A stretch of 64,000 nucleotides of DNA. Source: Sphingomonas sp. ERG5. GTDB taxonomy: Bacteria; Pseudomonadota; Alphaproteobacteria; Sphingomonadales; Sphingomonadaceae. The stretch lies in NCBI RefSeq assembly GCF_000803065.1, contig NZ_JSXI01000013.1:1-64000 (forward strand), written 5' to 3'. Shown here piece by piece: positions 1 through 64,000 of this stretch. The position numbers and the translations under genes were made by a program. The notes below the pieces were generated by a model. It had not been told where the DNA came from and ran no database searches. It saw nothing but the letters and a program-made list of their open reading frames with translations. Each line of letters opens with the position of its first letter. The stretch's first letter is position 1.

Positions 1-248
1 GCGTAGATCGACGGGCCTCGATATAGGTTTGGCACGGGATGACGTGCCTCATCCTATGTCATGATTGAATCGTCGCCGTGACCGGACTGCGGGGAGATAT
101 GTTACACCAGTCGTGTAACATATCTATTCCGCCGGCTTCTCAGTAATGCGATTATAATCTTTGTATATCAGACGTTTAATTGGATGTAGGCCGGTTCGAT
201 GCCACCGAACGATCCAGCTCCTGGCCAACAACAGATGCCCGCCTCGGT
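1..248. other. Left-edge region with an operator-like dyad
   Basis: No complete gene is visible. The notable content is the perfect dyad at 95-125 (separate entry). On the minus strand an ATG at 52 opens a frame without stops to the window edge, reading MRHVIPCQTYIEARRST. That is too short to identify, but it could be the first codons of a gene continuing to the left. If so, the dyad lies about 43 bp upstream of its start, where an operator would be expected. Confidence 0.4.
95..125. promoter_or_regulatory. Perfect 13-bp inverted repeat, operator-like
   Basis: The arm AGATATGTTACAC (95-107) and its exact complement GTGTAACATATCT (113-125) are separated by CAGTC. The arms are AT-rich, there is no T-run, and no gene end lies directly beside it, so it looks more like a binding site for a dimeric repressor (TetR-type operators often have this TGTTACA-type form) than a terminator. 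The regulator and target are not in the window. The call rests on symmetry alone. Confidence 0.5.
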
Positions 249-1115
249 CTAGCTGACCGCTGCCGCAACGCCGCGCAGCCATTCGATCACCGCCTGGATC
301 CGCGGCGTGGCATGCGTGTCTTCATGCGTCACCAGCCAGAAGCTTCGCCCGAGCATTACCGCGGGCAAGACCGGGGCCAGCGATCGATCGCGGGTGGCGA
401 TGAAATTGGGCAGGATGCCGATCCCGGCGCCTGACCGGATCATGGCATGCTGCACATTGATGCTGGTGCTGCGCACTTGCGCGACCAGCCCGTCATGGAT
501 CTCCGACAGATAATCCAGCTCCACCGCATGGATATGTTCGGGAACATAGCTGATCAGCGTATGGCCTTCGAGCGCCGCGGCGTTTTCCGGCATGCCGTGC
601 GCGTCGAGATAAGCCTGGGTCGCGAAAAGCCCGAGCTGATAATCGGCCAGCCTGGTCGCCCGCAGATGCCGGTTGCGTGGTCGTGCCAGCATCACGGCGA
701 TATCGGCTTCGCGCTTCGAGGGGTTGAGAAAACCCGAGGCGGTGATCAGGTCGAGCCGGATATTGGGATGGCCGGCGCTGAATGCCGCCATGCCCGGTGC
801 GACGACATGCGTCGCCAGCCCTTCGGCAAGACTGAGGCGGACATGCCCGGCCAGCGCACTGTTCGGGTCGCCGGCAGTCACCGCGATCACCGCTGCCTCG
901 ATCGTCTCGGCATGAGCCAGCAGCGCCTGGCCCGCCTCGCTCAGCCGCCGCTCGCCGCCGAGCATCTCGAACAGAGGCGCCCCCACTTCGCCCTCGAGCC
1001 GGGCAAGGCGGCGCGACACGGTGGTCACATCGACCCCGAGCGTCCGCGCCGCCGGCGCGAGGCGTTGCGCCCGCGCCACGGCGACGAATATCCTCAGATC
1101 ATCCCAGTTTCGCAT
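249..1115 (-). CDS. LysR-family transcriptional regulator
   Basis: A 288-residue DNA-binding regulator of the LysR family. The N-terminal winged helix-turn-helix spans about residues 1-60 (MRNWDDLRIFVAVARAQRLA, then TVSRRLARLE), followed by a substrate-binding-like effector domain. The frame stays open further upstream, but the ATG at 1115 gives the canonical LysR start, so the extra 53 residues are rejected. It is divergent from mmsA with 126 bp between the starts, so it probably controls mmsA and perhaps itself. The gap contains a small dyad GCCTA..TAGGC at 1173-1188 that could be part of its site; this is inference. The effector is unknown, with a valine-pathway intermediate the natural guess. 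Confidence 0.93.
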   Translation of the reverse strand: MRNWDDLRIFVAVARAQRLAPAARTLGVDVTTVSRRLARLEGEVGAPLFEMLGGERRLSEAGQALLAHAETIEAAVIAVTAGDPNSALAGHVRLSLAEGLATHVVAPGMAAFSAGHPNIRLDLITASGFLNPSKREADIAVMLARPRNRHLRATRLADYQLGLFATQAYLDAHGMPENAAALEGHTLISYVPEHIHAVELDYLSEIHDGLVAQVRSTSINVQHAMIRSGAGIGILPNFIATRDRSLAPVLPAVMLGRSFWLVTHEDTHATPRIQAVIEWLRGVAAAVS

Positions 1116-1241
1116 CGACCCCTGCAAAAATGCACATGGAAGCGGCGAATATAGGCTCTTGCCGGCAGAAATGCCTAGTGGGATAGGCGCTGCAACGAAT
1201 TGCGGCAGCCGCTGTCGGTCGCCGCCACCGGAGAAATCGAC

Positions 1242-2741
1242 ATGCGGCAGATCGACCATTTCATCGTCGGCCATTCAAGTGGCGGGGCGGCGGCGCGCAG
1301 CGGCGACGTTTTCGATCCCAATACCGGCCAGGTCCAGGCGCAGGTGACGCTCGGCACCCAGGCCGATCTCGATCGTGCCGTCGCCGCCGCGCTGGCGGCG
1401 CAGCCGGGCTGGGCCGCGACCAACCCGCAGCGTCGCGCCCGCGTCATGTTCAACTTCAAGGCGCTGGTCGAACGGAATATGGAGGAGCTGGCGCATCTGC
1501 TCAGCTCCGAACATGGCAAGGTCATTGCCGACGCCAAGGGCGACATTCAGCGCGGGCTGGAAGTGATCGAATTCTGCTGCGGCATCCCGCACGTGCTGAA
1601 GGGCGAATATACCCAGGGGGCAGGCCCGGGCATCGACGTCTATTCGATGCGCCAGCCGCTCGGCATCGGCGCCGGCATCACCCCGTTCAACTTCCCCGGC
1701 ATGATCCCGCTCTGGATGAGCGGCGTCGCCATCGCGACCGGCAATGCCTTCATCCTCAAGCCGTCCGAGCGCGACCCGTCGGTGCCGGTGCGGCTTGCCG
1801 AATTGTTCCTCGAAGCCGGCCTGCCTGAAGGCATCCTGCAGGTGGTCCATGGCGACAAGGAAATGGTCGATGCGATCCTCGACCATCCAGCGATCAGCGC
1901 GGTCAGTTTTGTCGGGTCGTCCGACATCGCGCATTATGTCTACAAGCGCGGCGTCGCGGCGGGCAAGCGCGTGCAGGCGATGGGCGGCGCCAAGAACCAT
2001 GGCATCGTGATGCCCGATGCCGATCTCGACCAGGTCGTCGCCGACCTGTCGGGTGCCGCCTTTGGCAGCGCCGGTGAGCGTTGCATGGCGCTACCGGTGG
2101 TGGTGCCGGTCGGCGAGAAGACCGCGATCGCGCTCCGCGAAAAGCTGATCCCGGCGATCGCCGCGCTGCGCATCGGCGTCTCGACCGATAATGACGCGCA
2201 TTACGGTCCGGTGGTCAATGCCGCGCACAAGCAGCGCGTGGAGAACTGGATCCAGACCGGTATCGACGAGGGCGCCGAACTGGTTGTCGACGGGCGCGGC
2301 TTCGAGCTGCAAGGGCATGAAAAGGGCTTCTTCATCGGCCCGAGCCTGTTCGATCATGTCACGTCGCAGATGGAATCATACAAGGAGGAAATCTTCGGAC
2401 CCGTGCTGCAGATCGTCCGCGCCGATGATTTCGAGCATGCCCTGCGCCTGCCGAGCGAGCATCAATATGGCAATGGCGTCGCCATCTTCACGCGCAATGG
2501 TCATGCCGCGCGCGAATTCGCCGCGCGGGTCAATGTCGGCATGGTAGGCATCAATGTGCCGATCCCGGTGCCGGTCGCCTATCACACCTTTGGCGGGTGG
2601 AAGCGTTCCGCGTTCGGCGACACCAACCAGCATGGCATGGAGGGCGTGAAGTTCTGGACTAAGGTCAAGACGATCACGCAGCGCTGGCCCGATGGATCCC
2701 CCGATGGCGGGAATGCTTTCGTCATCCCGACCATGGGGTAG
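1242..2741 (+). CDS. mmsA: Methylmalonate-semialdehyde dehydrogenase (CoA-acylating)
   Basis: A 499-residue aldehyde dehydrogenase that converts methylmalonate semialdehyde to propionyl-CoA, the last step of valine (and thymine) breakdown in the cytoplasm. Visible features are the Rossmann-region motif KPSERDPSVP, the glycine motif FVGSSDIA, and the active-site segment GSAGERC with catalytic Cys at about residue 281. The length fits the MmsA subfamily. The ATG at 1242 has GGAGAA six bases upstream; an in-frame TTG at 1200 lacks this. The other valine genes lie 6.7 kb downstream beyond an IS remnant and other genes, so the cluster looks split. Confidence 0.93.
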   Translation: MRQIDHFIVGHSSGGAAARSGDVFDPNTGQVQAQVTLGTQADLDRAVAAALAAQPGWAATNPQRRARVMFNFKALVERNMEELAHLLSSEHGKVIADAKGDIQRGLEVIEFCCGIPHVLKGEYTQGAGPGIDVYSMRQPLGIGAGITPFNFPGMIPLWMSGVAIATGNAFILKPSERDPSVPVRLAELFLEAGLPEGILQVVHGDKEMVDAILDHPAISAVSFVGSSDIAHYVYKRGVAAGKRVQAMGGAKNHGIVMPDADLDQVVADLSGAAFGSAGERCMALPVVVPVGEKTAIALREKLIPAIAALRIGVSTDNDAHYGPVVNAAHKQRVENWIQTGIDEGAELVVDGRGFELQGHEKGFFIGPSLFDHVTSQMESYKEEIFGPVLQIVRADDFEHALRLPSEHQYGNGVAIFTRNGHAAREFAARVNVGMVGINVPIPVPVAYHTFGGWKRSAFGDTNQHGMEGVKFWTKVKTITQRWPDGSPDGGNAFVIPTMG

Positions 2742-2883
2742 GGGAGATACCGTGCACGTCGTGAGGACGATCGATCGTCGTGGTGCGCCTGGCAGGCCTG
2801 CCTTGCTGGGGGCACCGGACGAGACATTATTCCCCGGCGTCAATTCTGCGATCTTCGCACGCCGTGACACCGGCTTCCCCGAC

Positions 2884-3087
2884 TCAGGACCCGCCTTGCT
2901 CGGGCGGGTCGGTTGCGAAGACTCCGGCTGCTCCGCCCAGCAACTGCTCTTTCCAGCTGGTGATCTGGTTGACGTGCACATCGTAAAGCTGCGCGAGTTC
3001 GGCCCGCGTCTTCTCTCCTTTCAGCGCCGCCAGGGCCACCATCGCCTTGAATCCAGGAGCGTGAGTGCGTCGCGCCCGTTTCGTCAT
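2884..3087 (-). pseudogene. Truncated IS3-family transposase OrfA
   Basis: A 67-residue frame starting MTKRARRTHAPGFKAMVALA. It matches the N-terminal helix-turn-helix of IS3-family OrfA proteins (ELAQLYDVHVNQITSWKEQL), which normally run to about 90-100 residues and are followed by an OrfB integrase. Here similarity stops after LLGGAAGVF, the frame ends soon after, and no OrfB or terminal inverted repeats are visible. This is an insertion-sequence remnant that cannot transpose. It sits between mmsA and the duplicated hydroxylase modules, which suggests past rearrangement here. Confidence 0.82.
2888..2910. repeat. GC-rich hairpin after mmsA
   Basis: A perfect 8-bp stem, GACCCGCC (2888-2895) with GGCGGGTC (2903-2910), around a 7-base loop. 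It lies about 150 bp beyond the mmsA stop and overlaps the 3' end of the transposase remnant. It has no T-run, so it is at best a weak terminator. Confidence 0.4.
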
Positions 3088-3136
3088 TTCTACTCCTGAT
3101 CTTCCCCTAGCTGTGGGCCCCCACCCATGTTTCCGC

Positions 3137-3937
3137 TTACGCCGTGACCGGGTCGGTCGTCGTCTTGCCCCGGCTGACCACGGCTTCGAACTTCTCGTGA
3201 TAGCGCGGATGCTCGGTGCCCATCATCCGGTCCCACCAAGTGAAGTAGATCCCGAAATTATACCGCCCCTCGCTATGGTGCAGGTCATGGTGCGTCGTGG
3301 TGGTCAGCCATCCGGTCCAGCGGCTGCGCGTGAACCCGCTCCATGCCAGCTCATGGCCGGAATGGCCGAGCACGTTGCGGAGCATCTGGTGACCGGCGAA
3401 GAACAGGCCGGCGATCGGATAGATCGGCACGATCCACGATATGGCGATCAGGATGATCGGTCCGAACAGCGCCTCGGTGACCGATTCGATCGGCGCGAAG
3501 GAATAGGCCGCCCAGCTCGTTGGGGTGCGCGACGTGTGATGCGCGGCATGGGCGCGGCGGAACATGGCGCGCAAATGCAGCATGCGGTGCATCCAGTAAA
3601 AATAGGTGTCGTGCGCCAGGATGATCACGATGACCTGGATGATCAGCACCAGCGGATCGGGCGGGCCGAAATCGACTCGGCCCAGTCCAAGGGCAACCGC
3701 TCCGACGGTGAGCAGGCCGACGAACGGAAAGATCGCGACCGTGCGGATCGACTGGAAGATTTCCCGTCGTCGGTCCGCCATCGTCGCCATGCGCTGCTGG
3801 ATGCGCCGCGACGCGATGGAGCGCCGGGCGAGCCAGAAGAGCGCCGTCACGCCGGCCGCGGCGACCAAGTAGCGGATCAGCTCCTCCTGGAAGCCGGAAA
3901 ACCAGTGGGTAGCGAACGCGTGCACTATCTCGATCAT
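3137..3937 (-). CDS. Fatty-acid hydroxylase / sterol desaturase family protein (copy 1)
   Basis: A 266-residue integral-membrane di-iron enzyme of the fatty acid hydroxylase superfamily. The histidine ligand clusters are in canonical order: HDTYFYWMHRMLH (about 109-121), HAAHH (130-134) and THHDLHH (215-221). Several hydrophobic segments anchor it in the inner membrane. The family inserts hydroxyl groups or double bonds into lipids, sterols or carotenoids; the substrate cannot be read from sequence. It follows a membrane-AraC gene on the same strand, and the pair is a tandem duplicate of the next pair (5212-7187). A perfect TTTCGAAA-centred palindrome lies about 90 bp upstream. Confidence 0.9.
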   Translation of the reverse strand: MIEIVHAFATHWFSGFQEELIRYLVAAAGVTALFWLARRSIASRRIQQRMATMADRRREIFQSIRTVAIFPFVGLLTVGAVALGLGRVDFGPPDPLVLIIQVIVIILAHDTYFYWMHRMLHLRAMFRRAHAAHHTSRTPTSWAAYSFAPIESVTEALFGPIILIAISWIVPIYPIAGLFFAGHQMLRNVLGHSGHELAWSGFTRSRWTGWLTTTTHHDLHHSEGRYNFGIYFTWWDRMMGTEHPRYHEKFEAVVSRGKTTTDPVTA

Positions 3938-4018
3938 GATGTGGCTCCGTCGGGCAAGGTCCTCCCGGCCGGCGCTATGTCATCTTATCAGGCGCTGCTG
4001 CGCGCGGCCGAAAATCCT

Positions 4019-4040
4019 CGATTGATTTCGAAATCAATCG
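4019..4040. promoter_or_regulatory. Perfect 22-bp palindrome upstream of hydroxylase copy 1
   Basis: The arm CGATTGATTTC is followed immediately by its exact complement, giving a palindrome centred on TTTCGAAA. The centre is about 92 bp upstream of the hydroxylase start at 3937 and just past the araC stop. A related palindrome sits at the same distance before the second hydroxylase. It could be an operator for the neighbouring AraC proteins or, less likely, a terminator for araC (AGGATTTT follows it on the minus strand). Confidence 0.55.
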
Positions 4041-4047
4041 GCATTTT

Positions 4048-5103
4048 TCAATTCTCTACGATCGCGGCACGACGGAAATTGCTCGGCGCCTGGCCGGTTT
4101 CCTGGCGAAAGGCGCGGTTGAACGGCGCGAGCGAGCCATATCCCAGGTCCATCGCGATAGTCAGGATCGGCAGGTCGACATGGACCGGATCGGCCAGCAG
4201 CGTCTTTGCCTCGGCAATGCGGTGATGGTTCAGAAAGGCCGAGAAATTGCGATAGCCCAGCCGCTGGTTGATCAGGCTGCGCAACCGGTGCTCGGGCGTG
4301 CCGAGCCGTTCCGCCAGGCCACCGATCGACAGGCCTGGTTCGCGGTGGATCGCCCCGGCGATCGCGGCGTCGAGCTTGCGCTTCAGGACATGTTCGGACG
4401 GGCTGAGCTTGGGTTCCGGCGCGGGCTCGGCCGGATCGAACAGCAATTCGGGGTCGCTTTGCAGAAACGCCACCGCGACGGCGGTGGTCGCGATGAGAAT
4501 GGCGATCGACTGGCCAAGCGCGATGCCGAGGCCGGAGTAGCGGAAGCCGGACAGCATTTCGAGCACCAGTACGATGAAGGCGATGCTGCCGACCAGCACG
4601 ACAAAGCCGAAGCGCAGGCGGCGGCGTTTCTCGATCAGGTCGTCGCCGCGCTCAAGGAATGCGATCATGATCGCCTGGATGATCAGGACCAGCGAAATGC
4701 CGTGCTGGATCAGTGCGATCCAGAATTGAGTACCCCAGAATTCGGCGCCCGGCGCCCAACGTATGGCAATGAGATAGGAAATGGCGCATCCGACCAGCGC
4801 CGCGGCGCTGCACAATGCCGCGCGCCGATCGATCGGGCGCTCGAACAGCAGATGCGCAAAGGTCCAGAGCAGCCAGGGCGTCATTTGCGCGGAGAAGCGA
4901 ACGATCAACCACAGCGGGGCATCGAGCGGCCGGAACAGCGGCGTCGCGGCCGCGAGATAGGAGGCGATGCCGGTCAGCAGCAGGGCGGTCGCCACCCGGA
5001 TCGCGTGCGGCGCGCGGCCAAGGCCGATCACGATGGTGATCAGCAGCAACTGGCCGATCGCCAGCATGCGGATCGCCATGTCGAGCAGGATAAGCCTAGT
5101 CAT
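4048..5103 (-). CDS. Membrane-anchored AraC-family regulator (copy 1)
   Basis: A 351-residue protein. The N-terminal ~230 residues are strongly hydrophobic (six or seven likely membrane helices, starting LILLDMAIRMLAIGQLLL). A C-terminal AraC-type double helix-turn-helix occupies about 255-345, ending FNRAFRQETGQAPSNFRRAA. This is a one-piece membrane sensor and DNA-binding protein; signal and target are unknown, but the adjacent hydroxylase is the obvious target. The frame is open further upstream; the ATG at 5103 was chosen because copy 2 aligns from the equivalent Met (MTRLILLD versus MTRFMLLD). It has no clear ribosome site. Confidence 0.87.
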   Translation of the reverse strand: MTRLILLDMAIRMLAIGQLLLITIVIGLGRAPHAIRVATALLLTGIASYLAAATPLFRPLDAPLWLIVRFSAQMTPWLLWTFAHLLFERPIDRRAALCSAAALVGCAISYLIAIRWAPGAEFWGTQFWIALIQHGISLVLIIQAIMIAFLERGDDLIEKRRRLRFGFVVLVGSIAFIVLVLEMLSGFRYSGLGIALGQSIAILIATTAVAVAFLQSDPELLFDPAEPAPEPKLSPSEHVLKRKLDAAIAGAIHREPGLSIGGLAERLGTPEHRLRSLINQRLGYRNFSAFLNHHRIAEAKTLLADPVHVDLPILTIAMDLGYGSLAPFNRAFRQETGQAPSNFRRAAIVEN

Positions 5104-5211
5104 CGCTATAATATGACGTGCCCGCGCCACGTCGTCCATCGCGCAACATGGCCGGGGGAAATTTTCGCCGGGATGCGGTCGTCGCACCGATCCCGGCCAT
5201 GGGATGGCGGC

Positions 5212-6015
5212 CTAGGCCAGGACCGGGTCCGATGCGATCTTGCTCCGTCCCGCCACAGCCTCGAACTTCTCATGATAACGCGGATGCTCGGTGCCCATCA
5301 TCCGGTCCCACCAGGTGAAGTAGAGCCCGAAATTATACCGCCCCTCGCTATGGTGCAGGTCATGGTGCGTCGTGGTGGTCAGCCATCCGGTCCAGCGGCT
5401 GCGCGTGAAGCCGCTCCACACCAGTTCATGACCCGAATGGCCGATCGCGTTGCGCAGGATCTGATGGCCGAGGAAGACGAACACGGCGAGCGAATAGACC
5501 GGCATGATTGCCGACATGGCGATCAGCAGGACCGGGATGTACAGCGATTCGGTCACCGACTCGATCGGCGCGAAGGCATAGGAAGCCCAGCTGGTCGGGG
5601 TGCGCGAGACATGGTGCGCGGCATGCGCGCGGCGGAACAGGGCGCGCAGGTGCAAGCCGCGATGCATCCAGTAGAAATAGGCGTCGTGCATGATGATCAG
5701 CACGATCAGCTGCACCGCGAAGATCAACGGGTCGATCGCGCCTTTCTCGATCCTGACGAGTCCCACATCGATGGCGGCGTAGGTGATCAGCCCGACCAGT
5801 CCGAAAATAGCGATGGTCTGCACCGACAGGAACAGTTCGCGCCGCCGATCGGCCATGGTCGCCTGGCGCTGCTGGATGCGCCGGGGTGCGGTCCAGCGCC
5901 GTGCCAGCCAATAGGTCAGCGCTACACCGGCCGCACCGAACAGGTAGCGGATCATCTCGACTTCGAAACTATGCGCCCAATGCAAGGCGAATCTCGTCAG
6001 CGTCTCGATCATCAT
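5212..6015 (-). CDS. Fatty-acid hydroxylase / sterol desaturase family protein (copy 2)
   Basis: A 267-residue paralogue of the hydroxylase at 3137-3937, with the same three histidine clusters (HDAYFYWMHRGLH, HAAHH, THHDLHH) and membrane segments. The C-terminal part is nearly identical at DNA level to copy 1 (about 140 bp with only a few differences, 5280-5418), while the rest has diverged, which suggests gene conversion or strong selection on the iron-binding end. The substrate is unknown. It is downstream of its own membrane AraC gene, with 119 bp between, in the order araC-hydroxylase-araC-hydroxylase on the minus strand. Confidence 0.9.
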   Translation of the reverse strand: MMIETLTRFALHWAHSFEVEMIRYLFGAAGVALTYWLARRWTAPRRIQQRQATMADRRRELFLSVQTIAIFGLVGLITYAAIDVGLVRIEKGAIDPLIFAVQLIVLIIMHDAYFYWMHRGLHLRALFRRAHAAHHVSRTPTSWASYAFAPIESVTESLYIPVLLIAMSAIMPVYSLAVFVFLGHQILRNAIGHSGHELVWSGFTRSRWTGWLTTTTHHDLHHSEGRYNFGLYFTWWDRMMGTEHPRYHEKFEAVAGRSKIASDPVLA

Positions 6016-6097
6016 GCGGCTCCATCACCAGCGGTCTTCCCGTTCGGGGCTAGCCCATCGCGAGCAAGCTGGCTGTGCAAGGTTGAAAATCCCCGAT

Positions 6098-6111
6098 CAA
6101 TTTCGAAATTG
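6098..6111. promoter_or_regulatory. 14-bp palindrome upstream of hydroxylase copy 2
   Basis: CAATTTCGAAATTG is a perfect palindrome with its centre about 90 bp upstream of the start at 6015, matching the position of the 22-bp palindrome before copy 1. Both are preceded by AAAATCC and CGAT. It is less hairpin-like than copy 1, which favours an operator over a terminator. Confidence 0.5.
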
Positions 6112-6134
6112 CGCGATGTTTTTCACTTGGGTTT

Positions 6135-7187
6135 TCAGCTGGGTTCGCAACCGGGGATGATCGCGGCGCGGCGGAACTCGCTCGGCGCCTGGCCGGTCTC
6201 GTCGCGAAAGGCACGGTTGAATGTCGCGAGCGAGCCATATCCCAGGTCCATCGCGATGGTCAGGATCGGCAGATCGACCCGGGCCGGATCGGCGAGCCAC
6301 GACTTTGCCTCGGCAATGCGGTGATGGTTCAGAAAAGCCGAGAAATTGCGGTAGCCGAGCCGCTGGTTGATCAGGCTGCGCAGCCGGTGCTCGGGCGTGT
6401 CGAGCCGGTCGGCCAGGCTGCCGACCGACAGGCCGGGTTCGCGGTGGATCGCACCGGCGATCAGCGTGTCGAGTCGCTGGCGCAGCACATGTTCGGCCGG
6501 GCTGAGGCTCGGCGCGGGGGCGGGGCGGCTGGGATTGAACAGCAGATCGGGATCGCTTTGCAGCAGAGCAATGCCCATCGCGGTGGTGGCGATCAGGATC
6601 GCACTGGCCTGGGCGAACGCGATGCCGGGACTGGCATGGCGGAAGCCGGACAGCATCTCGAGCACCAGCACGACGACCGACAAGGTGCCGACCACCACGA
6701 CGAAGCCGACACGCAACCTGCGGCGTTTTTCGATCAGGTCGTCACTGCGTTCGCTGAGCGCGATCGTCATGGCATGGGCGATGAGCAACAACGACACGAC
6801 ATGCTGGACCAGCGCCGCCGCGAAACGCGCCTGCGCCGCCATCTGGCCCGCAAAATCATAAGTCAGCCAGCACAATTGCAGTGTCGCCACGCCGATGACG
6901 GCCACGCGCCGGTCGACCCGGCGTTCGAACAGGCAATGCGCGAACAGCCACAACAGCCAGGGCACCGATTGCGCGGCAAGGCGGACGACCGACCAGAGCA
7001 GCCCATGGGCCGGTCGGAACAGCGGCGCGGCGACGGTCAGATAAGCGGCGACGCACAGCAGCAGCGGCGCGCTGACCAGGCGGATCGTGCGGGGCGCGGC
7101 GCCCCGGCCGATCACCATGGCGATCAGCAGCAACTGGCCGATCGCCAGCATCCGCACCATCACGTCGAGCAGCATGAACCGGGTCAT
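6135..7187 (-). CDS. Membrane-anchored AraC-family regulator (copy 2)
   Basis: A 350-residue paralogue of the regulator at 4048-5103. It has hydrophobic N-terminal helices to about residue 230, then the AraC helix-turn-helix domain with RLGYRNFSAFLNHHRIAEAK and FNRAFRDETGQAPSEFRRAA. The C-terminal DNA-binding half is far more conserved between the two copies than the membrane half, so the two may bind the same DNA site while sensing different signals; this is inference. The ATG at 7187 was chosen by alignment with copy 1. Upstream in-frame residues (44) look untranslated. Confidence 0.87.
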   Translation of the reverse strand: MTRFMLLDVMVRMLAIGQLLLIAMVIGRGAAPRTIRLVSAPLLLCVAAYLTVAAPLFRPAHGLLWSVVRLAAQSVPWLLWLFAHCLFERRVDRRVAVIGVATLQLCWLTYDFAGQMAAQARFAAALVQHVVSLLLIAHAMTIALSERSDDLIEKRRRLRVGFVVVVGTLSVVVLVLEMLSGFRHASPGIAFAQASAILIATTAMGIALLQSDPDLLFNPSRPAPAPSLSPAEHVLRQRLDTLIAGAIHREPGLSVGSLADRLDTPEHRLRSLINQRLGYRNFSAFLNHHRIAEAKSWLADPARVDLPILTIAMDLGYGSLATFNRAFRDETGQAPSEFRRAAIIPGCEPS

Positions 7188-7336
7188 ATCGCTCGCGTTA
7201 TGGCTTGCGCGGCGGGTGACGTCCATCGCATCACCGGGCTTCCGGGCGGCCAGGGAGAGGTTTCGCGCGGGATGCGTTACCTGAGAATGCGATCGGGGGA
7301 TTCGTCTCCCCGGCAAATGGAGGCACCTTCTTCGTC

Positions 7337-7840
7337 ATGACCAAGAAACTGATCATTCCCGCCATTCTGACCTGCGCGCTTGCCGCGTGTAACGGGCCGG
7401 CCACCTCGTCGAACGAATCGGACGCGACGAGCAACGGCATTACCGTCAAACCCGCCGAGACGGTGAATGAAACCACCGTCGCCCCGGGCAAGGTGGTCGA
7501 TGCGAAGACGCCGGCGCCGAAATCGCCCACGACATTCCCGGCCGCTTTCCAGGGACGCTGGGGCATGAACGCCAATGATTGCGACCCCAGGCGCGACGAT
7601 AATAAGGGCTTGCTGACGGTTTCCGCCGATGGCCTCAAATTCTACGAATCACGGGCGAAAGTCGTGACGATCACGACCATCTCGGACACCGGGCTGGCGG
7701 CCGACCTCTCCTTCAGTGGTGAAGGTCAGACCTGGAACAGCAAGTCCGTGTTCCAGCTGGTCGATGGCGGCAAGACCCTGCTCCGTACCGAGGAAGAGCC
7801 CGCCGCTTCCTATCGCTACGCCAAATGTCCCGCCGCATGA
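7337..7840 (+). CDS. Lipoprotein, first of a paralogous pair
   Basis: A 167-residue predicted lipoprotein: MTKKLIIPAILTCALAAC gives a signal peptide and lipobox with Cys18. A low-complexity Thr/Ser/Asn linker follows, then a compact domain with GRWGMNANDCD, a GEGQTW motif and the closing ASYRYAKC. I do not recognise the family. The next gene encodes the same domain and overlaps it, so they are probably co-translated and recently duplicated. GGAGG lies upstream of the ATG. The function is unknown; envelope localisation is the only safe inference. Confidence 0.8.
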   Translation: MTKKLIIPAILTCALAACNGPATSSNESDATSNGITVKPAETVNETTVAPGKVVDAKTPAPKSPTTFPAAFQGRWGMNANDCDPRRDDNKGLLTVSADGLKFYESRAKVVTITTISDTGLAADLSFSGEGQTWNSKSVFQLVDGGKTLLRTEEEPAASYRYAKCPAA

Positions 7841-8322
7841 TGCGTGTACCGCATCGGTCTGGAATTGCCGCGCTGGTGCTGGCGTCCGCCGCCTGTTCGC
7901 CGAGTCCATCCGACAATCAGGCAGCCGCCAATATCGAGGCGACGATCGCCGAGAACCAGTCGTCCGATGCCGCGCGGGGCTTGCCGAAGAGCGATGCGCC
8001 CAATCCGGTCCGGGCGGCCAGGACCTTGCCGCCGGCCTTTCTCGGCCGTTGGGGTATCACGCCGGCGGATTGCGATTTCAGCCGCACCGATACCAAGGGG
8101 CTGGTGACGGTCTTCGCCGACAAATTGAGCTTCTATGATTCGACCGCGAAGATCGATGCGCTGACGCATCGGTCGCAGTATAAGGTGACCGCCGACCTGA
8201 TTTTCACCGGCGAAGGCCGGACCTGGACGAAGCGTGCGGCGCTCGAACTCGTCACGGCGGGCACAGCATTGCTGCGGACCGAACAATCGCCCGCCGCAAC
8301 CTATCGTTACGAGCGCTGCTAG
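7825..8322 (+). CDS. Lipoprotein, second of a paralogous pair
   Basis: A 165-residue lipoprotein with signal and lipobox LASAAC (Cys24 from this start). It is a paralogue of the preceding protein: GRWGITPADCD, GEGRTW and ATYRYERC align with the first copy. The reading frame overlaps the stop of the upstream gene. The start may be 7825, or 7837, where ATGA overlaps the upstream TGA, a typical coupling arrangement. The paired cysteines near the ends of the domain are conserved in both and may form a disulfide in the periplasm. The function is unknown. Confidence 0.8.
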   Translation: MSRRMMRVPHRSGIAALVLASAACSPSPSDNQAAANIEATIAENQSSDAARGLPKSDAPNPVRAARTLPPAFLGRWGITPADCDFSRTDTKGLVTVFADKLSFYDSTAKIDALTHRSQYKVTADLIFTGEGRTWTKRAALELVTAGTALLRTEQSPAATYRYERC

Positions 8323-8332
8323 GAGCAATCGC

Positions 8333-8410
8333 ATGACGACCCGGCTCACCCTTTTCGGCGCGCGGCGCGAGATCGACGATCTCGCGCGCCAGCGTGCGCC
8401 GTTCGGGTAA
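8333..8410 (+). CDS. Possible 25-residue ORF with internal hairpin
   Basis: A short frame reading MTTRLTLFGARREIDDLARQ then RAPFG. It begins 10 bases after the lipoprotein stop with a good AGGAG upstream, and ends just before the deacetylase gene. Its second half contains a perfect 10-bp stem (GCGCGAGATC, 8365-8374, with its complement at 8378-8387). It may be a leader peptide for the next gene or chance. Evidence is limited to the ribosome site and position. Confidence 0.3.
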   Translation: MTTRLTLFGARREIDDLARQRAPFG

Positions 8411-8416
8411 GCCGAT

Positions 8417-9421
8417 ATGCGGATCGTCCTTGTCCTTGCCGCCTTGCTCATCGGCGCACGCGCCGCGCCGGTGGCGATCGGCAGCATGCCGCCGGTGATG
8501 CCGGCCAAGATGATCGCGCTGAGTTTCGACGATGCGCCGCGCGGGCCGGGCGCGTTCCTGACCACCGATCAGCGCAACGCCATGCTGATCGCGGCGCTGA
8601 AGGCCGAGCGTGTCGATCAGGTCGCGTTCTTCGTCAATCCGGTGCGAATTTCCCATGGCGATGGCGATGAGGAACGGATCGATCGGTACGTCGCGGCGGG
8701 CCATGTCATTGCCGATCACACCTATTCGCATCCGCGGCTGTCGAAAGTGTCGGCCAAGACCTATCTCGCGGACATCGACAAGGCCGAAGCCTGGCTGAAG
8801 GGTCGGCCGGGCTATCGCCCGTGGTTTCGCTTCCCGGCACTGGATGAAGGCGGACCGGACAAGGTGAAGCGTGACGCGGTGCGCGCCGGTCTCCGCGCGC
8901 GGCACTTGCGTAACGGCTATGTCACCGTCGATGGTTCGGACTGGTATCTCGACAGCCTGTCGATCGCCGCGAAGAAAGCGGGCAAGCCGATCGATATGGC
9001 GGCGCTGCGCCGTCTCTATGTCGAGACGATGGTGCAGTCCGCGAATTTTTCCGACGCGCTGATGCGGCGCACGCTCGGCCGCTCGCCGGCGCATATGCTG
9101 TTGTTGCACGAAACCGATCTTGCCGCACTGTTCATGCCCGACCTGATCGAAGCGCTGCGCAACGATGGATGGGGGATCGTCACCGCCGATCGCGCTTATG
9201 CCGATCCGATCTATGATGCGGTGCCCGAAATCGCCTGGGCGAATGGCACGCTCGCCGAGCAGCTTGCCTGGCAAAACCATATCACCGGCCCGCGCTGGTA
9301 CGAACGCAATGATATAAGGGTCGCCAAGACCCTGTTCACCGAGCGGGTCTTGCACGCCATGCCCGCCCCCTTTCCTTCACCGCCCGTCAAGGCGCTTCCC
9401 CTCGTCACCCCAGCGACATGA
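8417..9421 (+). CDS. Polysaccharide deacetylase family protein
   Basis: A 334-residue exported NodB-type (carbohydrate esterase 4) enzyme. It has a signal peptide (MRIVLVLAALLIGARAAP), then the catalytic region with FDDAP (Asp38/Asp39) and the metal-binding HTYSHPRLS motif (His101, His105). These enzymes remove acetyl groups from N-acetylglucosamine polymers or peptidoglycan in a metal-dependent manner. The substrate is not deducible here. It is followed after 7 bp by the acyl-CoA dehydrogenase gene. The C-terminal 150 residues go beyond the usual core and carry no motif I recognise. Confidence 0.85.
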   Translation: MRIVLVLAALLIGARAAPVAIGSMPPVMPAKMIALSFDDAPRGPGAFLTTDQRNAMLIAALKAERVDQVAFFVNPVRISHGDGDEERIDRYVAAGHVIADHTYSHPRLSKVSAKTYLADIDKAEAWLKGRPGYRPWFRFPALDEGGPDKVKRDAVRAGLRARHLRNGYVTVDGSDWYLDSLSIAAKKAGKPIDMAALRRLYVETMVQSANFSDALMRRTLGRSPAHMLLLHETDLAALFMPDLIEALRNDGWGIVTADRAYADPIYDAVPEIAWANGTLAEQLAWQNHITGPRWYERNDIRVAKTLFTERVLHAMPAPFPSPPVKALPLVTPAT

Positions 9422-9428
9422 GACCAGC

Positions 9429-10586
9429 ATGACCAACCAGTTCGACCTTACCGACGACCAGCGCGAGATCCAGGATCTGGCGCGGAAGTTCACCGCCGAC
9501 CGCATCACGCCGCACGCGGCGGAATGGGACGAGAAGCATATTTTCCCCAAGGACGTGATCAAGGCGGCGGCCGAACTCGGCTTCGCCGCGATCTATGTCT
9601 CGGAGGAAGCTGGCGGGATCAATCTCGGCCGGCTCGAATCCGCGATCATCATGGAGGCGATGGCCTATGGCTGCCCCGCGACCAGCGCGTTCATCAGCAT
9701 CCACAACATGGCGTCATGGATGATCGACCGCTTCGGCAGCCAGACGGTGAAGGACAAATATCTTCCCGATCTGGTGACGATGGAGCGGATGGCGAGCTAT
9801 TGCCTGACCGAACCATCCTCAGGCTCGGACGCCGCCGCGCTCAAGACCAAGGCGGTGCGGGGCACTGACGCAGCGGGGGATCACTATGTCGTCACCGGCA
9901 CCAAGCAGTTCATCTCCGGCGCAGGCGAGAACGAAGTCTATGTGACAATGGTCCGCACCGGCGAGGAGGGGCCGAAGGGCATTTCCTGCATGGTGATCGA
10001 GAAGGACATGCCCGGCGTCAGCTTCGGTGCCAATGAACGCAAGCTTGGCTGGCATGCGCAGCCGACGCGGCAGGTAATTTTCGATAGCGTGCGCGTACCG
10101 GTCGAGAACCTTGTCGGTGGTGAGGGCGAGGGGTTCCGCATCGCGATGATGGGCCTCGATGGCGGGCGGCTCAATATCGGCGCCTGCTCGCTCGGCGGTG
10201 CGCAACGCTGCCTTGATGAGGCAATCCAGTACACCAAGGATCGCAAGCAGTTCGGCACCGCGATCGCCGATTTCCAGAACACCCAATTCACCCTGGCCGA
10301 CATGGCGACCGAGCTCGAGGCGGCACGCGCCTTGCTCTATATGGCGGCGGCCAAGGTAACGGCCAATGCGCCCGACAAGACGCGCTTCGCGGCGATGGCC
10401 AAGCGGCTTGCGACCGACACTGGATCGTCAGTGGTCGATCGCGCGCTGCAGTTGCATGGCGGTTATGGCTATTTGCAGGACTATCCGATCGAGCGTTTCT
10501 GGCGCGATCTGCGTGTGCATTCGATCCTGGAGGGCACCAACCAGGTGATGCGCATGATCGTCGGCCGCGAGTTGACCCGCCAGTGA
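9429..10586 (+). CDS. Acyl-CoA dehydrogenase, probably isobutyryl-CoA dehydrogenase
   Basis: A 385-residue FAD-dependent acyl-CoA dehydrogenase with the full fold: the signature CLTEPSSGSDAAAL, the GLDGGRLNIGACSLGG segment, the flavin-binding HGGYGYLQDYPIERFWRD, and the catalytic-glutamate region ILEGTNQVMR. The closest functional match by context is isobutyryl-CoA dehydrogenase, which forms methacrylyl-CoA in valine breakdown, because mmsB, enoyl-CoA hydratase and 3-hydroxyisobutyryl-CoA hydrolase genes follow. A short- or branched-chain specificity cannot be separated from sequence alone. The stop overlaps the GTG start of phaC (GTGA). Confidence 0.9.
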   Translation: MTNQFDLTDDQREIQDLARKFTADRITPHAAEWDEKHIFPKDVIKAAAELGFAAIYVSEEAGGINLGRLESAIIMEAMAYGCPATSAFISIHNMASWMIDRFGSQTVKDKYLPDLVTMERMASYCLTEPSSGSDAAALKTKAVRGTDAAGDHYVVTGTKQFISGAGENEVYVTMVRTGEEGPKGISCMVIEKDMPGVSFGANERKLGWHAQPTRQVIFDSVRVPVENLVGGEGEGFRIAMMGLDGGRLNIGACSLGGAQRCLDEAIQYTKDRKQFGTAIADFQNTQFTLADMATELEAARALLYMAAAKVTANAPDKTRFAAMAKRLATDTGSSVVDRALQLHGGYGYLQDYPIERFWRDLRVHSILEGTNQVMRMIVGRELTRQ

Positions 10587-12337
10587 CCGATCAGCCAAAT
10601 CCGCCAGGCGTGACGCAAATGTGGCAGGACGCGCTCGCCAATGTGTCGAGCGCGCTGGGCAAGGCCGCGCGCGCGCCGATCCCCACCGGGTCGAGCCAAC
10701 CCTATGATCCGCTGGCGCTGTTTCGCTCGATGTCGGGCTTCGCCATGGGACTGGGGTCGAACCCGCAGCAATTGCTTGAGGTCCAGCTCCAGGCGGCGCG
10801 CGAATGGGGCGATTTCTGGACTCAGGCCTGGTTGCCCAGGGCCGATGCGGAAAAGCCGCGCGATCGCCGCTTCTCGGCTCCGGAGTGGGAGGAGCAGCCC
10901 TATTTCCGCTCGCTTCGCGACGCCTATCTGCTTGCCTCGAAGCAATTGCGCGCCGTCGCCGATGTCGCCGACGGCCCGCACAGCCCCGACAAGGCAATGA
11001 CCGCGTTCGTGCTCGATCAATATCTCAACGCGATTGCGCCGACCAACTTCGCGATGACCAACCCGGAGGTGATCCAGCGGACGGTCGAGACCGGTGGCGC
11101 CAATCTCGCGGCGGGTTTTGCGCATCTTGTCGAGGACATGGCGTTGGGCAAAGGCATCGTCCGCCGCCGCAGCGACGAAAATGCCTTTACCAAGGGCGGC
11201 AACATCGCCGCGACGCCGGGCAGCGTGGTGTTCCAGAATCATCTGTTCCAGCTGATCCAGTATGATCCGACCACGCCCGACGTGCATGCCGAGCCGATGC
11301 TCTATGTGCCGCCGCTAGTGAACAAATTCTACATGATCGACCTGCAGTCGCGATCGAGCATGGTGCGCTGGCTGGTCGAGCAAGGGCGAACCGTGTTCGT
11401 CATCTCATGGATCAATCCCGACGAAAGTCACCGCGATTGCGGGGTGGAGCACTATGTCCTCGACGGGATCGTGACGGCGCTTGGCGAAGTGCGCAAAAGA
11501 ACAGGCAAGGGCGCCGGCAAGGCGAAGGTCGATCTGTTCGCCTTCTGCCTCGGTGGTACGCTGGTCGCGATCGCGCTGGCGTATCTCGCCGCCAAGGGCC
11601 GCGCCGATGAGGTCGGCAGCGCGACCCTGATCGGATCGATGGTCGACTTCGCCGATATGCGCGACTGGTCGGCATTCGTGCATGAGGCGCATCTCGACGC
11701 GCTCGAGACGCATCTCGAAAAGCGTGGCTTTATCGATTCGACCGAGTTGCAGCAGCTCTTCGCCGCAGTGCGCTCGAACGACCTGATCTGGTCTTCGGTG
11801 GTCAATCATTATCTGCTCGACCGCGCAGCGCCGCCGTCCGACCTGCTCTACTGGTTCGAGGATGGCGCGCGCATTCCTCAGGCCTTTCTCAAATCCTATA
11901 ATCGTGGGCTGCTCTTCTCCAATGCGCTGAAGGAGGGAACCGGCTTCGAGGTCGGGGGCGTCGCGATCGACCTGTCGAGCGTGAAGACGCCGGTACTGCT
12001 CGTCGCGCTGAAGGACGATCATGTCTCGGCATGGAGCGCGGTCTATGATGGCGCGAAGCTGTTTGGCGGGCCGGTCACCTTCATCCTTGGCGGTTCCGGC
12101 CATAATGCCGGGGTGATCAATCCGCCTGCCGCCAACAAGCATGGTTACTGGACCAGCGCCGCCATGCCCGATCGGGCCGAGGACTGGCTTGCCGGTGCCG
12201 AAAAGCATCAGGGATCCTGGTGGCCGATCTGGGATGGCTGGTTGAGCGCGGCGGGCTCAGGCAAGCGTGCCGCACCCCGCACACCCGCCAATCCGATCGA
12301 GCCCGCGCCCGGCTCTTACGTTTCCATCACTCACTGA
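10583..12337 (+). CDS. phaC: Class I poly(3-hydroxyalkanoate) synthase
   Basis: A 584-residue synthase that polymerises 3-hydroxyacyl-CoA into storage polyester. The triad is Cys322 in FCLGGT, an Asp in LKDDH (478/479) and His507 in GSGHNAGVINP, spaced as in class I enzymes. The lipase box, usually G-x-C-x-G, reads A-F-C-L-G here. The GTG start overlaps the stop of the acyl-CoA dehydrogenase by four bases, so the two are probably co-translated. Its place among valine genes suggests a link with propionyl-CoA/3-hydroxyvalerate supply; that is inference. Confidence 0.92.
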   Translation: MTDQPNPPGVTQMWQDALANVSSALGKAARAPIPTGSSQPYDPLALFRSMSGFAMGLGSNPQQLLEVQLQAAREWGDFWTQAWLPRADAEKPRDRRFSAPEWEEQPYFRSLRDAYLLASKQLRAVADVADGPHSPDKAMTAFVLDQYLNAIAPTNFAMTNPEVIQRTVETGGANLAAGFAHLVEDMALGKGIVRRRSDENAFTKGGNIAATPGSVVFQNHLFQLIQYDPTTPDVHAEPMLYVPPLVNKFYMIDLQSRSSMVRWLVEQGRTVFVISWINPDESHRDCGVEHYVLDGIVTALGEVRKRTGKGAGKAKVDLFAFCLGGTLVAIALAYLAAKGRADEVGSATLIGSMVDFADMRDWSAFVHEAHLDALETHLEKRGFIDSTELQQLFAAVRSNDLIWSSVVNHYLLDRAAPPSDLLYWFEDGARIPQAFLKSYNRGLLFSNALKEGTGFEVGGVAIDLSSVKTPVLLVALKDDHVSAWSAVYDGAKLFGGPVTFILGGSGHNAGVINPPAANKHGYWTSAAMPDRAEDWLAGAEKHQGSWWPIWDGWLSAAGSGKRAAPRTPANPIEPAPGSYVSITH

Positions 12338-12351
12338 GTTTGCATGTACCG

Positions 12352-13431
12352 ATGAATGATATGTCCACGCCTACCGAAACACTTGCCTATCGCGACGGCG
12401 CCGCCGGGCGTCTGCGGCTCAACCGGCCCAAGGCGCTGAATGCGCTCAACTTGCCGATGGTGCAGCAAATGACGCGCGCGCTGCTCGACTGGCGCGAGGA
12501 TCGCAGCATTCGCCTGATCCTGATCGACCATGCCGAGGGGCGGGGTTTCTGTGCCGGCGGCGACGTGGTGACGATCGCGGGCAGCGCCCAGGGGCACGGC
12601 GCGGCTGGGCAGGCCTTCTTCTTCCAGGAATATCGCCTCAATCATTTGATGTACACATACCCGAAGCCGGGCGTGGTGTTCATGGACGGCGTGACGATGG
12701 GCGGCGGCGTCGGCATCGCTTGCCCGTGCCGCTACCGCGTGGTCACCGAACGTACGATCTTCGCGATGCCCGAAACCGCGATCGGTCTGTTCCCCGATGT
12801 CGGCGGCGGCCGCTATCTGTCGCGGCTACGCGGGCGGGCGGCGCAATATCTCGCGCTGACCGGCGCGCGGCTCGATGGCGCGGACTGCATCGCGCTTGGC
12901 CTGGCCAATTATTATGTGCCGTCTGAAAAGCTCGAGGCGCTGAAGGCCGAACTGAGCGCGACCCCGGAAAAGGTCGAATCGATCCTGGCCGGTGTCTCCA
13001 TCGTCCCGCCACCGGCGAAGATCGTCGAGCAATTGCCGGCGATCGACCGGCTGTTCGCGTCGGATGATTATGAGGAAATCCTTGCCGCGCTCGAAGCCGA
13101 TGGTTCGGACTGGGCGACGCGGCAGCGTGAGACGCTGCGCTCGAAATCACCGACAGCGTGCAAGGTATCACTGCGCATGCTGGTCGAAAGTCCGCGTCAG
13201 CCGCATTTCGTCGACGAGATGCGCATGGAATTCGGCATTGCCGCGCGCATGTTCCGCCATCCCGATTTCGGCGAAGGCGTGCGCGCCTTGCTGATCGACA
13301 AGGATAATAATCCGACCTGGAACCCCGCCACGCCGGAAGGCGTGACCGCGGCGATGGTCGATGGTTTCTTCCAGCCGCTGCCCGCCAGCCAGGCCTGGAC
13401 CCCGCTTCCTGCCAATGCCGACGGAGACTGA
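12352..13431 (+). CDS. Enoyl-CoA hydratase/isomerase family, probably 3-hydroxyisobutyryl-CoA hydrolase
   Basis: A 359-residue crotonase-fold protein, longer than ordinary enoyl-CoA hydratases (about 260) and typical of 3-hydroxyisobutyryl-CoA hydrolase, which releases 3-hydroxyisobutyrate for MmsB. Motifs are [18 protein letters not shown], and the segment [16 protein letters not shown] with the glutamate expected for the hydrolase. A C-terminal extension ([20 protein letters not shown]) is also characteristic. The ATG at 12352 (or 12361, nine bases later) follows phaC by 14 bp. The long upstream open frame overlapping phaC is not believed. Confidence 0.9.
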
Positions 13432-13435
13432 TCCC

Positions 13436-14212
13436 ATGGCCATTTACGAAACCCTGCTCGTCGAACAGCGCGATGCCGTCACGCTGATCACGCTCAACCG
13501 TCCTCAGGCGCTCAACGCGCTCAACAATCAAGTGCTCGGCGAACTGGTTGCCGCAATGACCGCCTATGATGCCGACGACAGCCAGCATTGCGCCGTGCTG
13601 ACCGGCAGCGAAAAAGCGTTCGCCGCCGGTGCCGACATCAAGGAAATGGCCGGCCAGTCGTTCGCCGACATGTTCAGCGGCAATTATTTCGCCGGCTGGG
13701 AGCGCTTTACCGCGACGCGCAAGCCGATCATCGCCGCGGTTGCCGGCTTCGCGCTCGGTGGCGGGTGCGAACTGGCAATGATGTGCGACTTCATTCTCGC
13801 CGCCGACACCGCGAAGTTCGGCCAGCCTGAAATCAAGCTCGGCGTTGCGCCTGGCATGGGCGGTTCGCAGCGCCTGACGCGAGCGGTTGGCAAGGCCAAG
13901 GCGATGGAAATGTGCCTGACCGGGCGGATGATGGGCGCGGAAGAAGCCGAGCGCGCCGGGTTGGTCAGCCGTATCATCCCTGCCGCCGAACTGCTCGACG
14001 AGGCATTGAAGACCGCTGCGGCGATCGCCGGGATGGCGCCACTCGCTGCGCTCGCCAACAAGGAAATGATCAACGCCGCATTCGAGACGGGCCTTGCCCA
14101 GGGCGTGCAGTTCGAACGTCGCCTGTTCCATGCGCTGTTCGGCACCGCCGACCAGAAGGAAGGCATGGCTGCTTTCGTCGAGAAACGTCCGGGCAACTGG
14201 ACGGGGAAATAA
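13436..14212 (+). CDS. Enoyl-CoA hydratase
   Basis: A 258-residue crotonase-fold hydratase that adds water to 2-enoyl-CoA, here presumably methacrylyl-CoA to 3-hydroxyisobutyryl-CoA. Both catalytic glutamates are in place: [11 protein letters not shown] and [16 protein letters not shown], and the oxyanion-hole motif is [10 protein letters not shown]. The start is the ATG at 13436, four bases after the preceding stop, giving the canonical [14 protein letters not shown]-terminus. It is part of the valine operon ending with mmsB. Confidence 0.93.
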
Positions 14213-14310
14213 CCAACACGTCACCGGGGCCACTCAAAGAGCGCGCGCAGCGCCAGCCCCATAAGAATCCCGGCTTGTCGGGATGACGAATTGATATCGG
14301 AGAATAACTT

Positions 14311-15195
14311 ATGGCACGCGTCGCATTTATCGGTCTCGGCAATATGGGCGGCGGCATGGCCGCGAACCTGGCGAAGAAGGGCCATGACGTCCGCGCCTTC
14401 GACCTCTCGGCCGAGGCGCTCGCCCGTGCCAAGGAAGCGGGCTGCCTGCCCGCCGCGAGCGTCGAGGAAGCACTTGACGGTGCCGAGGCCGTCATCACCA
14501 TGCTGCCGGCCGGCAAGCATGTGGAAGGCGTCTATGCCGATGCCGTGTTCGCCGCGGCGCCGCAATCGGCGATCCTGATCGATTGCTCGACCATCGACGT
14601 TGCGACTGCCAAGCGTATCGCCGAAGCCGCCAGCGCCAAGGGTTACGCTGCGGTCGACGCACCCGTGTCGGGCGGCATTGCCGCTGCCAATGCCGGCACG
14701 TTGACCTTCATGGTCGGCGGTAGCGCCGAAGCCTTTGACCGTGCTCAGCCCTTTCTCGCCGATATGGGCAAGGCAGTGATTCATGCCGGGTCAAATGGTA
14801 CCGGACAGGTCGCCAAGATCGCCAACAATATGCTGCTCGGCATCACGATGATCGGCACGTGCGAAGCATTCCTGCTGGCGCAGAAGCTCGGTCTCGACGC
14901 GCAGAAGTTCTTCGACATCGCCAGCGTGTCGTCGGGCCAGAGCTGGTCGATGACCAGCTACGCCCCGCTCCCCGGGGTTGGCCCCGACACGCCCGCCGAT
15001 CATGACTATCAGGGCGGTTTCGCCGCCGCGCTGATGCTCAAGGATTTGCGGCTGGCGATGGAGGCGGCATCGACTGCCAATACCGGCACGCCGTTGGGCG
15101 CCCGTGCGGCGGAACTGTACGAGAAATTCAATGCCGACGGGCAGGGCGGCACTGACTTCTCCGGCATCATCAGGATGCTTGACGCGAAAGCCTGA
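14311..15195 (+). CDS. mmsB: 3-hydroxyisobutyrate dehydrogenase
   Basis: A 294-residue NAD-dependent dehydrogenase that makes methylmalonate semialdehyde, the substrate of MmsA. The N-terminal GLGNMGGGMAANL is the nucleotide-binding glycine motif, DAPVSGG the family signature, and Lys169 in GQVAKIANN the catalytic lysine. The gene closes the valine run and follows a 98-bp gap with a weak hairpin around GGCTTGTCGGG. Its partner mmsA is about 12 kb away at 1242, an unusual separation for this pathway. Confidence 0.94.
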   Translation: MARVAFIGLGNMGGGMAANLAKKGHDVRAFDLSAEALARAKEAGCLPAASVEEALDGAEAVITMLPAGKHVEGVYADAVFAAAPQSAILIDCSTIDVATAKRIAEAASAKGYAAVDAPVSGGIAAANAGTLTFMVGGSAEAFDRAQPFLADMGKAVIHAGSNGTGQVAKIANNMLLGITMIGTCEAFLLAQKLGLDAQKFFDIASVSSGQSWSMTSYAPLPGVGPDTPADHDYQGGFAAALMLKDLRLAMEAASTANTGTPLGARAAELYEKFNADGQGGTDFSGIIRMLDAKA

Positions 15196-15215
15196 GCGAT
15201 AATTTCGCCACACCG

Positions 15216-15248
15216 CCCTGATCCTGACACTTGATGTCAGGATCAGGG
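15216..15248 (+). terminator. Strong hairpin after mmsB
   Basis: A 14-bp perfect stem (left arm CCCTGATCCTGACA, 15216-15229, complement 15235-15248) around CTTGA, 20 bp past the mmsB stop. There is no T-run, so termination would need Rho or the stem may protect mRNA. Position supports an end-of-operon role. Confidence 0.55.
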
Positions 15249-15287
15249 GCCTAAAGGGAGCGTCCACCGGATAAGGACGTTCTTCAC

Positions 15288-15845
15288 ATGCTCGATCGCC
15301 GCGACATGCTCAGCCTTTCGATCCTGGCGGGCGCCGCCACGGCCGCTCCTTCGGTCGCCGCGACGCTGGCGGGTGGCGACCCTGGGCATGACTTCGATTT
15401 CCTGATCGGCTCCTGGCGAGTGAAACATCGCCGTCTCAAGGAGCGGCTCACCGGCAGCAACGATTGGCAGGAATTCGATGGTCGCTGCGTCATGCAACCG
15501 GTGCTGGGCGGGGTTGGCAATATCGACGACAATTGGCTGGATATTCCGGGAGGCGCATATCGCGCCGTCACGTTGCGCTCCTATGATCCGAAAACCAGGC
15601 TCTGGGCGATCTGGTGGCTCGACGGGCGCAACCCTCATACACTCGATGTGCCGGTGAAAGGCAGTTTCGAGAATGGCCTCGGCACCTTCTTCGCCGACGA
15701 CACGCTGCGGGGGCAGCCGGTCAAGCTGCGCTTCCTGTGGTCGGCGATCACCGCCACCAGCGCCGAATGGCGCCAGGCCCTGTCGGCTGACGGCGGCAAG
15801 ACATGGGAGACCAATTGGATCATGCACTTCGCTCGCGTCACCTGA
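15288..15845 (+). CDS. Exported protein with twin-arginine-like signal, function unknown
   Basis: A 185-residue protein. MLDRRDMLSLSILAGAATAAPS is a probable Tat-type or Sec signal peptide. The mature part opens with DFDFLIGSWRVKHRRL and ends with KTWETNWIMHFARV, a beta-rich pattern seen in small exported sphingomonad proteins (DUF1579-like). No catalytic residues can be named. It is a single gene between the mmsB terminator and the transporter. I do not recognise it further. Confidence 0.75.
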   Translation: MLDRRDMLSLSILAGAATAAPSVAATLAGGDPGHDFDFLIGSWRVKHRRLKERLTGSNDWQEFDGRCVMQPVLGGVGNIDDNWLDIPGGAYRAVTLRSYDPKTRLWAIWWLDGRNPHTLDVPVKGSFENGLGTFFADDTLRGQPVKLRFLWSAITATSAEWRQALSADGGKTWETNWIMHFARVT

Positions 15846-15927
15846 TCCGCCGCTCATTTACTCGACACAGCCGCTTGCCGCTCTCCACAATCGCGCTAAA
15901 CCCGGGGCGATCAGGGGGAGAAGACCA

Positions 15928-17550
15928 ATGGCCAGCACCACGGCAGCGGATACCGCGCCAGAGCCCGACACGACGTCCGAGCCGTCGGTCAAGGACATCC
16001 GGCTCGTGATTACCGCGTCGTCGCTGGGCACGGTGTTCGAATGGTATGACTTCTTCATCTACGGCACGCTGGCGGCATCGGGCATCATCGGCCGCACCTT
16101 CTTCCCGGCGGGCAATGAGACGATGCAGACCTTGCTCGCCTGGGCGGGTTTCGCGGTCGGTTTCGGTTTCCGGCCATTGGGCGCAGTGCTGTTCGGCTAT
16201 CTCGGTGACAAGCTTGGCCGCAAATACACCTTCCTCGTCACCATCACCCTTATGGGTGTCGCGACCGCGGGCGTCGGCCTGATTCCGTCCTTCGAGGCGA
16301 TCGGATTCGCCGCACCGCTGATGGTCATCGGCTTGCGTATTCTGCAGGGCTTGGCGCTCGGTGGTGAATATGGCGGGGCGGCAATCTATGTCGCGGAGCA
16401 TTCGCCCAAGGGTAAATCAGGCTATTACACCAGCTTCATCCAGGCGAGCGTGGTCGGCGGCTTCATTCTCAGCCTCATCGTCGTGCTTGCGACCAAATCG
16501 GTCCTGCCGCCCGAATTATGGGAAGGGGGTGGCTGGCGTTTCCCCTTCCTCTTCTCGCTGCTGCTGCTCGCCGTATCGCTGTGGATGCGCCTCAAATTGT
16601 CCGAAAGCCCAGTGTTCAAGAAGATGAAGGCCGAGGGCGAGATGGCCAAGAATCCCTTCATCGAAAGCTTCACTTATCCCGGCAATCTCAAGCGCCTGTT
16701 CGTCGCCTTGTTCGGCATTGCCGCCGGACTGACGGTGATCTGGTACACCGCGATGTTCAGTGTGCTGTCCTTTTTGCAGACGACGATGCGCGTGCAGGAA
16801 ACAGCAGCGCAACTGATCATTGGCGTGGGCTGTGTCATGGGGCTGTTCTGGTTCGTCCTGTTTGGCAAATTGTCCGATCGGGTCGGGCGCAAAAAGCCGA
16901 TCGTGGTCGGTTATGTCCTGACGCTCATCCTGCTCTTTCCGGTCTTCTGGGCGATTGGCAGCGCGGCCAATCCCGACCTTGCCTTGGCGGCGAAGCGTGC
17001 GCCGGTCATCGTCTCCGGCCCGGTTTGCGCCTATAGTCCTTTTGCGGTGAAGCAGACCGATCAATGCGGCATCCTGCTCGACTATTTCTCGAAAAAAGGC
17101 GTGCAATACACCAAGGCGCACAGCCCGGTGACGGTGGTGATGATCGGCGGTCTGCCGGTTCCCGATACCACACCGGCGGGCCTCGATGCGGCGCTGGCCA
17201 AGGCGGGCTATAATCTCGACAAGGTCGTGCCCGCGCCGCTCAACATTGCGGTCATCCTGTTCGCCATTCTTGTTCTCGGCGCGCTGTCGGGCGTCACCTA
17301 TGGGCCGGTTGCGGCGTTGCTCTCGGAAATGTTCCCGCCGCGCATCCGCTATAGTTCGATGTCGATCCCCTATCACCTTGGGACCGGTTATTTCGGCGGT
17401 TTCCTGCCCTTTATCAGCCAGTATATCGTCGCGAAGACCGGCGATCCCTATGCCGGGCTATGGTATACCATGGCCGTGGTCGCGATGGCGTTGGTGGTGA
17501 CGATGTGGGGACTCTCCGAAACGCGTCCCGGCATGGCAAGTGCCGACTAG
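15928..17550 (+). CDS. MHS-family MFS metabolite:proton symporter
   Basis: A 540-residue major facilitator of the metabolite:H+ symporter subfamily. The family signature FEWYDFFIYG is at about residue 40, DKLGRKYTF is the loop 2-3 motif, and RVGRKKPIV is its repeat in the second half. About twelve membrane helices are present. An unusual ~80-residue non-membrane insertion lies between the halves (from about residue 358, with PVCAYSPF and KQTDQCGILLD), also seen in related sphingomonad transporters. The substrate is unknown, typically a carboxylate or osmolyte. The ATG at 15928 has GGGGGAGAAG upstream; the frame is open further back but without a ribosome site. Confidence 0.9.
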   Translation: MASTTAADTAPEPDTTSEPSVKDIRLVITASSLGTVFEWYDFFIYGTLAASGIIGRTFFPAGNETMQTLLAWAGFAVGFGFRPLGAVLFGYLGDKLGRKYTFLVTITLMGVATAGVGLIPSFEAIGFAAPLMVIGLRILQGLALGGEYGGAAIYVAEHSPKGKSGYYTSFIQASVVGGFILSLIVVLATKSVLPPELWEGGGWRFPFLFSLLLLAVSLWMRLKLSESPVFKKMKAEGEMAKNPFIESFTYPGNLKRLFVALFGIAAGLTVIWYTAMFSVLSFLQTTMRVQETAAQLIIGVGCVMGLFWFVLFGKLSDRVGRKKPIVVGYVLTLILLFPVFWAIGSAANPDLALAAKRAPVIVSGPVCAYSPFAVKQTDQCGILLDYFSKKGVQYTKAHSPVTVVMIGGLPVPDTTPAGLDAALAKAGYNLDKVVPAPLNIAVILFAILVLGALSGVTYGPVAALLSEMFPPRIRYSSMSIPYHLGTGYFGGFLPFISQYIVAKTGDPYAGLWYTMAVVAMALVVTMWGLSETRPGMASAD

Positions 17551-17583
17551 CGGAGCCGCACAACCACCGCTAACCGCATTGCC

Positions 17584-18618
17584 ATGACGAACGCGCCCTT
17601 ACGGTTAAGCCTCGATTCCACCGCCCTTGTCGCCAACTGGCGCGCCCTTGCGACCATGAGCGGCAGTGCCGCGTGCGGTGCCGCGATCAAGGCCGATGGC
17701 TATGGCCTTGGCGCAGTCGAGGTCGTGAAGCGCCTCGCCGCTGTCGGCTGCCGTGATTTCTACGTCGCCACCTGGGCCGAAGCCCCGGCGGTCGCTTCGC
17801 TCGGCGTGTCCGTATCGGTTCTGCACGGTGTCCGCGAAGAGGATATGGCGCAGGCCGGGGCAGGGCGCGCGCGTCCGGTGCTGAATACCGCAAACCAGGT
17901 TGCACGCTGGAAGCAGGCGGGCGGTGGACCCTGTGATGTGATGGTCGATACCGGCATGAACCGTCTTGGCGTCTCGATCGACGACGTCGCGACCGGGTTG
18001 CTCGACGGGCTGCACATCGAGACGCTGATGAGCCACCTCGCCTGCGCCGACGAAGATCATGCGATGAACGAGCTTCAGCGTGTGGCATTCACCGGATTGG
18101 TCGGACGTACCGATGCACGGCGCATGAGCCTGGCCAATTCCGCGGGGATTGCGCTCGGGAAGGATTATGCCTTCGACCTGACTCGCCCCGGCATCGCCTT
18201 GTACGGCGGCGTGCCCAGGTCCGAGTTCGCGGGCGTTCTCCATCAGGTCGTGACGCCTGAAGCTCAGATCTTGCAGCGTCGTCTTGTGCCGGCGGGGGCG
18301 CCCATTGGTTATAATGCGGCATGTATCGCACCGACCGATCTGGACGTCGCGATTCTCAATCTGGGTTATGCCGATGGCTATTTCCGTGGCTTTTCGGGGA
18401 AGGGGGCCGCACTATTCGAAGGACTGCGACTGCCGGTGCTGGGCCGCGTTTCGATGGATCTCATCGCGATTGATGTTTCGGTTGCGCCCCTGTTAGCCGA
18501 GGGCGATTGGGTGCAGCTCGATTATGCGCTCCCCATGGCGGCGATGGCCAGCGGCATGTCGCAATATGAATTACTGACCGGCCTGGGCACGCGGTTCGAA
18601 CGGCGCTGGATCAGCTAG
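17584..18618 (+). CDS. alr: Alanine racemase
   Basis: A 344-residue PLP enzyme converting L- to D-alanine for peptidoglycan. The PLP lysine is in AAIKADGYGLGA (Lys36), the second catalytic residue Tyr243 in PIGYNAAC, and RVSMDLIAID is the conserved substrate-site motif. It is shorter than many Alr proteins, with little sequence beyond the barrel. It starts 33 bp after the transporter, so the two may be co-transcribed. Its last 8 bases overlap the converging gene on the minus strand. Confidence 0.93.
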   Translation: MTNAPLRLSLDSTALVANWRALATMSGSAACGAAIKADGYGLGAVEVVKRLAAVGCRDFYVATWAEAPAVASLGVSVSVLHGVREEDMAQAGAGRARPVLNTANQVARWKQAGGGPCDVMVDTGMNRLGVSIDDVATGLLDGLHIETLMSHLACADEDHAMNELQRVAFTGLVGRTDARRMSLANSAGIALGKDYAFDLTRPGIALYGGVPRSEFAGVLHQVVTPEAQILQRRLVPAGAPIGYNAACIAPTDLDVAILNLGYADGYFRGFSGKGAALFEGLRLPVLGRVSMDLIAIDVSVAPLLAEGDWVQLDYALPMAAMASGMSQYELLTGLGTRFERRWIS

Positions 18619-19588
18619 GCGGCGGTTTCCACACATCGAGCGGGCGCGCGCGAATCCATCGCGTCGCGAGCCACTTCACGCCCTGGATCACCGGTAATCC
18701 CGCATGGCGCGACGCCGGATCGGGGCTGCCATTGGCCATCACGTTGGTGAAGACGATCGCATCGCCCTGTTGCGGTACGATGGTGACGCCGAGTTCGGAG
18801 AATATGGTCTCGCCACCCTGAAAGCCATGGTTGAGGTAAATCAGCACCGTCTTGATCCGCTGATTCTGCGCGCCGGTGATCGAATCGAGATGAGGGCGAT
18901 ATTGCTGGCCGGGCGCGTAGCGCAGGACGGCGAGCGCTTCTCCCTGGTCGACCTGCGTGCCACTGATCGCGGCAAGGCGATGATTGAGTGCGCGGATCAC
19001 CAGATCCTCGCGCGTCGGGCCGATCACCGCCCCGTCGGAGGTCCGGATCGGGTGGCTGATCTGCCGGCCGGTGGCGGGATCGAGCACCAGCGCGGGCTCA
19101 AGCAGGTCGTTGGCCACCGTCGCGACCTGCATACATTCCTCGGGCGAGAATAGTCGGGGATAGCGCACCAGGTCGCAACCTTCGCTGAGCCGCTCGGGCC
19201 TGGGCATGGTGCGTGGTGCGCCCAGGTGGTCCAGCTTCATGGCCTCGACGAGCTTAAGCTGGTTTGCTGCGACATGGTCACCCCGCGCTGCTGTGCGTAG
19301 CAACGCCAGAGCGGCGGGCCAGTCGGGCACTGCGCCGCTGCCATTGGCGGTGAGCGCGATTTCCATCAGTGCGGCATCGACATGACCGATCGTCACCGCG
19401 CGCCGTAGCAGGCCCCGCGCCTTGATCAGGTCCCGGGGGATGTGCGCGCCCGTCATGCACCACACCGCCAATTCGGCCAGGGCCACGGCGTCGCCACGAT
19501 CACCCGCTTCGCTTAGCAGCGCGGCGCCTCGTTCCGCCTGGCCGTCCTGCGCGAAGCGTTGAGCCTGCTCTACCGATGAAGATGTCAT
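18611..19588 (-). CDS. 2OG-Fe(II) oxygenase (prolyl 4-hydroxylase-like) with Sel1/TPR-type N-terminus
   Basis: A 325-residue two-domain protein. Residues 1-110 are alpha-helical Sel1-like repeats, and residues 130-325 are a prolyl-4-hydroxylase-type oxygenase. The iron ligands are His/Asp in RPHLDSI and a distal His in RHAGLPV; the 2-oxoglutarate-binding basic residue lies in VKWLATRWIR. Such proteins hydroxylate peptidyl proline or similar residues; the partner is unknown. The ATG at 19588 with AGGTGAGC upstream is preferred to the GTG two codons earlier. It converges with alr. Confidence 0.87.
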   Translation of the reverse strand: MTSSSVEQAQRFAQDGQAERGAALLSEAGDRGDAVALAELAVWCMTGAHIPRDLIKARGLLRRAVTIGHVDAALMEIALTANGSGAVPDWPAALALLRTAARGDHVAANQLKLVEAMKLDHLGAPRTMPRPERLSEGCDLVRYPRLFSPEECMQVATVANDLLEPALVLDPATGRQISHPIRTSDGAVIGPTREDLVIRALNHRLAAISGTQVDQGEALAVLRYAPGQQYRPHLDSITGAQNQRIKTVLIYLNHGFQGGETIFSELGVTIVPQQGDAIVFTNVMANGSPDPASRHAGLPVIQGVKWLATRWIRARPLDVWKPPPS

Positions 19589-19615
19589 GCTCACCTTATG
19601 CTGGTGCTGCAGGAC

Positions 19616-19649
19616 AAAAAAAAGGGGGCAAAGGTTACCCTTTGCCCCC
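19616..19649 (-). terminator. Rho-independent terminator of the TonB receptor gene
   Basis: Read on the minus strand, an 11-bp stem GGGGGCAAAGG/CCTTTGCCCCC with a 4-base loop is followed by eight T residues. It lies 20 bp after the receptor stop and is a textbook intrinsic terminator. The plus-strand side has A residues only, so it acts on the receptor gene. Confidence 0.92.
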
Positions 19650-19669
19650 TGGAATTGACTGTTCCGACC

Positions 19670-22600
19670 TTAGAAGCGGGCGCGGAAGCCGGCGTAGAAG
19701 TTACGGCCGCGGAAGTTGTAGATCGAGCTGTTTGCACCGGTTGCCGTCGAACCCAGCGGCGGATCCTTGTCGAGCAGGTTGTCGATGCCAGCATAGAATC
19801 TCAGATCCTTGCCGAAGCCGCCACTGTTGTCGATGTTCCACTCGAACCGGATGTCATGATAGAAGACCGACGGATATTGCTGGATGTCGGCATAGTCCGC
19901 ATTCTCTGGAGGACGCCCTTGCAGGCTGTTGAAGTCCTCATAGTTATTGACCCACATCGGCCCAATGTACCGCAGCCGGTACCCGAAGGTGAACTGCTTG
20001 TACGTCAGGTCCGTATCCAGACGGAACTCGTCGACCGGATCGCCCAGTTCGCCCAGGATCCGATTTTCGAAGTTCGGACGCGTGGGATCCGTATAGTTGC
20101 TGTTGGTCAACTGATGCACATAGATCAGGTTCGAGTTGAGGCGAACGTTCGGACCCAGCTGGGTACGGTACGAAGCCTGGAAGTCGAGGCCGCGCCGAAC
20201 CCGCTTTGCATAGTTGAGCGGAGCCTGGATCAGCGAACCGCCAAGGATCTGACCTGGAGTTTCGCCAAAGGGAGGTGTGCCACCGCCACGGTAACGCGTG
20301 AACAGCCCGCAGAACGGATTGGCGAGCGTGGGCAGATCGTAGCAGCTATTGGCGATCTGCTGTGCGGTCACAGATGTGATCACATTGTCGACCTTGATAT
20401 TATAATAATCGACGCTGAGTGAGAAGCCCGGAATGATCCGCGGCTGAATCACGGCGCCGAGCGTGATCGAGTTCGAGGTTTCCGCCTTGAGGTTCAGGTT
20501 GCTGCCGCTCACGACCGGGAGCGAGTAAACCGCAAGAGAGTTGAGAGCCGGCAGGAGCGCGCCGAGATCAGCCTGGCAATTGGCTGCACGATATTGCGAA
20601 CCTGCACCGATATTGGCTGGGCGGCAGGGGTCCTGGAATTGCGGCGCGAAATTCGGGACCAGCGGGAACGCGGTTTCCGACACGTTCGGCGCACGAACCG
20701 CACGGCTGAAATTGCCGCGGAAACGGATGTCCTGGATCGGTGCCCAATCGGCGCCCGCGTTATAGGCCCAGACCGTGCCGGTGCTGCCCTGATACTTCGC
20801 AACTCGCGCCGCGCCGCTGATGGTCAGCTCGTGGAAGAGCGGCAAATCCTTCACCACCGGAATCCGGAGCTCGCCATAGGCCTCCTTCACTTGGAAAGCC
20901 TTTGGAGAGAAAGTCGGAATGACGACGGCGTTCGTCGCTCCCGACTGAACGAAGGGATCTTCCTGGTAATACGACTTTTCGCGTCGGTACTCGGCACCGA
21001 CCGCAAAGCTGATCGGGCCGCCTGGCAATTCGAAGAGTTGGCTCAGGTCGCCACCGACAAAGCCGGACAGGACAAGCTGGTCCTGCGAGGCGACATGGGT
21101 CGCATTGTAGGTGAAGTATTTGGCCGCGGCGCTGTTATCCCCTCCACCAAAGGGATTGTAAGGTACGCAAGCGGCAATATCCGAGTTAAGCCGGCCCTGT
21201 TGCGCGGCAATTTGAGTAGCGTCGAATCCCTGAGTGAAAGGGACGGCGGATGCTGGATCGAACTGCGCACGGCACTGAATCTGGCCAGTAACGGGGTTAC
21301 GACCGGCATCGAGCGACAGCATAAAACGCTGACGGTCAAGATAGCCATAGGTGGTCGTGCGTTCCTTGAACTTTCCGTAATTGACCGAAAATTCGTAGTT
21401 CCAGTCCTCGTTGAACGTGCCGCGCAAGCCCCCAACGAAACGATAGGTGTCGCGCTGGAATTTTTCGTCACGAATCCCCGAGTCGGCCAATTGTCGCGCG
21501 ACAACGAAGCGATAGCTGCCGTTTGCGATATTCGCGATGTCCGTCGCCGTAAGTAAGTTTGTGGGAGTCGGGGCGACGGCGTTGGGATCGCAGGCGCCCG
21601 TCAGGCTTGTTTTGCAACCAGACGCCAGGATCGCATTGGCGATCGTTGCGCGCGCTGCGGTATTCAGGAACGGGTTGTCGAGCCGAACACGCTCACGGGC
21701 GTCAAACTGCGCAAAAGTACCCTGGATGAACGAGGGGCCCGCGTTCGAGCCCAGCGCATTGACTCGATTCCACTTGGCTTCAAAGAAGAGCTCGGCGGCA
21801 TCGCTGAATGCGAAATGCCCGAGCGCGTTGAAGTTGTAGCGTTCCATGAACGGCAGTACGGAAAGAAGCTTGTCTTCGCGACCGGTCTGGCCATTGCCGC
21901 CGGTGATGCCGCCGAGAATGCCCTGGCCAAAGCGCGCTCCAGTTTGGGCAGCCAGCGTCCCGTCCTGATTGAATACGTAGCTGCAATTATAGGGCAGGGC
22001 GGCATTGGGGGCGCCAGGAAGGCCATTGGAAATACCGTTGCCGCACGGTGCCGACCCGCCCTTTTGCTGATTGATCGTAACCAGGCCGTACCGATTGATG
22101 CTCGTGCTGCGGACGTCACGGATGTAAGTGCGATCTGGAATACCGTCGCTGCCATTGACCAACCCGCCTTGATCGATGTCGGTGACGAAAAGGCCGTCCT
22201 GCGACCGGTACGACGGGATGTCGGAGGCAAAAACGCGAGACTGGCGAGCATATTCGCCGTGCACCATGATGTTGCCGCGGCCGCCGGCAAAGTTCGTGCC
22301 GGCCATCGCCGAGATGTACTGGTTGCCGCCAAAGCCCTTTTCCGCAACGCCCGCGCTGCCACGTACCTGCACGCCGGTGAAGTCGCGCTTCAGCACGAAA
22401 TTGACCACGCCGGCGATCGCGTCCGAACCATAGATGGCGGAGTTGCCGCCGGTCACGATGTCGACGCGCTCGATCAGATCGTTCGGGATGGTGTTGATGT
22501 CGGTGGACACCGCATTGTTCAGAATGTCGGCAGCAACGTGACGACGGCCATTGACCAGTACGAGGGTCCGCTGAGACCCCAGACCACGAAGGTCGAGCAG

Positions 22601-22936
22601 GTTGAGGCCGGCGATGCCGATGCCCAGGCCCGGATTCTGCTGGGCGAAAGTGCTGCGCAGCTGTGGCAGATCGTTCAGCGTGTCGCCGATATTGGTCTGA
22701 CCCTGCTGGAAGATCTGATCACCGCTGATCGACGTGATCGGAACCGTCGATTCGAGATTCGGACGACGAATACGCGAACCGGTGACGATGATCGCATCTT
22801 CGCTGGTCGGCGTCTCGGTTTCGGTCGTCGCGACCGGTTTAACCGATGGAGCGGTTTCCTGCGCAAAGGCGCCCGCGGAAAATAGCACTGAACCGGCTGC
22901 AAGCGCCGTCGCTGCCAAAAGGCGAGTTTTCAGCAT
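19670..22936 (-). CDS. TonB-dependent outer-membrane receptor
   Basis: A 1088-residue outer-membrane transporter driven by TonB. A signal peptide (MLKTRLLAATALAAGSVLFS) ends at AFAQ, followed by a TonB-box-like DAIIVTGSRI, a plug domain (SISGDQIFQQGQTNIGDTL; DLRGLGSQRTLVLVNGRRH), and a long 22-strand barrel ending in aromatic Phe (YAGFRARF). The large size and Asn/Tyr-rich loops are typical of sphingomonad receptors for carbohydrates or peptides; the ligand cannot be told. The ATG at 22936 starts a clean signal peptide, unlike the open frame 28 codons earlier. It is preceded by two operator-like palindromes and ends at an intrinsic terminator. Confidence 0.93.
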   Translation of the reverse strand: MLKTRLLAATALAAGSVLFSAGAFAQETAPSVKPVATTETETPTSEDAIIVTGSRIRRPNLESTVPITSISGDQIFQQGQTNIGDTLNDLPQLRSTFAQQNPGLGIGIAGLNLLDLRGLGSQRTLVLVNGRRHVAADILNNAVSTDINTIPNDLIERVDIVTGGNSAIYGSDAIAGVVNFVLKRDFTGVQVRGSAGVAEKGFGGNQYISAMAGTNFAGGRGNIMVHGEYARQSRVFASDIPSYRSQDGLFVTDIDQGGLVNGSDGIPDRTYIRDVRSTSINRYGLVTINQQKGGSAPCGNGISNGLPGAPNAALPYNCSYVFNQDGTLAAQTGARFGQGILGGITGGNGQTGREDKLLSVLPFMERYNFNALGHFAFSDAAELFFEAKWNRVNALGSNAGPSFIQGTFAQFDARERVRLDNPFLNTAARATIANAILASGCKTSLTGACDPNAVAPTPTNLLTATDIANIANGSYRFVVARQLADSGIRDEKFQRDTYRFVGGLRGTFNEDWNYEFSVNYGKFKERTTTYGYLDRQRFMLSLDAGRNPVTGQIQCRAQFDPASAVPFTQGFDATQIAAQQGRLNSDIAACVPYNPFGGGDNSAAAKYFTYNATHVASQDQLVLSGFVGGDLSQLFELPGGPISFAVGAEYRREKSYYQEDPFVQSGATNAVVIPTFSPKAFQVKEAYGELRIPVVKDLPLFHELTISGAARVAKYQGSTGTVWAYNAGADWAPIQDIRFRGNFSRAVRAPNVSETAFPLVPNFAPQFQDPCRPANIGAGSQYRAANCQADLGALLPALNSLAVYSLPVVSGSNLNLKAETSNSITLGAVIQPRIIPGFSLSVDYYNIKVDNVITSVTAQQIANSCYDLPTLANPFCGLFTRYRGGGTPPFGETPGQILGGSLIQAPLNYAKRVRRGLDFQASYRTQLGPNVRLNSNLIYVHQLTNSNYTDPTRPNFENRILGELGDPVDEFRLDTDLTYKQFTFGYRLRYIGPMWVNNYEDFNSLQGRPPENADYADIQQYPSVFYHDIRFEWNIDNSGGFGKDLRFYAGIDNLLDKDPPLGSTATGANSSIYNFRGRNFYAGFRARF

Positions 22937-22980
22937 GTTATAGAACCCCCGAAAGATAAAGCACGGGCAACAGCCCGGGC

Positions 22981-23024
22981 AACATTGTGCAATGTTTGCC
23001 GAGGCAGTCACATTGCACAATGTT
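22981..23024 (-). promoter_or_regulatory. Twin palindromic operator boxes of the TonB receptor
   Basis: Two boxes of the form ACATTG-NN-CAATGT (22982-22995 and 23010-23023) each form a near-perfect palindrome. Together they make a 15-bp inverted repeat with a 14-bp spacer (AACATTGTGCAATGT and its complement). Centres are 28 bp apart, about 60-90 bp upstream of the receptor start. A TTGACA-like hexamer lies just upstream (minus strand, 23055-23050) but no convincing -10 follows at 17 bp. They are probably sites for a dimeric regulator, not encoded nearby. Confidence 0.7.
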
Positions 23025-23113
23025 AATCAGCGGTTCAGGTAGACTATCGTGTCAATTTCCAAAGCACGTGTAGCGAAAATGCAACATCATGTCTCTGCTT
23101 AGGACAATTCCGC

Positions 23114-24286
23114 TTAACGTTCGATACACATGGCAATTCCCATGCCGCCGCCGATGCACAGGGTCGCCAAACCCTTCTTCACGTCACGCTTCTGCATCTC
23201 ATAGATCAGGGTCGTCAGCACGCGCGCGCCGCTCGCGCCGATCGGATGGCCAATCGCGATCGCGCCGCCATTGACATTGACCTTGTCGGCATCCCAGCCG
23301 AGTTCCTTGCCGACTGACAGCGCTTGCGCCGCGAATGCCTCGTTCGCTTCGATCAGATCAAGATCGCCAATAGTCCAGCCGGCCTTTTCCAGCGCGCGTC
23401 GCGTCGCCGGGACGGGGCCGATGCCCATGATCGACGGATCGACGCCGGCCGAGGCCCAACTCCTGATCGTGGCGAGGATGGTCGATCCGCGCTTTTCGGC
23501 CTCCTCGCGGGTCATCAGTACGAGCGCCGCGGCGCCGTCATTGAGCCCGCTGGCATTGGCGGCGGTGACGGTGCCGTCCTTCTTGAACGCCGGCTTCACG
23601 CCCGACACGCTCTCCAGCGTCACACCGCTGCGGATATATTCGTCGTCGGACACGATCGTGTCGCCCTTGCGGCCCTTGACCGTGACCGGTGCGATCTCGT
23701 CACGGAAGCGGCCAGAGGAGCGCGCCGCATCGGCAAGGTTTTGCGAACGGACCGAGAATTCGTCCTGCTGCCCGCGCGTCACCTGATATTGTTCGGCAAG
23801 ATTCTCGGCGGTGATGCCCATATGATAGCCGTTGAAGACGTCGGTCAGGCCGTCCTTGACCATCGTGTCGACCAAAGCGAGGTCGCCCATCTTCTGCCCG
23901 CCGCGCAGATTCTGTGCATGCGCGCTGAGCGACATCGACTCCTGCCCGCCCGCCACGACGATCGTCGCGTCGCCAGTCGCGATCGCCTGGGCCGCCAGCG
24001 CCACCGCGCGCAGGCCCGATCCACAGACCTGATTGACGCCCCAGGCTGGGATTTCCTTGGGCACGCCCGCCGCCATCGACGCCTGGCGTGCCGGGTTCTG
24101 GCCCTGCGCCGCGGTCAGCACTTGGCCGAGAATGACTTCGGACACATCCGCGCCGTCGACGCCGGCCTGTTCCAGTGCCGCTTCAATGGCGATCCGGCCC
24201 AGCTCATGCGCCGGGACCGATCCGAACGCGCCCAGAAAGCTGCCGACAGGCGTGCGCTTGGCGGCGGTGATGACGATATCGGTCAT
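23114..24286 (-). CDS. phaA: Acetyl-CoA acetyltransferase (beta-ketothiolase)
   Basis: A 390-residue thiolase condensing two acetyl-CoA to acetoacetyl-CoA, the first step of polyhydroxybutyrate synthesis (also used in catabolism). The acyl-carrying cysteine is in NQVCGSGLR, His in [14 protein letters not shown], and the second cysteine in [11 protein letters not shown]. The start at 24286 has GAGGA eight bases upstream. It follows the PHA-synthase-like hydrolase by 34 bp on the same strand, and phaR diverges beyond that, so a polyester role is likely. No phaB reductase gene is in the window. Confidence 0.92.
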
Positions 24287-24320
24287 GGGAGAATCCTCGG
24301 CGCTCGTGATGATGTGGGCG

Positions 24321-25421
24321 CTATCTAGGCGCGGGCAGCGCGCTAATCCAGTCCGCCAGCGGCTCCCATAGCTGCGCTCGCGCGCCACGCCCGACGATCA
24401 TCCCGACATGGCCCGCGCCCAGGTCACGCCGGTTGGGCAAATCGGCTGCACTTGCCGCCGGGACGATTCGGTCGCTCAGCGAAACGAAATCGATCGCGGG
24501 GCAGGTCAGCCGGGCGGGCCCGGCAATCGTCCCGCCGACGCGCCAATGGTCACGCCCGGTGACATTGCCGCCGATCAATTGTTCGAACATCTGCGCGCCC
24601 GCGGCGAAGGGCAGGGGCGCGCCCGCATTGGCCCAATCCTCCATCGCGACGAACGTCCGGGCCGCGACGCTATCCGGATCCATTGCCGCGAACGCCTCAT
24701 ATTTGGCGATCGTGCGCCCTGGATCGAGCCGCCAGAATCCCGCTTGAAGGACTTCCATCGGAACCAGTCCCATGGTTTCGCACGCCGGGCGTGCCGCGTG
24801 CCACAGTTCGGCGATGTCGGTGCGTGCTTTTTCGCTGAACCCATCGAAGCGCCACGGCGCGGCGATCAGCGCAAGGCCCGCGACCGGCGCGGCGCAGGCG
24901 GCGGCGAGCGCCATCGTCCCGCCCAGGCAATATCCCGCCAGCACGGGCGGTTCGGGGAGTTTCGCGATCAGCGGCAACAGCAATTGCTCGACATGGGCGG
25001 TCACATCCATCGCGCGCGCCGCGCGGTCCGGTGTTCCCCAATCGACGAGATAGGGGTGAAAACCCTGTGCGGCGAGCCAGCGCAGTAGCGAAATGTCGGG
25101 TGCAAGGTCCAGGATGAAGGGCGGGTTGATCAGCGACGGCACGACGACGATCGGACGACCGCCGCGCGCGCGCGCGCCATAGTCCCGCAACCGCGCACGA
25201 CCCTTGCGGTGGCGTACGGGGGCTGGCTTGCGGGGCTTGCCGCGCGCCGCCGCCTGATAGGCGCGCAGTCCGCTCAGGGCTTGTTCACGACGCTCGGGCG
25301 ATGTTGCGGTTTCGCTGCGCAACATCTCCAGAAACAAGGGTAATGGCCTTGGTCCGTGTTGCGGTGCGGCATTAAAGGGTGTTACAGGTGAACCAACCAC
25401 TTGGGCGGGGACCTTTCCCAT
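24321..25421 (-). CDS. PHA-synthase-like alpha/beta hydrolase (PhaC/PhaE-type fold)
   Basis: About 366 residues with an alpha/beta hydrolase fold and the cysteine lipase box [15 protein letters not shown], the hallmark of PHA synthases rather than esterases. Other features are [15 protein letters not shown], an Asp in [10 protein letters not shown] and His in [11 protein letters not shown]. It is much shorter than class I PhaC (584 residues at 10583), so it resembles the short class III-like group. No PhaE partner is nearby. The start is uncertain: ATG at 25421 (overlapping the divergent phaR ATG), GTG at 25400 or ATG at 25325; the conserved [11 protein letters not shown] favours a start upstream of 25325. 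Confidence 0.8.
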
Positions 25422-26001
25422 GAAGAAGCAGACACCGGGCGACGGCCCCGTCATCATCAAGAAATATGCGAACCGCCGACTCTATAACACCGAGACGTCG
25501 TCTTACATCACACTCGAGCATCTCGCCGCGATGACGCGAGAGGGCCGTGATTTCAAGGTCGTCGATGCCAAGACCGATGAGGATATCACGCACAATGTGC
25601 TGACCCAGATCATCATGGAAGAAGAATCGCGCGGCCAGACCATGCTGCCGGTCAATTTCCTGCGCCAGCTGATCGCGATGTACGGCGATTCGATGCAGGC
25701 GATGGTGCCGGGCTATCTCGAGGCATCGATGGACAGCTTCCGTCGGAACCATGAGCAATTCAAGACGGCGGTCGAAGGCGCGTTCGCCAATTCGCCCTTC
25801 GCCGAAATCGCCAAGCGCAACATGGCGATGTTCGAAGCCGCGACCGCGGCGTTCAAGCCCGGCTCGGCCGGTGCCAAGGCGGCGGCCGCCGCTGCCGAAG
25901 CGCCGACCGCCGCTGCCGCGTCAAGCAAGGACGATGAGATCGCCGCGCTCAAGGCGGAGCTGACCCGGCTGAACGAGAAGATCGAAAAGCTCGATAATTG
26001 A
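25420..26001 (+). CDS. phaR: Polyhydroxyalkanoate synthesis repressor PhaR
   Basis: A 193-residue regulator that binds both PHA granules and DNA, repressing phasin and synthesis genes until polymer forms. The N-terminal PHB/PHA regulator domain is clear (KKYANRRLYNTETSSYITLE, then DITHNVLTQIIMEEE), followed by the second domain (MLPVNFLRQLIAMYGDSMQ) and an Ala-rich linker. A C-terminal coiled segment (DEIAALKAELTRLNEKIEKL) probably mediates oligomerisation. It diverges from the PHA-synthase-like gene with almost no space, which suggests it controls that operon. Confidence 0.95.
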   Translation: MKKQTPGDGPVIIKKYANRRLYNTETSSYITLEHLAAMTREGRDFKVVDAKTDEDITHNVLTQIIMEEESRGQTMLPVNFLRQLIAMYGDSMQAMVPGYLEASMDSFRRNHEQFKTAVEGAFANSPFAEIAKRNMAMFEAATAAFKPGSAGAKAAAAAAEAPTAAAASSKDDEIAALKAELTRLNEKIEKLDN

Positions 26002-26011
26002 TCTGACGACC

Positions 26012-26215
26012 ATGGCGTGGCTCGGGTCGCCGGCGGCACCTTTCTGGGTCGCCGCGATCGTCGCCGTGCTGGCGGCGCTTTTTTTCGGGCTGGGCGATCG
26101 CCGCCGCAAACGCCGCGCCGATCTCGATCGTGTCGGCCTGCTCGATTGGCCGACGCTTCAGATGCTTGCGCTGATCGCCGCTGCGATCTTCGTCATTCTG
26201 GCGCTCCACGCCTGA
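26012..26215 (+). CDS. Small two-helix membrane protein
   Basis: 67 residues, with two hydrophobic helices (about 9-28 and 48-66) around a charged loop (GDRRRKRRADLDRVG). It begins 10 bp after phaR, which suggests co-transcription, and its 3' end overlaps the converging glycosyltransferase. No family is recognised. The alternating helices and basic loop make it plausible as a real small membrane protein. Confidence 0.6.
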   Translation: MAWLGSPAAPFWVAAIVAVLAALFFGLGDRRRKRRADLDRVGLLDWPTLQMLALIAAAIFVILALHA

Positions 26216-27707
26216 CGGTCGCGTGATTTGACGCGGGGTTCCTGAAGGGCAAGTCGCGGCGCAGATAAACCAGCGAGCGATAATTGTCGTGCGGCGTGCT
26301 GAAAACGAGGCGATAATCGGCGCGCAGCGCGGATTTGGCCACGCTGAAGCTTGCCCTGTTCCAGATGTTCAGCGATCGGGAAGACGTGACGATCACCGGC
26401 GGCCGAGCGGCGACGATGCGTCGCACTTCGCCCGCTTCGTCGATCCCGATCGCGCCCTGCTCGGTGGAATAGATTAGCAGATTAGGGAATACATAGGGAG
26501 TCGGCAGGCACGCATCGGCCAGGCGATAGGTAATGGTATCGCCGATAGCGACCCAGGGACATTCGCTGCCGCTGTTTGCCTTGACCACCGCAGCGACCGC
26601 GCGTGCGCCGTCGGCATTGCGTGGTTGCATGGCGAGCTTGATCACGAACAACAGCAACGCCAGGCCGAGCACCCCGACCATGATCCGCGCCGACCGCCCC
26701 AGCGCCGGGGCCGCGACCAGCGCGAGCGGGGCGATCAGCGGCAAGGCGTAATGATCGAAATAGGTGCCGATCGCCAGGAAACCGATGAGCGCGGCGCCCA
26801 GCCAACCCCAGGCGATGATCGAACCTTCGCCGGCGAAGCCCATCCGCCGGCGCCAGCGCCAAGCAATGCCCGCTGCCACGATCAGGGGCGATAGCTGCGC
26901 GGCGACGCCCAGCAACCGCATGGCGATCTGATCCGCCGGATAACCGGGGCGCAGTGCGATCGAGATGACATTGGCGAACCAGAAGGCATGCAGCGCATCC
27001 GGCCCGATCCAGGCATAATAGCCGATCGCGGCCAGCGTCGGCAGCAGCCCAGCGATGGCCCAGGCGAGACCGGCGCCGGCCAGTATCGGCAACCGGCCCC
27101 CGGCGCGGTGCAGGAACCAGAGATGCGCCAGGCCGAAATAGATGCCCTCAATCACGGGCGTATATTTCATCTGGATCGCGATGCCGCTTAGCAGGCATAC
27201 GATCAGGCCATTGCCCAGGACCGCGCGGATCGCGCCGGCCTTGGCCAGGACGGGCAGGCGCAGCGTGAGCAAGGCAGCGGCGGCCATGAACAGATTGTAG
27301 AACACCGGCGATTGCCCGCCACGTCCGTTGAGCAGCGACAGCCAGATCAGATAAGCGATCGCCGCGGCCAGTGCCCCGGCGCGCGCCGCACCGAGTCGGA
27401 GCGCACCCCGGTCGATCATCCATGCCGTCGCCGCCGCGAACAGGGTCGCGACGATCTGATAGGCGAGGATGCCATCGCCAGGCAGCAAACGGATGCCGGC
27501 GAAGAGCAGGAACAAGCCGATCGGCTTGCGGTCCCAGATGTCGACATAGGGCAAATCGCCGTGAAGCATTCGGTCGCCGACCAGCAGGTAGAATTGCTCA
27601 TCGACATGAATGACCGGATTGCCGAAATCCCACATGCGCAGCGCCACCGCGACGAACAGCAGCAGTATCGCCGTCTTCCAGCGTGAGGTGAATGATTGAA
27701 GGAGCAT
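26193..27707 (-). CDS. GT39-like membrane glycosyltransferase (copy 1)
   Basis: A 504-residue multi-pass protein related to the dolichyl-phosphate-mannose/ArnT glycosyltransferase superfamily. It has an N-terminal acidic motif after the first helix (VDEQFYLLVGDRML), an aromatic/charged segment DIWDRKPIGLFLLFAGIRLL, and 10-12 further helices. It would transfer sugar from a polyprenyl donor in the periplasm; the acceptor is unknown. Its ATG at 27707 overlaps the stop of the upstream protease (TGATG), so translation is probably coupled. A paralogue lies at 30554-32113. The frame is open 15 codons further upstream, inside the protease. Confidence 0.85.
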   Translation of the reverse strand: MLLQSFTSRWKTAILLLFVAVALRMWDFGNPVIHVDEQFYLLVGDRMLHGDLPYVDIWDRKPIGLFLLFAGIRLLPGDGILAYQIVATLFAAATAWMIDRGALRLGAARAGALAAAIAYLIWLSLLNGRGGQSPVFYNLFMAAAALLTLRLPVLAKAGAIRAVLGNGLIVCLLSGIAIQMKYTPVIEGIYFGLAHLWFLHRAGGRLPILAGAGLAWAIAGLLPTLAAIGYYAWIGPDALHAFWFANVISIALRPGYPADQIAMRLLGVAAQLSPLIVAAGIAWRWRRRMGFAGEGSIIAWGWLGAALIGFLAIGTYFDHYALPLIAPLALVAAPALGRSARIMVGVLGLALLLFVIKLAMQPRNADGARAVAAVVKANSGSECPWVAIGDTITYRLADACLPTPYVFPNLLIYSTEQGAIGIDEAGEVRRIVAARPPVIVTSSRSLNIWNRASFSVAKSALRADYRLVFSTPHDNYRSLVYLRRDLPFRNPASNHATVRRGAPE

Positions 27708-28867
27708 CAGTAGAAGTGCCGCAGCGTCAGCGCGCGCCGTGTCCCGTCGCACAGGTCGAGCGCGACGACGCGCCCCGGTTTGCCGATCGACCAGGCCGCG
27801 ATCGGGCTGGACGCGTAATTGTCCGGCACCGGCGTGCCGTCGATCACGCAGATCATGTCGCCGACGCGCCAGCCATCGCGTTCAGCCGGTCCGCCGCGCA
27901 TGACGTGCAGGACGCGCAACCGGTCGCTTTCGGGGGCCACGAGCAGGCCGCTGGTCGATCGCATGGTCGGCTCGCGCGACTGAGCGCCGGGCGCCAGCAC
28001 CATATGGCCGGCCTTGGGATCGAGCAGCACACGATATTTCTGCAGGAAGCCGGAGCCGATCCGTCCGGCCATACCCATCGCATGCGAGAAGCCACCTTTC
28101 TGTTCGATCTGCACATCGACAAAGGGGGCGACCAGGGTGCCGGTGCGCAGTTCGGGCACGATGATCAGATCGGTGACGATCGGCCCACCCAGGCCGAACG
28201 AAATGGTCGAGGTCCGCGCCGCCGGAACCATCGCCGTCGTCGCCCAGGCCTCGGACGACAAGGTGATGCTGTTGCCGTCGCCGGTATCGACGATCAATGG
28301 CCGCAGCCGTCGCCCGTTGACGGTGGTTTCACTGATATAGACCAGCCGGTCGCGCGAGACCGCCAGCGGGGCGCTCGCACCCTGGAACGGCATCCGGCCG
28401 GAGGGAAGCAAGCGAAAGCGCCGCGTGTCATAGTCGATGTCGAGCGCATAGTCGGCGGTCAGGTCGCGCCCGACCAGCATTTCGATCGGTTTCTCACTGC
28501 CCGTGGCATTGGCGGGCAGGGTGGCGACGCTGATGCTGCCGCCAGTCCGGGTCAGGCCGCCAAACGTGATCGATTGCGTGTCGATCCAGCCGAGCGGGAC
28601 CACGCCGCCAATCGCATTGGCGCTGCCGCCGCTGCGGACCTTCAATTTCGCCGCATCGACATAAGCGCGCGACAGCACCGAGTAGCTGACGCCCGTATCG
28701 AGGATTGCGGTGATCGGCTTGCCATCGACCGTCAGGGTGAAGCGGATCTGGTTGCCCGGCGTCAGGTCGAACGGCACCCAGCGCGCTTCGGCATCGCGCG
28801 CGAGCAGATCGGCGGACGGTGTGGCGGCGGTCAGCAGCAGCAGGGAGAGGGCAGCGAGAATACGCAT
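27707..28867 (-). CDS. Retropepsin-like aspartyl protease with PDZ domain
   Basis: A 386-residue exported protein. After a signal peptide (MRILAALSLLLLTAATPS) come two aspartic-protease half-sites, AILDTGVSYSV and IVDTGDGNSI, both with intact DTG. A C-terminal PDZ-like domain follows (VMRGGPAERDGWRVGDMICV). This is the periplasmic aspartyl protease/PDZ family, found in many alphaproteobacteria; the substrate is unknown. It is translationally coupled to the GT39-like gene by a TGATG overlap. Confidence 0.87.
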   Translation of the reverse strand: MRILAALSLLLLTAATPSADLLARDAEARWVPFDLTPGNQIRFTLTVDGKPITAILDTGVSYSVLSRAYVDAAKLKVRSGGSANAIGGVVPLGWIDTQSITFGGLTRTGGSISVATLPANATGSEKPIEMLVGRDLTADYALDIDYDTRRFRLLPSGRMPFQGASAPLAVSRDRLVYISETTVNGRRLRPLIVDTGDGNSITLSSEAWATTAMVPAARTSTISFGLGGPIVTDLIIVPELRTGTLVAPFVDVQIEQKGGFSHAMGMAGRIGSGFLQKYRVLLDPKAGHMVLAPGAQSREPTMRSTSGLLVAPESDRLRVLHVMRGGPAERDGWRVGDMICVIDGTPVPDNYASSPIAAWSIGKPGRVVALDLCDGTRRALTLRHFY

Positions 28868-28966
28868 TCGCGCTGCCGTAGCCGTATCGGCGGCCTGTAG
28901 AAAAGCTTTTAGGGCAGGCGATGGGCAAGCATCTCGAATCCTGCCCTGGCGGGGTGGATCCAGGCC

Positions 28967-30496
28967 TTAGAGACAAGCCTCCAGGAACGCTTGATCGAAA
29001 CCGAACTGTCGTGCCTTTTCAAGCGTATAGGGACGCAGGCCCATCGAGCGATATTCGCCGACGATCTTGCCGTCGGCGCTTTCGTCGAGATATTCGAATT
29101 TGAACAGTTCCTGCGTGACGATCACCGGGCCTTCCATGCCGATCACCTCGGTGACGTTGGTCACGCGGCGTGAACCGTCGCGCAGGCGCTTCACCTGGAT
29201 GATCAGTTCGACCGAATCGGCGATCTGCCGGCTGATCGCTTCCTTCGGCACCTTGATGTCCGACATCATCACCATGTTCTCCATACGCGCGAGGGCTTCG
29301 CGCGGGGAGTTGGCGTGGAGCGTACACATCGAGCCGTCATGGCCGGTGTTCATCGCCGCGAGCATGTCGAAACATTCGGAGCCGCGAATTTCGCCCAGGA
29401 TGATCCGGTCAGGACGCATACGCAGCGCGTTCTTGACCAGATCGCGGATCGAGATTTCGCCCTGACCCTCCAGATTGGCCGGTCGGGTTTCGAGCGGCAG
29501 CCAATGGGGCTGCTGCAAGCGAAGTTCGGCCGCATCCTCGATCGTCAGCACGCGTTCGCCCGGGTCGATCATTTTCGACAGGGCGTTGAGCATCGTCGTC
29601 TTGCCCGAACCGGTACCGCCCGAGATGACGACGTTGAATCGGCTCGCGCCGGCGATCTTCAGCGCGGTGGCCATTTTCGGGCTCATCGATCCGAAACCGG
29701 CCATCATGTCGAGCGTGATCGGCTTGGCGGAGAATTTACGGATCGAGATCGCGGTGCCGCGAAGCGACAGCGGCGGCACGATCACGTTGACGCGGCTGCC
29801 GTCCTTCAATCGGGCGTCGGCCAGCGGTGTGGTCTGGTCGACACGGCGGCCGACCGAGTTGCAGATGCGTTGCGCGATCTGGAACAGATGCTCCTCGTCG
29901 CGAAACTGGATATTGGCGAGGACCAGCTGGCCCTTGCGCTCGACATAGGTCTGTTCCGGGCCATTGACCATGATGTCGGTGATCGACGGATCGGCCAGCA
30001 GTTCCTCAAGCGGCCCGAGCCCGAGCAGTTCATCGACCAGCACCTTTTCCAGCGCGAACTGCTCGCGGCGGTTGAGCGTCAGCTTCAGCTCGGCGAGCAC
30101 TTCGCCGATGATCGGGCGGAATTCCTCGGCCAATTCATCCTTGTCGAGTGTCGCGGCCGCTTCGGGATCGACGCGCTCGAGCAGGCGCGGCAGCACTTGC
30201 TCCTTGATCTTGTGGATCGAGCTTTCGAAACCTTCGACGCGGCTGTTGCCCGCCTCGCCCGAGGCCGACTGACGGTCGGCGAGGCGCTGCATCGCGTCCT
30301 GATTGACGCCGGGCATGTTGCCGGTCGGTAGCGAATCGGTTTCGCCCGGCATGGGCAATGGCGGGAACTGGTCGCCACCGATCTCAGGTTCGGCCGGACG
30401 TGCCGCCCCCCCCTGCATCGGTCGCGCAACACCGAACGCAGGCCGATTGCCGGGTGTGGACCCACCTACCCCTGGACGACGTCCGAATGCGCTCAT
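28967..30496 (-). CDS. cpaF: CpaF-family secretion ATPase
   Basis: A 509-residue hexameric ATPase of the type II/IV secretion superfamily that powers Tad/Flp pilus assembly. Walker [16 protein letters not shown] is at about 273, the Asp box [13 protein letters not shown], the Walker B-region [13 protein letters not shown], and the His box [17 protein letters not shown]. The N-terminal ~75 residues are Pro/Gly-rich and low-complexity. No other cpa/tad/flp genes are in the window, so it is either at the edge of a scattered locus or an orphan. Confidence 0.93.
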
Positions 30497-30553
30497 GCCT
30501 TACAAATCCTCATGCTTGCCAAACACGCGTAATGGCTAAGCTTTGACAATTGA

Positions 30554-32113
30554 CTAACCAAAGTCGGGAGTTTCACCGGGCAGGGTCCGGCTGCCGGTCG
30601 CCAGGTCCTTGCGCCGCCACACGATGATCCACTCCTGACCGGTTTGCTGATGGGTGTGGGGGAGGCGCGCGATGGCGACATAGTTGCGGCGGATTTCAGC
30701 TGCGACGATGCGATCATTGACCAGATTGCGTTCCTTCCACAGCGACCCTTCGACCGTCAGGATGGTGCCGGGTCGCCGCGACAGTGCCGCTTTCATCGCC
30801 GCCGCGGAATCGACGCCCAGCGCATCAGCCTCCGCCGACGACCGCAAATGGCCCGTAAAGGCGAACGGAGTGACGAGGCAGGCGTGCTTCAGATGATAAT
30901 AGATGACCGGCCCCTCATAAGTGAGCAGGCATTGCGTGGTCACGTCATCGGGGATGGCGGCGACCGTTCGCGCCGCCAGTTGGGTTTCGTCGCCGGCGCT
31001 GATCCGGTCGAGGACGATGGCGTCGACCATCGGGTAAGCGATGTAGATGCCGAACGCGATATAGCCCCAGCGCGGCGCGGCGAAGGCATGGGCCGACAGG
31101 ATCGCCGCCGGCACCGCGAGCGGCAGCGCATAATGAGTCCAGAACCCGCCGATCGCGAACGCATCGACAAGGCCGGCGATCGACCACATGGCCAGCAGAA
31201 CCATTTCCGGATGCCACCGCCGCCATTGGCGGGTCGCTCGCCAGCATCCGACAAGCAGCAGCGCCAGCATGGGTCCGGACAGGCCCGCCATCGTCCCCAG
31301 GCGGACCAGGGCAAGCTGCCCAAGCGTGCCATGCTTGTGGAATTGCGAGACGACATTCGCGTACCAGAATTCGTTGAAATGCCCGATCGCTGCATAGCCC
31401 GCCGCGACGGCGAGTGTGGGCAGCAATGCGACGAAGATCATTGTCGCCGCCAGCGCGACAAGCTGCCGTGGCGGTGCTCCGGCACGGATCGCACGCCAGA
31501 TCAGCCACAGGCCCAGCGCGGCGCCTTCGAACGCGGCATTGGTCTTGATCTGGATGGCGAGGCCGGACAGCAGCATCGCCGACAGAACACGGACCAGGTC
31601 GCCGCGACGCTGCAGCGTCGGCGCTGTATCGAGCACCAGCCATGCGCTGAGCGCGGTCAACAGATTGTAGAAGACGGGGGTCTGTCCGATCCCGCCCCAT
31701 AATACCTGCAGCGCGACGAGGTAGCCGATCCCGGCAAGGATCGCTGCGGTCCGCGGGGCGGATCGCAGCGCGATCGCGGTCACGACACAGGCGGTCGCGG
31801 CGGCGAACAACGTGGCGACGATCGTCGCCTGGATCACCCCGTCGCCCCCGAGCAGCCTTATGCCCGCGAACAGTGCGAACAGGCCAAAGGGCTTTCGGTC
31901 CCACAAGTCGACATAGGGTATCGCACCATGCAGCATATGGTCGCCGACGAGCAGGTAATATTGCTCGTCCAGCCCCTTGAGCGGATTGCCGAACTGTCCG
32001 GATCGCAACAGGAACGCGACGCCCAGCAGCAGGGCGGCGATGGCCCACCAGCGCAGGGGCGGCGTATGCCGCTGGCGATGATCGGTAATCCAATCGAACT
32101 GTTGCGTCGTCAT
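30554..32113 (-). CDS. GT39-like membrane glycosyltransferase (copy 2)
   Basis: A 519-residue multi-pass protein, paralogous to 26193-27707: DEQYYLLVGDHML and DLWDRKPFGLFALFAGIRLL match copy 1. The C-terminal soluble part (about 420-519) is shared too. It is a probable polyprenyl-phosphate-sugar-dependent transferase with unknown acceptor. The ATG at 32113 (MTTQQFDWITDH) was chosen because the paralogue aligns from just after this point; the longer open frame reads into intergenic sequence. The two copies flank cpaF and the aspartyl protease. Confidence 0.85.
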   Translation of the reverse strand: MTTQQFDWITDHRQRHTPPLRWWAIAALLLGVAFLLRSGQFGNPLKGLDEQYYLLVGDHMLHGAIPYVDLWDRKPFGLFALFAGIRLLGGDGVIQATIVATLFAAATACVVTAIALRSAPRTAAILAGIGYLVALQVLWGGIGQTPVFYNLLTALSAWLVLDTAPTLQRRGDLVRVLSAMLLSGLAIQIKTNAAFEGAALGLWLIWRAIRAGAPPRQLVALAATMIFVALLPTLAVAAGYAAIGHFNEFWYANVVSQFHKHGTLGQLALVRLGTMAGLSGPMLALLLVGCWRATRQWRRWHPEMVLLAMWSIAGLVDAFAIGGFWTHYALPLAVPAAILSAHAFAAPRWGYIAFGIYIAYPMVDAIVLDRISAGDETQLAARTVAAIPDDVTTQCLLTYEGPVIYYHLKHACLVTPFAFTGHLRSSAEADALGVDSAAAMKAALSRRPGTILTVEGSLWKERNLVNDRIVAAEIRRNYVAIARLPHTHQQTGQEWIIVWRRKDLATGSRTLPGETPDFG

Positions 32114-32333
32114 CGAATCCGTATGGCAACATATGGTTAGCGGATCGTTTAAGATTGGCGCTGTCGGGTGCCGCTGGCGCAGTCGGGAAAAGCAGGCGCC
32201 GGCAAGGAGGCTGCCGGGGGGAGTTCGATCGCCATCCGGCCTTGCGCAGGCCAAAGCGCTCAGGTCGATCGATGGCGGGTCTGGCCGTGGCTTGCTTCTG
32301 CGGTGATACAGCCACCGGATCGCTGCGTCGTGA

Positions 32334-33080
32334 TCAGGAGGGGTCGCCGGGCAGGAACGGCCCGCGCGCCCGTACGCGCGCGGTGCGGGGCGGTATTCCG
32401 GCGAGCTCGCGAAAATCGCGCGCCATATGCGCCTGGTCGGCAAAGCCGCCCTTTGCCGCCTGGTCCGCCAGGCTGGTCGCTGTCGCGACATCGACCATGG
32501 CGCGGTGGAACCGGATCAGGCGCAAATAACCACGCGGCGTGACGCCGATGCTGCGTTCGAACCAGCGTTGCACCGTGCGATGCGACCGGCCGCTCGTTCG
32601 GACGATGTCCTCGACGCGCACCGCGTTCAGCACATGCGACCCGATCGGATGGCGGGCCATGCCGGCAAAGGCGGTCGTCATATCGGTCATGACATTATCC
32701 GGATTCAGCATCAGCGCACCCGCCCGGCTCCCGCCATCCAGCGCGGCCCAGCCATTGGCGATGGCGGGGCAGGGGACGCCGCCCAGCATTTCCCACGCCC
32801 AGGGCCAGAGCCTGAGGCCGATAAACTGTGCATCGCCGCTGATCCGGAACCGTACCGGCGTCAGGTTGAGCCCGGTAACGAACAGCGCCGGTTGCTCGGT
32901 GCCCCAGACCGACCGGCCGCGCAGCCGGTGGATCACCTCGATACAGCCGTCTGGCGTCGCATCATGCTCGACCCACGCATCGGGCCGACCCTCGCCGGCC
33001 ATTGTCCAGAGTGCCGCGACCAGCCCGTTCAATGCTTCCGGCAAAGGCTGTTCGGCATAGCGCATCATGTCATATTCCAT
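32334..33080 (-). CDS. AraC-family transcriptional regulator
   Basis: A 248-residue regulator. The N-terminal sensor-like domain (residues 1-140, with DGCIEVIHRLRG) resembles the DUF6597 type. The C-terminal AraC helix-turn-helix is at about 140-245 (VEDIVRTSGRSHRTVQRWFE; FADQAHMARDFRELAGIPP). It is divergent from the small exported protein at 33150 with 69 bp between, so that gene is a candidate target. The ATG at 33080 gives MEYDMMRYAEQPLP; the upstream extension is not believed. The inducer is unknown. Confidence 0.88.
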   Translation of the reverse strand: MEYDMMRYAEQPLPEALNGLVAALWTMAGEGRPDAWVEHDATPDGCIEVIHRLRGRSVWGTEQPALFVTGLNLTPVRFRISGDAQFIGLRLWPWAWEMLGGVPCPAIANGWAALDGGSRAGALMLNPDNVMTDMTTAFAGMARHPIGSHVLNAVRVEDIVRTSGRSHRTVQRWFERSIGVTPRGYLRLIRFHRAMVDVATATSLADQAAKGGFADQAHMARDFRELAGIPPRTARVRARGPFLPGDPS

Positions 33081-33149
33081 GTCGCGTCGGTTCAAGCCAG
33101 CGGCGTTGCATCCGCTAGACTGGCGAACGAACCACAGGGGAGAAGATCG

Positions 33150-33608
33150 ATGCGCTGGATGATCGCGACATGTGCCGCACTGGCTCTGGCGGGAGCCGCG
33201 TCCGCTTCCGTTTCCGAACCGGTGACGAAGGGACCGCCGGGCTGGATGACAGGGTGCTGGATCATGCAGGCCGGGCAGAAATGGACCGAGGAATGCTGGA
33301 CCTCGCCGCGTGCCGCCATGATGCTCGGGTCGGGCCGCAGCGGGACGGGGGACAAGCTCCAGTCCTGGGAAGCCAACCAGATCCTGCCTGATGCCGATGG
33401 CAAGTCGGTCTTCTGGGCGTCGCCGGATGGCGGAACGCGCGTCGCTTTCCCGATGCTGTCGCAAGGCGCGAGCGAGATCGTCTTCGCCAACCCGGCGCAT
33501 GATTATCCGCAACGCATCCGCTACTGGCGCGAGGGCGAGACGCTCAACGCGGAAATCTCGCTCGCCGACGGGAGCAGGCCGATGCGCTGGCGTTATCGCC
33601 CGCTATAG
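33150..33608 (+). CDS. Exported DUF6265-type protein
   Basis: A 152-residue secreted protein with a signal peptide (MRWMIATCAALALAGAASAS), then GPPGWMTGCWIMQAGQKWTE and FANPAHDYPQRIRYWREGE, the pattern of the DUF6265 family of small periplasmic beta-barrel-like proteins. The ATG at 33150 has GGGGAGAAG upstream. It is divergent from an AraC regulator. The family has no defined function. The long upstream open frame antisense to that regulator is rejected. Confidence 0.85.
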   Translation: MRWMIATCAALALAGAASASVSEPVTKGPPGWMTGCWIMQAGQKWTEECWTSPRAAMMLGSGRSGTGDKLQSWEANQILPDADGKSVFWASPDGGTRVAFPMLSQGASEIVFANPAHDYPQRIRYWREGETLNAEISLADGSRPMRWRYRPL

Positions 33609-34011
33609 GCCGGGCCAGCGATGGTCAGTCCGGTGAGCGATCCAGGCCGCGATTCGCATCCATGTGCCGCTATTTCCATGCTGTTATTTCGGCGGAAATT
33701 TTTCCGTGCTGTTAAGTTGGATTTTGGGCTCGGATTTCCGGCCCTTATTCAACAGCTTGCTCGCCAATATGCTGTTATTGAATAACAGCATGGAACAGCA
33801 CGCATAACAGCATGGAACAGCATGCCGTTTTCGCCGAAACAGCATGGGCGAATGGTGAAAATATATCAGTCATAAGAAAGAGCGGGGCAGGATGCCGTCT
33901 GGCATCCCGTCCGCCGCCACATTGTCATGATCCACAGCGATAGTGAATCGACGCCGCGGACATGCCGCTCTTCGCGTCTGAGCCGTCATACAGACCGGCT
34001 CGAACCGCCGA
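33609..34011. other. Intergenic region holding repeat element 1
   Basis: About 400 bases between two converging genes. It contains the CTGTTAT element (33672-33883) and a 7-bp hairpin GGATGCC/GGCATCC (33890-33907). No open frame with convincing coding signals was seen on either strand, and there is no T-run terminator. Confidence 0.7.
33672..33883 (+). repeat. CTGTTAT nested-palindrome element 1
   Basis: A noncoding element of about 210 bp. In order: ATTTCC and CATGCTGTTAT (33677-33687); TTTTTCCG then CTGTTA and GGATTT (33699-33724); a perfect 23-bp palindrome with arm ATGCTGTTATT around one G (33769-33791); then AACAGCA, ATAACAGCAT and AACAGCAT half-sites to 33845; and the tail ATAAGAAAGAGC (33872-33883). 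It aligns with the elements at 47611-47819 (minus) and 57792-58011. All half-sites in this copy carry the GCTGTT/AACAGC variant. The function is unknown. Confidence 0.8.
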
Positions 34012-34263
34012 TCAGGCGGCGCGTTCGGCCAATATGGTCAAGCCATTGGCATTGACCTCGGCAAAGCCGCCCTCGATCGCGATTGTCTCGGGCTCGCCCT
34101 TTTCGGTGCGATAGATCGCCAGCGCGCCGTCGCGGATCGTCGACATGACCGGCGCATGCCCTTCGAGCACGCCGAAGTCGCCTTCGGTGCCGGGGACGAC
34201 AACCATGTACACGTCCTCGGAGCGGACGAGCTTTTCAGGCGTGACGAGTTCGAAGTGCAGCAT
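34012..34263 (-). CDS. atpC: F1F0 ATP synthase subunit epsilon
   Basis: An 83-residue epsilon subunit of the F1 central stalk, which couples rotation and can inhibit ATP hydrolysis. The N-terminal beta-sandwich is complete ([37 protein letters not shown]), while the C-terminal two-helix arm is essentially missing, as in several alphaproteobacteria. It is the last gene of the atp operon, separated from atpD by 116 bp of hairpin-rich sequence. The ATG at 34263 is preferred to the in-frame codon four residues earlier. Confidence 0.93.
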
Positions 34264-34276
34264 TTCGTGTCTCACT

Positions 34277-34371
34277 CCCCTCCCGCATGGGGGAGGGGTC
34301 GGGGGAGGGCATGTCAGGAAAGGCTGGCCGTTGGCAAGCCTTTCCCTAACCCCTCCCGCACGCGGGAGGGG
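34277..34371. repeat. Cluster of three hairpins between atpD and atpC
   Basis: Three dyads follow one another: CCCCTCCC..GGGAGGGG (34277-34298), GGAAAGGCT..AGCCTTTCC with an inner GCC/GGC stem (34317-34345), and CCCTCCCGC..GCGGGAGGG (34351-34370). The two outer units are copies of the same palindromic repeat. Within the operon transcript they could stabilise mRNA or lower atpC expression. They resemble mobile palindromic intergenic repeats. Confidence 0.75.
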
Positions 34372-34379
34372 GAATTGAC

Positions 34380-35930
<1,551 letters not shown>

Positions 35931-36812
35931 TTACTTGAGCGCTTCGGCGCCGGAAATGATTTCCACCAGTTCGGTCGTGATCGCGGCCTGGCGGGTGCGG
36001 TTATACTGGATCGTAAGGCGATTGATCATGTCGCCGGCATTGCGCGTGGCATTGTCCATCGCGGTCATGCGGCTGCCCTGTTCCGACGCGGCGTTTTCGA
36101 GCAACGCGCCGAACACCTGAATCGCGACGTTGCGCGGCAGCAGGTCGGCAAGGATCGATTCCTCGTCCGGCTCATAGGTCACCGCCGCACCGCCATCGTC
36201 GACCGGCGCCGCATTGGCGTCAATCGCGACCGGGATGATCTGGCGACCGATGGCTTCCTGCACCAGCGCCGACTGGAACTTGGCGTAGAACAGGTGGGCG
36301 ATGTCGAATTCGCCCGCCTCGAAGCGCGCGATCACGTCATCGGCCACGGCGCGTGCATCGGAAAAGGCAACATATTTGATCTGGCCCTGCTCGTGATCGT
36401 GCAGGATCATCGTCGGATAGAAGCGGCGCAGCACGCGGCCCTTCTTGCCGGCGAGGTAGAATTTCACCGTCTTGCCCTGCGCGATCAGTTCCTCGGCCTT
36501 GCGGCGCGCGGCGCGGACGATGTTCGAATTGAACGCGCCCGCCAGACCCCGTTCGGAGGTTGCGACGATCAGCAGGTGAACCTGATCCTTGCCAGTGCCG
36601 GCGAGCAGCCTGGGCGAGGATTCACTCACGCTGACTTTCGACGCCAGGCTGGCCATCACGCGCTCCAGCCGTTCGGCATAGGGGCGTGCGGCAACCGCCG
36701 CTTCTTGCGCACGGCGCAGTTTCGCGGCGGCGACCATCTTCATCGCCTTGGTGATCTTCTGCGTCGACTTCACTGAGTCGATGCGGATCTTGAGAGCTTT
36801 AAGGCTTGCCAT
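35931..36812 (-). CDS. atpG: F1F0 ATP synthase subunit gamma
   Basis: The 293-residue gamma subunit, the rotating shaft of F1. The N-terminal helix ([20 protein letters not shown]) and the C-terminal helix ([20 protein letters not shown]) form the shaft. The start abuts the stop of the inserted LysE-type gene (36813), so translation of the two is probably coupled. Normally atpA directly precedes atpG; here a transporter gene separates them. Confidence 0.95.
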
Positions 36813-37436
36813 TTATGCGTTCCGAGCAAGGGCCAGACGACCCGCGAGACCAAGAAATGCGGCGCCGATCACGCCTTCGAACCAGCGCATCACGCTGCTC
36901 TGCTTCACTGCCCGGCCGGCGCGCGCGGCAACCAGCGTGACGCCGGTCAGCCAGATCGAGCCGAGGACATAGGGCACCGCGATCAGCAACATCCCGCGCA
37001 CCGGCGCGTCAGGGCCGGTGCCGACGAACTGCGGCAGGATCGCGAGGAAGAATAAAGCGACCTTGGGATTGAGCGCGGTGCTGAGGAAGCCCTGACGGAA
37101 CGGCTTGCCCATCGCCGGCGCGATGGCCGTTGCCGCGATCGGGGCGGGCTTGAACGCACCGGTCAGCATACGGATGCCGAGCCAGGCGAGGTAGACCGCA
37201 CCCGCGATCTTGACGGCCATGAACAGCGCCGGGAAGGCGGTGAGCACGCTCAGGAAACCGAAGCCGCACAGCGCCATGTACCACAGGCCGCCGAGCGCGA
37301 TGCCGGCCATCGTCGCAAGCCCCGCACGAACGCCGCCGCGTGCCGACTGGCCCGCGACGATCATCATGTCCGGTCCCGGCGTCAGCACGAGGCCGATCGA
37401 CAGGAGCGTCCAGGCAAGGAGCGAATGGTCGGCCAT
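36813..37436 (-). CDS. LysE-family exporter inserted in the atp operon
   Basis: A 207-residue inner-membrane amino-acid exporter of the LysE/RhtB family, with about six helices and the early motif VLTPGPDMMIVAGQSARGG plus PFRQGFLSTALNPKVALFFL. The exported compound is unknown (lysine, homoserine or other amino acids in the family). It lies between atpA (10-bp gap) and atpG (abutting) on the same strand, so it is transcribed with ATP synthase. This order departs from the usual atpHAGDC arrangement. Confidence 0.92.
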   Translation of the reverse strand: MADHSLLAWTLLSIGLVLTPGPDMMIVAGQSARGGVRAGLATMAGIALGGLWYMALCGFGFLSVLTAFPALFMAVKIAGAVYLAWLGIRMLTGAFKPAPIAATAIAPAMGKPFRQGFLSTALNPKVALFFLAILPQFVGTGPDAPVRGMLLIAVPYVLGSIWLTGVTLVAARAGRAVKQSSVMRWFEGVIGAAFLGLAGRLALARNA

Positions 37437-37446
37437 CGACTCTGTC

Positions 37447-39545
<2,099 letters not shown>

Positions 39546-39662
39546 GGAGTCGAATTCCTCGTTGGAACGGGTTTCAGGCCATATGAAAAGAGGGCCGGAA
39601 TCGGCCCCCCATATGGGTCGCCGCGCGGTTAGCATTGGGTTCCCGCAGATGCAAGTTCGACC

Positions 39663-40160
39663 TTAACTGCATAACGGCTTGCCGCTTGTTGCCGCGACCG
39701 ATCGTCCGGCCACCAAGTCACGCGCGATCTTGTCTGCGCGCCTGATTGTCTCCGGATCATCGAGTGACCCGGCCATCATCGCATCTTCGAAAGTCTTGGC
39801 TTCGCCGGGCGTGCAGAGAATCACTTCGGGCGGCTTGCTGACAGCGGCATGATAATATGTCGTCACCCATTTATTGTCGTCGCCTTCCGACCAGCTTCGT
39901 CCCGTGGTCCAGATCGGATCGCGCGCAGTATCGGATTCCGACGCCTTCTTGCCGGCAATCGCCTTTTCGAACGATGCCCAGCACGCCGGCTTGCCCTTTG
40001 CTCCACCGCGCCGCTCGCACAGGCAGGCCCGTTCCGCCTTTGCCGTCAGTGCGGCGATCTCGCTGTCCGATGTCCGTGTATTGATGCCGCAGCTGCTCAT
40101 CAGAACCGCGAACGGCAGCGTCAGGCCAATCTTCGCGATCATGGCGCGCCGAATATGCAT
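39663..40160 (-). CDS. Predicted lipoprotein, function unknown
   Basis: 165 residues. The signal peptide has lipobox LMSSC after MHIRRAMIAKIGLTLPFAV. The mature part has paired cysteines (ACLCERR, PACWASF, VILCTPGE) and no known catalytic motif. The ATG at 40160 has GGGGAGG eight bases upstream. It lies between the atp operon and a divergent chemotaxis receptor. I do not recognise the family. Confidence 0.75.
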   Translation of the reverse strand: MHIRRAMIAKIGLTLPFAVLMSSCGINTRTSDSEIAALTAKAERACLCERRGGAKGKPACWASFEKAIAGKKASESDTARDPIWTTGRSWSEGDDNKWVTTYYHAAVSKPPEVILCTPGEAKTFEDAMMAGSLDDPETIRRADKIARDLVAGRSVAATSGKPLCS

Positions 40161-40342
40161 GTCTGGAGCCTCCCCGTTTCTGGCCCGTTTCCGGTGAGCA
40201 TGACAATTGTCCTCCGGGTCATCAAGCGGGCGCGGAGTTGTCCCGGTCGTCGACACCGGGACAGCGAATTGATGCCGCATTTCATCAAAGTGTAACAAAC
40301 TCTTAACCATCTGTTGGTGTCTGGCGGATCATAGGGCGGGGC

Positions 40343-42136
40343 ATGAACCGACCGCATCTCCTCGCCCCGCAGCTCCCATTTTTCCGGCTGTTCTCCGGGC
40401 CCCTTGCGCGCCTGTCCGCCCGGTGGCGGGGGGCATCCGGCAGCATCCGGTCGCAGCTGCGCCGGATCGTCTGGGCGTTGCTGGCGATCCAGGCGCTGTT
40501 GGCGCTGGCGTTGCTCGGGACGACCTTCGGGACGAGCGCCGGGGTGCGCGCGCTGATTCTCGACCGGCTTTATCCGATCAGCGAGTTGCAACGCGTCAAC
40601 AGTTCCTATGCCACGGCGCTGCTTACCGCGCATAAGGTGCAAAGCGGCAATCTATCGGCGGCCGGCGCGATCGGCGCGATCGAGGCGGCACGCGCCGATA
40701 TCCGGACCAGCTGGCAATCCTTTCGCGACCGTCCGCTCGATGCGCGCCATGCCGACAAGATCGCCCGGGTCGAAAGCGCGCGGGTCGGCGCGGATATCGC
40801 CATCGACCGGTTGCTGCGGATGTTGCGTGGCAATCGTCTCGATCAACTCGATTTCTTCGTCAGCGGCGCGCTGTATGCCGCGATCGATCCGATGACGGTC
40901 GAAAGCGATTCGTTGATCACGCAGTTGCGCGAGGACGCGTTGCGTGAGCGCGCCGCGCTCGAACGTGGCTTCGCCCTGGCTTATGTCATTGTCGCACTGG
41001 TCACGATCCTGGCGGCGCTGGTCGCCTTATGGGGTATGCGCATGCTCAAGCGCCGGGTCGAGGCGCCGCTGGCGCAGATCGCGGCCGCCACGCGTGAGAT
41101 CACGCTCGACCGCGATGATACCGAGATCCCCGGCCTCGAGCGTGCCGACGAGATTGGCGAGATCGCCCGCGCGCTCGGTTTCGCGCGCACCCGCTCGGGC
41201 GAGGCGCGCCGGCTGAGCGAAGAATCGCGGCGCAGTGCGGATGCGCTCCACCGGGCGCAGACCGCCGACCATGCCGCTCGCGCCAAACGTGCCGCGCTGC
41301 TCGAGACATTGTTTACGGCCTTTGAGCAGCAGGCGGGGGCAGTGGTCAGCCAGCTTGCCTCGGCCGGCCCCGCCCTGCGCGAAACAGCGGCTCTGTTGTC
41401 GGGCGAGGCGGGGACGACCGAGCATCATGCACTCGCCACCGCCGCGCTCGCCGAACAAAGCGCGACGAGCGCGCGAACGATTGCGCAATCCGGAGCCGCC
41501 CTGGCCGAAGCGATCGAGCATATCAGTGAGGAAGCACAGGAATCGCGGGTCGGGGTCGGCGCGGTGCGGGCGCGGACGATCGCGGGCCGCGAGCATGCCG
41601 AATCGCTTGGTGCGCTGGTCAGCGAGATTGCCGATGTCCTGGATCTGATCGCCGACGTTGCGGGCCAGACCAATTTGCTTGCGCTGAACGCCACGATCGA
41701 AGCCGCGCGCGCCGGTGATGCGGGGCGCGGTTTCGCGGTCGTGGCCGAGGAAGTGAAGGGGCTGGCACGCCAGACCCAGCTTGCCGCCGGCCGGATCGAG
41801 TCGCGCCTCACCGCGGTGCGATCGGCCAGCGATACGGTGCTGGCGACGATCCAGTCAGTCGATGGTCTTGTCGCCGATCTCGATCGTTCGGCGGCGAATG
41901 TCGCGGGCGCGGTCGAACAGCAGCGCGACATGACCCGGCGGATCGCGCTGGCGATCGAGGAAGTCGAGGACGGCACGGCGGATGCGGCCGCCAATATGCA
42001 GATCCTTCGTGAACGGGCCGAGCGTTCGCGGCGCAGCGCGGAGAATGTCTCCGCCACCGCCGAAGGCGTGGCGGGCGGCGTCGAGGCGCTGCGCGGCCAG
42101 ATCAATCGCCTCATCGCCGACGTTCGCGCCGCTTGA
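40343..42136 (+). CDS. Methyl-accepting chemotaxis protein
   Basis: A 597-residue receptor-type signal transducer. Two membrane helices (about 43-64 and 208-232) enclose a periplasmic sensor region of about 145 residues, followed by a HAMP region and a long coiled-coil with the signalling tip QTNLLALNATIEAARAGDAG and AVVAEEVKGLARQTQ. It would bind CheA/CheW and control movement or another output; no che genes are nearby. The ligand is unknown. Confidence 0.92.
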   Translation: MNRPHLLAPQLPFFRLFSGPLARLSARWRGASGSIRSQLRRIVWALLAIQALLALALLGTTFGTSAGVRALILDRLYPISELQRVNSSYATALLTAHKVQSGNLSAAGAIGAIEAARADIRTSWQSFRDRPLDARHADKIARVESARVGADIAIDRLLRMLRGNRLDQLDFFVSGALYAAIDPMTVESDSLITQLREDALRERAALERGFALAYVIVALVTILAALVALWGMRMLKRRVEAPLAQIAAATREITLDRDDTEIPGLERADEIGEIARALGFARTRSGEARRLSEESRRSADALHRAQTADHAARAKRAALLETLFTAFEQQAGAVVSQLASAGPALRETAALLSGEAGTTEHHALATAALAEQSATSARTIAQSGAALAEAIEHISEEAQESRVGVGAVRARTIAGREHAESLGALVSEIADVLDLIADVAGQTNLLALNATIEAARAGDAGRGFAVVAEEVKGLARQTQLAAGRIESRLTAVRSASDTVLATIQSVDGLVADLDRSAANVAGAVEQQRDMTRRIALAIEEVEDGTADAAANMQILRERAERSRRSAENVSATAEGVAGGVEALRGQINRLIADVRAA

Positions 42137-42288
42137 TCTCTGCTTTCGGGGACGCGATGCTTGCCGGCGGAACAGGGCGCGCTTGCTTCGGGACGGTGAG
42201 AGGGCTCTTGTCAAACCGCTGCGGTCGGTGAATCGCCTGTCGGTGCGGGCATGCCGGAATGAATCGGTATCAAGGCGGGAGTTGCGAG

Positions 42289-42966
42289 ATGGCGGGCCGA
42301 ATGGAAAAGATGACCATGTCCGATGGCGCCGAAATCGGCGTCTATCATGCGCATCCCGGTGGCGAACGCCGCGGCGGGCTGGTGCTGGTGCAGGAAATCT
42401 TCGGCGTCACCGATCATATCCGCGACGTGGCGGATGAATATGCCGCCGACGGGTATGAAGTCTTCGCGCCCGCGCTGTTCGACCGCGAGCACCCTGGCTT
42501 CGAGGCCGACTATAGCGGCGATGGTCTTGCGCGCGGTGTCGAGCTGGCGCGTCAGCTTCACCCATTCGACCTGTCGCTCGCCGATGTGCAGACCTGTGTC
42601 GATGCGCTCGCTGCCCGGGGGCCGGTATTCGTGGTCGGTTATTGCTATGGGGGCTCGATCGCCTGGTTCGCCGCGACACGCATGACCAATGTCGCCGCGG
42701 CGTCGGGCTATTATGGCAGCCTGATCCCCGGTGCTGCGGGCGAAGTGCCCAGGGTGCCGGTCATCCTGCATTTCGGCCGATATGACAGCGGCATCCCGAT
42801 GGAGGGCGTCGAGAAGGTCATCGCCGCCGATCATCCCACTGCGACCGTCTATCTTTATGATGCCGGACATGGCTTCAATTCGGACCGGCGCAAGGATTAT
42901 CATGAACCGAGCGCGGATCTGGCCAGGGAACGGACGCTCGAATTGTTCGAGGCGAACGCACGCTGA
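42289..42966 (+). CDS. Dienelactone hydrolase family protein
   Basis: A 225-residue cytoplasmic alpha/beta hydrolase with a cysteine nucleophile. The motif GYCYGG carries Cys119, close to Cys123 of classical dienelactone hydrolase; the acid is in HFGRYDSGIP and the His in YLYDAGHGFNSD. The family opens dienelactones from chlorocatechol breakdown or acts on similar esters; no aromatic pathway genes are adjacent, so the substrate is open. The ATG at 42289 follows GGCGGGAG. The stop overlaps the next start (TGATG). Confidence 0.9.
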   Translation: MAGRMEKMTMSDGAEIGVYHAHPGGERRGGLVLVQEIFGVTDHIRDVADEYAADGYEVFAPALFDREHPGFEADYSGDGLARGVELARQLHPFDLSLADVQTCVDALAARGPVFVVGYCYGGSIAWFAATRMTNVAAASGYYGSLIPGAAGEVPRVPVILHFGRYDSGIPMEGVEKVIAADHPTATVYLYDAGHGFNSDRRKDYHEPSADLARERTLELFEANAR

Positions 42967-43862
42967 TGCGGTTCGTGAGCATCCTGTTGTGGCTGCTGGG
43001 CGGCATGCTGGCGCTCTATCTGCTCGTCATGGGCGCATTCTATATTTTCCAGCGCGCCTTTTATTATCCGGCGCCGGGCGCGGGATTGACGTTGGCGGAC
43101 GGTCCGGGGCCGGGCTTTCAGGATATGTCGCTCACCACCAGCGACGGGCTGGTCCTGCGCGCCTTCTACCATCCCGCCCGGCCTGGCCGGCCGACACTGG
43201 TCTTCTTCCACGGTAATGGCGGCGACCTGACCGGCAGCGAGATGGCGACGCGCGCCTTTGCCGAGCAGGGCTATGGCGTGCTGCTGCCGGAATATCGTGG
43301 GTATGGCGGCAATCCCGGCACCCCGAACGAACAGGATCTCTACCGCGACGGCGCGGCGGGCCTTTACTGGCTGGAGAATAATCGCATGCCGATCGGCGAC
43401 ATCGTGCTGATCGGCAATTCACTCGGATCGGGCATCGCCACCGAACTGGCGAAGCGGAAAAAGGTCGGCGGCCTGATCCTGGTATCGGGTTTCGTCAGCC
43501 TGCCGCACGTCGTCGCGCAACATTATCCCTATATCCCGACCTTCCTGGTCCGCGACCGTTACGACAATCGCGCGAAGATCGGCCGGGTCAGCGCACCGAT
43601 CCTGCTTTATCACGGTACCGCCGACACCGTGGTGCCGGTCAGCAACAGCCGCGTGCTTAAAAAGGCGCAGCCGGCCGCGACTTTCGCGCTCGAACGTGGT
43701 GCGGGTCATGACCTGATGTTTTCGCCGGTGGCGACGCGGCGGATATCCGCCTGGCTGCGCGACACCTTCCCGGTACCGCCCCCATCGCCGCCCGGGCCAC
43801 CACCGCCCGATCCGGGTACATCGCTTGACCGCCACGACGGATCGGTGTCGAACGCTCCATAG
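42966..43862 (+). CDS. Membrane-anchored alpha/beta hydrolase
   Basis: A 298-residue hydrolase with an N-terminal membrane helix (LLWLLGGMLALYLLVMGAFY), then the fold: oxyanion FHGNGGDL, nucleophile elbow IGNSLGSG (Ser near 145), Asp in YHGTADTVVP and His in GAGHDLM. It resembles the BEM46/YhhT-like group. A proline-rich tail (PPPSPPGPPPPDPG) follows. Its start overlaps the stop of the dienelactone hydrolase gene by one base, indicating co-expression. The substrate is unknown. Confidence 0.87.
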   Translation: MRFVSILLWLLGGMLALYLLVMGAFYIFQRAFYYPAPGAGLTLADGPGPGFQDMSLTTSDGLVLRAFYHPARPGRPTLVFFHGNGGDLTGSEMATRAFAEQGYGVLLPEYRGYGGNPGTPNEQDLYRDGAAGLYWLENNRMPIGDIVLIGNSLGSGIATELAKRKKVGGLILVSGFVSLPHVVAQHYPYIPTFLVRDRYDNRAKIGRVSAPILLYHGTADTVVPVSNSRVLKKAQPAATFALERGAGHDLMFSPVATRRISAWLRDTFPVPPPSPPGPPPPDPGTSLDRHDGSVSNAP

Positions 43863-43884
43863 CAATAGCGCGGAGCGTGGGGCG

Positions 43885-44763
43885 ATGGACGTCGAACTGG
43901 CCGAAGAGCGAGTGCTGGTCGTTCGCGACCGCTTCTCGATGGACCATGCCGAAGGCCGCGCCTGGACCAAGCGGGTCGAAGCGTTCGGCACGATGGCGAA
44001 GCTGACCGGTTTCCTGTCGCGGCCGCGCGACGAGGAATTCGAGGTCGTCTATCGCGAGCGGCGGCTGCAGCCCTTCTGGCGCATCGCCTGCACCGCGCTG
44101 CATGTCTATGAACGCAACCGCGGTTATCGCGTGACGGTGGCGCCCAATGTCCAGGAAGTGATGCTGGAGGGGACCGTACGCCCTGTCACCGATGGCGGCT
44201 TCGCCATTTCCGGGGTCGAGCATTGCCGCGACGAGGCCGAACGGGAATATCTGTTCGATGCGATCCGCGGCACGCCGGATACCGCGCTGGCGGCGCATCT
44301 CAAGCATGAAGCGGATGTGTCGGATGCCGCGGCACTGGCGGCGGTGGCCCTGACCGGCACCGTGGTCGTGCCGCCCGAAGCCAAGGCGTCGATGCTGGTG
44401 CGCGACGTGCTGGCCGGGGCGATCGTGCGGATCGAGGCCGACCGCGTGCTGGAGGAGAAGCTCTCGCTTCACCTGATCGATCTCTATTACCGCCCGGTCT
44501 ATGCCTTTCGTTATCGCTGGCAGGGCAAGGAAGCGGTGGTCGAATTCGATGGCGTGACGGGAGACACCCGCATTGGCGGTTCGACCTTCGAACAGCATGT
44601 CGGCAAGCTGGTCGACGCCGAATTCCTGATCAATGCCGGGGTCGAGGCGGCGGGGCTGTTCATCCCGGGCGTGCGCCTGGCCGAAATCGTCATCAGCCGG
44701 TCGCTCAACGCCAAGCGCGATGGCGTCCAACCGGGCGCCGGCAGCCCGCGCGCGAAACCTTAA
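43885..44763 (+). CDS. Conserved-looking protein of unknown function
   Basis: 292 residues, with no signal peptide and no membrane segment strong enough to call. The N-terminal half has many charged residues (ERVLVVRDRFSMDHAEGRAW; VYRERRLQPFWRI); a middle part has YRPVYAFRYRWQGKEAVVEF, a beta-rich pattern. I do not recognise the family. The ATG at 43885 is preceded by GCGGAGCG. It lies 22 bp after the hydrolase pair and may share its transcript. Coding potential is good, so it is a real gene. Confidence 0.8.
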   Translation: MDVELAEERVLVVRDRFSMDHAEGRAWTKRVEAFGTMAKLTGFLSRPRDEEFEVVYRERRLQPFWRIACTALHVYERNRGYRVTVAPNVQEVMLEGTVRPVTDGGFAISGVEHCRDEAEREYLFDAIRGTPDTALAAHLKHEADVSDAAALAAVALTGTVVVPPEAKASMLVRDVLAGAIVRIEADRVLEEKLSLHLIDLYYRPVYAFRYRWQGKEAVVEFDGVTGDTRIGGSTFEQHVGKLVDAEFLINAGVEAAGLFIPGVRLAEIVISRSLNAKRDGVQPGAGSPRAKP

Positions 44764-44812
44764 CCCTCGACTCATCCCCTTATATCTTGTCCCCTTATCT
44801 GGAGAATGAAGG

Positions 44813-45976
44813 ATGCTCAGGACTTTGGGCGTGGCCATGGCATTGACGGTCGTATCCGCATCTCCTGCCGCGGCGCGCGCCGATCACGCCGCGCTCGATA
44901 CGCTGGTCAGGGCGGGCATGGCGGAGACCGGCACCAAGGGTATCGCGATCGCAACGATCGATCATGGCAGGATCGTCTCGGTCGACAGCTGGGGCGTGCG
45001 CAATGCCAAGGGCGACCCACTGACGCCCGACACGGTCATGTACGGCGCCTCGCTGACCAAGGCGGTGTTCGGTTATTTCGTCATGCAGCTCGCCGATGAG
45101 GGGCGGATCGATCTCGACCGCTCGATCGGCGAGTATCTGCCCAAACCGCTGCCCGATTATACGGGTCCCGGAATCGAGAACAAATATGCGCGGTGGAGTG
45201 ATCTTGCCGGTGATGAGCGCTGGCGCAAGCTCACCCCGCGCCTTCTGCTCAACCATGCCTCGGGCTTTGCCAATTTCGGCTTTCTGGAACCCGACGGCAA
45301 GCTGCGTTTCCATTTCGATCCCGGCACGCGCTACTCCTATTCCGGGGAGGGACTTATCCTGCTGCAATTCGTGCTTGAGCAGGGGCTCGGCATGGACATT
45401 GGCGTGGAGATGCAGAAACGCGTGTTCGACAAGGTCGGCGCGGCCAGGACCGGCATGATGTGGCGGCCCGATTTCGCGACCAATCTTGCCGATGGCTGGA
45501 CCGCGGACGGCAAGGTCGAGCCGCATGACGAACGCAGCAAACCACGTGCGGCGGGATCGATGGACACGACCATCGCCGACCTGGCGAAGATCGTTGCCGC
45601 CTATGTCCGGGGCGACGGATTGAAACCCGCGTCGCGCGCCGAACTTGCCCGTCCGCAATTGCCGATCACCACGCGCAGCCAGTTCCCGAACCTGCAACCC
45701 GATTTGCCCGTTGCCGAACGCCATCCCGGACTCTCGGCCGGGCTCGGCGTCGTCACGTTTCAGGGGCCGCAAGGACCGGGCTTCTTCAAAACGGGGCACA
45801 ATGACAGCACCGGCAATATCTGGGTGTGCATCGAGGCAAAACAGCGTTGTGTCGTCATCCTGTCCAACGATGTCCGCGCGGAGGCGCTATTCCCAAGGCT
45901 GGTCAAGGCGCTGCTCGGTGACACCGGCACGCCCTGGGCGTGGGAATATGGCGATCTGCCCTGGACCAAGCCGTAG
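44813..45976 (+). CDS. Beta-lactamase-fold serine hydrolase
   Basis: A 387-residue exported class C beta-lactamase/esterase-family protein. A signal peptide (MLRTLGVAMALTVVSASPAA) is followed by the catalytic SLTK tetrad (Ser80, Lys83), a Tyr in RYSYSGEGLILL, and a C-terminal motif near FFKTGHNDSTGN that replaces the usual KTG. Members act as D-amino-peptidases, esterases or lactamases; this cannot be decided here. It is preceded by GGAGAATGAAGG. Confidence 0.88.
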   Translation: MLRTLGVAMALTVVSASPAAARADHAALDTLVRAGMAETGTKGIAIATIDHGRIVSVDSWGVRNAKGDPLTPDTVMYGASLTKAVFGYFVMQLADEGRIDLDRSIGEYLPKPLPDYTGPGIENKYARWSDLAGDERWRKLTPRLLLNHASGFANFGFLEPDGKLRFHFDPGTRYSYSGEGLILLQFVLEQGLGMDIGVEMQKRVFDKVGAARTGMMWRPDFATNLADGWTADGKVEPHDERSKPRAAGSMDTTIADLAKIVAAYVRGDGLKPASRAELARPQLPITTRSQFPNLQPDLPVAERHPGLSAGLGVVTFQGPQGPGFFKTGHNDSTGNIWVCIEAKQRCVVILSNDVRAEALFPRLVKALLGDTGTPWAWEYGDLPWTKP

Positions 45977-46127
45977 CCGCTCAGGGGCCGGGCCGGAACA
46001 ATCGGGCATCGATCCGGCGAACACATTGACCCTGTCTCGGTCCGGCGTTAAATGAATAGTGATAACTATAATTTATGACTGAGTCCGGATGATATGACGC
46101 ACCGGCATCGGCAAGCGAAGGGGAGAG

Positions 46128-47381
46128 ATGGTGATGGTGCGGTTCCTTGCGGCGCTGGCGGTCCTGTTCGCAGTCCTGGCGACTCCGGCCATGGCGAAAC
46201 CCGCCGGCGACGAAACGCTGATCGTGATTTCGATCGATGGCTTCCGCGCCGACTATCTCGAGCGCGGCCTGTCGCCGACGCTCGCGAAACTCGCCCGGGA
46301 TGGTGTGCGATCGGTCGGCATGCGTCCGGCCTTTCCGTCGGTCACCTTGCCCAATCATGTGACGCTGATGACGGGCAAAACCCCTGATCATCACGGCGTG
46401 ATCGACAATCTGATGATGGATCCCGCCATTCCCGGCTGGTTCGGCGGACTCGATCCCAAGGTCGCCGAGGATCCGCGCTGGTGGCAGGGCGCCAAGCCGC
46501 TGTGGATCACGGCCGAGGAACAGGGCGTGCGCAGCGCGGACATGTATTGGCCGGGCGCACAGGTTCCGTTTGCCGGTAAATTGCCCAGCATGGGCCGCGC
46601 ACCGGGAGATCTTTCGGCCGATGCGGAGGTCGATGCCGTGCTGCAATGGCTCGACCGGCCGCCAGGGTCGCGCCCGCGCTTCGTCACGCTCTACTTTCCC
46701 GCGGTCGATGACGCCGGACATGCGTTCGGGCCGGACTCGAAGGAAGTGAATGCCGCGATCGTCCAGGTCGATGCCGCTTTGGCCAGGTTGGTTGCGGGGC
46801 TCGAGCAGCGCGGCCGCCGGGCATCGACCAACCTCGTCCTGATGGCCGATCACGGCATGGTCGAAATCCCCGCCGGGCAGCAAATCCTGATCGACGATTT
46901 CATCGATACGTCGAAACTCGTGGTGACGACCGCGGGCGCCTATATCGGGGTCAATCCGCTACCTGGCCATGAAGCCGAGGTGGAGGCGGTAATGCTGAAG
47001 CCGCGCGACCATCTGACGTGCTGGCGCAAGGGTCAGATTCCGGCACATCTCGCTTATGGCAAGCATCCGCGCGTTCCGGCGATCTTCTGCCTGGCGGAGT
47101 CCGGCTGGGTGGTGCTGACCAAGCCGATCGCGGCCTATATGACGTCGCATTATGCCAGCGGCTTTCATGGCAATCACGGTTATGATCCGGTGGACCCGAC
47201 AATGGCTGCCCTGTTCGTCGCCAACGGTCCGGCGTTCCGGCACGGCCTGATGATTCCCGCATTCGACAATATCAATGTCTATCCCATGCTCGCGCGCGTG
47301 CTGGGCGTGAAGGGAGAGCCGGGCGACGGCACGCTGGCACTTGCGCGCAAGATCATGGTGCCCGCAGGGCAGCGCAGATGA
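46128..47381 (+). CDS. Nucleotide pyrophosphatase/phosphodiesterase (NPP) family
   Basis: A 417-residue exported metal-dependent enzyme of the alkaline phosphatase superfamily. After the signal peptide (FLAALAVLFAVLATPAMA) come the metal-binding SIDGFRADYL, the nucleophile region PSVTLPNHVTLMTGK (Thr), VDDAGHAFGPDS, LMADHGMVEI and FHGNHGYDP, which supply the His/Asp ligands. It would hydrolyse nucleotide pyrophosphates or phosphodiesters in the periplasm. The start may be 46128 or the Met two codons later. Confidence 0.92.
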   Translation: MVMVRFLAALAVLFAVLATPAMAKPAGDETLIVISIDGFRADYLERGLSPTLAKLARDGVRSVGMRPAFPSVTLPNHVTLMTGKTPDHHGVIDNLMMDPAIPGWFGGLDPKVAEDPRWWQGAKPLWITAEEQGVRSADMYWPGAQVPFAGKLPSMGRAPGDLSADAEVDAVLQWLDRPPGSRPRFVTLYFPAVDDAGHAFGPDSKEVNAAIVQVDAALARLVAGLEQRGRRASTNLVLMADHGMVEIPAGQQILIDDFIDTSKLVVTTAGAYIGVNPLPGHEAEVEAVMLKPRDHLTCWRKGQIPAHLAYGKHPRVPAIFCLAESGWVVLTKPIAAYMTSHYASGFHGNHGYDPVDPTMAALFVANGPAFRHGLMIPAFDNINVYPMLARVLGVKGEPGDGTLALARKIMVPAGQRR

Positions 47382-47905
47382 TCGGAGCGGCCAGCGAGAG
47401 GCGCAGGCCCTTGCAGGCTCCGACCATGATCGTGCGAGGCATCGTCAACGATCCCCTGAAAGTGACCTGCCCGACCGAAGGCGCCATCGCCGGTGTTGGC
47501 CTCGACGCGTCATGAACGGGGCAGGCGTCATGGGCGCGGCGGTTTCGATTCAATGCCGGTCCGGAACATGGGACTGTGACGCCGGGCGGACCATAGGTCC
47601 TGCCCGGAATGCTCTTTCTTATTGTCGGTAAATGCTGGACCGTTCACCGCTGCCGCGCCGGTGAAAACGGTTCCTGTTATTCACCTGTTATCGTCCTGTT
47701 ATTGAATAACAGGTGAATTGCCGTTAAAGCATTGAAAAATATCAAATATTTCCTTCATGAAATCCATCATAACAGGCCGGAAAAAATAAGTGCCCGGTAA
47801 CAGGAGATAACAGGAGAAAAATGGCGCGTTGTCGCTGCTGATCGTCGTCACTTTGACCGCAAGCGGCGGGATGTCGCATCGTCACGAGCGGCCTATATCG
47901 GCATC
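47382..47905. other. Intergenic region holding repeat element 2
   Basis: About 520 bases between the phosphodiesterase and ada. The first 230 bases contain only short open frames (for example a 29-codon one at 47426-47515) without ribosome sites or similarity. The rest is repeat element 2 and about 85 bases upstream of ada. No terminator with a T-run was seen. Confidence 0.6.
47611..47819 (-). repeat. CTGTTAT nested-palindrome element 2
   Basis: Homologue of elements 1 and 3, in reverse orientation. On the minus strand: CTCCTGTTAT and TCCTGTTACC, TTTTTCCG then CTGTTA and TGGATTT (plus coordinates 47760-47785), the central palindrome CCTGTTATTCAATAACAGG (47695-47713), ATAACAGGTG and ATAACAGG half-sites (to 47671), and the tail ATAAGAAAGAGC (47622-47611), identical to that of element 1. 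All half-sites here use the CCTGTT/AACAGG variant. The function is unknown. Confidence 0.8.
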
Positions 47906-48940
47906 ATGGAAACCGAAACGATCAATTCCGATACGGCATGGGCGGCCTTTTCCGCACGTGACCGTAGCTTTGACGGACGCTTCGTCGTCGCGGTCAGCAG
48001 CACCGGCATTTATTGCAAGCCGAGCTGCCCGGCGCGGCATCCGAGGCGAGAGAATGTTCGCTTCTATCGCGATCCGGCTGAGGCGCGCGTGGCGGGCTAT
48101 CGCGCCTGTCTGCGCTGCAAGCCCGACGAGGTCGGCCGGGACCGCATCGCCGTCGCCCGCGCCGTCGCGCTGATCGAGGCGGCGGAGGACATCATCGCGC
48201 TCGATGATCTCGCCGAACAGGTCGGCTATGCGCCGCATCACTTCCACCGCCTGTTCAAGCGCGCCACCGGGGTAACGCCGGCGGCTTACGCCCGCGGCCT
48301 GCGCGCGCAACGCGCTGCCCGCGCGCTGACCGAGGAAGCGACCGTGACCGAGGCGATCTATGAAGCGGGCTATTCAGCGCCGAGCCGCTTCTACGAAGGC
48401 GGCGCCAAGCGGCTCGGCATGACGCCGAGCGCGTGGAAGCGGGGCGGGGCCGGGGTGACGATCCGCTGGACGGTGGCTGACACCAGCCTTGGCGCGATGC
48501 TCGTCGCGGCGACCGACAAGGGGCTGTGCCGCGTATCGTTCGATGAGGGCGAGGCGGCATTGCGCGAGCGCTTTCCTAAGGCCGAGATCGTCCCGGGCGG
48601 CGCCGCGCTCGCCGATCTTGCCGCCCGCGTCGTCGCCAGCGTCGAATCGCCCGATCGCGATCAGGACTTGCCGCTCGATGTGCAGGGCACCGCATTCCAG
48701 GAAGCAGTGTGGCAGGCGTTGCGCCAGATCCCGGTCGGCGAGACGCGCACTTATACTGAACTGGCGACGATCGCCGGCAATCCGCGCGCGGTGCGTGCGG
48801 CGGGAACCGCGTGCGGCGCCAACCAGGTTGCGGTGATCATTCCCTGCCACCGTGCTCAGCGCGCCGACGGCAGCATGGGCGGCTACGCTTACGGCATCGA
48901 TCGCAAGATCGTGCTGCGCAATCGTGAAGGAGTCGAATGA
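47906..48940 (+). CDS. ada: Bifunctional DNA-repair methyltransferase and regulator Ada
   Basis: A 344-residue protein. The N-terminal Ada metal-binding domain has four cysteines (GIYCKPSCPAR; ACLRCKPD) and accepts methyl groups from phosphotriesters. It is followed by an AraC-type helix-turn-helix (FHRLFKRATGVTPAAYARGL) and a C-terminal O6-methylguanine methyltransferase with IIPCHRAQRADG. When methylated it activates the adaptive response to alkylation. The stop overlaps the next ATG (ATGA). Confidence 0.96.
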   Translation: METETINSDTAWAAFSARDRSFDGRFVVAVSSTGIYCKPSCPARHPRRENVRFYRDPAEARVAGYRACLRCKPDEVGRDRIAVARAVALIEAAEDIIALDDLAEQVGYAPHHFHRLFKRATGVTPAAYARGLRAQRAARALTEEATVTEAIYEAGYSAPSRFYEGGAKRLGMTPSAWKRGGAGVTIRWTVADTSLGAMLVAATDKGLCRVSFDEGEAALRERFPKAEIVPGGAALADLAARVVASVESPDRDQDLPLDVQGTAFQEAVWQALRQIPVGETRTYTELATIAGNPRAVRAAGTACGANQVAVIIPCHRAQRADGSMGGYAYGIDRKIVLRNREGVE

Positions 48941-49407
48941 TGACCTATCGCATTTCCGGCCTGCCGCTCGGCGATTTCGCGCATTTGTTCGGGCGTTCGG
49001 ATGCCGAACTGGTCGAGCAGGGCGCCATTCGCGTTCGCGCCGACCACAAGCCCGGCTATCCGTGCCGGGTCACGCTGGAAGATGCCGAACCGGGTGAGAC
49101 CGTGCTGTTGCTCAACTATGAAGACCATAAGGCGGCGACACCATTCCGCAGCAGCTATGCGATCTATGTGCGGGAAAGTGCGCTCGCCCCGGCCGAGCTT
49201 CATGACAGTCTGCCGGCGGTGTTCGCCGATCGCCGCCTCGCCTTCCGCGCCTTCGACGCGGCGGGCATGTTGCGCGATGCCAATCTCGCGCTGGACGGCG
49301 ATGCCGATGCGCGGATCCGTGACCTCTTCGTCAATCCCGACATCGCCTATCTTCACGCCCATAATGCTGCCCCCGGATGCTTCGCCGCGAGGATCGACCG
49401 CGCCTGA
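48937..49407 (+). CDS. DUF1203 family protein
   Basis: A 156-residue soluble protein of the DUF1203 family, recognised from MMTYRISGLPLGDFAHLFGR, RVTLEDAEPGETVLLLNYED and YLHAHNAAPGCFAARIDR. The biochemical role is unknown. It overlaps ada by four bases, so it is co-translated with it, which hints at a link with alkylation repair; that is inference. Confidence 0.88.
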   Translation: MMTYRISGLPLGDFAHLFGRSDAELVEQGAIRVRADHKPGYPCRVTLEDAEPGETVLLLNYEDHKAATPFRSSYAIYVRESALAPAELHDSLPAVFADRRLAFRAFDAAGMLRDANLALDGDADARIRDLFVNPDIAYLHAHNAAPGCFAARIDRA

Positions 49408-49465
49408 CTTCACCCTTGCGCCACTGGCCGGTCGGGCTAGGCTGGCGGCGAGAAGAGGGGATGCC

Positions 49466-50374
49466 ATGCAACCGACGCCGCCGAATACACCGCCGAACAG
49501 CTTTGTCTGGCGGATCGTGCACTTTCCGCCGGTTCTGCTGGCGATCGGCATTTCCTTCATTATCGGCGCCATGACGATCTCCGGGCTGGTCAGCCGGGCG
49601 TTTCGCCAGACCGGCAATGACTGGCTTGCTGTGCTGCTGGCAATCATCGTGGCCGCGATCTTTGCCGCCTTTTACTGCGCGTTCGTGCGGCTCGTCGAAC
49701 GGCGCCCCGGCGTGCCGGAGTTCGCGCTGCCGGGCTGGGCGCGTGAGCTTGGTTCGGGACTGCTCGTCGGGCTGGTCCTGTTTTCGATCGTGGTCGGCAT
49801 CATCGCGGCATTCGGCGGTTATCAGGTGATCGGGACGCATGCCGCCACCGTCCTGCTTCCGTCACTTGCGATCGCGATCACCTCCGGCGTGACGGAGGAG
49901 ATTGCACTGCGCGGGGTCTTTTTCCGCATCGTGGAATCCTGGCTCGGCAGCTGGATCGCCCTGGTCCTGTCGGCGGCATTGTTCGGCGCGCTGCATCTCA
50001 GCAACCCCAATGCGACGTTCTTGGCGGGCTTCGCGATCACGCTCGAAGCCGGGATCATGCTCGCCGCGCTCTATATGCTGACGCGTCGGTTATGGGCTGC
50101 GATCGGACTGCACGCGGCATGGAATTTTGCCCAGGGCGGGATCTACGGCATTGCCGTGTCCGGCTTCAGGCAGGATGGCCTGCTCGTACCGCGCATCACC
50201 GGCTCCGATCTGCTCACCGGGGGCACTTTTGGTGCCGAGGCGTCATTGCCGGCGGTCATCCTCTGCACTGGGTTCGGCATCGCGTTGCTGGTCATCGCGC
50301 ATCGGCGCGGACGTTTTGTCGCACCCTTCTGGATGCGCCCGAAGCCGGTTCAGTCCGCTGCCTTGCAGGAATAG
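49466..50374 (+). CDS. CPBP intramembrane metalloprotease
   Basis: A 302-residue membrane protein with about eight helices and the CPBP (CAAX protease/bacteriocin-processing) motifs: TEEIALRGVFF with the paired glutamates and Arg, LFGALHLSNP, and GLHAAWNFAQGG. The family cleaves within the membrane; the substrate here is unknown. The ATG at 49466 follows AGAGGGG. The C-terminus overlaps the converging protease gene by 25 bases. Confidence 0.92.
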   Translation: MQPTPPNTPPNSFVWRIVHFPPVLLAIGISFIIGAMTISGLVSRAFRQTGNDWLAVLLAIIVAAIFAAFYCAFVRLVERRPGVPEFALPGWARELGSGLLVGLVLFSIVVGIIAAFGGYQVIGTHAATVLLPSLAIAITSGVTEEIALRGVFFRIVESWLGSWIALVLSAALFGALHLSNPNATFLAGFAITLEAGIMLAALYMLTRRLWAAIGLHAAWNFAQGGIYGIAVSGFRQDGLLVPRITGSDLLTGGTFGAEASLPAVILCTGFGIALLVIAHRRGRFVAPFWMRPKPVQSAALQE

Positions 50375-51861
50375 ACGATCTTCTCATTGGGATAGGGTGG
50401 CAGCGCGGCGCGGATCGCCGCCTGCTGTGTCGCCAGGTTCGCGCGCGCCGCGATATCGGAAGAACAGGCCTTGAGCGTCACCTGCGTGCGGATCTTGCGC
50501 GCCGCATCCATCTGCGCGGCGGAAAGCAGATAGCGGCTGTTCGAATAGAGCCGCGTCGCCGGGTCGAATTGCAGGATCGAGACGGTCTGTTCCTCGGTCG
50601 GCACCAGGATGCGATCCCATTTGCTGCCATTTTCGGCATATTGGGTGCGCGCGTTCATGCAACCTGCGGCGCCCCAGTCGATCGCCACCGGTTCGGTCGA
50701 CGACACGGTAACCCGGCTGCGTTCGGGAACCGCCGTGCACACCATCTTCCCAAGCGCCGCCTCGCTGTTGACCGCGACCGGCGCCGCTGCCGCTGCCACG
50801 GGTTCGGGCAATGTTACCTCGCCGGTCGGGCGAAGCAGGAAGACGATCACCGCCGCGACAAACAAGGTGCCGCCGCCCACCGCGGTCCAGATCGCGGCAC
50901 GCCGTTCATTGCGCAGTTCGAGCAGGCCCGCACCGCCGACCGCCAGCGCGCCCAGCACCAGCAGCACGGCGGCGATCGCCATGAAATTCTCGCTGCTGCG
51001 CTCCGCCTCGGCGCGGGCCTTGACCAGCGCCTGTTCGCGCTCAGCCGATAGCTTGCCCGCCGCATCGAGCTTTGCGTTCTGCGCATCGGCCACCGCGCGG
51101 GCATCCGCGTCGCTATCCTGGCGCAGCCGGTCGGCGATGCTCGTGCAGGGGACGCCGACCGCCGCATAGGGCTGTTTCGCTTCGCGCAGGAACGCGGCCA
51201 GCTCGGTATCGGCGATGGCGAAGCCGAAGCTCGAATCGCCTTCCTCGCTCTTCGTCAGCGCGGAGTTCACCCCGACCACGCGGCCGCACGGATCGAGCAA
51301 CGGCCCACCCGAATTGCCCCGCGCAATGCTCGCGGTGTGGAGCAGCACTTCGATATCGGTCAGCGTGCGCCGGCCTGAGAACACGCCTTCCGACCGGACC
51401 GGCGAGAGCGGGCGGATGTAATCGGCCGCGGACCGTGCGGTGGCGATATCGACATTGCCGGGATAGCCAAGCGCGGTAACCGAGCCGCCCTCATCGACCG
51501 GCCCGGTATATAGCGCGAGCGTCGGCAGGTTCACGCCCTGGAACTCGATCAGCGCCAGGTCGCGCGCCGCATCGAGCGCGATGACCTTGCCCTGATAGGA
51601 TTTGTCGCCCTCCGACGGGACCACGCCGATCACGACATTGTCGGGATAGCGCGCGGCCAGCTCAACGACATGGGCGTTGGTGACCACGCGGTTGGGCGCC
51701 ACCGCAAAGCCGCTGCCATGGCCGAAATCGACCACTTTCTCATCGACCACCGCGATCGTCACGACTCGCACCACGCCCCGCGCGGAAGCCGAAATGTCGT
51801 CGGCCCGGGCCGGAGCGCTGAGACCGACCAATGCCAGGATGAGAAAAAGCCAGCGCGTCAT
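50350..51861 (-). CDS. Trypsin-like serine protease with internal membrane pair
   Basis: A 503-residue protein with a signal peptide (MTRWLFLILALVGLSAPARA) and an S1C-like protease domain to about residue 240: His in VTNAHVVELA, Asp in AARDLALIEF, Ser in ARGNSGGPLL. No PDZ domain follows. Instead there is an Ala/Glu coiled segment, two closely spaced helices (FMAIAAVLLVLGALAVGGAG; AVGGGTLFVAAVIVFLL), and a ~150-residue C-terminal domain. This layout differs from DegP/HtrA. The ATG at 51861 fits the signal peptide; 51873 is possible. Confidence 0.88.
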   Translation of the reverse strand: MTRWLFLILALVGLSAPARADDISASARGVVRVVTIAVVDEKVVDFGHGSGFAVAPNRVVTNAHVVELAARYPDNVVIGVVPSEGDKSYQGKVIALDAARDLALIEFQGVNLPTLALYTGPVDEGGSVTALGYPGNVDIATARSAADYIRPLSPVRSEGVFSGRRTLTDIEVLLHTASIARGNSGGPLLDPCGRVVGVNSALTKSEEGDSSFGFAIADTELAAFLREAKQPYAAVGVPCTSIADRLRQDSDADARAVADAQNAKLDAAGKLSAEREQALVKARAEAERSSENFMAIAAVLLVLGALAVGGAGLLELRNERRAAIWTAVGGGTLFVAAVIVFLLRPTGEVTLPEPVAAAAAPVAVNSEAALGKMVCTAVPERSRVTVSSTEPVAIDWGAAGCMNARTQYAENGSKWDRILVPTEEQTVSILQFDPATRLYSNSRYLLSAAQMDAARKIRTQVTLKACSSDIAARANLATQQAAIRAALPPYPNEKIVYSCKAAD

Positions 51862-51987
51862 GTGGTCACCCATAGCGGAAATCAGGTCGGGACGGTGAGC
51901 GAAAGGGTCACGGCCGCGACCCTCATACTATAGCGGAACGCCATCTGCGATGTATCCCGGCGCGGCAATAGCCGCCGCGTCGTCGCC

Positions 51988-53559
51988 TCACTCTTTCTCG
52001 CCAGTGTCCGCCTTCCGGGCATGTTCGACCGCCGCATCGAATGCGGTCAGCGCGTCCTGGCCCGACTTGCCGGCAGCAAGGTCGGCGATCAGCCTGGCGG
52101 CGGGATTGTCAATCGCGGCATGGGGATCATAGGCCAATGGCGCGAGCGTCTGGCGCGCCGTGGCGCTATCGCCGCTCATAATGTCCTGCCGCGCGACCAG
52201 AAGGCGCAATTCGGGGTCCTGCGGTACCAGATAAAAGGCCTTTCGCAGCCCGGTGATCGCGGAAGGCGGTGGCGGCGTGCCCTGATGTTGGAAGCTGAAA
52301 TAATAGAGCAGCAGCGCCGGCGCGTTGTTGGGATCAACATGATTGGCCTTCACCACCCAGTTTCGCGCCGCCGACCAGGTTTTGGCATCGGCCTTTGCCG
52401 CCTCGGCCCGGCGCAACAGGACGCGCGCCTTGTAAAGCAACGCGGGAATCGATTTCGGATCACGTGCCAGCGCGCGGTCGGCCGCCGCTTCCGCCGCCAG
52501 CTCCTCGCCCGCGTCATACGCCATTTCCGCAAACCAGGTCTGGACGACGGGGTCGTCGGGATAGCGTGCGGCGACGCTCTTGCCCTGTGCGAAGACCTTC
52601 TTCGCTCGTTCACTGTCCACGCCGCGTGCCGATCGCATGCGGGCGTCCATCATCGCGCTCGCCCCTTCGCTGACCGTTTCGATCGTGATCGACGGAACAT
52701 CGTCCAGCTTGATCAGCTTGCCCGGCAGACGCGACGACAGATATTTCTGCAGATCATGGTCCAGCTGCTTCAGGTCGCCAAATGCCTGGCGTGCCGCGTC
52801 GAGGCTCGGTGTGCCGCTGTTGAGCAGTTTGAGATAGGCACTGAATTTGGCCACACGTTCGTCGTTGAACATCACGAAATGCGTCATCAGCCAGCCGCGG
52901 GCGTAGACCTCGGCAACCTGGTCCGCGGTCATGCGCTGCTGCGACGATGCGAGCAATTGTTCGATCGACAGCGACTTGCCGGAGAATAGCGATCCGGCGC
53001 GGTGATTGGCGGCGTTACCGATCACGACCTCATTGCCCTTGACCGTCGCGGTGGAAACGACCTCGGCATAGCCCTCGCTGAACCAGGACGGATAAGCGGC
53101 GGTGAAGTGGCCGAGCAGAAAATGATGGCCATATTCATGATAGAGGATGACGGTTGGCGAAAGCGCGCCCTGCACGATTTCATGGTCGCGAAGGCCAGTG
53201 CGCTCTGCGGTACTCAGCGGCGCAAAGGCGACCGACCCTTCCGCGCGCGGGAGATAGAAACCGCCCACTTCGCTTGGCCGGTTGCTATAGAGCGTCCGGA
53301 TCGCGTCGATGTTTGGCAGGAGGAAGATCGTTACCGGATTGGCCTCGACACCGTCGCGATCGGGGCTGCGACTCAGCGCACGCAGTGCCGCGTCGAGTTG
53401 TTCGAGCCGGGTCGCGAAGTCGTGCAGATTGGCGTCGCTGGCCTCGCTGTAAATGACAAAGTGCTTCGACCGCGCCTGGAGCCAGCCGGCCGCCGCTGGT
53501 TGTATCAGCAGCATCGCGGCGGCCAGCGCCATCGCTCCCTTGACCATGCCCCTGAACAT
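51988..53559 (-). CDS. HExxH metallopeptidase-like protein with TPR-type C-terminus
   Basis: A 523-residue exported protein. The signal peptide has the core MALAAAMLLIQPAAAGWL. A gluzincin-like zinc site follows, HEYGHHFLLGH (141-151), with the third ligand probably in WFSEGYAEVV (about 162-166). The last ~250 residues are helical repeats (YPDDPVVQTWFAEMAYDAGE; DPKSIPALLYKARVLL), TPR-like. It resembles the DUF1570/peptidase-MA-like group. The substrate is unknown. The ATG at 53559 has GGGGAG upstream. Confidence 0.85.
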   Translation of the reverse strand: MFRGMVKGAMALAAAMLLIQPAAAGWLQARSKHFVIYSEASDANLHDFATRLEQLDAALRALSRSPDRDGVEANPVTIFLLPNIDAIRTLYSNRPSEVGGFYLPRAEGSVAFAPLSTAERTGLRDHEIVQGALSPTVILYHEYGHHFLLGHFTAAYPSWFSEGYAEVVSTATVKGNEVVIGNAANHRAGSLFSGKSLSIEQLLASSQQRMTADQVAEVYARGWLMTHFVMFNDERVAKFSAYLKLLNSGTPSLDAARQAFGDLKQLDHDLQKYLSSRLPGKLIKLDDVPSITIETVSEGASAMMDARMRSARGVDSERAKKVFAQGKSVAARYPDDPVVQTWFAEMAYDAGEELAAEAAADRALARDPKSIPALLYKARVLLRRAEAAKADAKTWSAARNWVVKANHVDPNNAPALLLYYFSFQHQGTPPPPSAITGLRKAFYLVPQDPELRLLVARQDIMSGDSATARQTLAPLAYDPHAAIDNPAARLIADLAAGKSGQDALTAFDAAVEHARKADTGEKE

Positions 53560-53615
53560 GCGCGCGATCTCCCCGCCCTCTGTGTGACGAAGCGTCAGCT
53601 TACGGGCAAGCGGGA

Positions 53616-55787
53616 TCAAACGAAGCTGTACGGGTCGATGTCGATCGTGACGCGCACCTTGCTTGGCCAGTCGAGCTTGCCCAGCCAGTCGCGGATCACA
53701 TCCTGCACATCGAGCGCGCGGCGCGCATGGACCAGCAGCCGCTGCCGGTGCCGCCCGCGCAGCATGGCGAGCGGGGCAGGGGCCGGGCCGTATACTTCCA
53801 TGCCCTCGACGCGCGGGGCGCTGCGGCCGATGAGCAGCGCGATCTCGTGCGCCGCCGCCTTGTCTTCGCTCGACACGACGATGCCGGCGAAGCGGCCGAA
53901 GGGCGGGGCGCCCGCTTCGCGGCGAGATTCGGTTTCCGCCTCGTAGAATGCCTCGGCATCGCCGGTGATCAGCGCACGCATCACCGGCGCCGTGGGGCTG
54001 TGCGTCTGGATATAGACATGCCCCGGTTTGGCGCCGCGCCCGGCGCGTCCCGACACCTGCATGATCTGCTGGAACGTGCGTTCCGCCGCGCGAAGGTCGC
54101 CGCCATTGAGGCCGAGATCGGCGTCAATCACCCCGACCAGGGTCAGGTTGGGGAAGTGATAGCCCTTGGTCACCAGCTGCGTGCCGACCACGATGTCGAT
54201 ATCGTGCGCCTCCATGCGGTGGACGAACTCGGCTGCCTTGGCCGGTGACCAGATCGTGTCGGACGTGACGACCGCGGTCTTCGCGTCGGGAAACAGCGCC
54301 GCGACCTCATCGGCGATGCGCTCCACGCCGGGGCCGACCGGGACCAGCGTATCCTCATTCTGGCATTCGGGGCAGGCGCGCGGGACTTGCTCGATATGAC
54401 CGCAATGATGGCAGGCCAGGCGATGAACGAGCCGGTGCTCGACCATCCAGGCGGTGCAATTGGGACATTGGAAGCGGTGCCCGCAAGTGCGGCACAAGGT
54501 CAGCGGCGCAAAGCCGCGCCGGTTGAGGAACAGCAATACCTGTTCGCGCCGCTCCAGCGTCTCCTGCATTGCCTTGAGCAGGCGCGGCGCGATCCAGCGG
54601 CCGCGCTCGGGCGGTTCGGCGATCAGGTCGATCGCTTCGATCGCGGGCATCTCCGCCGCTCCCCAGCGGCCGGGCAGCTTCAGTTCGGCATAGCGGCCAA
54701 GCGCGACCTGTTGCCGCGTCTCGATCGCCGGCGTGGCCGAAGCGAGGATCACCGGGCACGCCTCGAACAGGCCGCGCATCACCGCGACGTCACGCGCATG
54801 ATAATGCACGCCCTCTTCCTGCTTGAAGCTTGTCTCATGCGCCTCATCGACCACGATCAGGCCGAGATTGGCATAAGGCAGGAACAGCGCCGATCGCGCG
54901 CCGACCGTGACCAGCGCCTGGCCGCTGGAGATGGCGCGCCAGGCGCGGCGGCGCTGCGAACTGCGCAAGCCGGAATGCCAGGCGACCGGTTCGCAACCGA
55001 AGCGCGCGGTGAAGCGCTGCAGGAACGGTTCGGTCAGTGCGATCTCGGGCAGCAGGACCAGGGTCTGCCGTCCTTCGCGGATCGCGGCGGCGATGGCCTC
55101 GAAATAGACTTCGGTCTTGCCCGAGCCGGTGACGCCGTCGAGCAGGGTCGGCTGGAAGGCTCGCGCGGTGACGTTGGCGACCAGCACTTCGGACGCGGCG
55201 CGCTGGTCGGCGGACAGCGCCGGCTGGCCGAACCCGGGGTCGGGCAGGGGATAGGGGCTGTCGATATCGACTTCGACCGCCTCGATCGCGCCGGTCTTGA
55301 CCAGCCCGCGGATCACCGCGTCGGACACATCGGCGGCGATCGCCAGTTCACGAACCAGGCCCTGACGCTCGCCGATCCGCTCCAGCGCCTGTTCGCGTTG
55401 CGGGGTCAGCCGGTCGGGGACCAGGCCGGTCGCGCGATATTCGGTGACGGTGCGCGCGCCCTCCAGCGCGGAGGAGGACGGCATCGCCATCCGCACTACC
55501 GAGGCGGGCGGCGCGAGATAATAGCCGGCGGTCCATTCGACCAGCCGCCGCAGCGGATCGGCGAGTGGCGGCACATCGACCACCCCGAGCAGGTTGCGCA
55601 GCCGGTTGTCGCCGACCTCCGCGTCCGATGGCATCCGCTCGGGTTCCCAGACCACGCCGAGCAGCTGGCGCGGGCCGAGCGGCGCGATGACGATCGAGCC
55701 GGGCTCGACGCTCATGCCATGCGGCACGCGGTAATCCAGCGGGCCGAGAGCGGAATTGAGCACAAGGACGCGGGCGCGGGACGACAT
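53616..55787 (-). CDS. priA: Primosomal replication-restart helicase PriA
   Basis: A 723-residue helicase that reloads the replisome at stalled forks. The N-terminal 3'-DNA-binding domain starts MSSRARVLVLNSALGPLDYR. Then come Walker A GVTGSGKTEVYFEAI, the DEAH box VVDEAHETSFKQ, an eight-cysteine zinc region (CRTCGHRFQCPNC; CHHCGH; CPECQ) and helicase motifs (VVTSDTIW; QVSGRAGRG). The ATG at 55787 (or 55796) fits the family; a very long upstream open frame overlapping other genes is rejected. Confidence 0.96.
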   Translation of the reverse strand: MSSRARVLVLNSALGPLDYRVPHGMSVEPGSIVIAPLGPRQLLGVVWEPERMPSDAEVGDNRLRNLLGVVDVPPLADPLRRLVEWTAGYYLAPPASVVRMAMPSSSALEGARTVTEYRATGLVPDRLTPQREQALERIGERQGLVRELAIAADVSDAVIRGLVKTGAIEAVEVDIDSPYPLPDPGFGQPALSADQRAASEVLVANVTARAFQPTLLDGVTGSGKTEVYFEAIAAAIREGRQTLVLLPEIALTEPFLQRFTARFGCEPVAWHSGLRSSQRRRAWRAISSGQALVTVGARSALFLPYANLGLIVVDEAHETSFKQEEGVHYHARDVAVMRGLFEACPVILASATPAIETRQQVALGRYAELKLPGRWGAAEMPAIEAIDLIAEPPERGRWIAPRLLKAMQETLERREQVLLFLNRRGFAPLTLCRTCGHRFQCPNCTAWMVEHRLVHRLACHHCGHIEQVPRACPECQNEDTLVPVGPGVERIADEVAALFPDAKTAVVTSDTIWSPAKAAEFVHRMEAHDIDIVVGTQLVTKGYHFPNLTLVGVIDADLGLNGGDLRAAERTFQQIMQVSGRAGRGAKPGHVYIQTHSPTAPVMRALITGDAEAFYEAETESRREAGAPPFGRFAGIVVSSEDKAAAHEIALLIGRSAPRVEGMEVYGPAPAPLAMLRGRHRQRLLVHARRALDVQDVIRDWLGKLDWPSKVRVTIDIDPYSFV

Positions 55788-55859
55788 AGGGTGCATATGG
55801 CTTTTGCCTGCGCTAGTGGGAAGGGACACAATCGCCCCGTTGTCATCCAGGAGTTCCCC

Positions 55860-56354
55860 GTGTCGTTGCTCGCCCTTTTGCTGTTCGCCCAGAACACCGT
55901 CGTTCCCGCTCCCCAGGCCGCGCCCATGTCGGGGGAAAAGCCCGAGCCGGTCTGCGTTCGCCAGGGCGACCTGCCGCCAGTCTTCGCCAAATGGAATCAA
56001 CTGCCGTCGAAGGACGCGAAGGAAATCACCGTCGGCACGCCGTTCATCGCCAATGCGGTCGATCCGGCGGCGATGAAATGGGCGACCGCCACGCCGTCCA
56101 CACGTCCGGGCAAATCGGCAGTAGCCTATTTCGCGATTCCCCGCGCCGGCACCTACAAGGTCGGATTGGGCAGCGGCGCGTGGGTCGATGTCGTGTCGCA
56201 GGGCAAGGCAATGACCTCGGTCGCGCATGGCCATGGCCCGGTCTGCACCGGCATCCGCAAGATCGTCGATTTCAAGCTCGCCAAGGGCCTGTACGCGCTG
56301 CAGCTCGCGGGGATCACCGCGCCCAGCGTCAAGGTGATGATCGTTCCGGCCTGA
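55860..56354 (+). CDS. Small exported protein, function unknown
   Basis: 164 residues from a GTG start at 55860, with CAGGAG seven bases upstream. An N-terminal hydrophobic signal (SLLALLLFAQNTVVPAP) is followed by a beta-rich domain with AYFAIPRAGTYKVGLGSGAW and FKLAKGLYALQL. I do not recognise the family. It is divergent from priA and followed after 6 bp by xerC, so it may be the first gene of a two-gene unit. Confidence 0.7.
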   Translation: MSLLALLLFAQNTVVPAPQAAPMSGEKPEPVCVRQGDLPPVFAKWNQLPSKDAKEITVGTPFIANAVDPAAMKWATATPSTRPGKSAVAYFAIPRAGTYKVGLGSGAWVDVVSQGKAMTSVAHGHGPVCTGIRKIVDFKLAKGLYALQLAGITAPSVKVMIVPA

Positions 56355-56360
56355 TCGGCG

Positions 56361-57248
56361 ATGCAAGCCGCGATCCTCGCCTGGAGCGATCACCTCGCGC
56401 AGAATCGCCGGCGTTCGGCGCATACGGTGCGCGCCTATGTCGCGACGGCGCATCGGCTTGCGGGGTTCCTGGCCGGGCATTGGGGCGAGGCGATTACCGC
56501 CGAGCGGCTGGCGCAGACGACCGCCGCCGATTTGCGCGCCTATCTCGCATTTCGTCGCGCCGAAGGGCTGGGCAATGCATCGGCCGCGCGCGAACTGTCG
56601 GCGGTGCGCGGGTTCCTGGCTTTTGCCGGCGGGGAAGGGGCCACGCCGCGCCTGAAAGGGCCGCGCGTCAAAAAGGGCATTCCGCGGCCGATCTCGCCGG
56701 ATGAGGCGGTGTCGCTGGCCGAGGATGTGGCGGAGAATGCGGCCGAGCCGTGGATTGGCGCGCGCGACTGGGCGGTGCTGCTGCTGCTTTACGGCGCGGG
56801 GCTGCGCATCGGCGAGGCGGCGGGACTGACCGGCGCGATCCTCCCGCTCGGTGCGACACTGAGCGTCACCGGCAAGCGCGCCAAGACCCGCATCGTGCCG
56901 TTGTTGCCGCAAGTGCGTGACGCGATCGATGCCTATGCCGCTTTATGCCCCTGGCCGATCGCGCGCGGCGAGGCGCTGTTCCGTGGCGCCAAGGGCGGCC
57001 CGCTCGATCCTGCGCTGATCCGTCGCGCGGTGCAGGCGGCGCGGATGCGGCTTGGCCTGTCCGACCGGACCACGCCGCACGCGTTGCGCCACAGCTTCGC
57101 CACGCACTTGCTCGGGCGTGGCGCGGATTTGCGCGCGCTGCAGGAGTTGCTTGGCCATGCCAGTCTCAGTTCGACCCAGATCTACACGGCGGTCGATGCG
57201 GCGCATTTGCTCGATGTGTATCGCAATGCCCATCCGCGCGCCGGATAG
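56361..57248 (+). CDS. xerC: Tyrosine recombinase XerC
   Basis: A 295-residue site-specific recombinase that resolves chromosome dimers at dif with XerD. The catalytic set is complete: Arg in GAGLRIGEAAGL, Lys in TGKRAKTRIVP, HxxR in HALRHSFATHLL, His in LLGHASLSST and nucleophile Tyr in TQIYTAVD. The N-terminal SAM-like DNA-binding domain spans about 1-90. Its place beside priA and its size support the housekeeping role over an integrase. Confidence 0.94.
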   Translation: MQAAILAWSDHLAQNRRRSAHTVRAYVATAHRLAGFLAGHWGEAITAERLAQTTAADLRAYLAFRRAEGLGNASAARELSAVRGFLAFAGGEGATPRLKGPRVKKGIPRPISPDEAVSLAEDVAENAAEPWIGARDWAVLLLLYGAGLRIGEAAGLTGAILPLGATLSVTGKRAKTRIVPLLPQVRDAIDAYAALCPWPIARGEALFRGAKGGPLDPALIRRAVQAARMRLGLSDRTTPHALRHSFATHLLGRGADLRALQELLGHASLSSTQIYTAVDAAHLLDVYRNAHPRAG

Positions 57249-57294
57249 ATATGGATCAATTGACTTGGCATCGTTTTGATCCAGAAACGATTGC

Positions 57295-57792
57295 ATGATC
57301 ATTGCCGCGCCGCTTCCGCCCGATCTCGCCGCCGATGTCCTGGCGGTGCAGGGAATCGACGGCGTCCGTACGATGCTGGCGGAAGTCTGCAAGATCACCG
57401 GCATGGGCTTTGCGGCAGTGGCGCGCGTCACCGACACGCGCTGGATCGCTTGCCAGGTACAGGACGATATCGGCTTTGGCCTGGAGCCCGGCGAGGGGCT
57501 GGAGGTTCGCACCACCATTTGCGACGAGATCCGGGATAGCGGGCTTAGCGTCTATATCGACTGTGTGCGTGACGAACCGGCCTGGCGCGCTCATCCCACG
57601 CCGATCATGTACGGCTTCCAGAGCTATATCTCGGTGCCGATCATGCGCGCCGATGGCAGTTTTTTCGGTACGCTCTGTGCGATCGATCCGGAACCACGAC
57701 CGGTCTCGCTGACCAATATGGTGGCGCGGATCGAGCAATTCGCGGCGTCGATCGCTCGCGAGCTGGATGCGACGATCGGCTACGCTGTCTGA
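57295..57792 (+). CDS. Stand-alone GAF-domain protein
   Basis: A 165-residue protein made almost wholly of one GAF domain (about 20-155), with FAAVARVTDTRWIACQVQDD, ICDEIRDSG, SYISVPIMRADGSFFGTLCA and an Asp-Pro turn. Cysteines at GFQS/TLCAIDPEP could support small-molecule or redox binding, but no bilin-binding motif is visible. No kinase or cyclase domain is attached. The ligand is unknown. Confidence 0.82.
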   Translation: MIIAAPLPPDLAADVLAVQGIDGVRTMLAEVCKITGMGFAAVARVTDTRWIACQVQDDIGFGLEPGEGLEVRTTICDEIRDSGLSVYIDCVRDEPAWRAHPTPIMYGFQSYISVPIMRADGSFFGTLCAIDPEPRPVSLTNMVARIEQFAASIARELDATIGYAV

Positions 57793-58011
57793 TTTCCGAC
57801 CTGTTTCCACCTGTTTTTTCGGTGAATTTTTTCTCTCCTGTCTTTTGACCGGATTCTGCAGAAATAGCGTCGTGTTTTCAACGAGATGATGGCCGTTCAC
57901 CTGTTATCGAATAACAGGTCAATAACAGGTGACGATACAGGCCGACGGCGCCTGTTCCGATGGGAACGGGCGGGTGAGTCATTCGACAAAAAATCAGTCA
58001 TGTGAAAGAGC
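57792..58011 (+). repeat. CTGTTAT nested-palindrome element 3
   Basis: Third homologue, nearly filling the 301-bp gap between converging genes. In order: ATTTCC, ACCTGTTT and ACCTGTTTTTTCGG (57792-57822), an AT-rich TTTTTTCTCTCCTGT run with GGATT, a palindrome with arm ACCTGTTAT around CGA (57899-57919), ATAACAGGTG (57922-57931), ATACAGG, and the tail ATGTGAAAGAGC (58000-58011), one to two bases different from elements 1 and 2. It uses the CCTGTT variant. The upstream ATCAGTCAT also matches element 1. Confidence 0.8.
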
Positions 58012-58093
58012 GCGGCGAAACCCGACATGAAACCCGGCAAGGGCTTGTTCGGCGCGAGCTGGCACAATCGGCTCGGGCATTGAATCACTGGCG

Positions 58094-58693
58094 TCAGGCG
58101 CGCGGTCGCCAGGTGATCACCCGGTAGAGATAGAAAACGATAATGCCGACCATCGTCGCTACGGCGGCCGGCCCGATATAGCGGTCGAGCTCATGGAAAT
58201 TGGCGCCGAGATAATAGCCCGCGCCGGCGAGGATGATGTTCCAGATCGTGCTGCCGGCCGCGGTCCAGATGATGAAGCGCCAATGCGGCATGCACGCCAT
58301 GCCCGCGGGCAGCGAGATGATCGTGCGGCCCGCCGGCATGAAGCGGACCACGAACACCACCCATTGTCCGTGACGCTGGAAGAAGGCGTGGAGTTTTTCG
58401 ACATCATGCCATTCCAGCGTCAGCCAGCGACCCCAGCGGTCGACGAAGGGGCGCAGTCGCCGATAGCCGAAACGTCGACCGAGTTCGTACCAGAAATAAT
58501 TGCCGACGACCGTGCCGGCGGTGCCCCACAGGATCAGCGGCACCATCTCCATCTGTCCGCGCGCGACCGCCATGCCGCCCAGGCCCATGATCACCTCGGA
58601 CGGGATCGGCGGGAAGACATTCTCGATCACCATCAGCAGGAAGATGCCGATATAGCCGCCCCAGGCGATCATGTTGACGATGATGTCGGTCAT
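58094..58693 (-). CDS. DedA-family membrane protein
   Basis: A 199-residue inner-membrane protein of the DedA/VTT family, linked to lipid flipping and envelope maintenance. Motifs are IENVFPPIPSEVIMGLGG (with the conserved Glu), GNYFWYELGRRFG and VRFMPAGRTIISLPAGM. Four to five membrane segments are visible. It is transcribed toward repeat element 3. Confidence 0.92.
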   Translation of the reverse strand: MTDIIVNMIAWGGYIGIFLLMVIENVFPPIPSEVIMGLGGMAVARGQMEMVPLILWGTAGTVVGNYFWYELGRRFGYRRLRPFVDRWGRWLTLEWHDVEKLHAFFQRHGQWVVFVVRFMPAGRTIISLPAGMACMPHWRFIIWTAAGSTIWNIILAGAGYYLGANFHELDRYIGPAAVATMVGIIVFYLYRVITWRPRA

Positions 58694-58709
58694 TTGTCCC
58701 GCTTCTCAA

Positions 58710-58781
58710 CCGTTCATGCCGAGCTTGTCGAAACATATCGGCACGCGCCACCCTTGTCCTTCGACCGGCTCAGGACGAACG
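58710..58781. repeat. Imperfect palindromic intergenic repeat
   Basis: The arm CCGTTCATGCCGAGCTTGTC (58710-58729, continuing GAA) and the arm TTCGACCGGCTCAGGACGAA (58759-58778, continuing CGG) form an imperfect inverted repeat with a 26-bp spacer. The core GAGC..GTCGAA / TTCGAC..GCTC is the same family as the dyad at 62240-62283. It is widespread in sphingomonads and lies between dedA and gshB. Confidence 0.75.
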
Positions 58782-58804
58782 GCGGTCGGTAAAAGGTCCG
58801 TGGA

Positions 58805-59776
58805 TCAGGCGCGCGCCGCCACCTTCGCCTCGATCGCCGCCCAGATCAGGGCGGCGGTATCGGTGCCGTTGAAGCGGTCGATCGCGACGATGCCGGTGGG
58901 CGAAGTGACGTTGATCTCGGTCAGCCATTTGCCGCCGATCACGTCGATGCCGACGAACAGCAAGCCGCGCTTTTTCAGTTCGGGGCCGAGTTCGGCGCAG
59001 ATCGCCAGTTCGGTCTCGGTCAGTTCGGTCTTCACCGCCGACCCGCCGACCGCGAGGTTGGAGCGGATTTCGCCTGCGCCGGGCAGACGGTTGATCGCGC
59101 CCGCGACTTCGCCATCGATCAGTACGATGCGCTTGTCGCCCTGCGCCACATCGGGAAGAAAGGCCTGGATCATGTGCGGCTCGCGCCAGGTCATGTTGAA
59201 GACCTCGATCAGCGCCGACAGGTTGGCGCCGTCGCTGCCGACCTTGAAGATCGCCTTGCCGCCATTGCCGTGCAGCGGCTTGACGACGATCTCGCCATGC
59301 TTGGCGAGGAACGCGCGCGCTTCATCGAGCGAGCGCGTGACCAATGTCGGCGGCATGAAGTGCGCATAATCGAGCACGAAGACTTTTTCCGGCGCATTGC
59401 GCACATTGGCTGGGTCGTTGACGATCAGGGTCTTGTGCGCGATCCGCTCGAGCAAATGGGTGGCGGTGATATAGCCCAGATCGAATGGCGGATCCTGCCG
59501 CATCAGCACGACATCGACGTCCTCGCCGAGATCGAGCGAGACGGGTTCGCCGAATTCGAAATGGCTGCCCGCCACGCGCTGCACCGTCACCGGATGGGCT
59601 TTGGCCCAGACCCGGCCATCGGCATAATTCAGGTCCTCGGCGGTATAATGAAACAGCCGGTGCCCGCGTGCTTGCCCCGAGAGCATCAGCGCGAAGGTCG
59701 AATCCCCCGCGATATTGATGCTGTCGAGTGGATCCATCTGAACGGCGATGCCAAGCGACTTGGGGGCGAGCGACAT
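58805..59776 (-). CDS. gshB: Glutathione synthetase
   Basis: A 323-residue ATP-grasp enzyme adding glycine to gamma-glutamylcysteine, completing glutathione in the cytoplasm. It has the N-terminal SLGIAVQMDPLDSINIAGDS, RQDPPFDLGYITATHLLER, the ATP-loop VVKPLHGNGGKAIF and the terminal GIDVIGGKWLTEINVTSPTG. The ATG at 59776 has GGAG ten bases upstream. It is likely co-transcribed with yraN and rsmI (52-bp gap). Confidence 0.95.
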   Translation of the reverse strand: MSLAPKSLGIAVQMDPLDSINIAGDSTFALMLSGQARGHRLFHYTAEDLNYADGRVWAKAHPVTVQRVAGSHFEFGEPVSLDLGEDVDVVLMRQDPPFDLGYITATHLLERIAHKTLIVNDPANVRNAPEKVFVLDYAHFMPPTLVTRSLDEARAFLAKHGEIVVKPLHGNGGKAIFKVGSDGANLSALIEVFNMTWREPHMIQAFLPDVAQGDKRIVLIDGEVAGAINRLPGAGEIRSNLAVGGSAVKTELTETELAICAELGPELKKRGLLFVGIDVIGGKWLTEINVTSPTGIVAIDRFNGTDTAALIWAAIEAKVAARA

Positions 59777-59828
59777 GAATTTCTCCAACCTAGATGCTTG
59801 CGCGATGTAGGGTGGACCTGGGGGAAAG

Positions 59829-60182
59829 TCACCCGATCCAGGCGTTCTCGATATGGCGCGGGCGCGTGCCCGGTGCGAGCAGGATGACATCGACGCGGAT
59901 ATCGTCGCCGGGGCCGGCATAGCGCGGCATCAGCACTTCCGCCGCCGCTGCGACGCGAGCCAGGCGGTGCTCGTCGATCGCGAAATCGAGCTCGGCGGCG
60001 GTGGCGCGCATCTTCACTTCGACAAAGGCGATCAGATTGCCGCGACGCGCGATCAAATCGACCTCGCCCGCTGGCGTGCGCACGCGGCGATCGAGGATGC
60101 GCCAGCCCTTGAGGCGAAGCCACCAGCCCGCGAGCCGCTCGCCGCGCCGGCCGGCGGCTTCGGCAACGCGGCGATTTCTCAC
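59829..60182 (-). CDS. yraN: YraN (UPF0102) nuclease-fold protein
   Basis: A 117-residue protein of the UPF0102 family with an endonuclease-like fold. The key residues are in GEVDLIARRGNLIAFVEVK, the E-D-ExK pattern of PD-(D/E)xK nucleases. The biological role is poorly defined. It overlaps rsmI by four bases, an arrangement often seen in bacteria. Confidence 0.92.
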   Translation of the reverse strand: MRNRRVAEAAGRRGERLAGWWLRLKGWRILDRRVRTPAGEVDLIARRGNLIAFVEVKMRATAAELDFAIDEHRLARVAAAAEVLMPRYAGPGDDIRVDVILLAPGTRPRHIENAWIG

Positions 60183-61012
60183 CCCTTCATCTCCAGCGCC
60201 CGGGCGTAAAGCGCCTTGCGATCCACCCCGAGCTTCTTCGCGACCTCGCTGACCGCCTTTGCCATCGGCAGGCGCGTCAACGCTTCGGTCAGCGCGGCCT
60301 CGGCATCATCCTGCGATGCCGGTGCCGCCTCGCCCGGCGGGGCGACGACGATGACGATCTCGCCGCGCGGCGGCGCTTCGGCGTAACGCGCAGCAAGTTC
60401 GCCGAGCGTGCCGGTTACCGCTTCCTCGAATCGCTTGGTGATTTCGCGCGTTACCGCCGCCTCACGCTCGCCAAGACCCTCGGCCAGCGCGGCCAGCGTC
60501 ACCGCCAGCCTTGGTCCCGATTCGTACAGCACCAACGTCGCGTGCACCGCCGCCACTTCGGCGATGGCGGTGGCGCGTGCCTGCGCCTTGGGCGGAAGGA
60601 AGCCGAGATACAGGAAGCGATCGGTCGGCAGTCCCGCCAGGGTCAGTGCCGCGATCGCCGCGCAAGGGCCGGGCACGGTGACGACATTATGCCCCGCCGC
60701 GCGCGCGTCGCGCACCAGTTTATAGCCGGGATCGGAGATCAGCGGGGTGCCCGCGTCGGATACCAGCGCAACCGCTTCCGTCCCCATGCGCGCGATCAGG
60801 CCGGGGCGCACGCCTTCGGCATTATGATCATGATAGGGTGTCATTGGGCGTTTGACGCCGATATGACGGAGCAAGACCGCCGTCACACGGCTGTCCTCGA
60901 CCGCGATTATGGCGGCGTTGGCCAGCACATGCGCGGCACGCGGCGAGAGATCGCCGAGATTGCCGATCGGTGTGGCGACGATATAGAGACCGGGTTCGAG
61001 TTCGGCGTTCAT
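60179..61012 (-). CDS. rsmI: 16S rRNA 2'-O-ribose C1402 methyltransferase
   Basis: A 277-residue SAM-dependent tetrapyrrole-methylase-fold enzyme modifying C1402 in the ribosomal decoding centre. It has the N-terminal LYIVATPIGNLGDLSPRA, ALVSDAGTPLISDPGYKLV, VTVPGPCAAIAALTLAGLP and REAAVTREITKRFEE motifs. The start at 61012 is 12 bp from the divergent lipoprotein gene, leaving overlapping promoters. It is the first gene of rsmI-yraN-gshB. Confidence 0.95.
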   Translation of the reverse strand: MNAELEPGLYIVATPIGNLGDLSPRAAHVLANAAIIAVEDSRVTAVLLRHIGVKRPMTPYHDHNAEGVRPGLIARMGTEAVALVSDAGTPLISDPGYKLVRDARAAGHNVVTVPGPCAAIAALTLAGLPTDRFLYLGFLPPKAQARATAIAEVAAVHATLVLYESGPRLAVTLAALAEGLGEREAAVTREITKRFEEAVTGTLGELAARYAEAPPRGEIVIVVAPPGEAAPASQDDAEAALTEALTRLPMAKAVSEVAKKLGVDRKALYARALEMKG

Positions 61013-61023
61013 TGGGAGTAGTC

Positions 61024-62220
61024 ATGGCAGAGGCAGTATCGATACCGCAACGGGGCGTTTCGCTCTTTCGCGCAGCAATCGTCGCCGGGGCATTGATTCT
61101 CAGTGGCTGCCAGACGGTCGTGCCGCGCGGTCCTGTGACCAAGGCGCCGCCCGCGACGCGTCCCGTGACCGACCCCTCGCTGATCGATCCGGGCATTCCA
61201 GTCGACACCGCGCGCCACCGCGTCGCGTTGCTGGTGCCGATGACCGGCGGCAATGCCGGCGTCGGCCAGAGCCTCGCCAATGCGACTCAGCTCGCCTTGC
61301 TCGATACGAAGAACGAGAAGGTCCGCATCACCACCTATGACACCGCGACCGGCGCCGCCGCGGCCGCGCAGCGGGCGATTGCCGACGGCAACAAACTGAT
61401 CCTCGGGCCGCTGCTCGGCGAGGACATCCGCGCCATCGCACCGATCGCGCGCCGCGCCGGGGTGCCGGTGGTCAGCTTCTCCAACGATGCCAGCGCGGCG
61501 GGCAATGGCGCTTATCTGATGGGCTATGTGCCCGGTCAGTCGATTTCGCGCGTGGTCGATTATGCGCGCGGGCAAGGCGTCGAAAGCTTTGCCGGGTTGG
61601 TCCCGAACGGTCTTTACGGCGAACGTGCGTCGACATCGTTCCTGCGTGCGGTCGAGGGGGCCGGCGGCCAGGTCGTCACGTTGCAGACCTATGACCGCGC
61701 ATCCGGGTCGCTTGCCGCGGCGGTGACCCGCATGGCGCGCAATTCGCCGTATCAGGCCGTGCTGATTGCCGATGGCGGGGCAAGCGCCGCCGCTGCCGTG
61801 CCGTTGTTGCGCAAGAATGGTGGCGCGGCGGCGCGCGTGCTGGGTACTGAATTGTGGAACTCGGAAGCCTCGATCGCGGGCAAGGCGTCGCTCCACGGCG
61901 CATGGTTCGCCAGCGTGCCCGACAATCTCTACCGCCAATATGCCGCGAAATATCGTGCGCGCTTCGGCGCTGCGCCGTTCCGCCTGTCGAGCCTTGGCTA
62001 TGACGCGGTGCTGCTGACGGTACGTATCGCGCGCGACTGGCGTGTTGGCGATGCTTTCCCCGAGGCACGGCTGCACGATAGCGGCGGCTTTGCCGGTATC
62101 GATGGCGCGTTCCGCTTTGGGCGCGACAATATCGCCGAGCGCGCGCTCGAAGTGCAGGAGATCAGGGGCGGGACGACGGTGGTCGTATCGCCGGCACCGA
62201 CGGGGTTTGCGGGAAAATAA
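61024..62220 (+). CDS. LpoA/LppC-type penicillin-binding protein activator
   Basis: A 398-residue lipoprotein with lipobox LILSGC near residue 29, followed by a periplasmic-binding-protein fold: HRVALLVPMTGGNAGVGQSL, NKLILGPLLGEDIRAIAP, YVPGQSISRVVDYARGQG and LGYDAVLLTVRIARDW. The family activates peptidoglycan synthesis enzymes from the outer membrane. The ATG at 61024 has GGGAG upstream; the longer frame is not believed. Divergence from rsmI is the classic yraM/rsmI arrangement. Confidence 0.9.
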   Translation: MAEAVSIPQRGVSLFRAAIVAGALILSGCQTVVPRGPVTKAPPATRPVTDPSLIDPGIPVDTARHRVALLVPMTGGNAGVGQSLANATQLALLDTKNEKVRITTYDTATGAAAAAQRAIADGNKLILGPLLGEDIRAIAPIARRAGVPVVSFSNDASAAGNGAYLMGYVPGQSISRVVDYARGQGVESFAGLVPNGLYGERASTSFLRAVEGAGGQVVTLQTYDRASGSLAAAVTRMARNSPYQAVLIADGGASAAAAVPLLRKNGGAAARVLGTELWNSEASIAGKASLHGAWFASVPDNLYRQYAAKYRARFGAAPFRLSSLGYDAVLLTVRIARDWRVGDAFPEARLHDSGGFAGIDGAFRFGRDNIAERALEVQEIRGGTTVVVSPAPTGFAGK

Positions 62221-62239
62221 CGGGAGCCGGCCATTTGCG

Positions 62240-62283
62240 CTGAGCCTGTCGAAGCCCCTGCGCGTGCCCTTCGACAGGCTCAG
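62240..62283. repeat. Perfect 15-bp inverted repeat
   Basis: CTGAGCCTGTCGAAG (62240-62254) and its exact complement (62269-62283) around a 14-base loop. It is the same repeat family as 58710-58781, common in intergenic regions of sphingomonads and relatives. It lies between the converging LpoA-like and hemW genes and may end both transcripts. Confidence 0.85.
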
Positions 62284-62317
62284 GGTGAACGGGGGAATCA
62301 ACCCGCTCGAAACCGCC

Positions 62318-63481
62318 CTAGCTGTCTTGCCGCAGCAGTACCGGCAGGATGGCATCGAGCAACAACATGCCGGCCTCGGTGATGTGCAGATGGTTGTCGT
62401 TGCGCTGCGCCAGCCCCTGATCCTCCAGCCTCGCCAGGGCGCGTTCGTCGATCAGGTCAGTGATGCTGCAGTCGCCGATCGCTGCGATCCGTGCCAGATC
62501 GACCCCTTCGCGCAGGCGCAGGCCCATCAACAGCGCTTCCGTCGCGCGCGTGGCCGGGCTGAGCGCTTCCTCGATTTCGATGCCATGCTGGTTGCGCGCC
62601 ACCGCGGTCATCCAATTCTCCGGCTTCTTGCGCCGTACAGTTGCCAAACCACTGCGCCGCCCATGCGCGCCGGGGCCGATCCCGGCATAATCCTGGTAGC
62701 GCCAATAGACGAGATTGTGGCGGCTCTCCGCACCGGGCCGGGCATGGTTGGAGATTTCATAGGCGGGCAGCCCCGCCGAGGCAGTCATCGCGCGGGTCGC
62801 CTCGAACAAATCGGCCGCCGCGTCGCCATCGGGGATGACGATCCGACCCGCCGCTGCTTCGGTCGCGAAGCGCGTGCCGGGTTCGATGGTCAGTTGATAG
62901 AGCGACAGATGCTCGGTGCCGAAGGACAGCGCGCGGGCCAGCTCGGCTTCCCAATCGGCCAGTCGCTGATCGGGCCGGGCATAGATCAGGTCGAAGCTGA
63001 CGCGCTCGAACGCGGCCTGCGCGGTCGCCAGCGCCGCCAGTCCCTCGTCCACATCATGCGCGCGGCCGAGAAAGGCGAGCGCTTCATTGTCGAGCGCTTG
63101 CAGGCCGAGCGACACGCGGTTCACCCCGACGGCCGCGATGTCGGCGAAACGCGCCGCCTCGACCGATGATGGATTGGCCTCGAGCGTGATTTCGATTCCG
63201 TCGGTAAAGCCCCAGCTGTCTTCGGCCGCGCGCAGGATCGCGGCGACGGTTTCGGGCGGCATCAGCGAGGGCGTGCCGCCGCCGAAGAAGATCGAACCAA
63301 GCTTGCGCCCCGGAGTCAGCATCGCTTCATGCGCGAGGTCGGCGAGCAAGGCCGCGCGCCACGCCGCCTGATCGACACCGTCGCGGACATGGCTGTTGAA
63401 GTCGCAATAGGGGCATTTCGACACGCAGAACGGCCAATGGACGTAGAGCGCCAGATCCTGAGTGATTTCTGCGGGGTTCAT
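62318..63481 (-). CDS. hemW: HemW radical-SAM heme chaperone
   Basis: A 387-residue radical SAM protein with the cluster motif CVSKCPYCDFNSH, followed by FFGGGTPSLMPP and the C-terminal HemW domain (GIGPGAHGR; LMGLRLREGVDL). It was formerly named an oxygen-independent coproporphyrinogen oxidase but acts in heme insertion. The CxxxCxxC spacing plus the extra following residues favour HemW over HemN. It converges with the LpoA-like gene. Confidence 0.93.
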   Translation of the reverse strand: MNPAEITQDLALYVHWPFCVSKCPYCDFNSHVRDGVDQAAWRAALLADLAHEAMLTPGRKLGSIFFGGGTPSLMPPETVAAILRAAEDSWGFTDGIEITLEANPSSVEAARFADIAAVGVNRVSLGLQALDNEALAFLGRAHDVDEGLAALATAQAAFERVSFDLIYARPDQRLADWEAELARALSFGTEHLSLYQLTIEPGTRFATEAAAGRIVIPDGDAAADLFEATRAMTASAGLPAYEISNHARPGAESRHNLVYWRYQDYAGIGPGAHGRRSGLATVRRKKPENWMTAVARNQHGIEIEEALSPATRATEALLMGLRLREGVDLARIAAIGDCSITDLIDERALARLEDQGLAQRNDNHLHITEAGMLLLDAILPVLLRQDS

Positions 63482-63519
63482 GGCGGCGTGCTATGACCCT
63501 GTGCGAGGAGTTAAGGAAG

Positions 63520-64000
63520 ATGCGAGTTCTGGCACGGGGGTTGTTGTCGATCGGGTTGCTGCTGGCCGGCTGTTCGAACGGGCCGGCGCGAGTGACCGAG
63601 GAACGCACCTTTTCCGGCGTTGCCCCGCGCGGGGATGCGTTGCTGCGCAAGGCGATGCTCGCGGGGCACAATGATGCCCGCGCCCGGACCGGCGCCGCGC
63701 CATTGGCATGGAATGCGACGCTTGCCGCCGATGCGCGGGGCTATGCGCAGGACATGGCGCGATCGCGCCGGTTCGAACATTCGCACGAACCGCGCGGGGC
63801 CAGCGCGCAGGGCGAGAATCTGTGGACCGGCACGCGCGGCGCCTATCGCTATGACGAAATGATCGGGCATTGGGTCGAGGAGCAGCGCTTTTATCGCCGC
63901 GCACCGACGCCGTATTTCTCCACCAGCGGCAAATGGCAGGATGTCGCGCATTATACCCAGATCATCTGGGGCCGGACGACCGAGTTCGGCTGCGCCACGG
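63520..64000 (+). CDS. CAP-domain (SCP/PR1-like) lipoprotein, 3' end cut off
   Basis: 160 residues are visible; the gene runs past the window edge. The signal peptide has lipobox LLLAGC (Cys17). The domain shows the CAP signatures GHNDARARTGAAPLAWNATL, QGENLWTG and HYTQIIWGRT. The family includes secreted proteins of diverse or unknown function. The ATG at 63520 has GAGGAG 10 bases upstream; an in-frame ATG at 63493 is possible. Confidence 0.88.
   Translation, partial: MRVLARGLLSIGLLLAGCSNGPARVTEERTFSGVAPRGDALLRKAMLAGHNDARARTGAAPLAWNATLAADARGYAQDMARSRRFEHSHEPRGASAQGENLWTGTRGAYRYDEMIGHWVEEQRFYRRAPTPYFSTSGKWQDVAHYTQIIWGRTTEFGCAT

Follow-up and report, generated by a model that had tools for sequence, protein, structure and literature searches.

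The window analysed here, a 64-kb stretch of DNA from the soil bacterium and MCPA degrader Sphingomonas sp. ERG5, which by 16S is closest to Sphingomonas alpina (PMC4333656), carries a gene for a TonB-dependent receptor of 1088 aa with Plug and beta-barrel domains (19673-22936, minus strand), which we presume to be the regulated gene. Upstream of it, and also on the minus strand, lies an ORF for an acetyl-CoA C-acyltransferase (thiolase) at 23114-24388, the start of which was assigned mechanically and may in reality be further in. A gap of 177 bp separates the receptor ATG at 22936 from the thiolase ORF, which ends at 23114, and two palindromic boxes are found in this gap. Directly downstream of the receptor gene, a gene of the 2OG-Fe(II) oxygenase superfamily follows (18611-19594, minus strand), and a similar reading frame could be seen by eye after several related receptors. 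Close to the receptor start, a small hairpin, CGGGCTGTTGCCCG (22964-22977, minus strand), precedes a GGGGG stretch that might act as the ribosome-binding site. By eye, many related receptor genes likewise show a GGGG stretch upstream of the start codon with a short hairpin immediately before it (22937-22980 in the window; L015-L028), and these hairpins would be located near the 5' end of the receptor mRNA.

Geometry and rarity of the box pair

Both boxes match ACATTG-NN-CAATGT exactly, as the first-pass annotation had described, with perfect 6-base arms flanking two central bases. Read on the minus strand, in the direction of the receptor gene, the proximal box is ACATTGCACAATGT (22982-22995) and the distal box is ACATTGTGCAATGT (23010-23023). 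On the plus strand, ACATTGTGCAATGT stands at 22982-22995 with TG at its centre and ACATTGCACAATGT at 23010-23023 with CA at its centre, each being the exact reverse complement of the other, and it is in this sense that the description of the boxes as mirror images holds. Because each box is nearly self-complementary, the distinction between a direct and an inverted orientation of the two is set by the central two bases only. The boxes lie 28 bp apart, measured from start to start as well as from centre to centre, which corresponds to 2.67 helical turns, and 14 bp separate them. Their proper span is 22981-23024, since the arms extend to 22981-22995 and 23010-23024, which are perfectly reverse-complementary over 15 nt. 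This whole element, which has no strand, is an inverted repeat with a 14-nt spacer that folds as an RNA hairpin. The immediate neighbours of the boxes are the receptor and the thiolase genes, and a gene for a PhaR-type regulator (25420-26001) lies about 2.4 kb off, in agreement with the earlier remark that no regulator gene adjoins them.

The 177-nt intergenic region was shuffled 3000 times with its dinucleotide composition preserved; a perfect 6-2-6 palindrome was present, once or more, in 4.3% of these shuffles, and an identical second copy of it in none (0/3000). Dyad symmetry beyond chance, a mark of helix-turn-helix repressor operators in general, is therefore present in the box pair. Matches with at most two mismatches numbered three in the whole 64-kb window against a shuffle mean of 1.3, so that the remarkable feature is the exact repetition and not the motif in its loose form.

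A genome-wide search for the box, proposed in the first-pass annotation with copies near related genes in mind, turned out negative: the ERG5 genome (5.74 Mb; 5,739,859 bases in 86 contigs) contained no further exact box and no regulon by exact box. The pair, allowing 4-34 bp between the boxes, occurred in one of 295 genus genomes, that of ERG5 itself, and in none of the other 294. A single exact box, one copy each, was present in 16 of these 294 genomes, and across the genus single exact boxes were fewer than matches to the reversed control pattern counted in the same table. Eleven one-mismatch sites were found in the ERG5 genome, nine of them within ORFs 100 aa or longer, some of which may not be genes, and the remaining two being L006 and L013. 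The loose form of the box (16-mer, at most three mismatches) gave 68 sites in the same genome, a number that counts the two boxes, whereas the reversed control gave 24. Thirteen of the 66 other loose sites were examined (L248-L260); four of the 13 were outside called ORFs, and only the site upstream of an iclR-type gene had a recognisable regulator, judged by eye, as its neighbour.

Furthermore, none of the other 49 receptor loci scanned had the box pair upstream, and among the papers listed by literature searches on the boxes, their half-sites and regulators, none concerned these boxes. The boxes did not recur at related genes or at the gene of their own regulator, and a regulon for them is unsupported; the lack of copies near related genes, which the first-pass annotation had named as part of what would speak against its idea, is largely borne out. 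The only leads to a recurrence are the one-mismatch site at the iclR-type gene and a one-mismatch copy upstream of the receptor L021, both of which are taken up below.

The conserved upstream dyad and the putative core promoter

All 151 genus genomes searched contained some receptor match. The upstream regions of related receptors share a dyad, which in the window is TGTTGCATTTTCGCTACA (TGTTGC-N6-GCTACA; 23069-23086, minus strand). Its pattern, [TCA]GTnnC-N6-GnnAC[AG] with some limits on n, was located between 200 and 100 nt ahead of the start codon in 40 of 47 receptor upstream regions, seven being without it, in a set that includes the window and keeps other close relatives but leaves out the three near-identical rows L017-L019. 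A stricter form of the dyad was present in 16 of 31 regions (the window included, L017-L019 left out), as opposed to a mean of 0.11 and a maximum of 2 in dinucleotide shuffles.

The dyad is followed at preferred distances by a TTG. In 33 of the 40 dyad-bearing regions, a TTG was found 53-55 or 64-66 nt past the dyad start, offsets that were picked after viewing the data, against a mean of 3.7 and a maximum of 11 in mononucleotide shuffles. An offset of 61 was also frequent (six rows, all of them close relatives that form one group). The two preferred distances are about one helical turn apart, which would fit an activator site facing the polymerase.

In the window, the dyad starts 66 nt upstream of a TTG that is part of TTGTGC at 23015-23020 (minus strand), inside the distal box. 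We infer this hexamer to be the -35 element; the window and three homologous promoters (G033, G047 and G214) share the sequence GATTAAC[A/G]TTGTG at this position. A candidate -10 element at 22991-22997, mostly within the proximal box and 17-18 bp past the -35 element, could be AACATT (22991-22996, minus strand, spacer 18) or, alternatively, AAACAT (22992-22997, minus strand, spacer 17). Both match the consensus weakly, and a scan with the sigma-70 consensus found no promoter. Transcription of the receptor gene might begin near 22984, inside the proximal box. With this layout, the distal box would include the -35 element, and the proximal box would cover most of the -10 element and the start region.

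A dyad of the form TGTnnC-N6-GnnACA also stands before a paralogous receptor in the ERG5 genome (G000:C17:289591-289608). The same pattern occurs at G000:C60:176802, C45:4193 and C1:286754, before genes encoding, as judged by eye, exported or outer-membrane proteins, and other matches to the pattern lie inside ORFs. The conserved dyad looks like an activator site common to outer-membrane genes. In the available part of its description, the ChvI motif of Caulobacter is given as TTGC-N3-GCAA, which has half-sites like those of the dyad (in its fullest form TTGC-N6-GCAA) and is likewise found at envelope genes (PMC9731502). However, its spacer is 3 instead of 6, and the ChvI motif failed for the dyad on this account; moreover, the likeness concerns the dyad, not the boxes (PMC9731502).

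The promoters of G033 and G047 could be aligned with that of the window over most of its length, and that of G214 in pieces, a 19-base block, ATGTTGCATTTTCGCTACA, being identical in all four. A search of plasmids gave no promoter homologue. Neither the proximal box nor the right half of the distal box was present in the G033, G047 and G214 promoters; both occur in the window only. Since of the two boxes these relatives keep only the -35 block, the distal box would be either an old promoter block made palindromic, with the proximal box newly added, or both boxes would have been lost in the relatives. The ERG5 lineage seems to have gained the boxes recently, in part on top of the older conserved -35 block.

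The window promoter and the start of the signal peptide are closest to those of G033 and G047 (19673-23086 versus L043 and L294), the receptors of which are only 50% identical to that of the window, and receptors 68-69% identical to it (L015-L019) carry other promoters. Recombination between receptor promoter and gene body is possible.

Among the 31 receptor upstream regions, a box copy with at most one mismatch was found only in the window and in L021, the receptor of which is 64% identical to that of the window. Instead of lying on the promoter, the L021 copy, ACATGGCGCAATGT, adjoins and overlaps the conserved upstream dyad, and is thus at another position than the boxes in the window. It is not easily chance, as shuffles of the 31 regions yielded such a copy 0.01 times on average.

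Proposed operators and possible alternatives

We propose that the boxes are lineage-specific operators, both recognised by a single dimeric helix-turn-helix repressor that is encoded elsewhere in the genome, a reading to which we would give an even chance. Because dyads with the same half-sites sit on the putative -35 element and on the putative -10 element and start, a dimeric repressor excluding the polymerase is suggested. The distal box would overlay the -35 element of the receptor core promoter and the proximal box its -10 element and start, a bound repressor would block RNA polymerase, and a ligand would release the repressor from the boxes to give the polymerase access. This proposal builds on what was observed, namely the sequences of the boxes, their rarity and where they lie with respect to elements that relatives conserve. 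Paired operators of helix-turn-helix repressors overlapping the -35 and -10 elements are a known general kind. The boxes resemble them in being two dyads with the same half-sites on what would be the core promoter, and differ from them in their occurrence in one genome and in their out-of-phase spacing.

The absence of further exact copies from the ERG5 genome, the location of nine of the 11 one-mismatch sites inside ORFs, the missing palindromes in the three homologous promoters, the single exact boxes in 16 of 294 other genus genomes, the lack of a good -10 element, the negative sigma-70 scan and the spacing out of helical phase speak against this reading. The promoter and the position of its start, the repression itself and the identity of the protein and its ligand are what we infer. 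An operator role on this putative promoter is nevertheless plausible. In the first-pass annotation, the boxes had been called a strong candidate for cooperative operator sites, and the operator part of that idea retains its ground in the two dyads, with the same half-sites and beyond chance, on the putative -35 and -10/start. Its cooperative part does not: since 28 bp amount to 2.67 turns, a pair of dimers would be bound on different faces of the helix, leaving cooperativity unsupported, and IclR-type tandem operators have a spacing of 18-22 bp according to the available part of their description (PMC8222616).

We consider it unlikely, yet worth weighing, that the palindromes are non-functional, having arisen through template-switch mutation in an AT-rich part of the promoter and persisted neutrally. 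The three homologous promoters alignable across this site do not have them, which would agree with such an origin, as would the left half of the distal box, which predates the palindrome. However, template switching would account for a stem with matching arms, not for arms that are each palindromic, and two copies of one dyad on a core promoter seem improbable without selection (0/3000 shuffles).

Decidedly doubtful is a third explanation, in which the palindromes are secondary and the 15-nt arms pair in RNA reading through from the thiolase gene, as a terminator, an RNA-processing or a stability hairpin, or in the DNA as a cruciform. The arms are indeed perfect over 15 nt, RNA of 22975-23030 folds to -27.1 kcal/mol (z -6.1), and the whole intergenic region folds with a z of -5.0. 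Selection for a hairpin, however, needs no palindromic arms, whereas a 15-bp hairpin comes free with two such dyads in inverse orientation. No U-run follows the hairpin on either strand. A transcription start inside the proximal box, as the conserved promoter layout suggests, would leave most of the stem outside the receptor mRNA, so that the whole stem would be present in thiolase read-through RNA only. Other long inverted repeats occur in several related upstream regions, but with other sequences and at other positions. An intrinsic terminator was considered and rejected, the stem being AT-rich and followed by TGCCCGGG without a U-run, and the sole match of the terminator scan was the small hairpin at 22964-22977. 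A search for Rfam cis-regulatory families gave six matches up to E 5, none of them near the gathering score (the top match having 20.3 bits versus 51).

We regard as very unlikely a special case of the proposed repressor, in which the regulator would be WP_020997501.1, an IclR-type protein encoded on plasmid pCADAB1 that would control the chromosomal site in trans in addition to its own promoter. Its gene, carrying Pfam IclR_C and HTH_IclR, is divergent from a CoA-transferase gene, and a Tn3-family transposase and a recombinase adjoin the two (L285, G000:C74, 5698-11623). The best near-match to the box outside ORFs, AACATTGCGGAATGTT, lies 30 bp before this gene; the site there, ACATTCCGCAATGT, has one mismatch to the box and was equalled in 3 of 2000 shuffles, but it was chosen out of 11 near-matches. 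A 62%-identical regulator with the same divergent CoA-transferase is encoded on pSHV1 of Sphingobium herbicidovorans, where ACATTGTGCAACAT (two mismatches; equalled in 17 of 2000 shuffles) precedes the matching part. The ERG5 genome contains three copies of ACATTNNGCAAYRT, a sequence drawn from the pCADAB1 and pSHV1 sites, namely in the iclR upstream region and in the two boxes. However, the pSHV1 site is inside the CDS as annotated, the start being annotated further upstream, and pSHV1 has ACATTNNGCAAYRT once more, as an exact match within an ORF, and both findings weigh against the IclR protein.

Relatives and published consensuses also speak against this protein. At E 1e-65, the IclR-type protein was found in none of the 347 family-drawn genomes except its own, and the 44-47% identical IclR relatives found in eight other genus genomes (E 1e-60) have only sites with 3-4 mismatches to the box. 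pSHV1 carries a TonB receptor gene where pCADAB1 has the transposase. No box with three or fewer mismatches was found upstream of this receptor beside the pSHV1 regulator. When the receptor intergenic region was compared with the IclR operator consensuses GKTYCRYW3-4RYGRAMC and TGRAACAN1-2TGTTYCA, both failed, the best matches having four mismatches and being equalled in 15-24 of 60 shuffles; only one among these best matches overlaps a box. A better IclR site, ATTTCAYAATGYTGAAA, one mismatch from a published IclR consensus, was present in four of the ten promoters tested (pSHV1, L266, L268 and L269, the last two being near-identical), and the pCADAB1 iclR promoter was without a good one (three mismatches, equalled in 7 of 60 shuffles).

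According to the available part of their description, IclR-type tandem operators are spaced by 18-22 bp, or by about three or four turns (PMC8222616). The boxes are like them in being tandem dyads with centres about 20-80 nt before the gene start, but differ in the 28 bp (2.67 turns) between centres, which fails the spacing criterion, and in half-sites that match neither published IclR consensus better than shuffles (PMC8222616). In another sphingomonad, Sphingobium sp. SHPJ-2, the IclR-type regulator PheR protects 44 bp of the phnA1 promoter, and TonB receptors are up in the deletion mutant, which favours an IclR-type protein; the PheR-phnA1 core GCAACG, however, is absent from the boxes, and the accessible part of that report gives no paired dyad for PheR (PMC13273656). 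These tandem sites and PheR are the nearest described systems that we found, as far as the available parts of both reports go, and neither matches the boxes in sequence.

It is more improbable still that the pCADAB1 repressor acquired chromosomal operators, the two boxes having evolved on an old activator-driven receptor promoter. If true, a plasmid gene would control outer-membrane uptake of its host. The herbicide genes of pCADAB1 have been described, in the part of the text available, without mention of an IclR regulator (PMC3877037).

Regarding the remaining candidate, PhaR, encoded 2.4 kb away, we find it scarcely credible that it binds the boxes and links the receptor to polyhydroxyalkanoate metabolism: its gene is a nearby DNA-binding gene beside the thiolase and a PHA-synthase-like gene, but the thiolase end is readable by eye before several related receptors where the boxes are absent, and PhaR sites are TGC/GCA repeats with a spacing unlike that of the boxes.

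Implications for receptor control in sphingomonads

The box pair is a modest observation from a single genome, that of a strain studied for herbicide removal. For the regulation of sphingomonad receptors, the conserved upstream dyad is probably a more useful lead than the boxes. If the boxes are functional as the two operators proposed here, they would be a neat example of repression added, within a single lineage, to a promoter with an old genus-wide control site.
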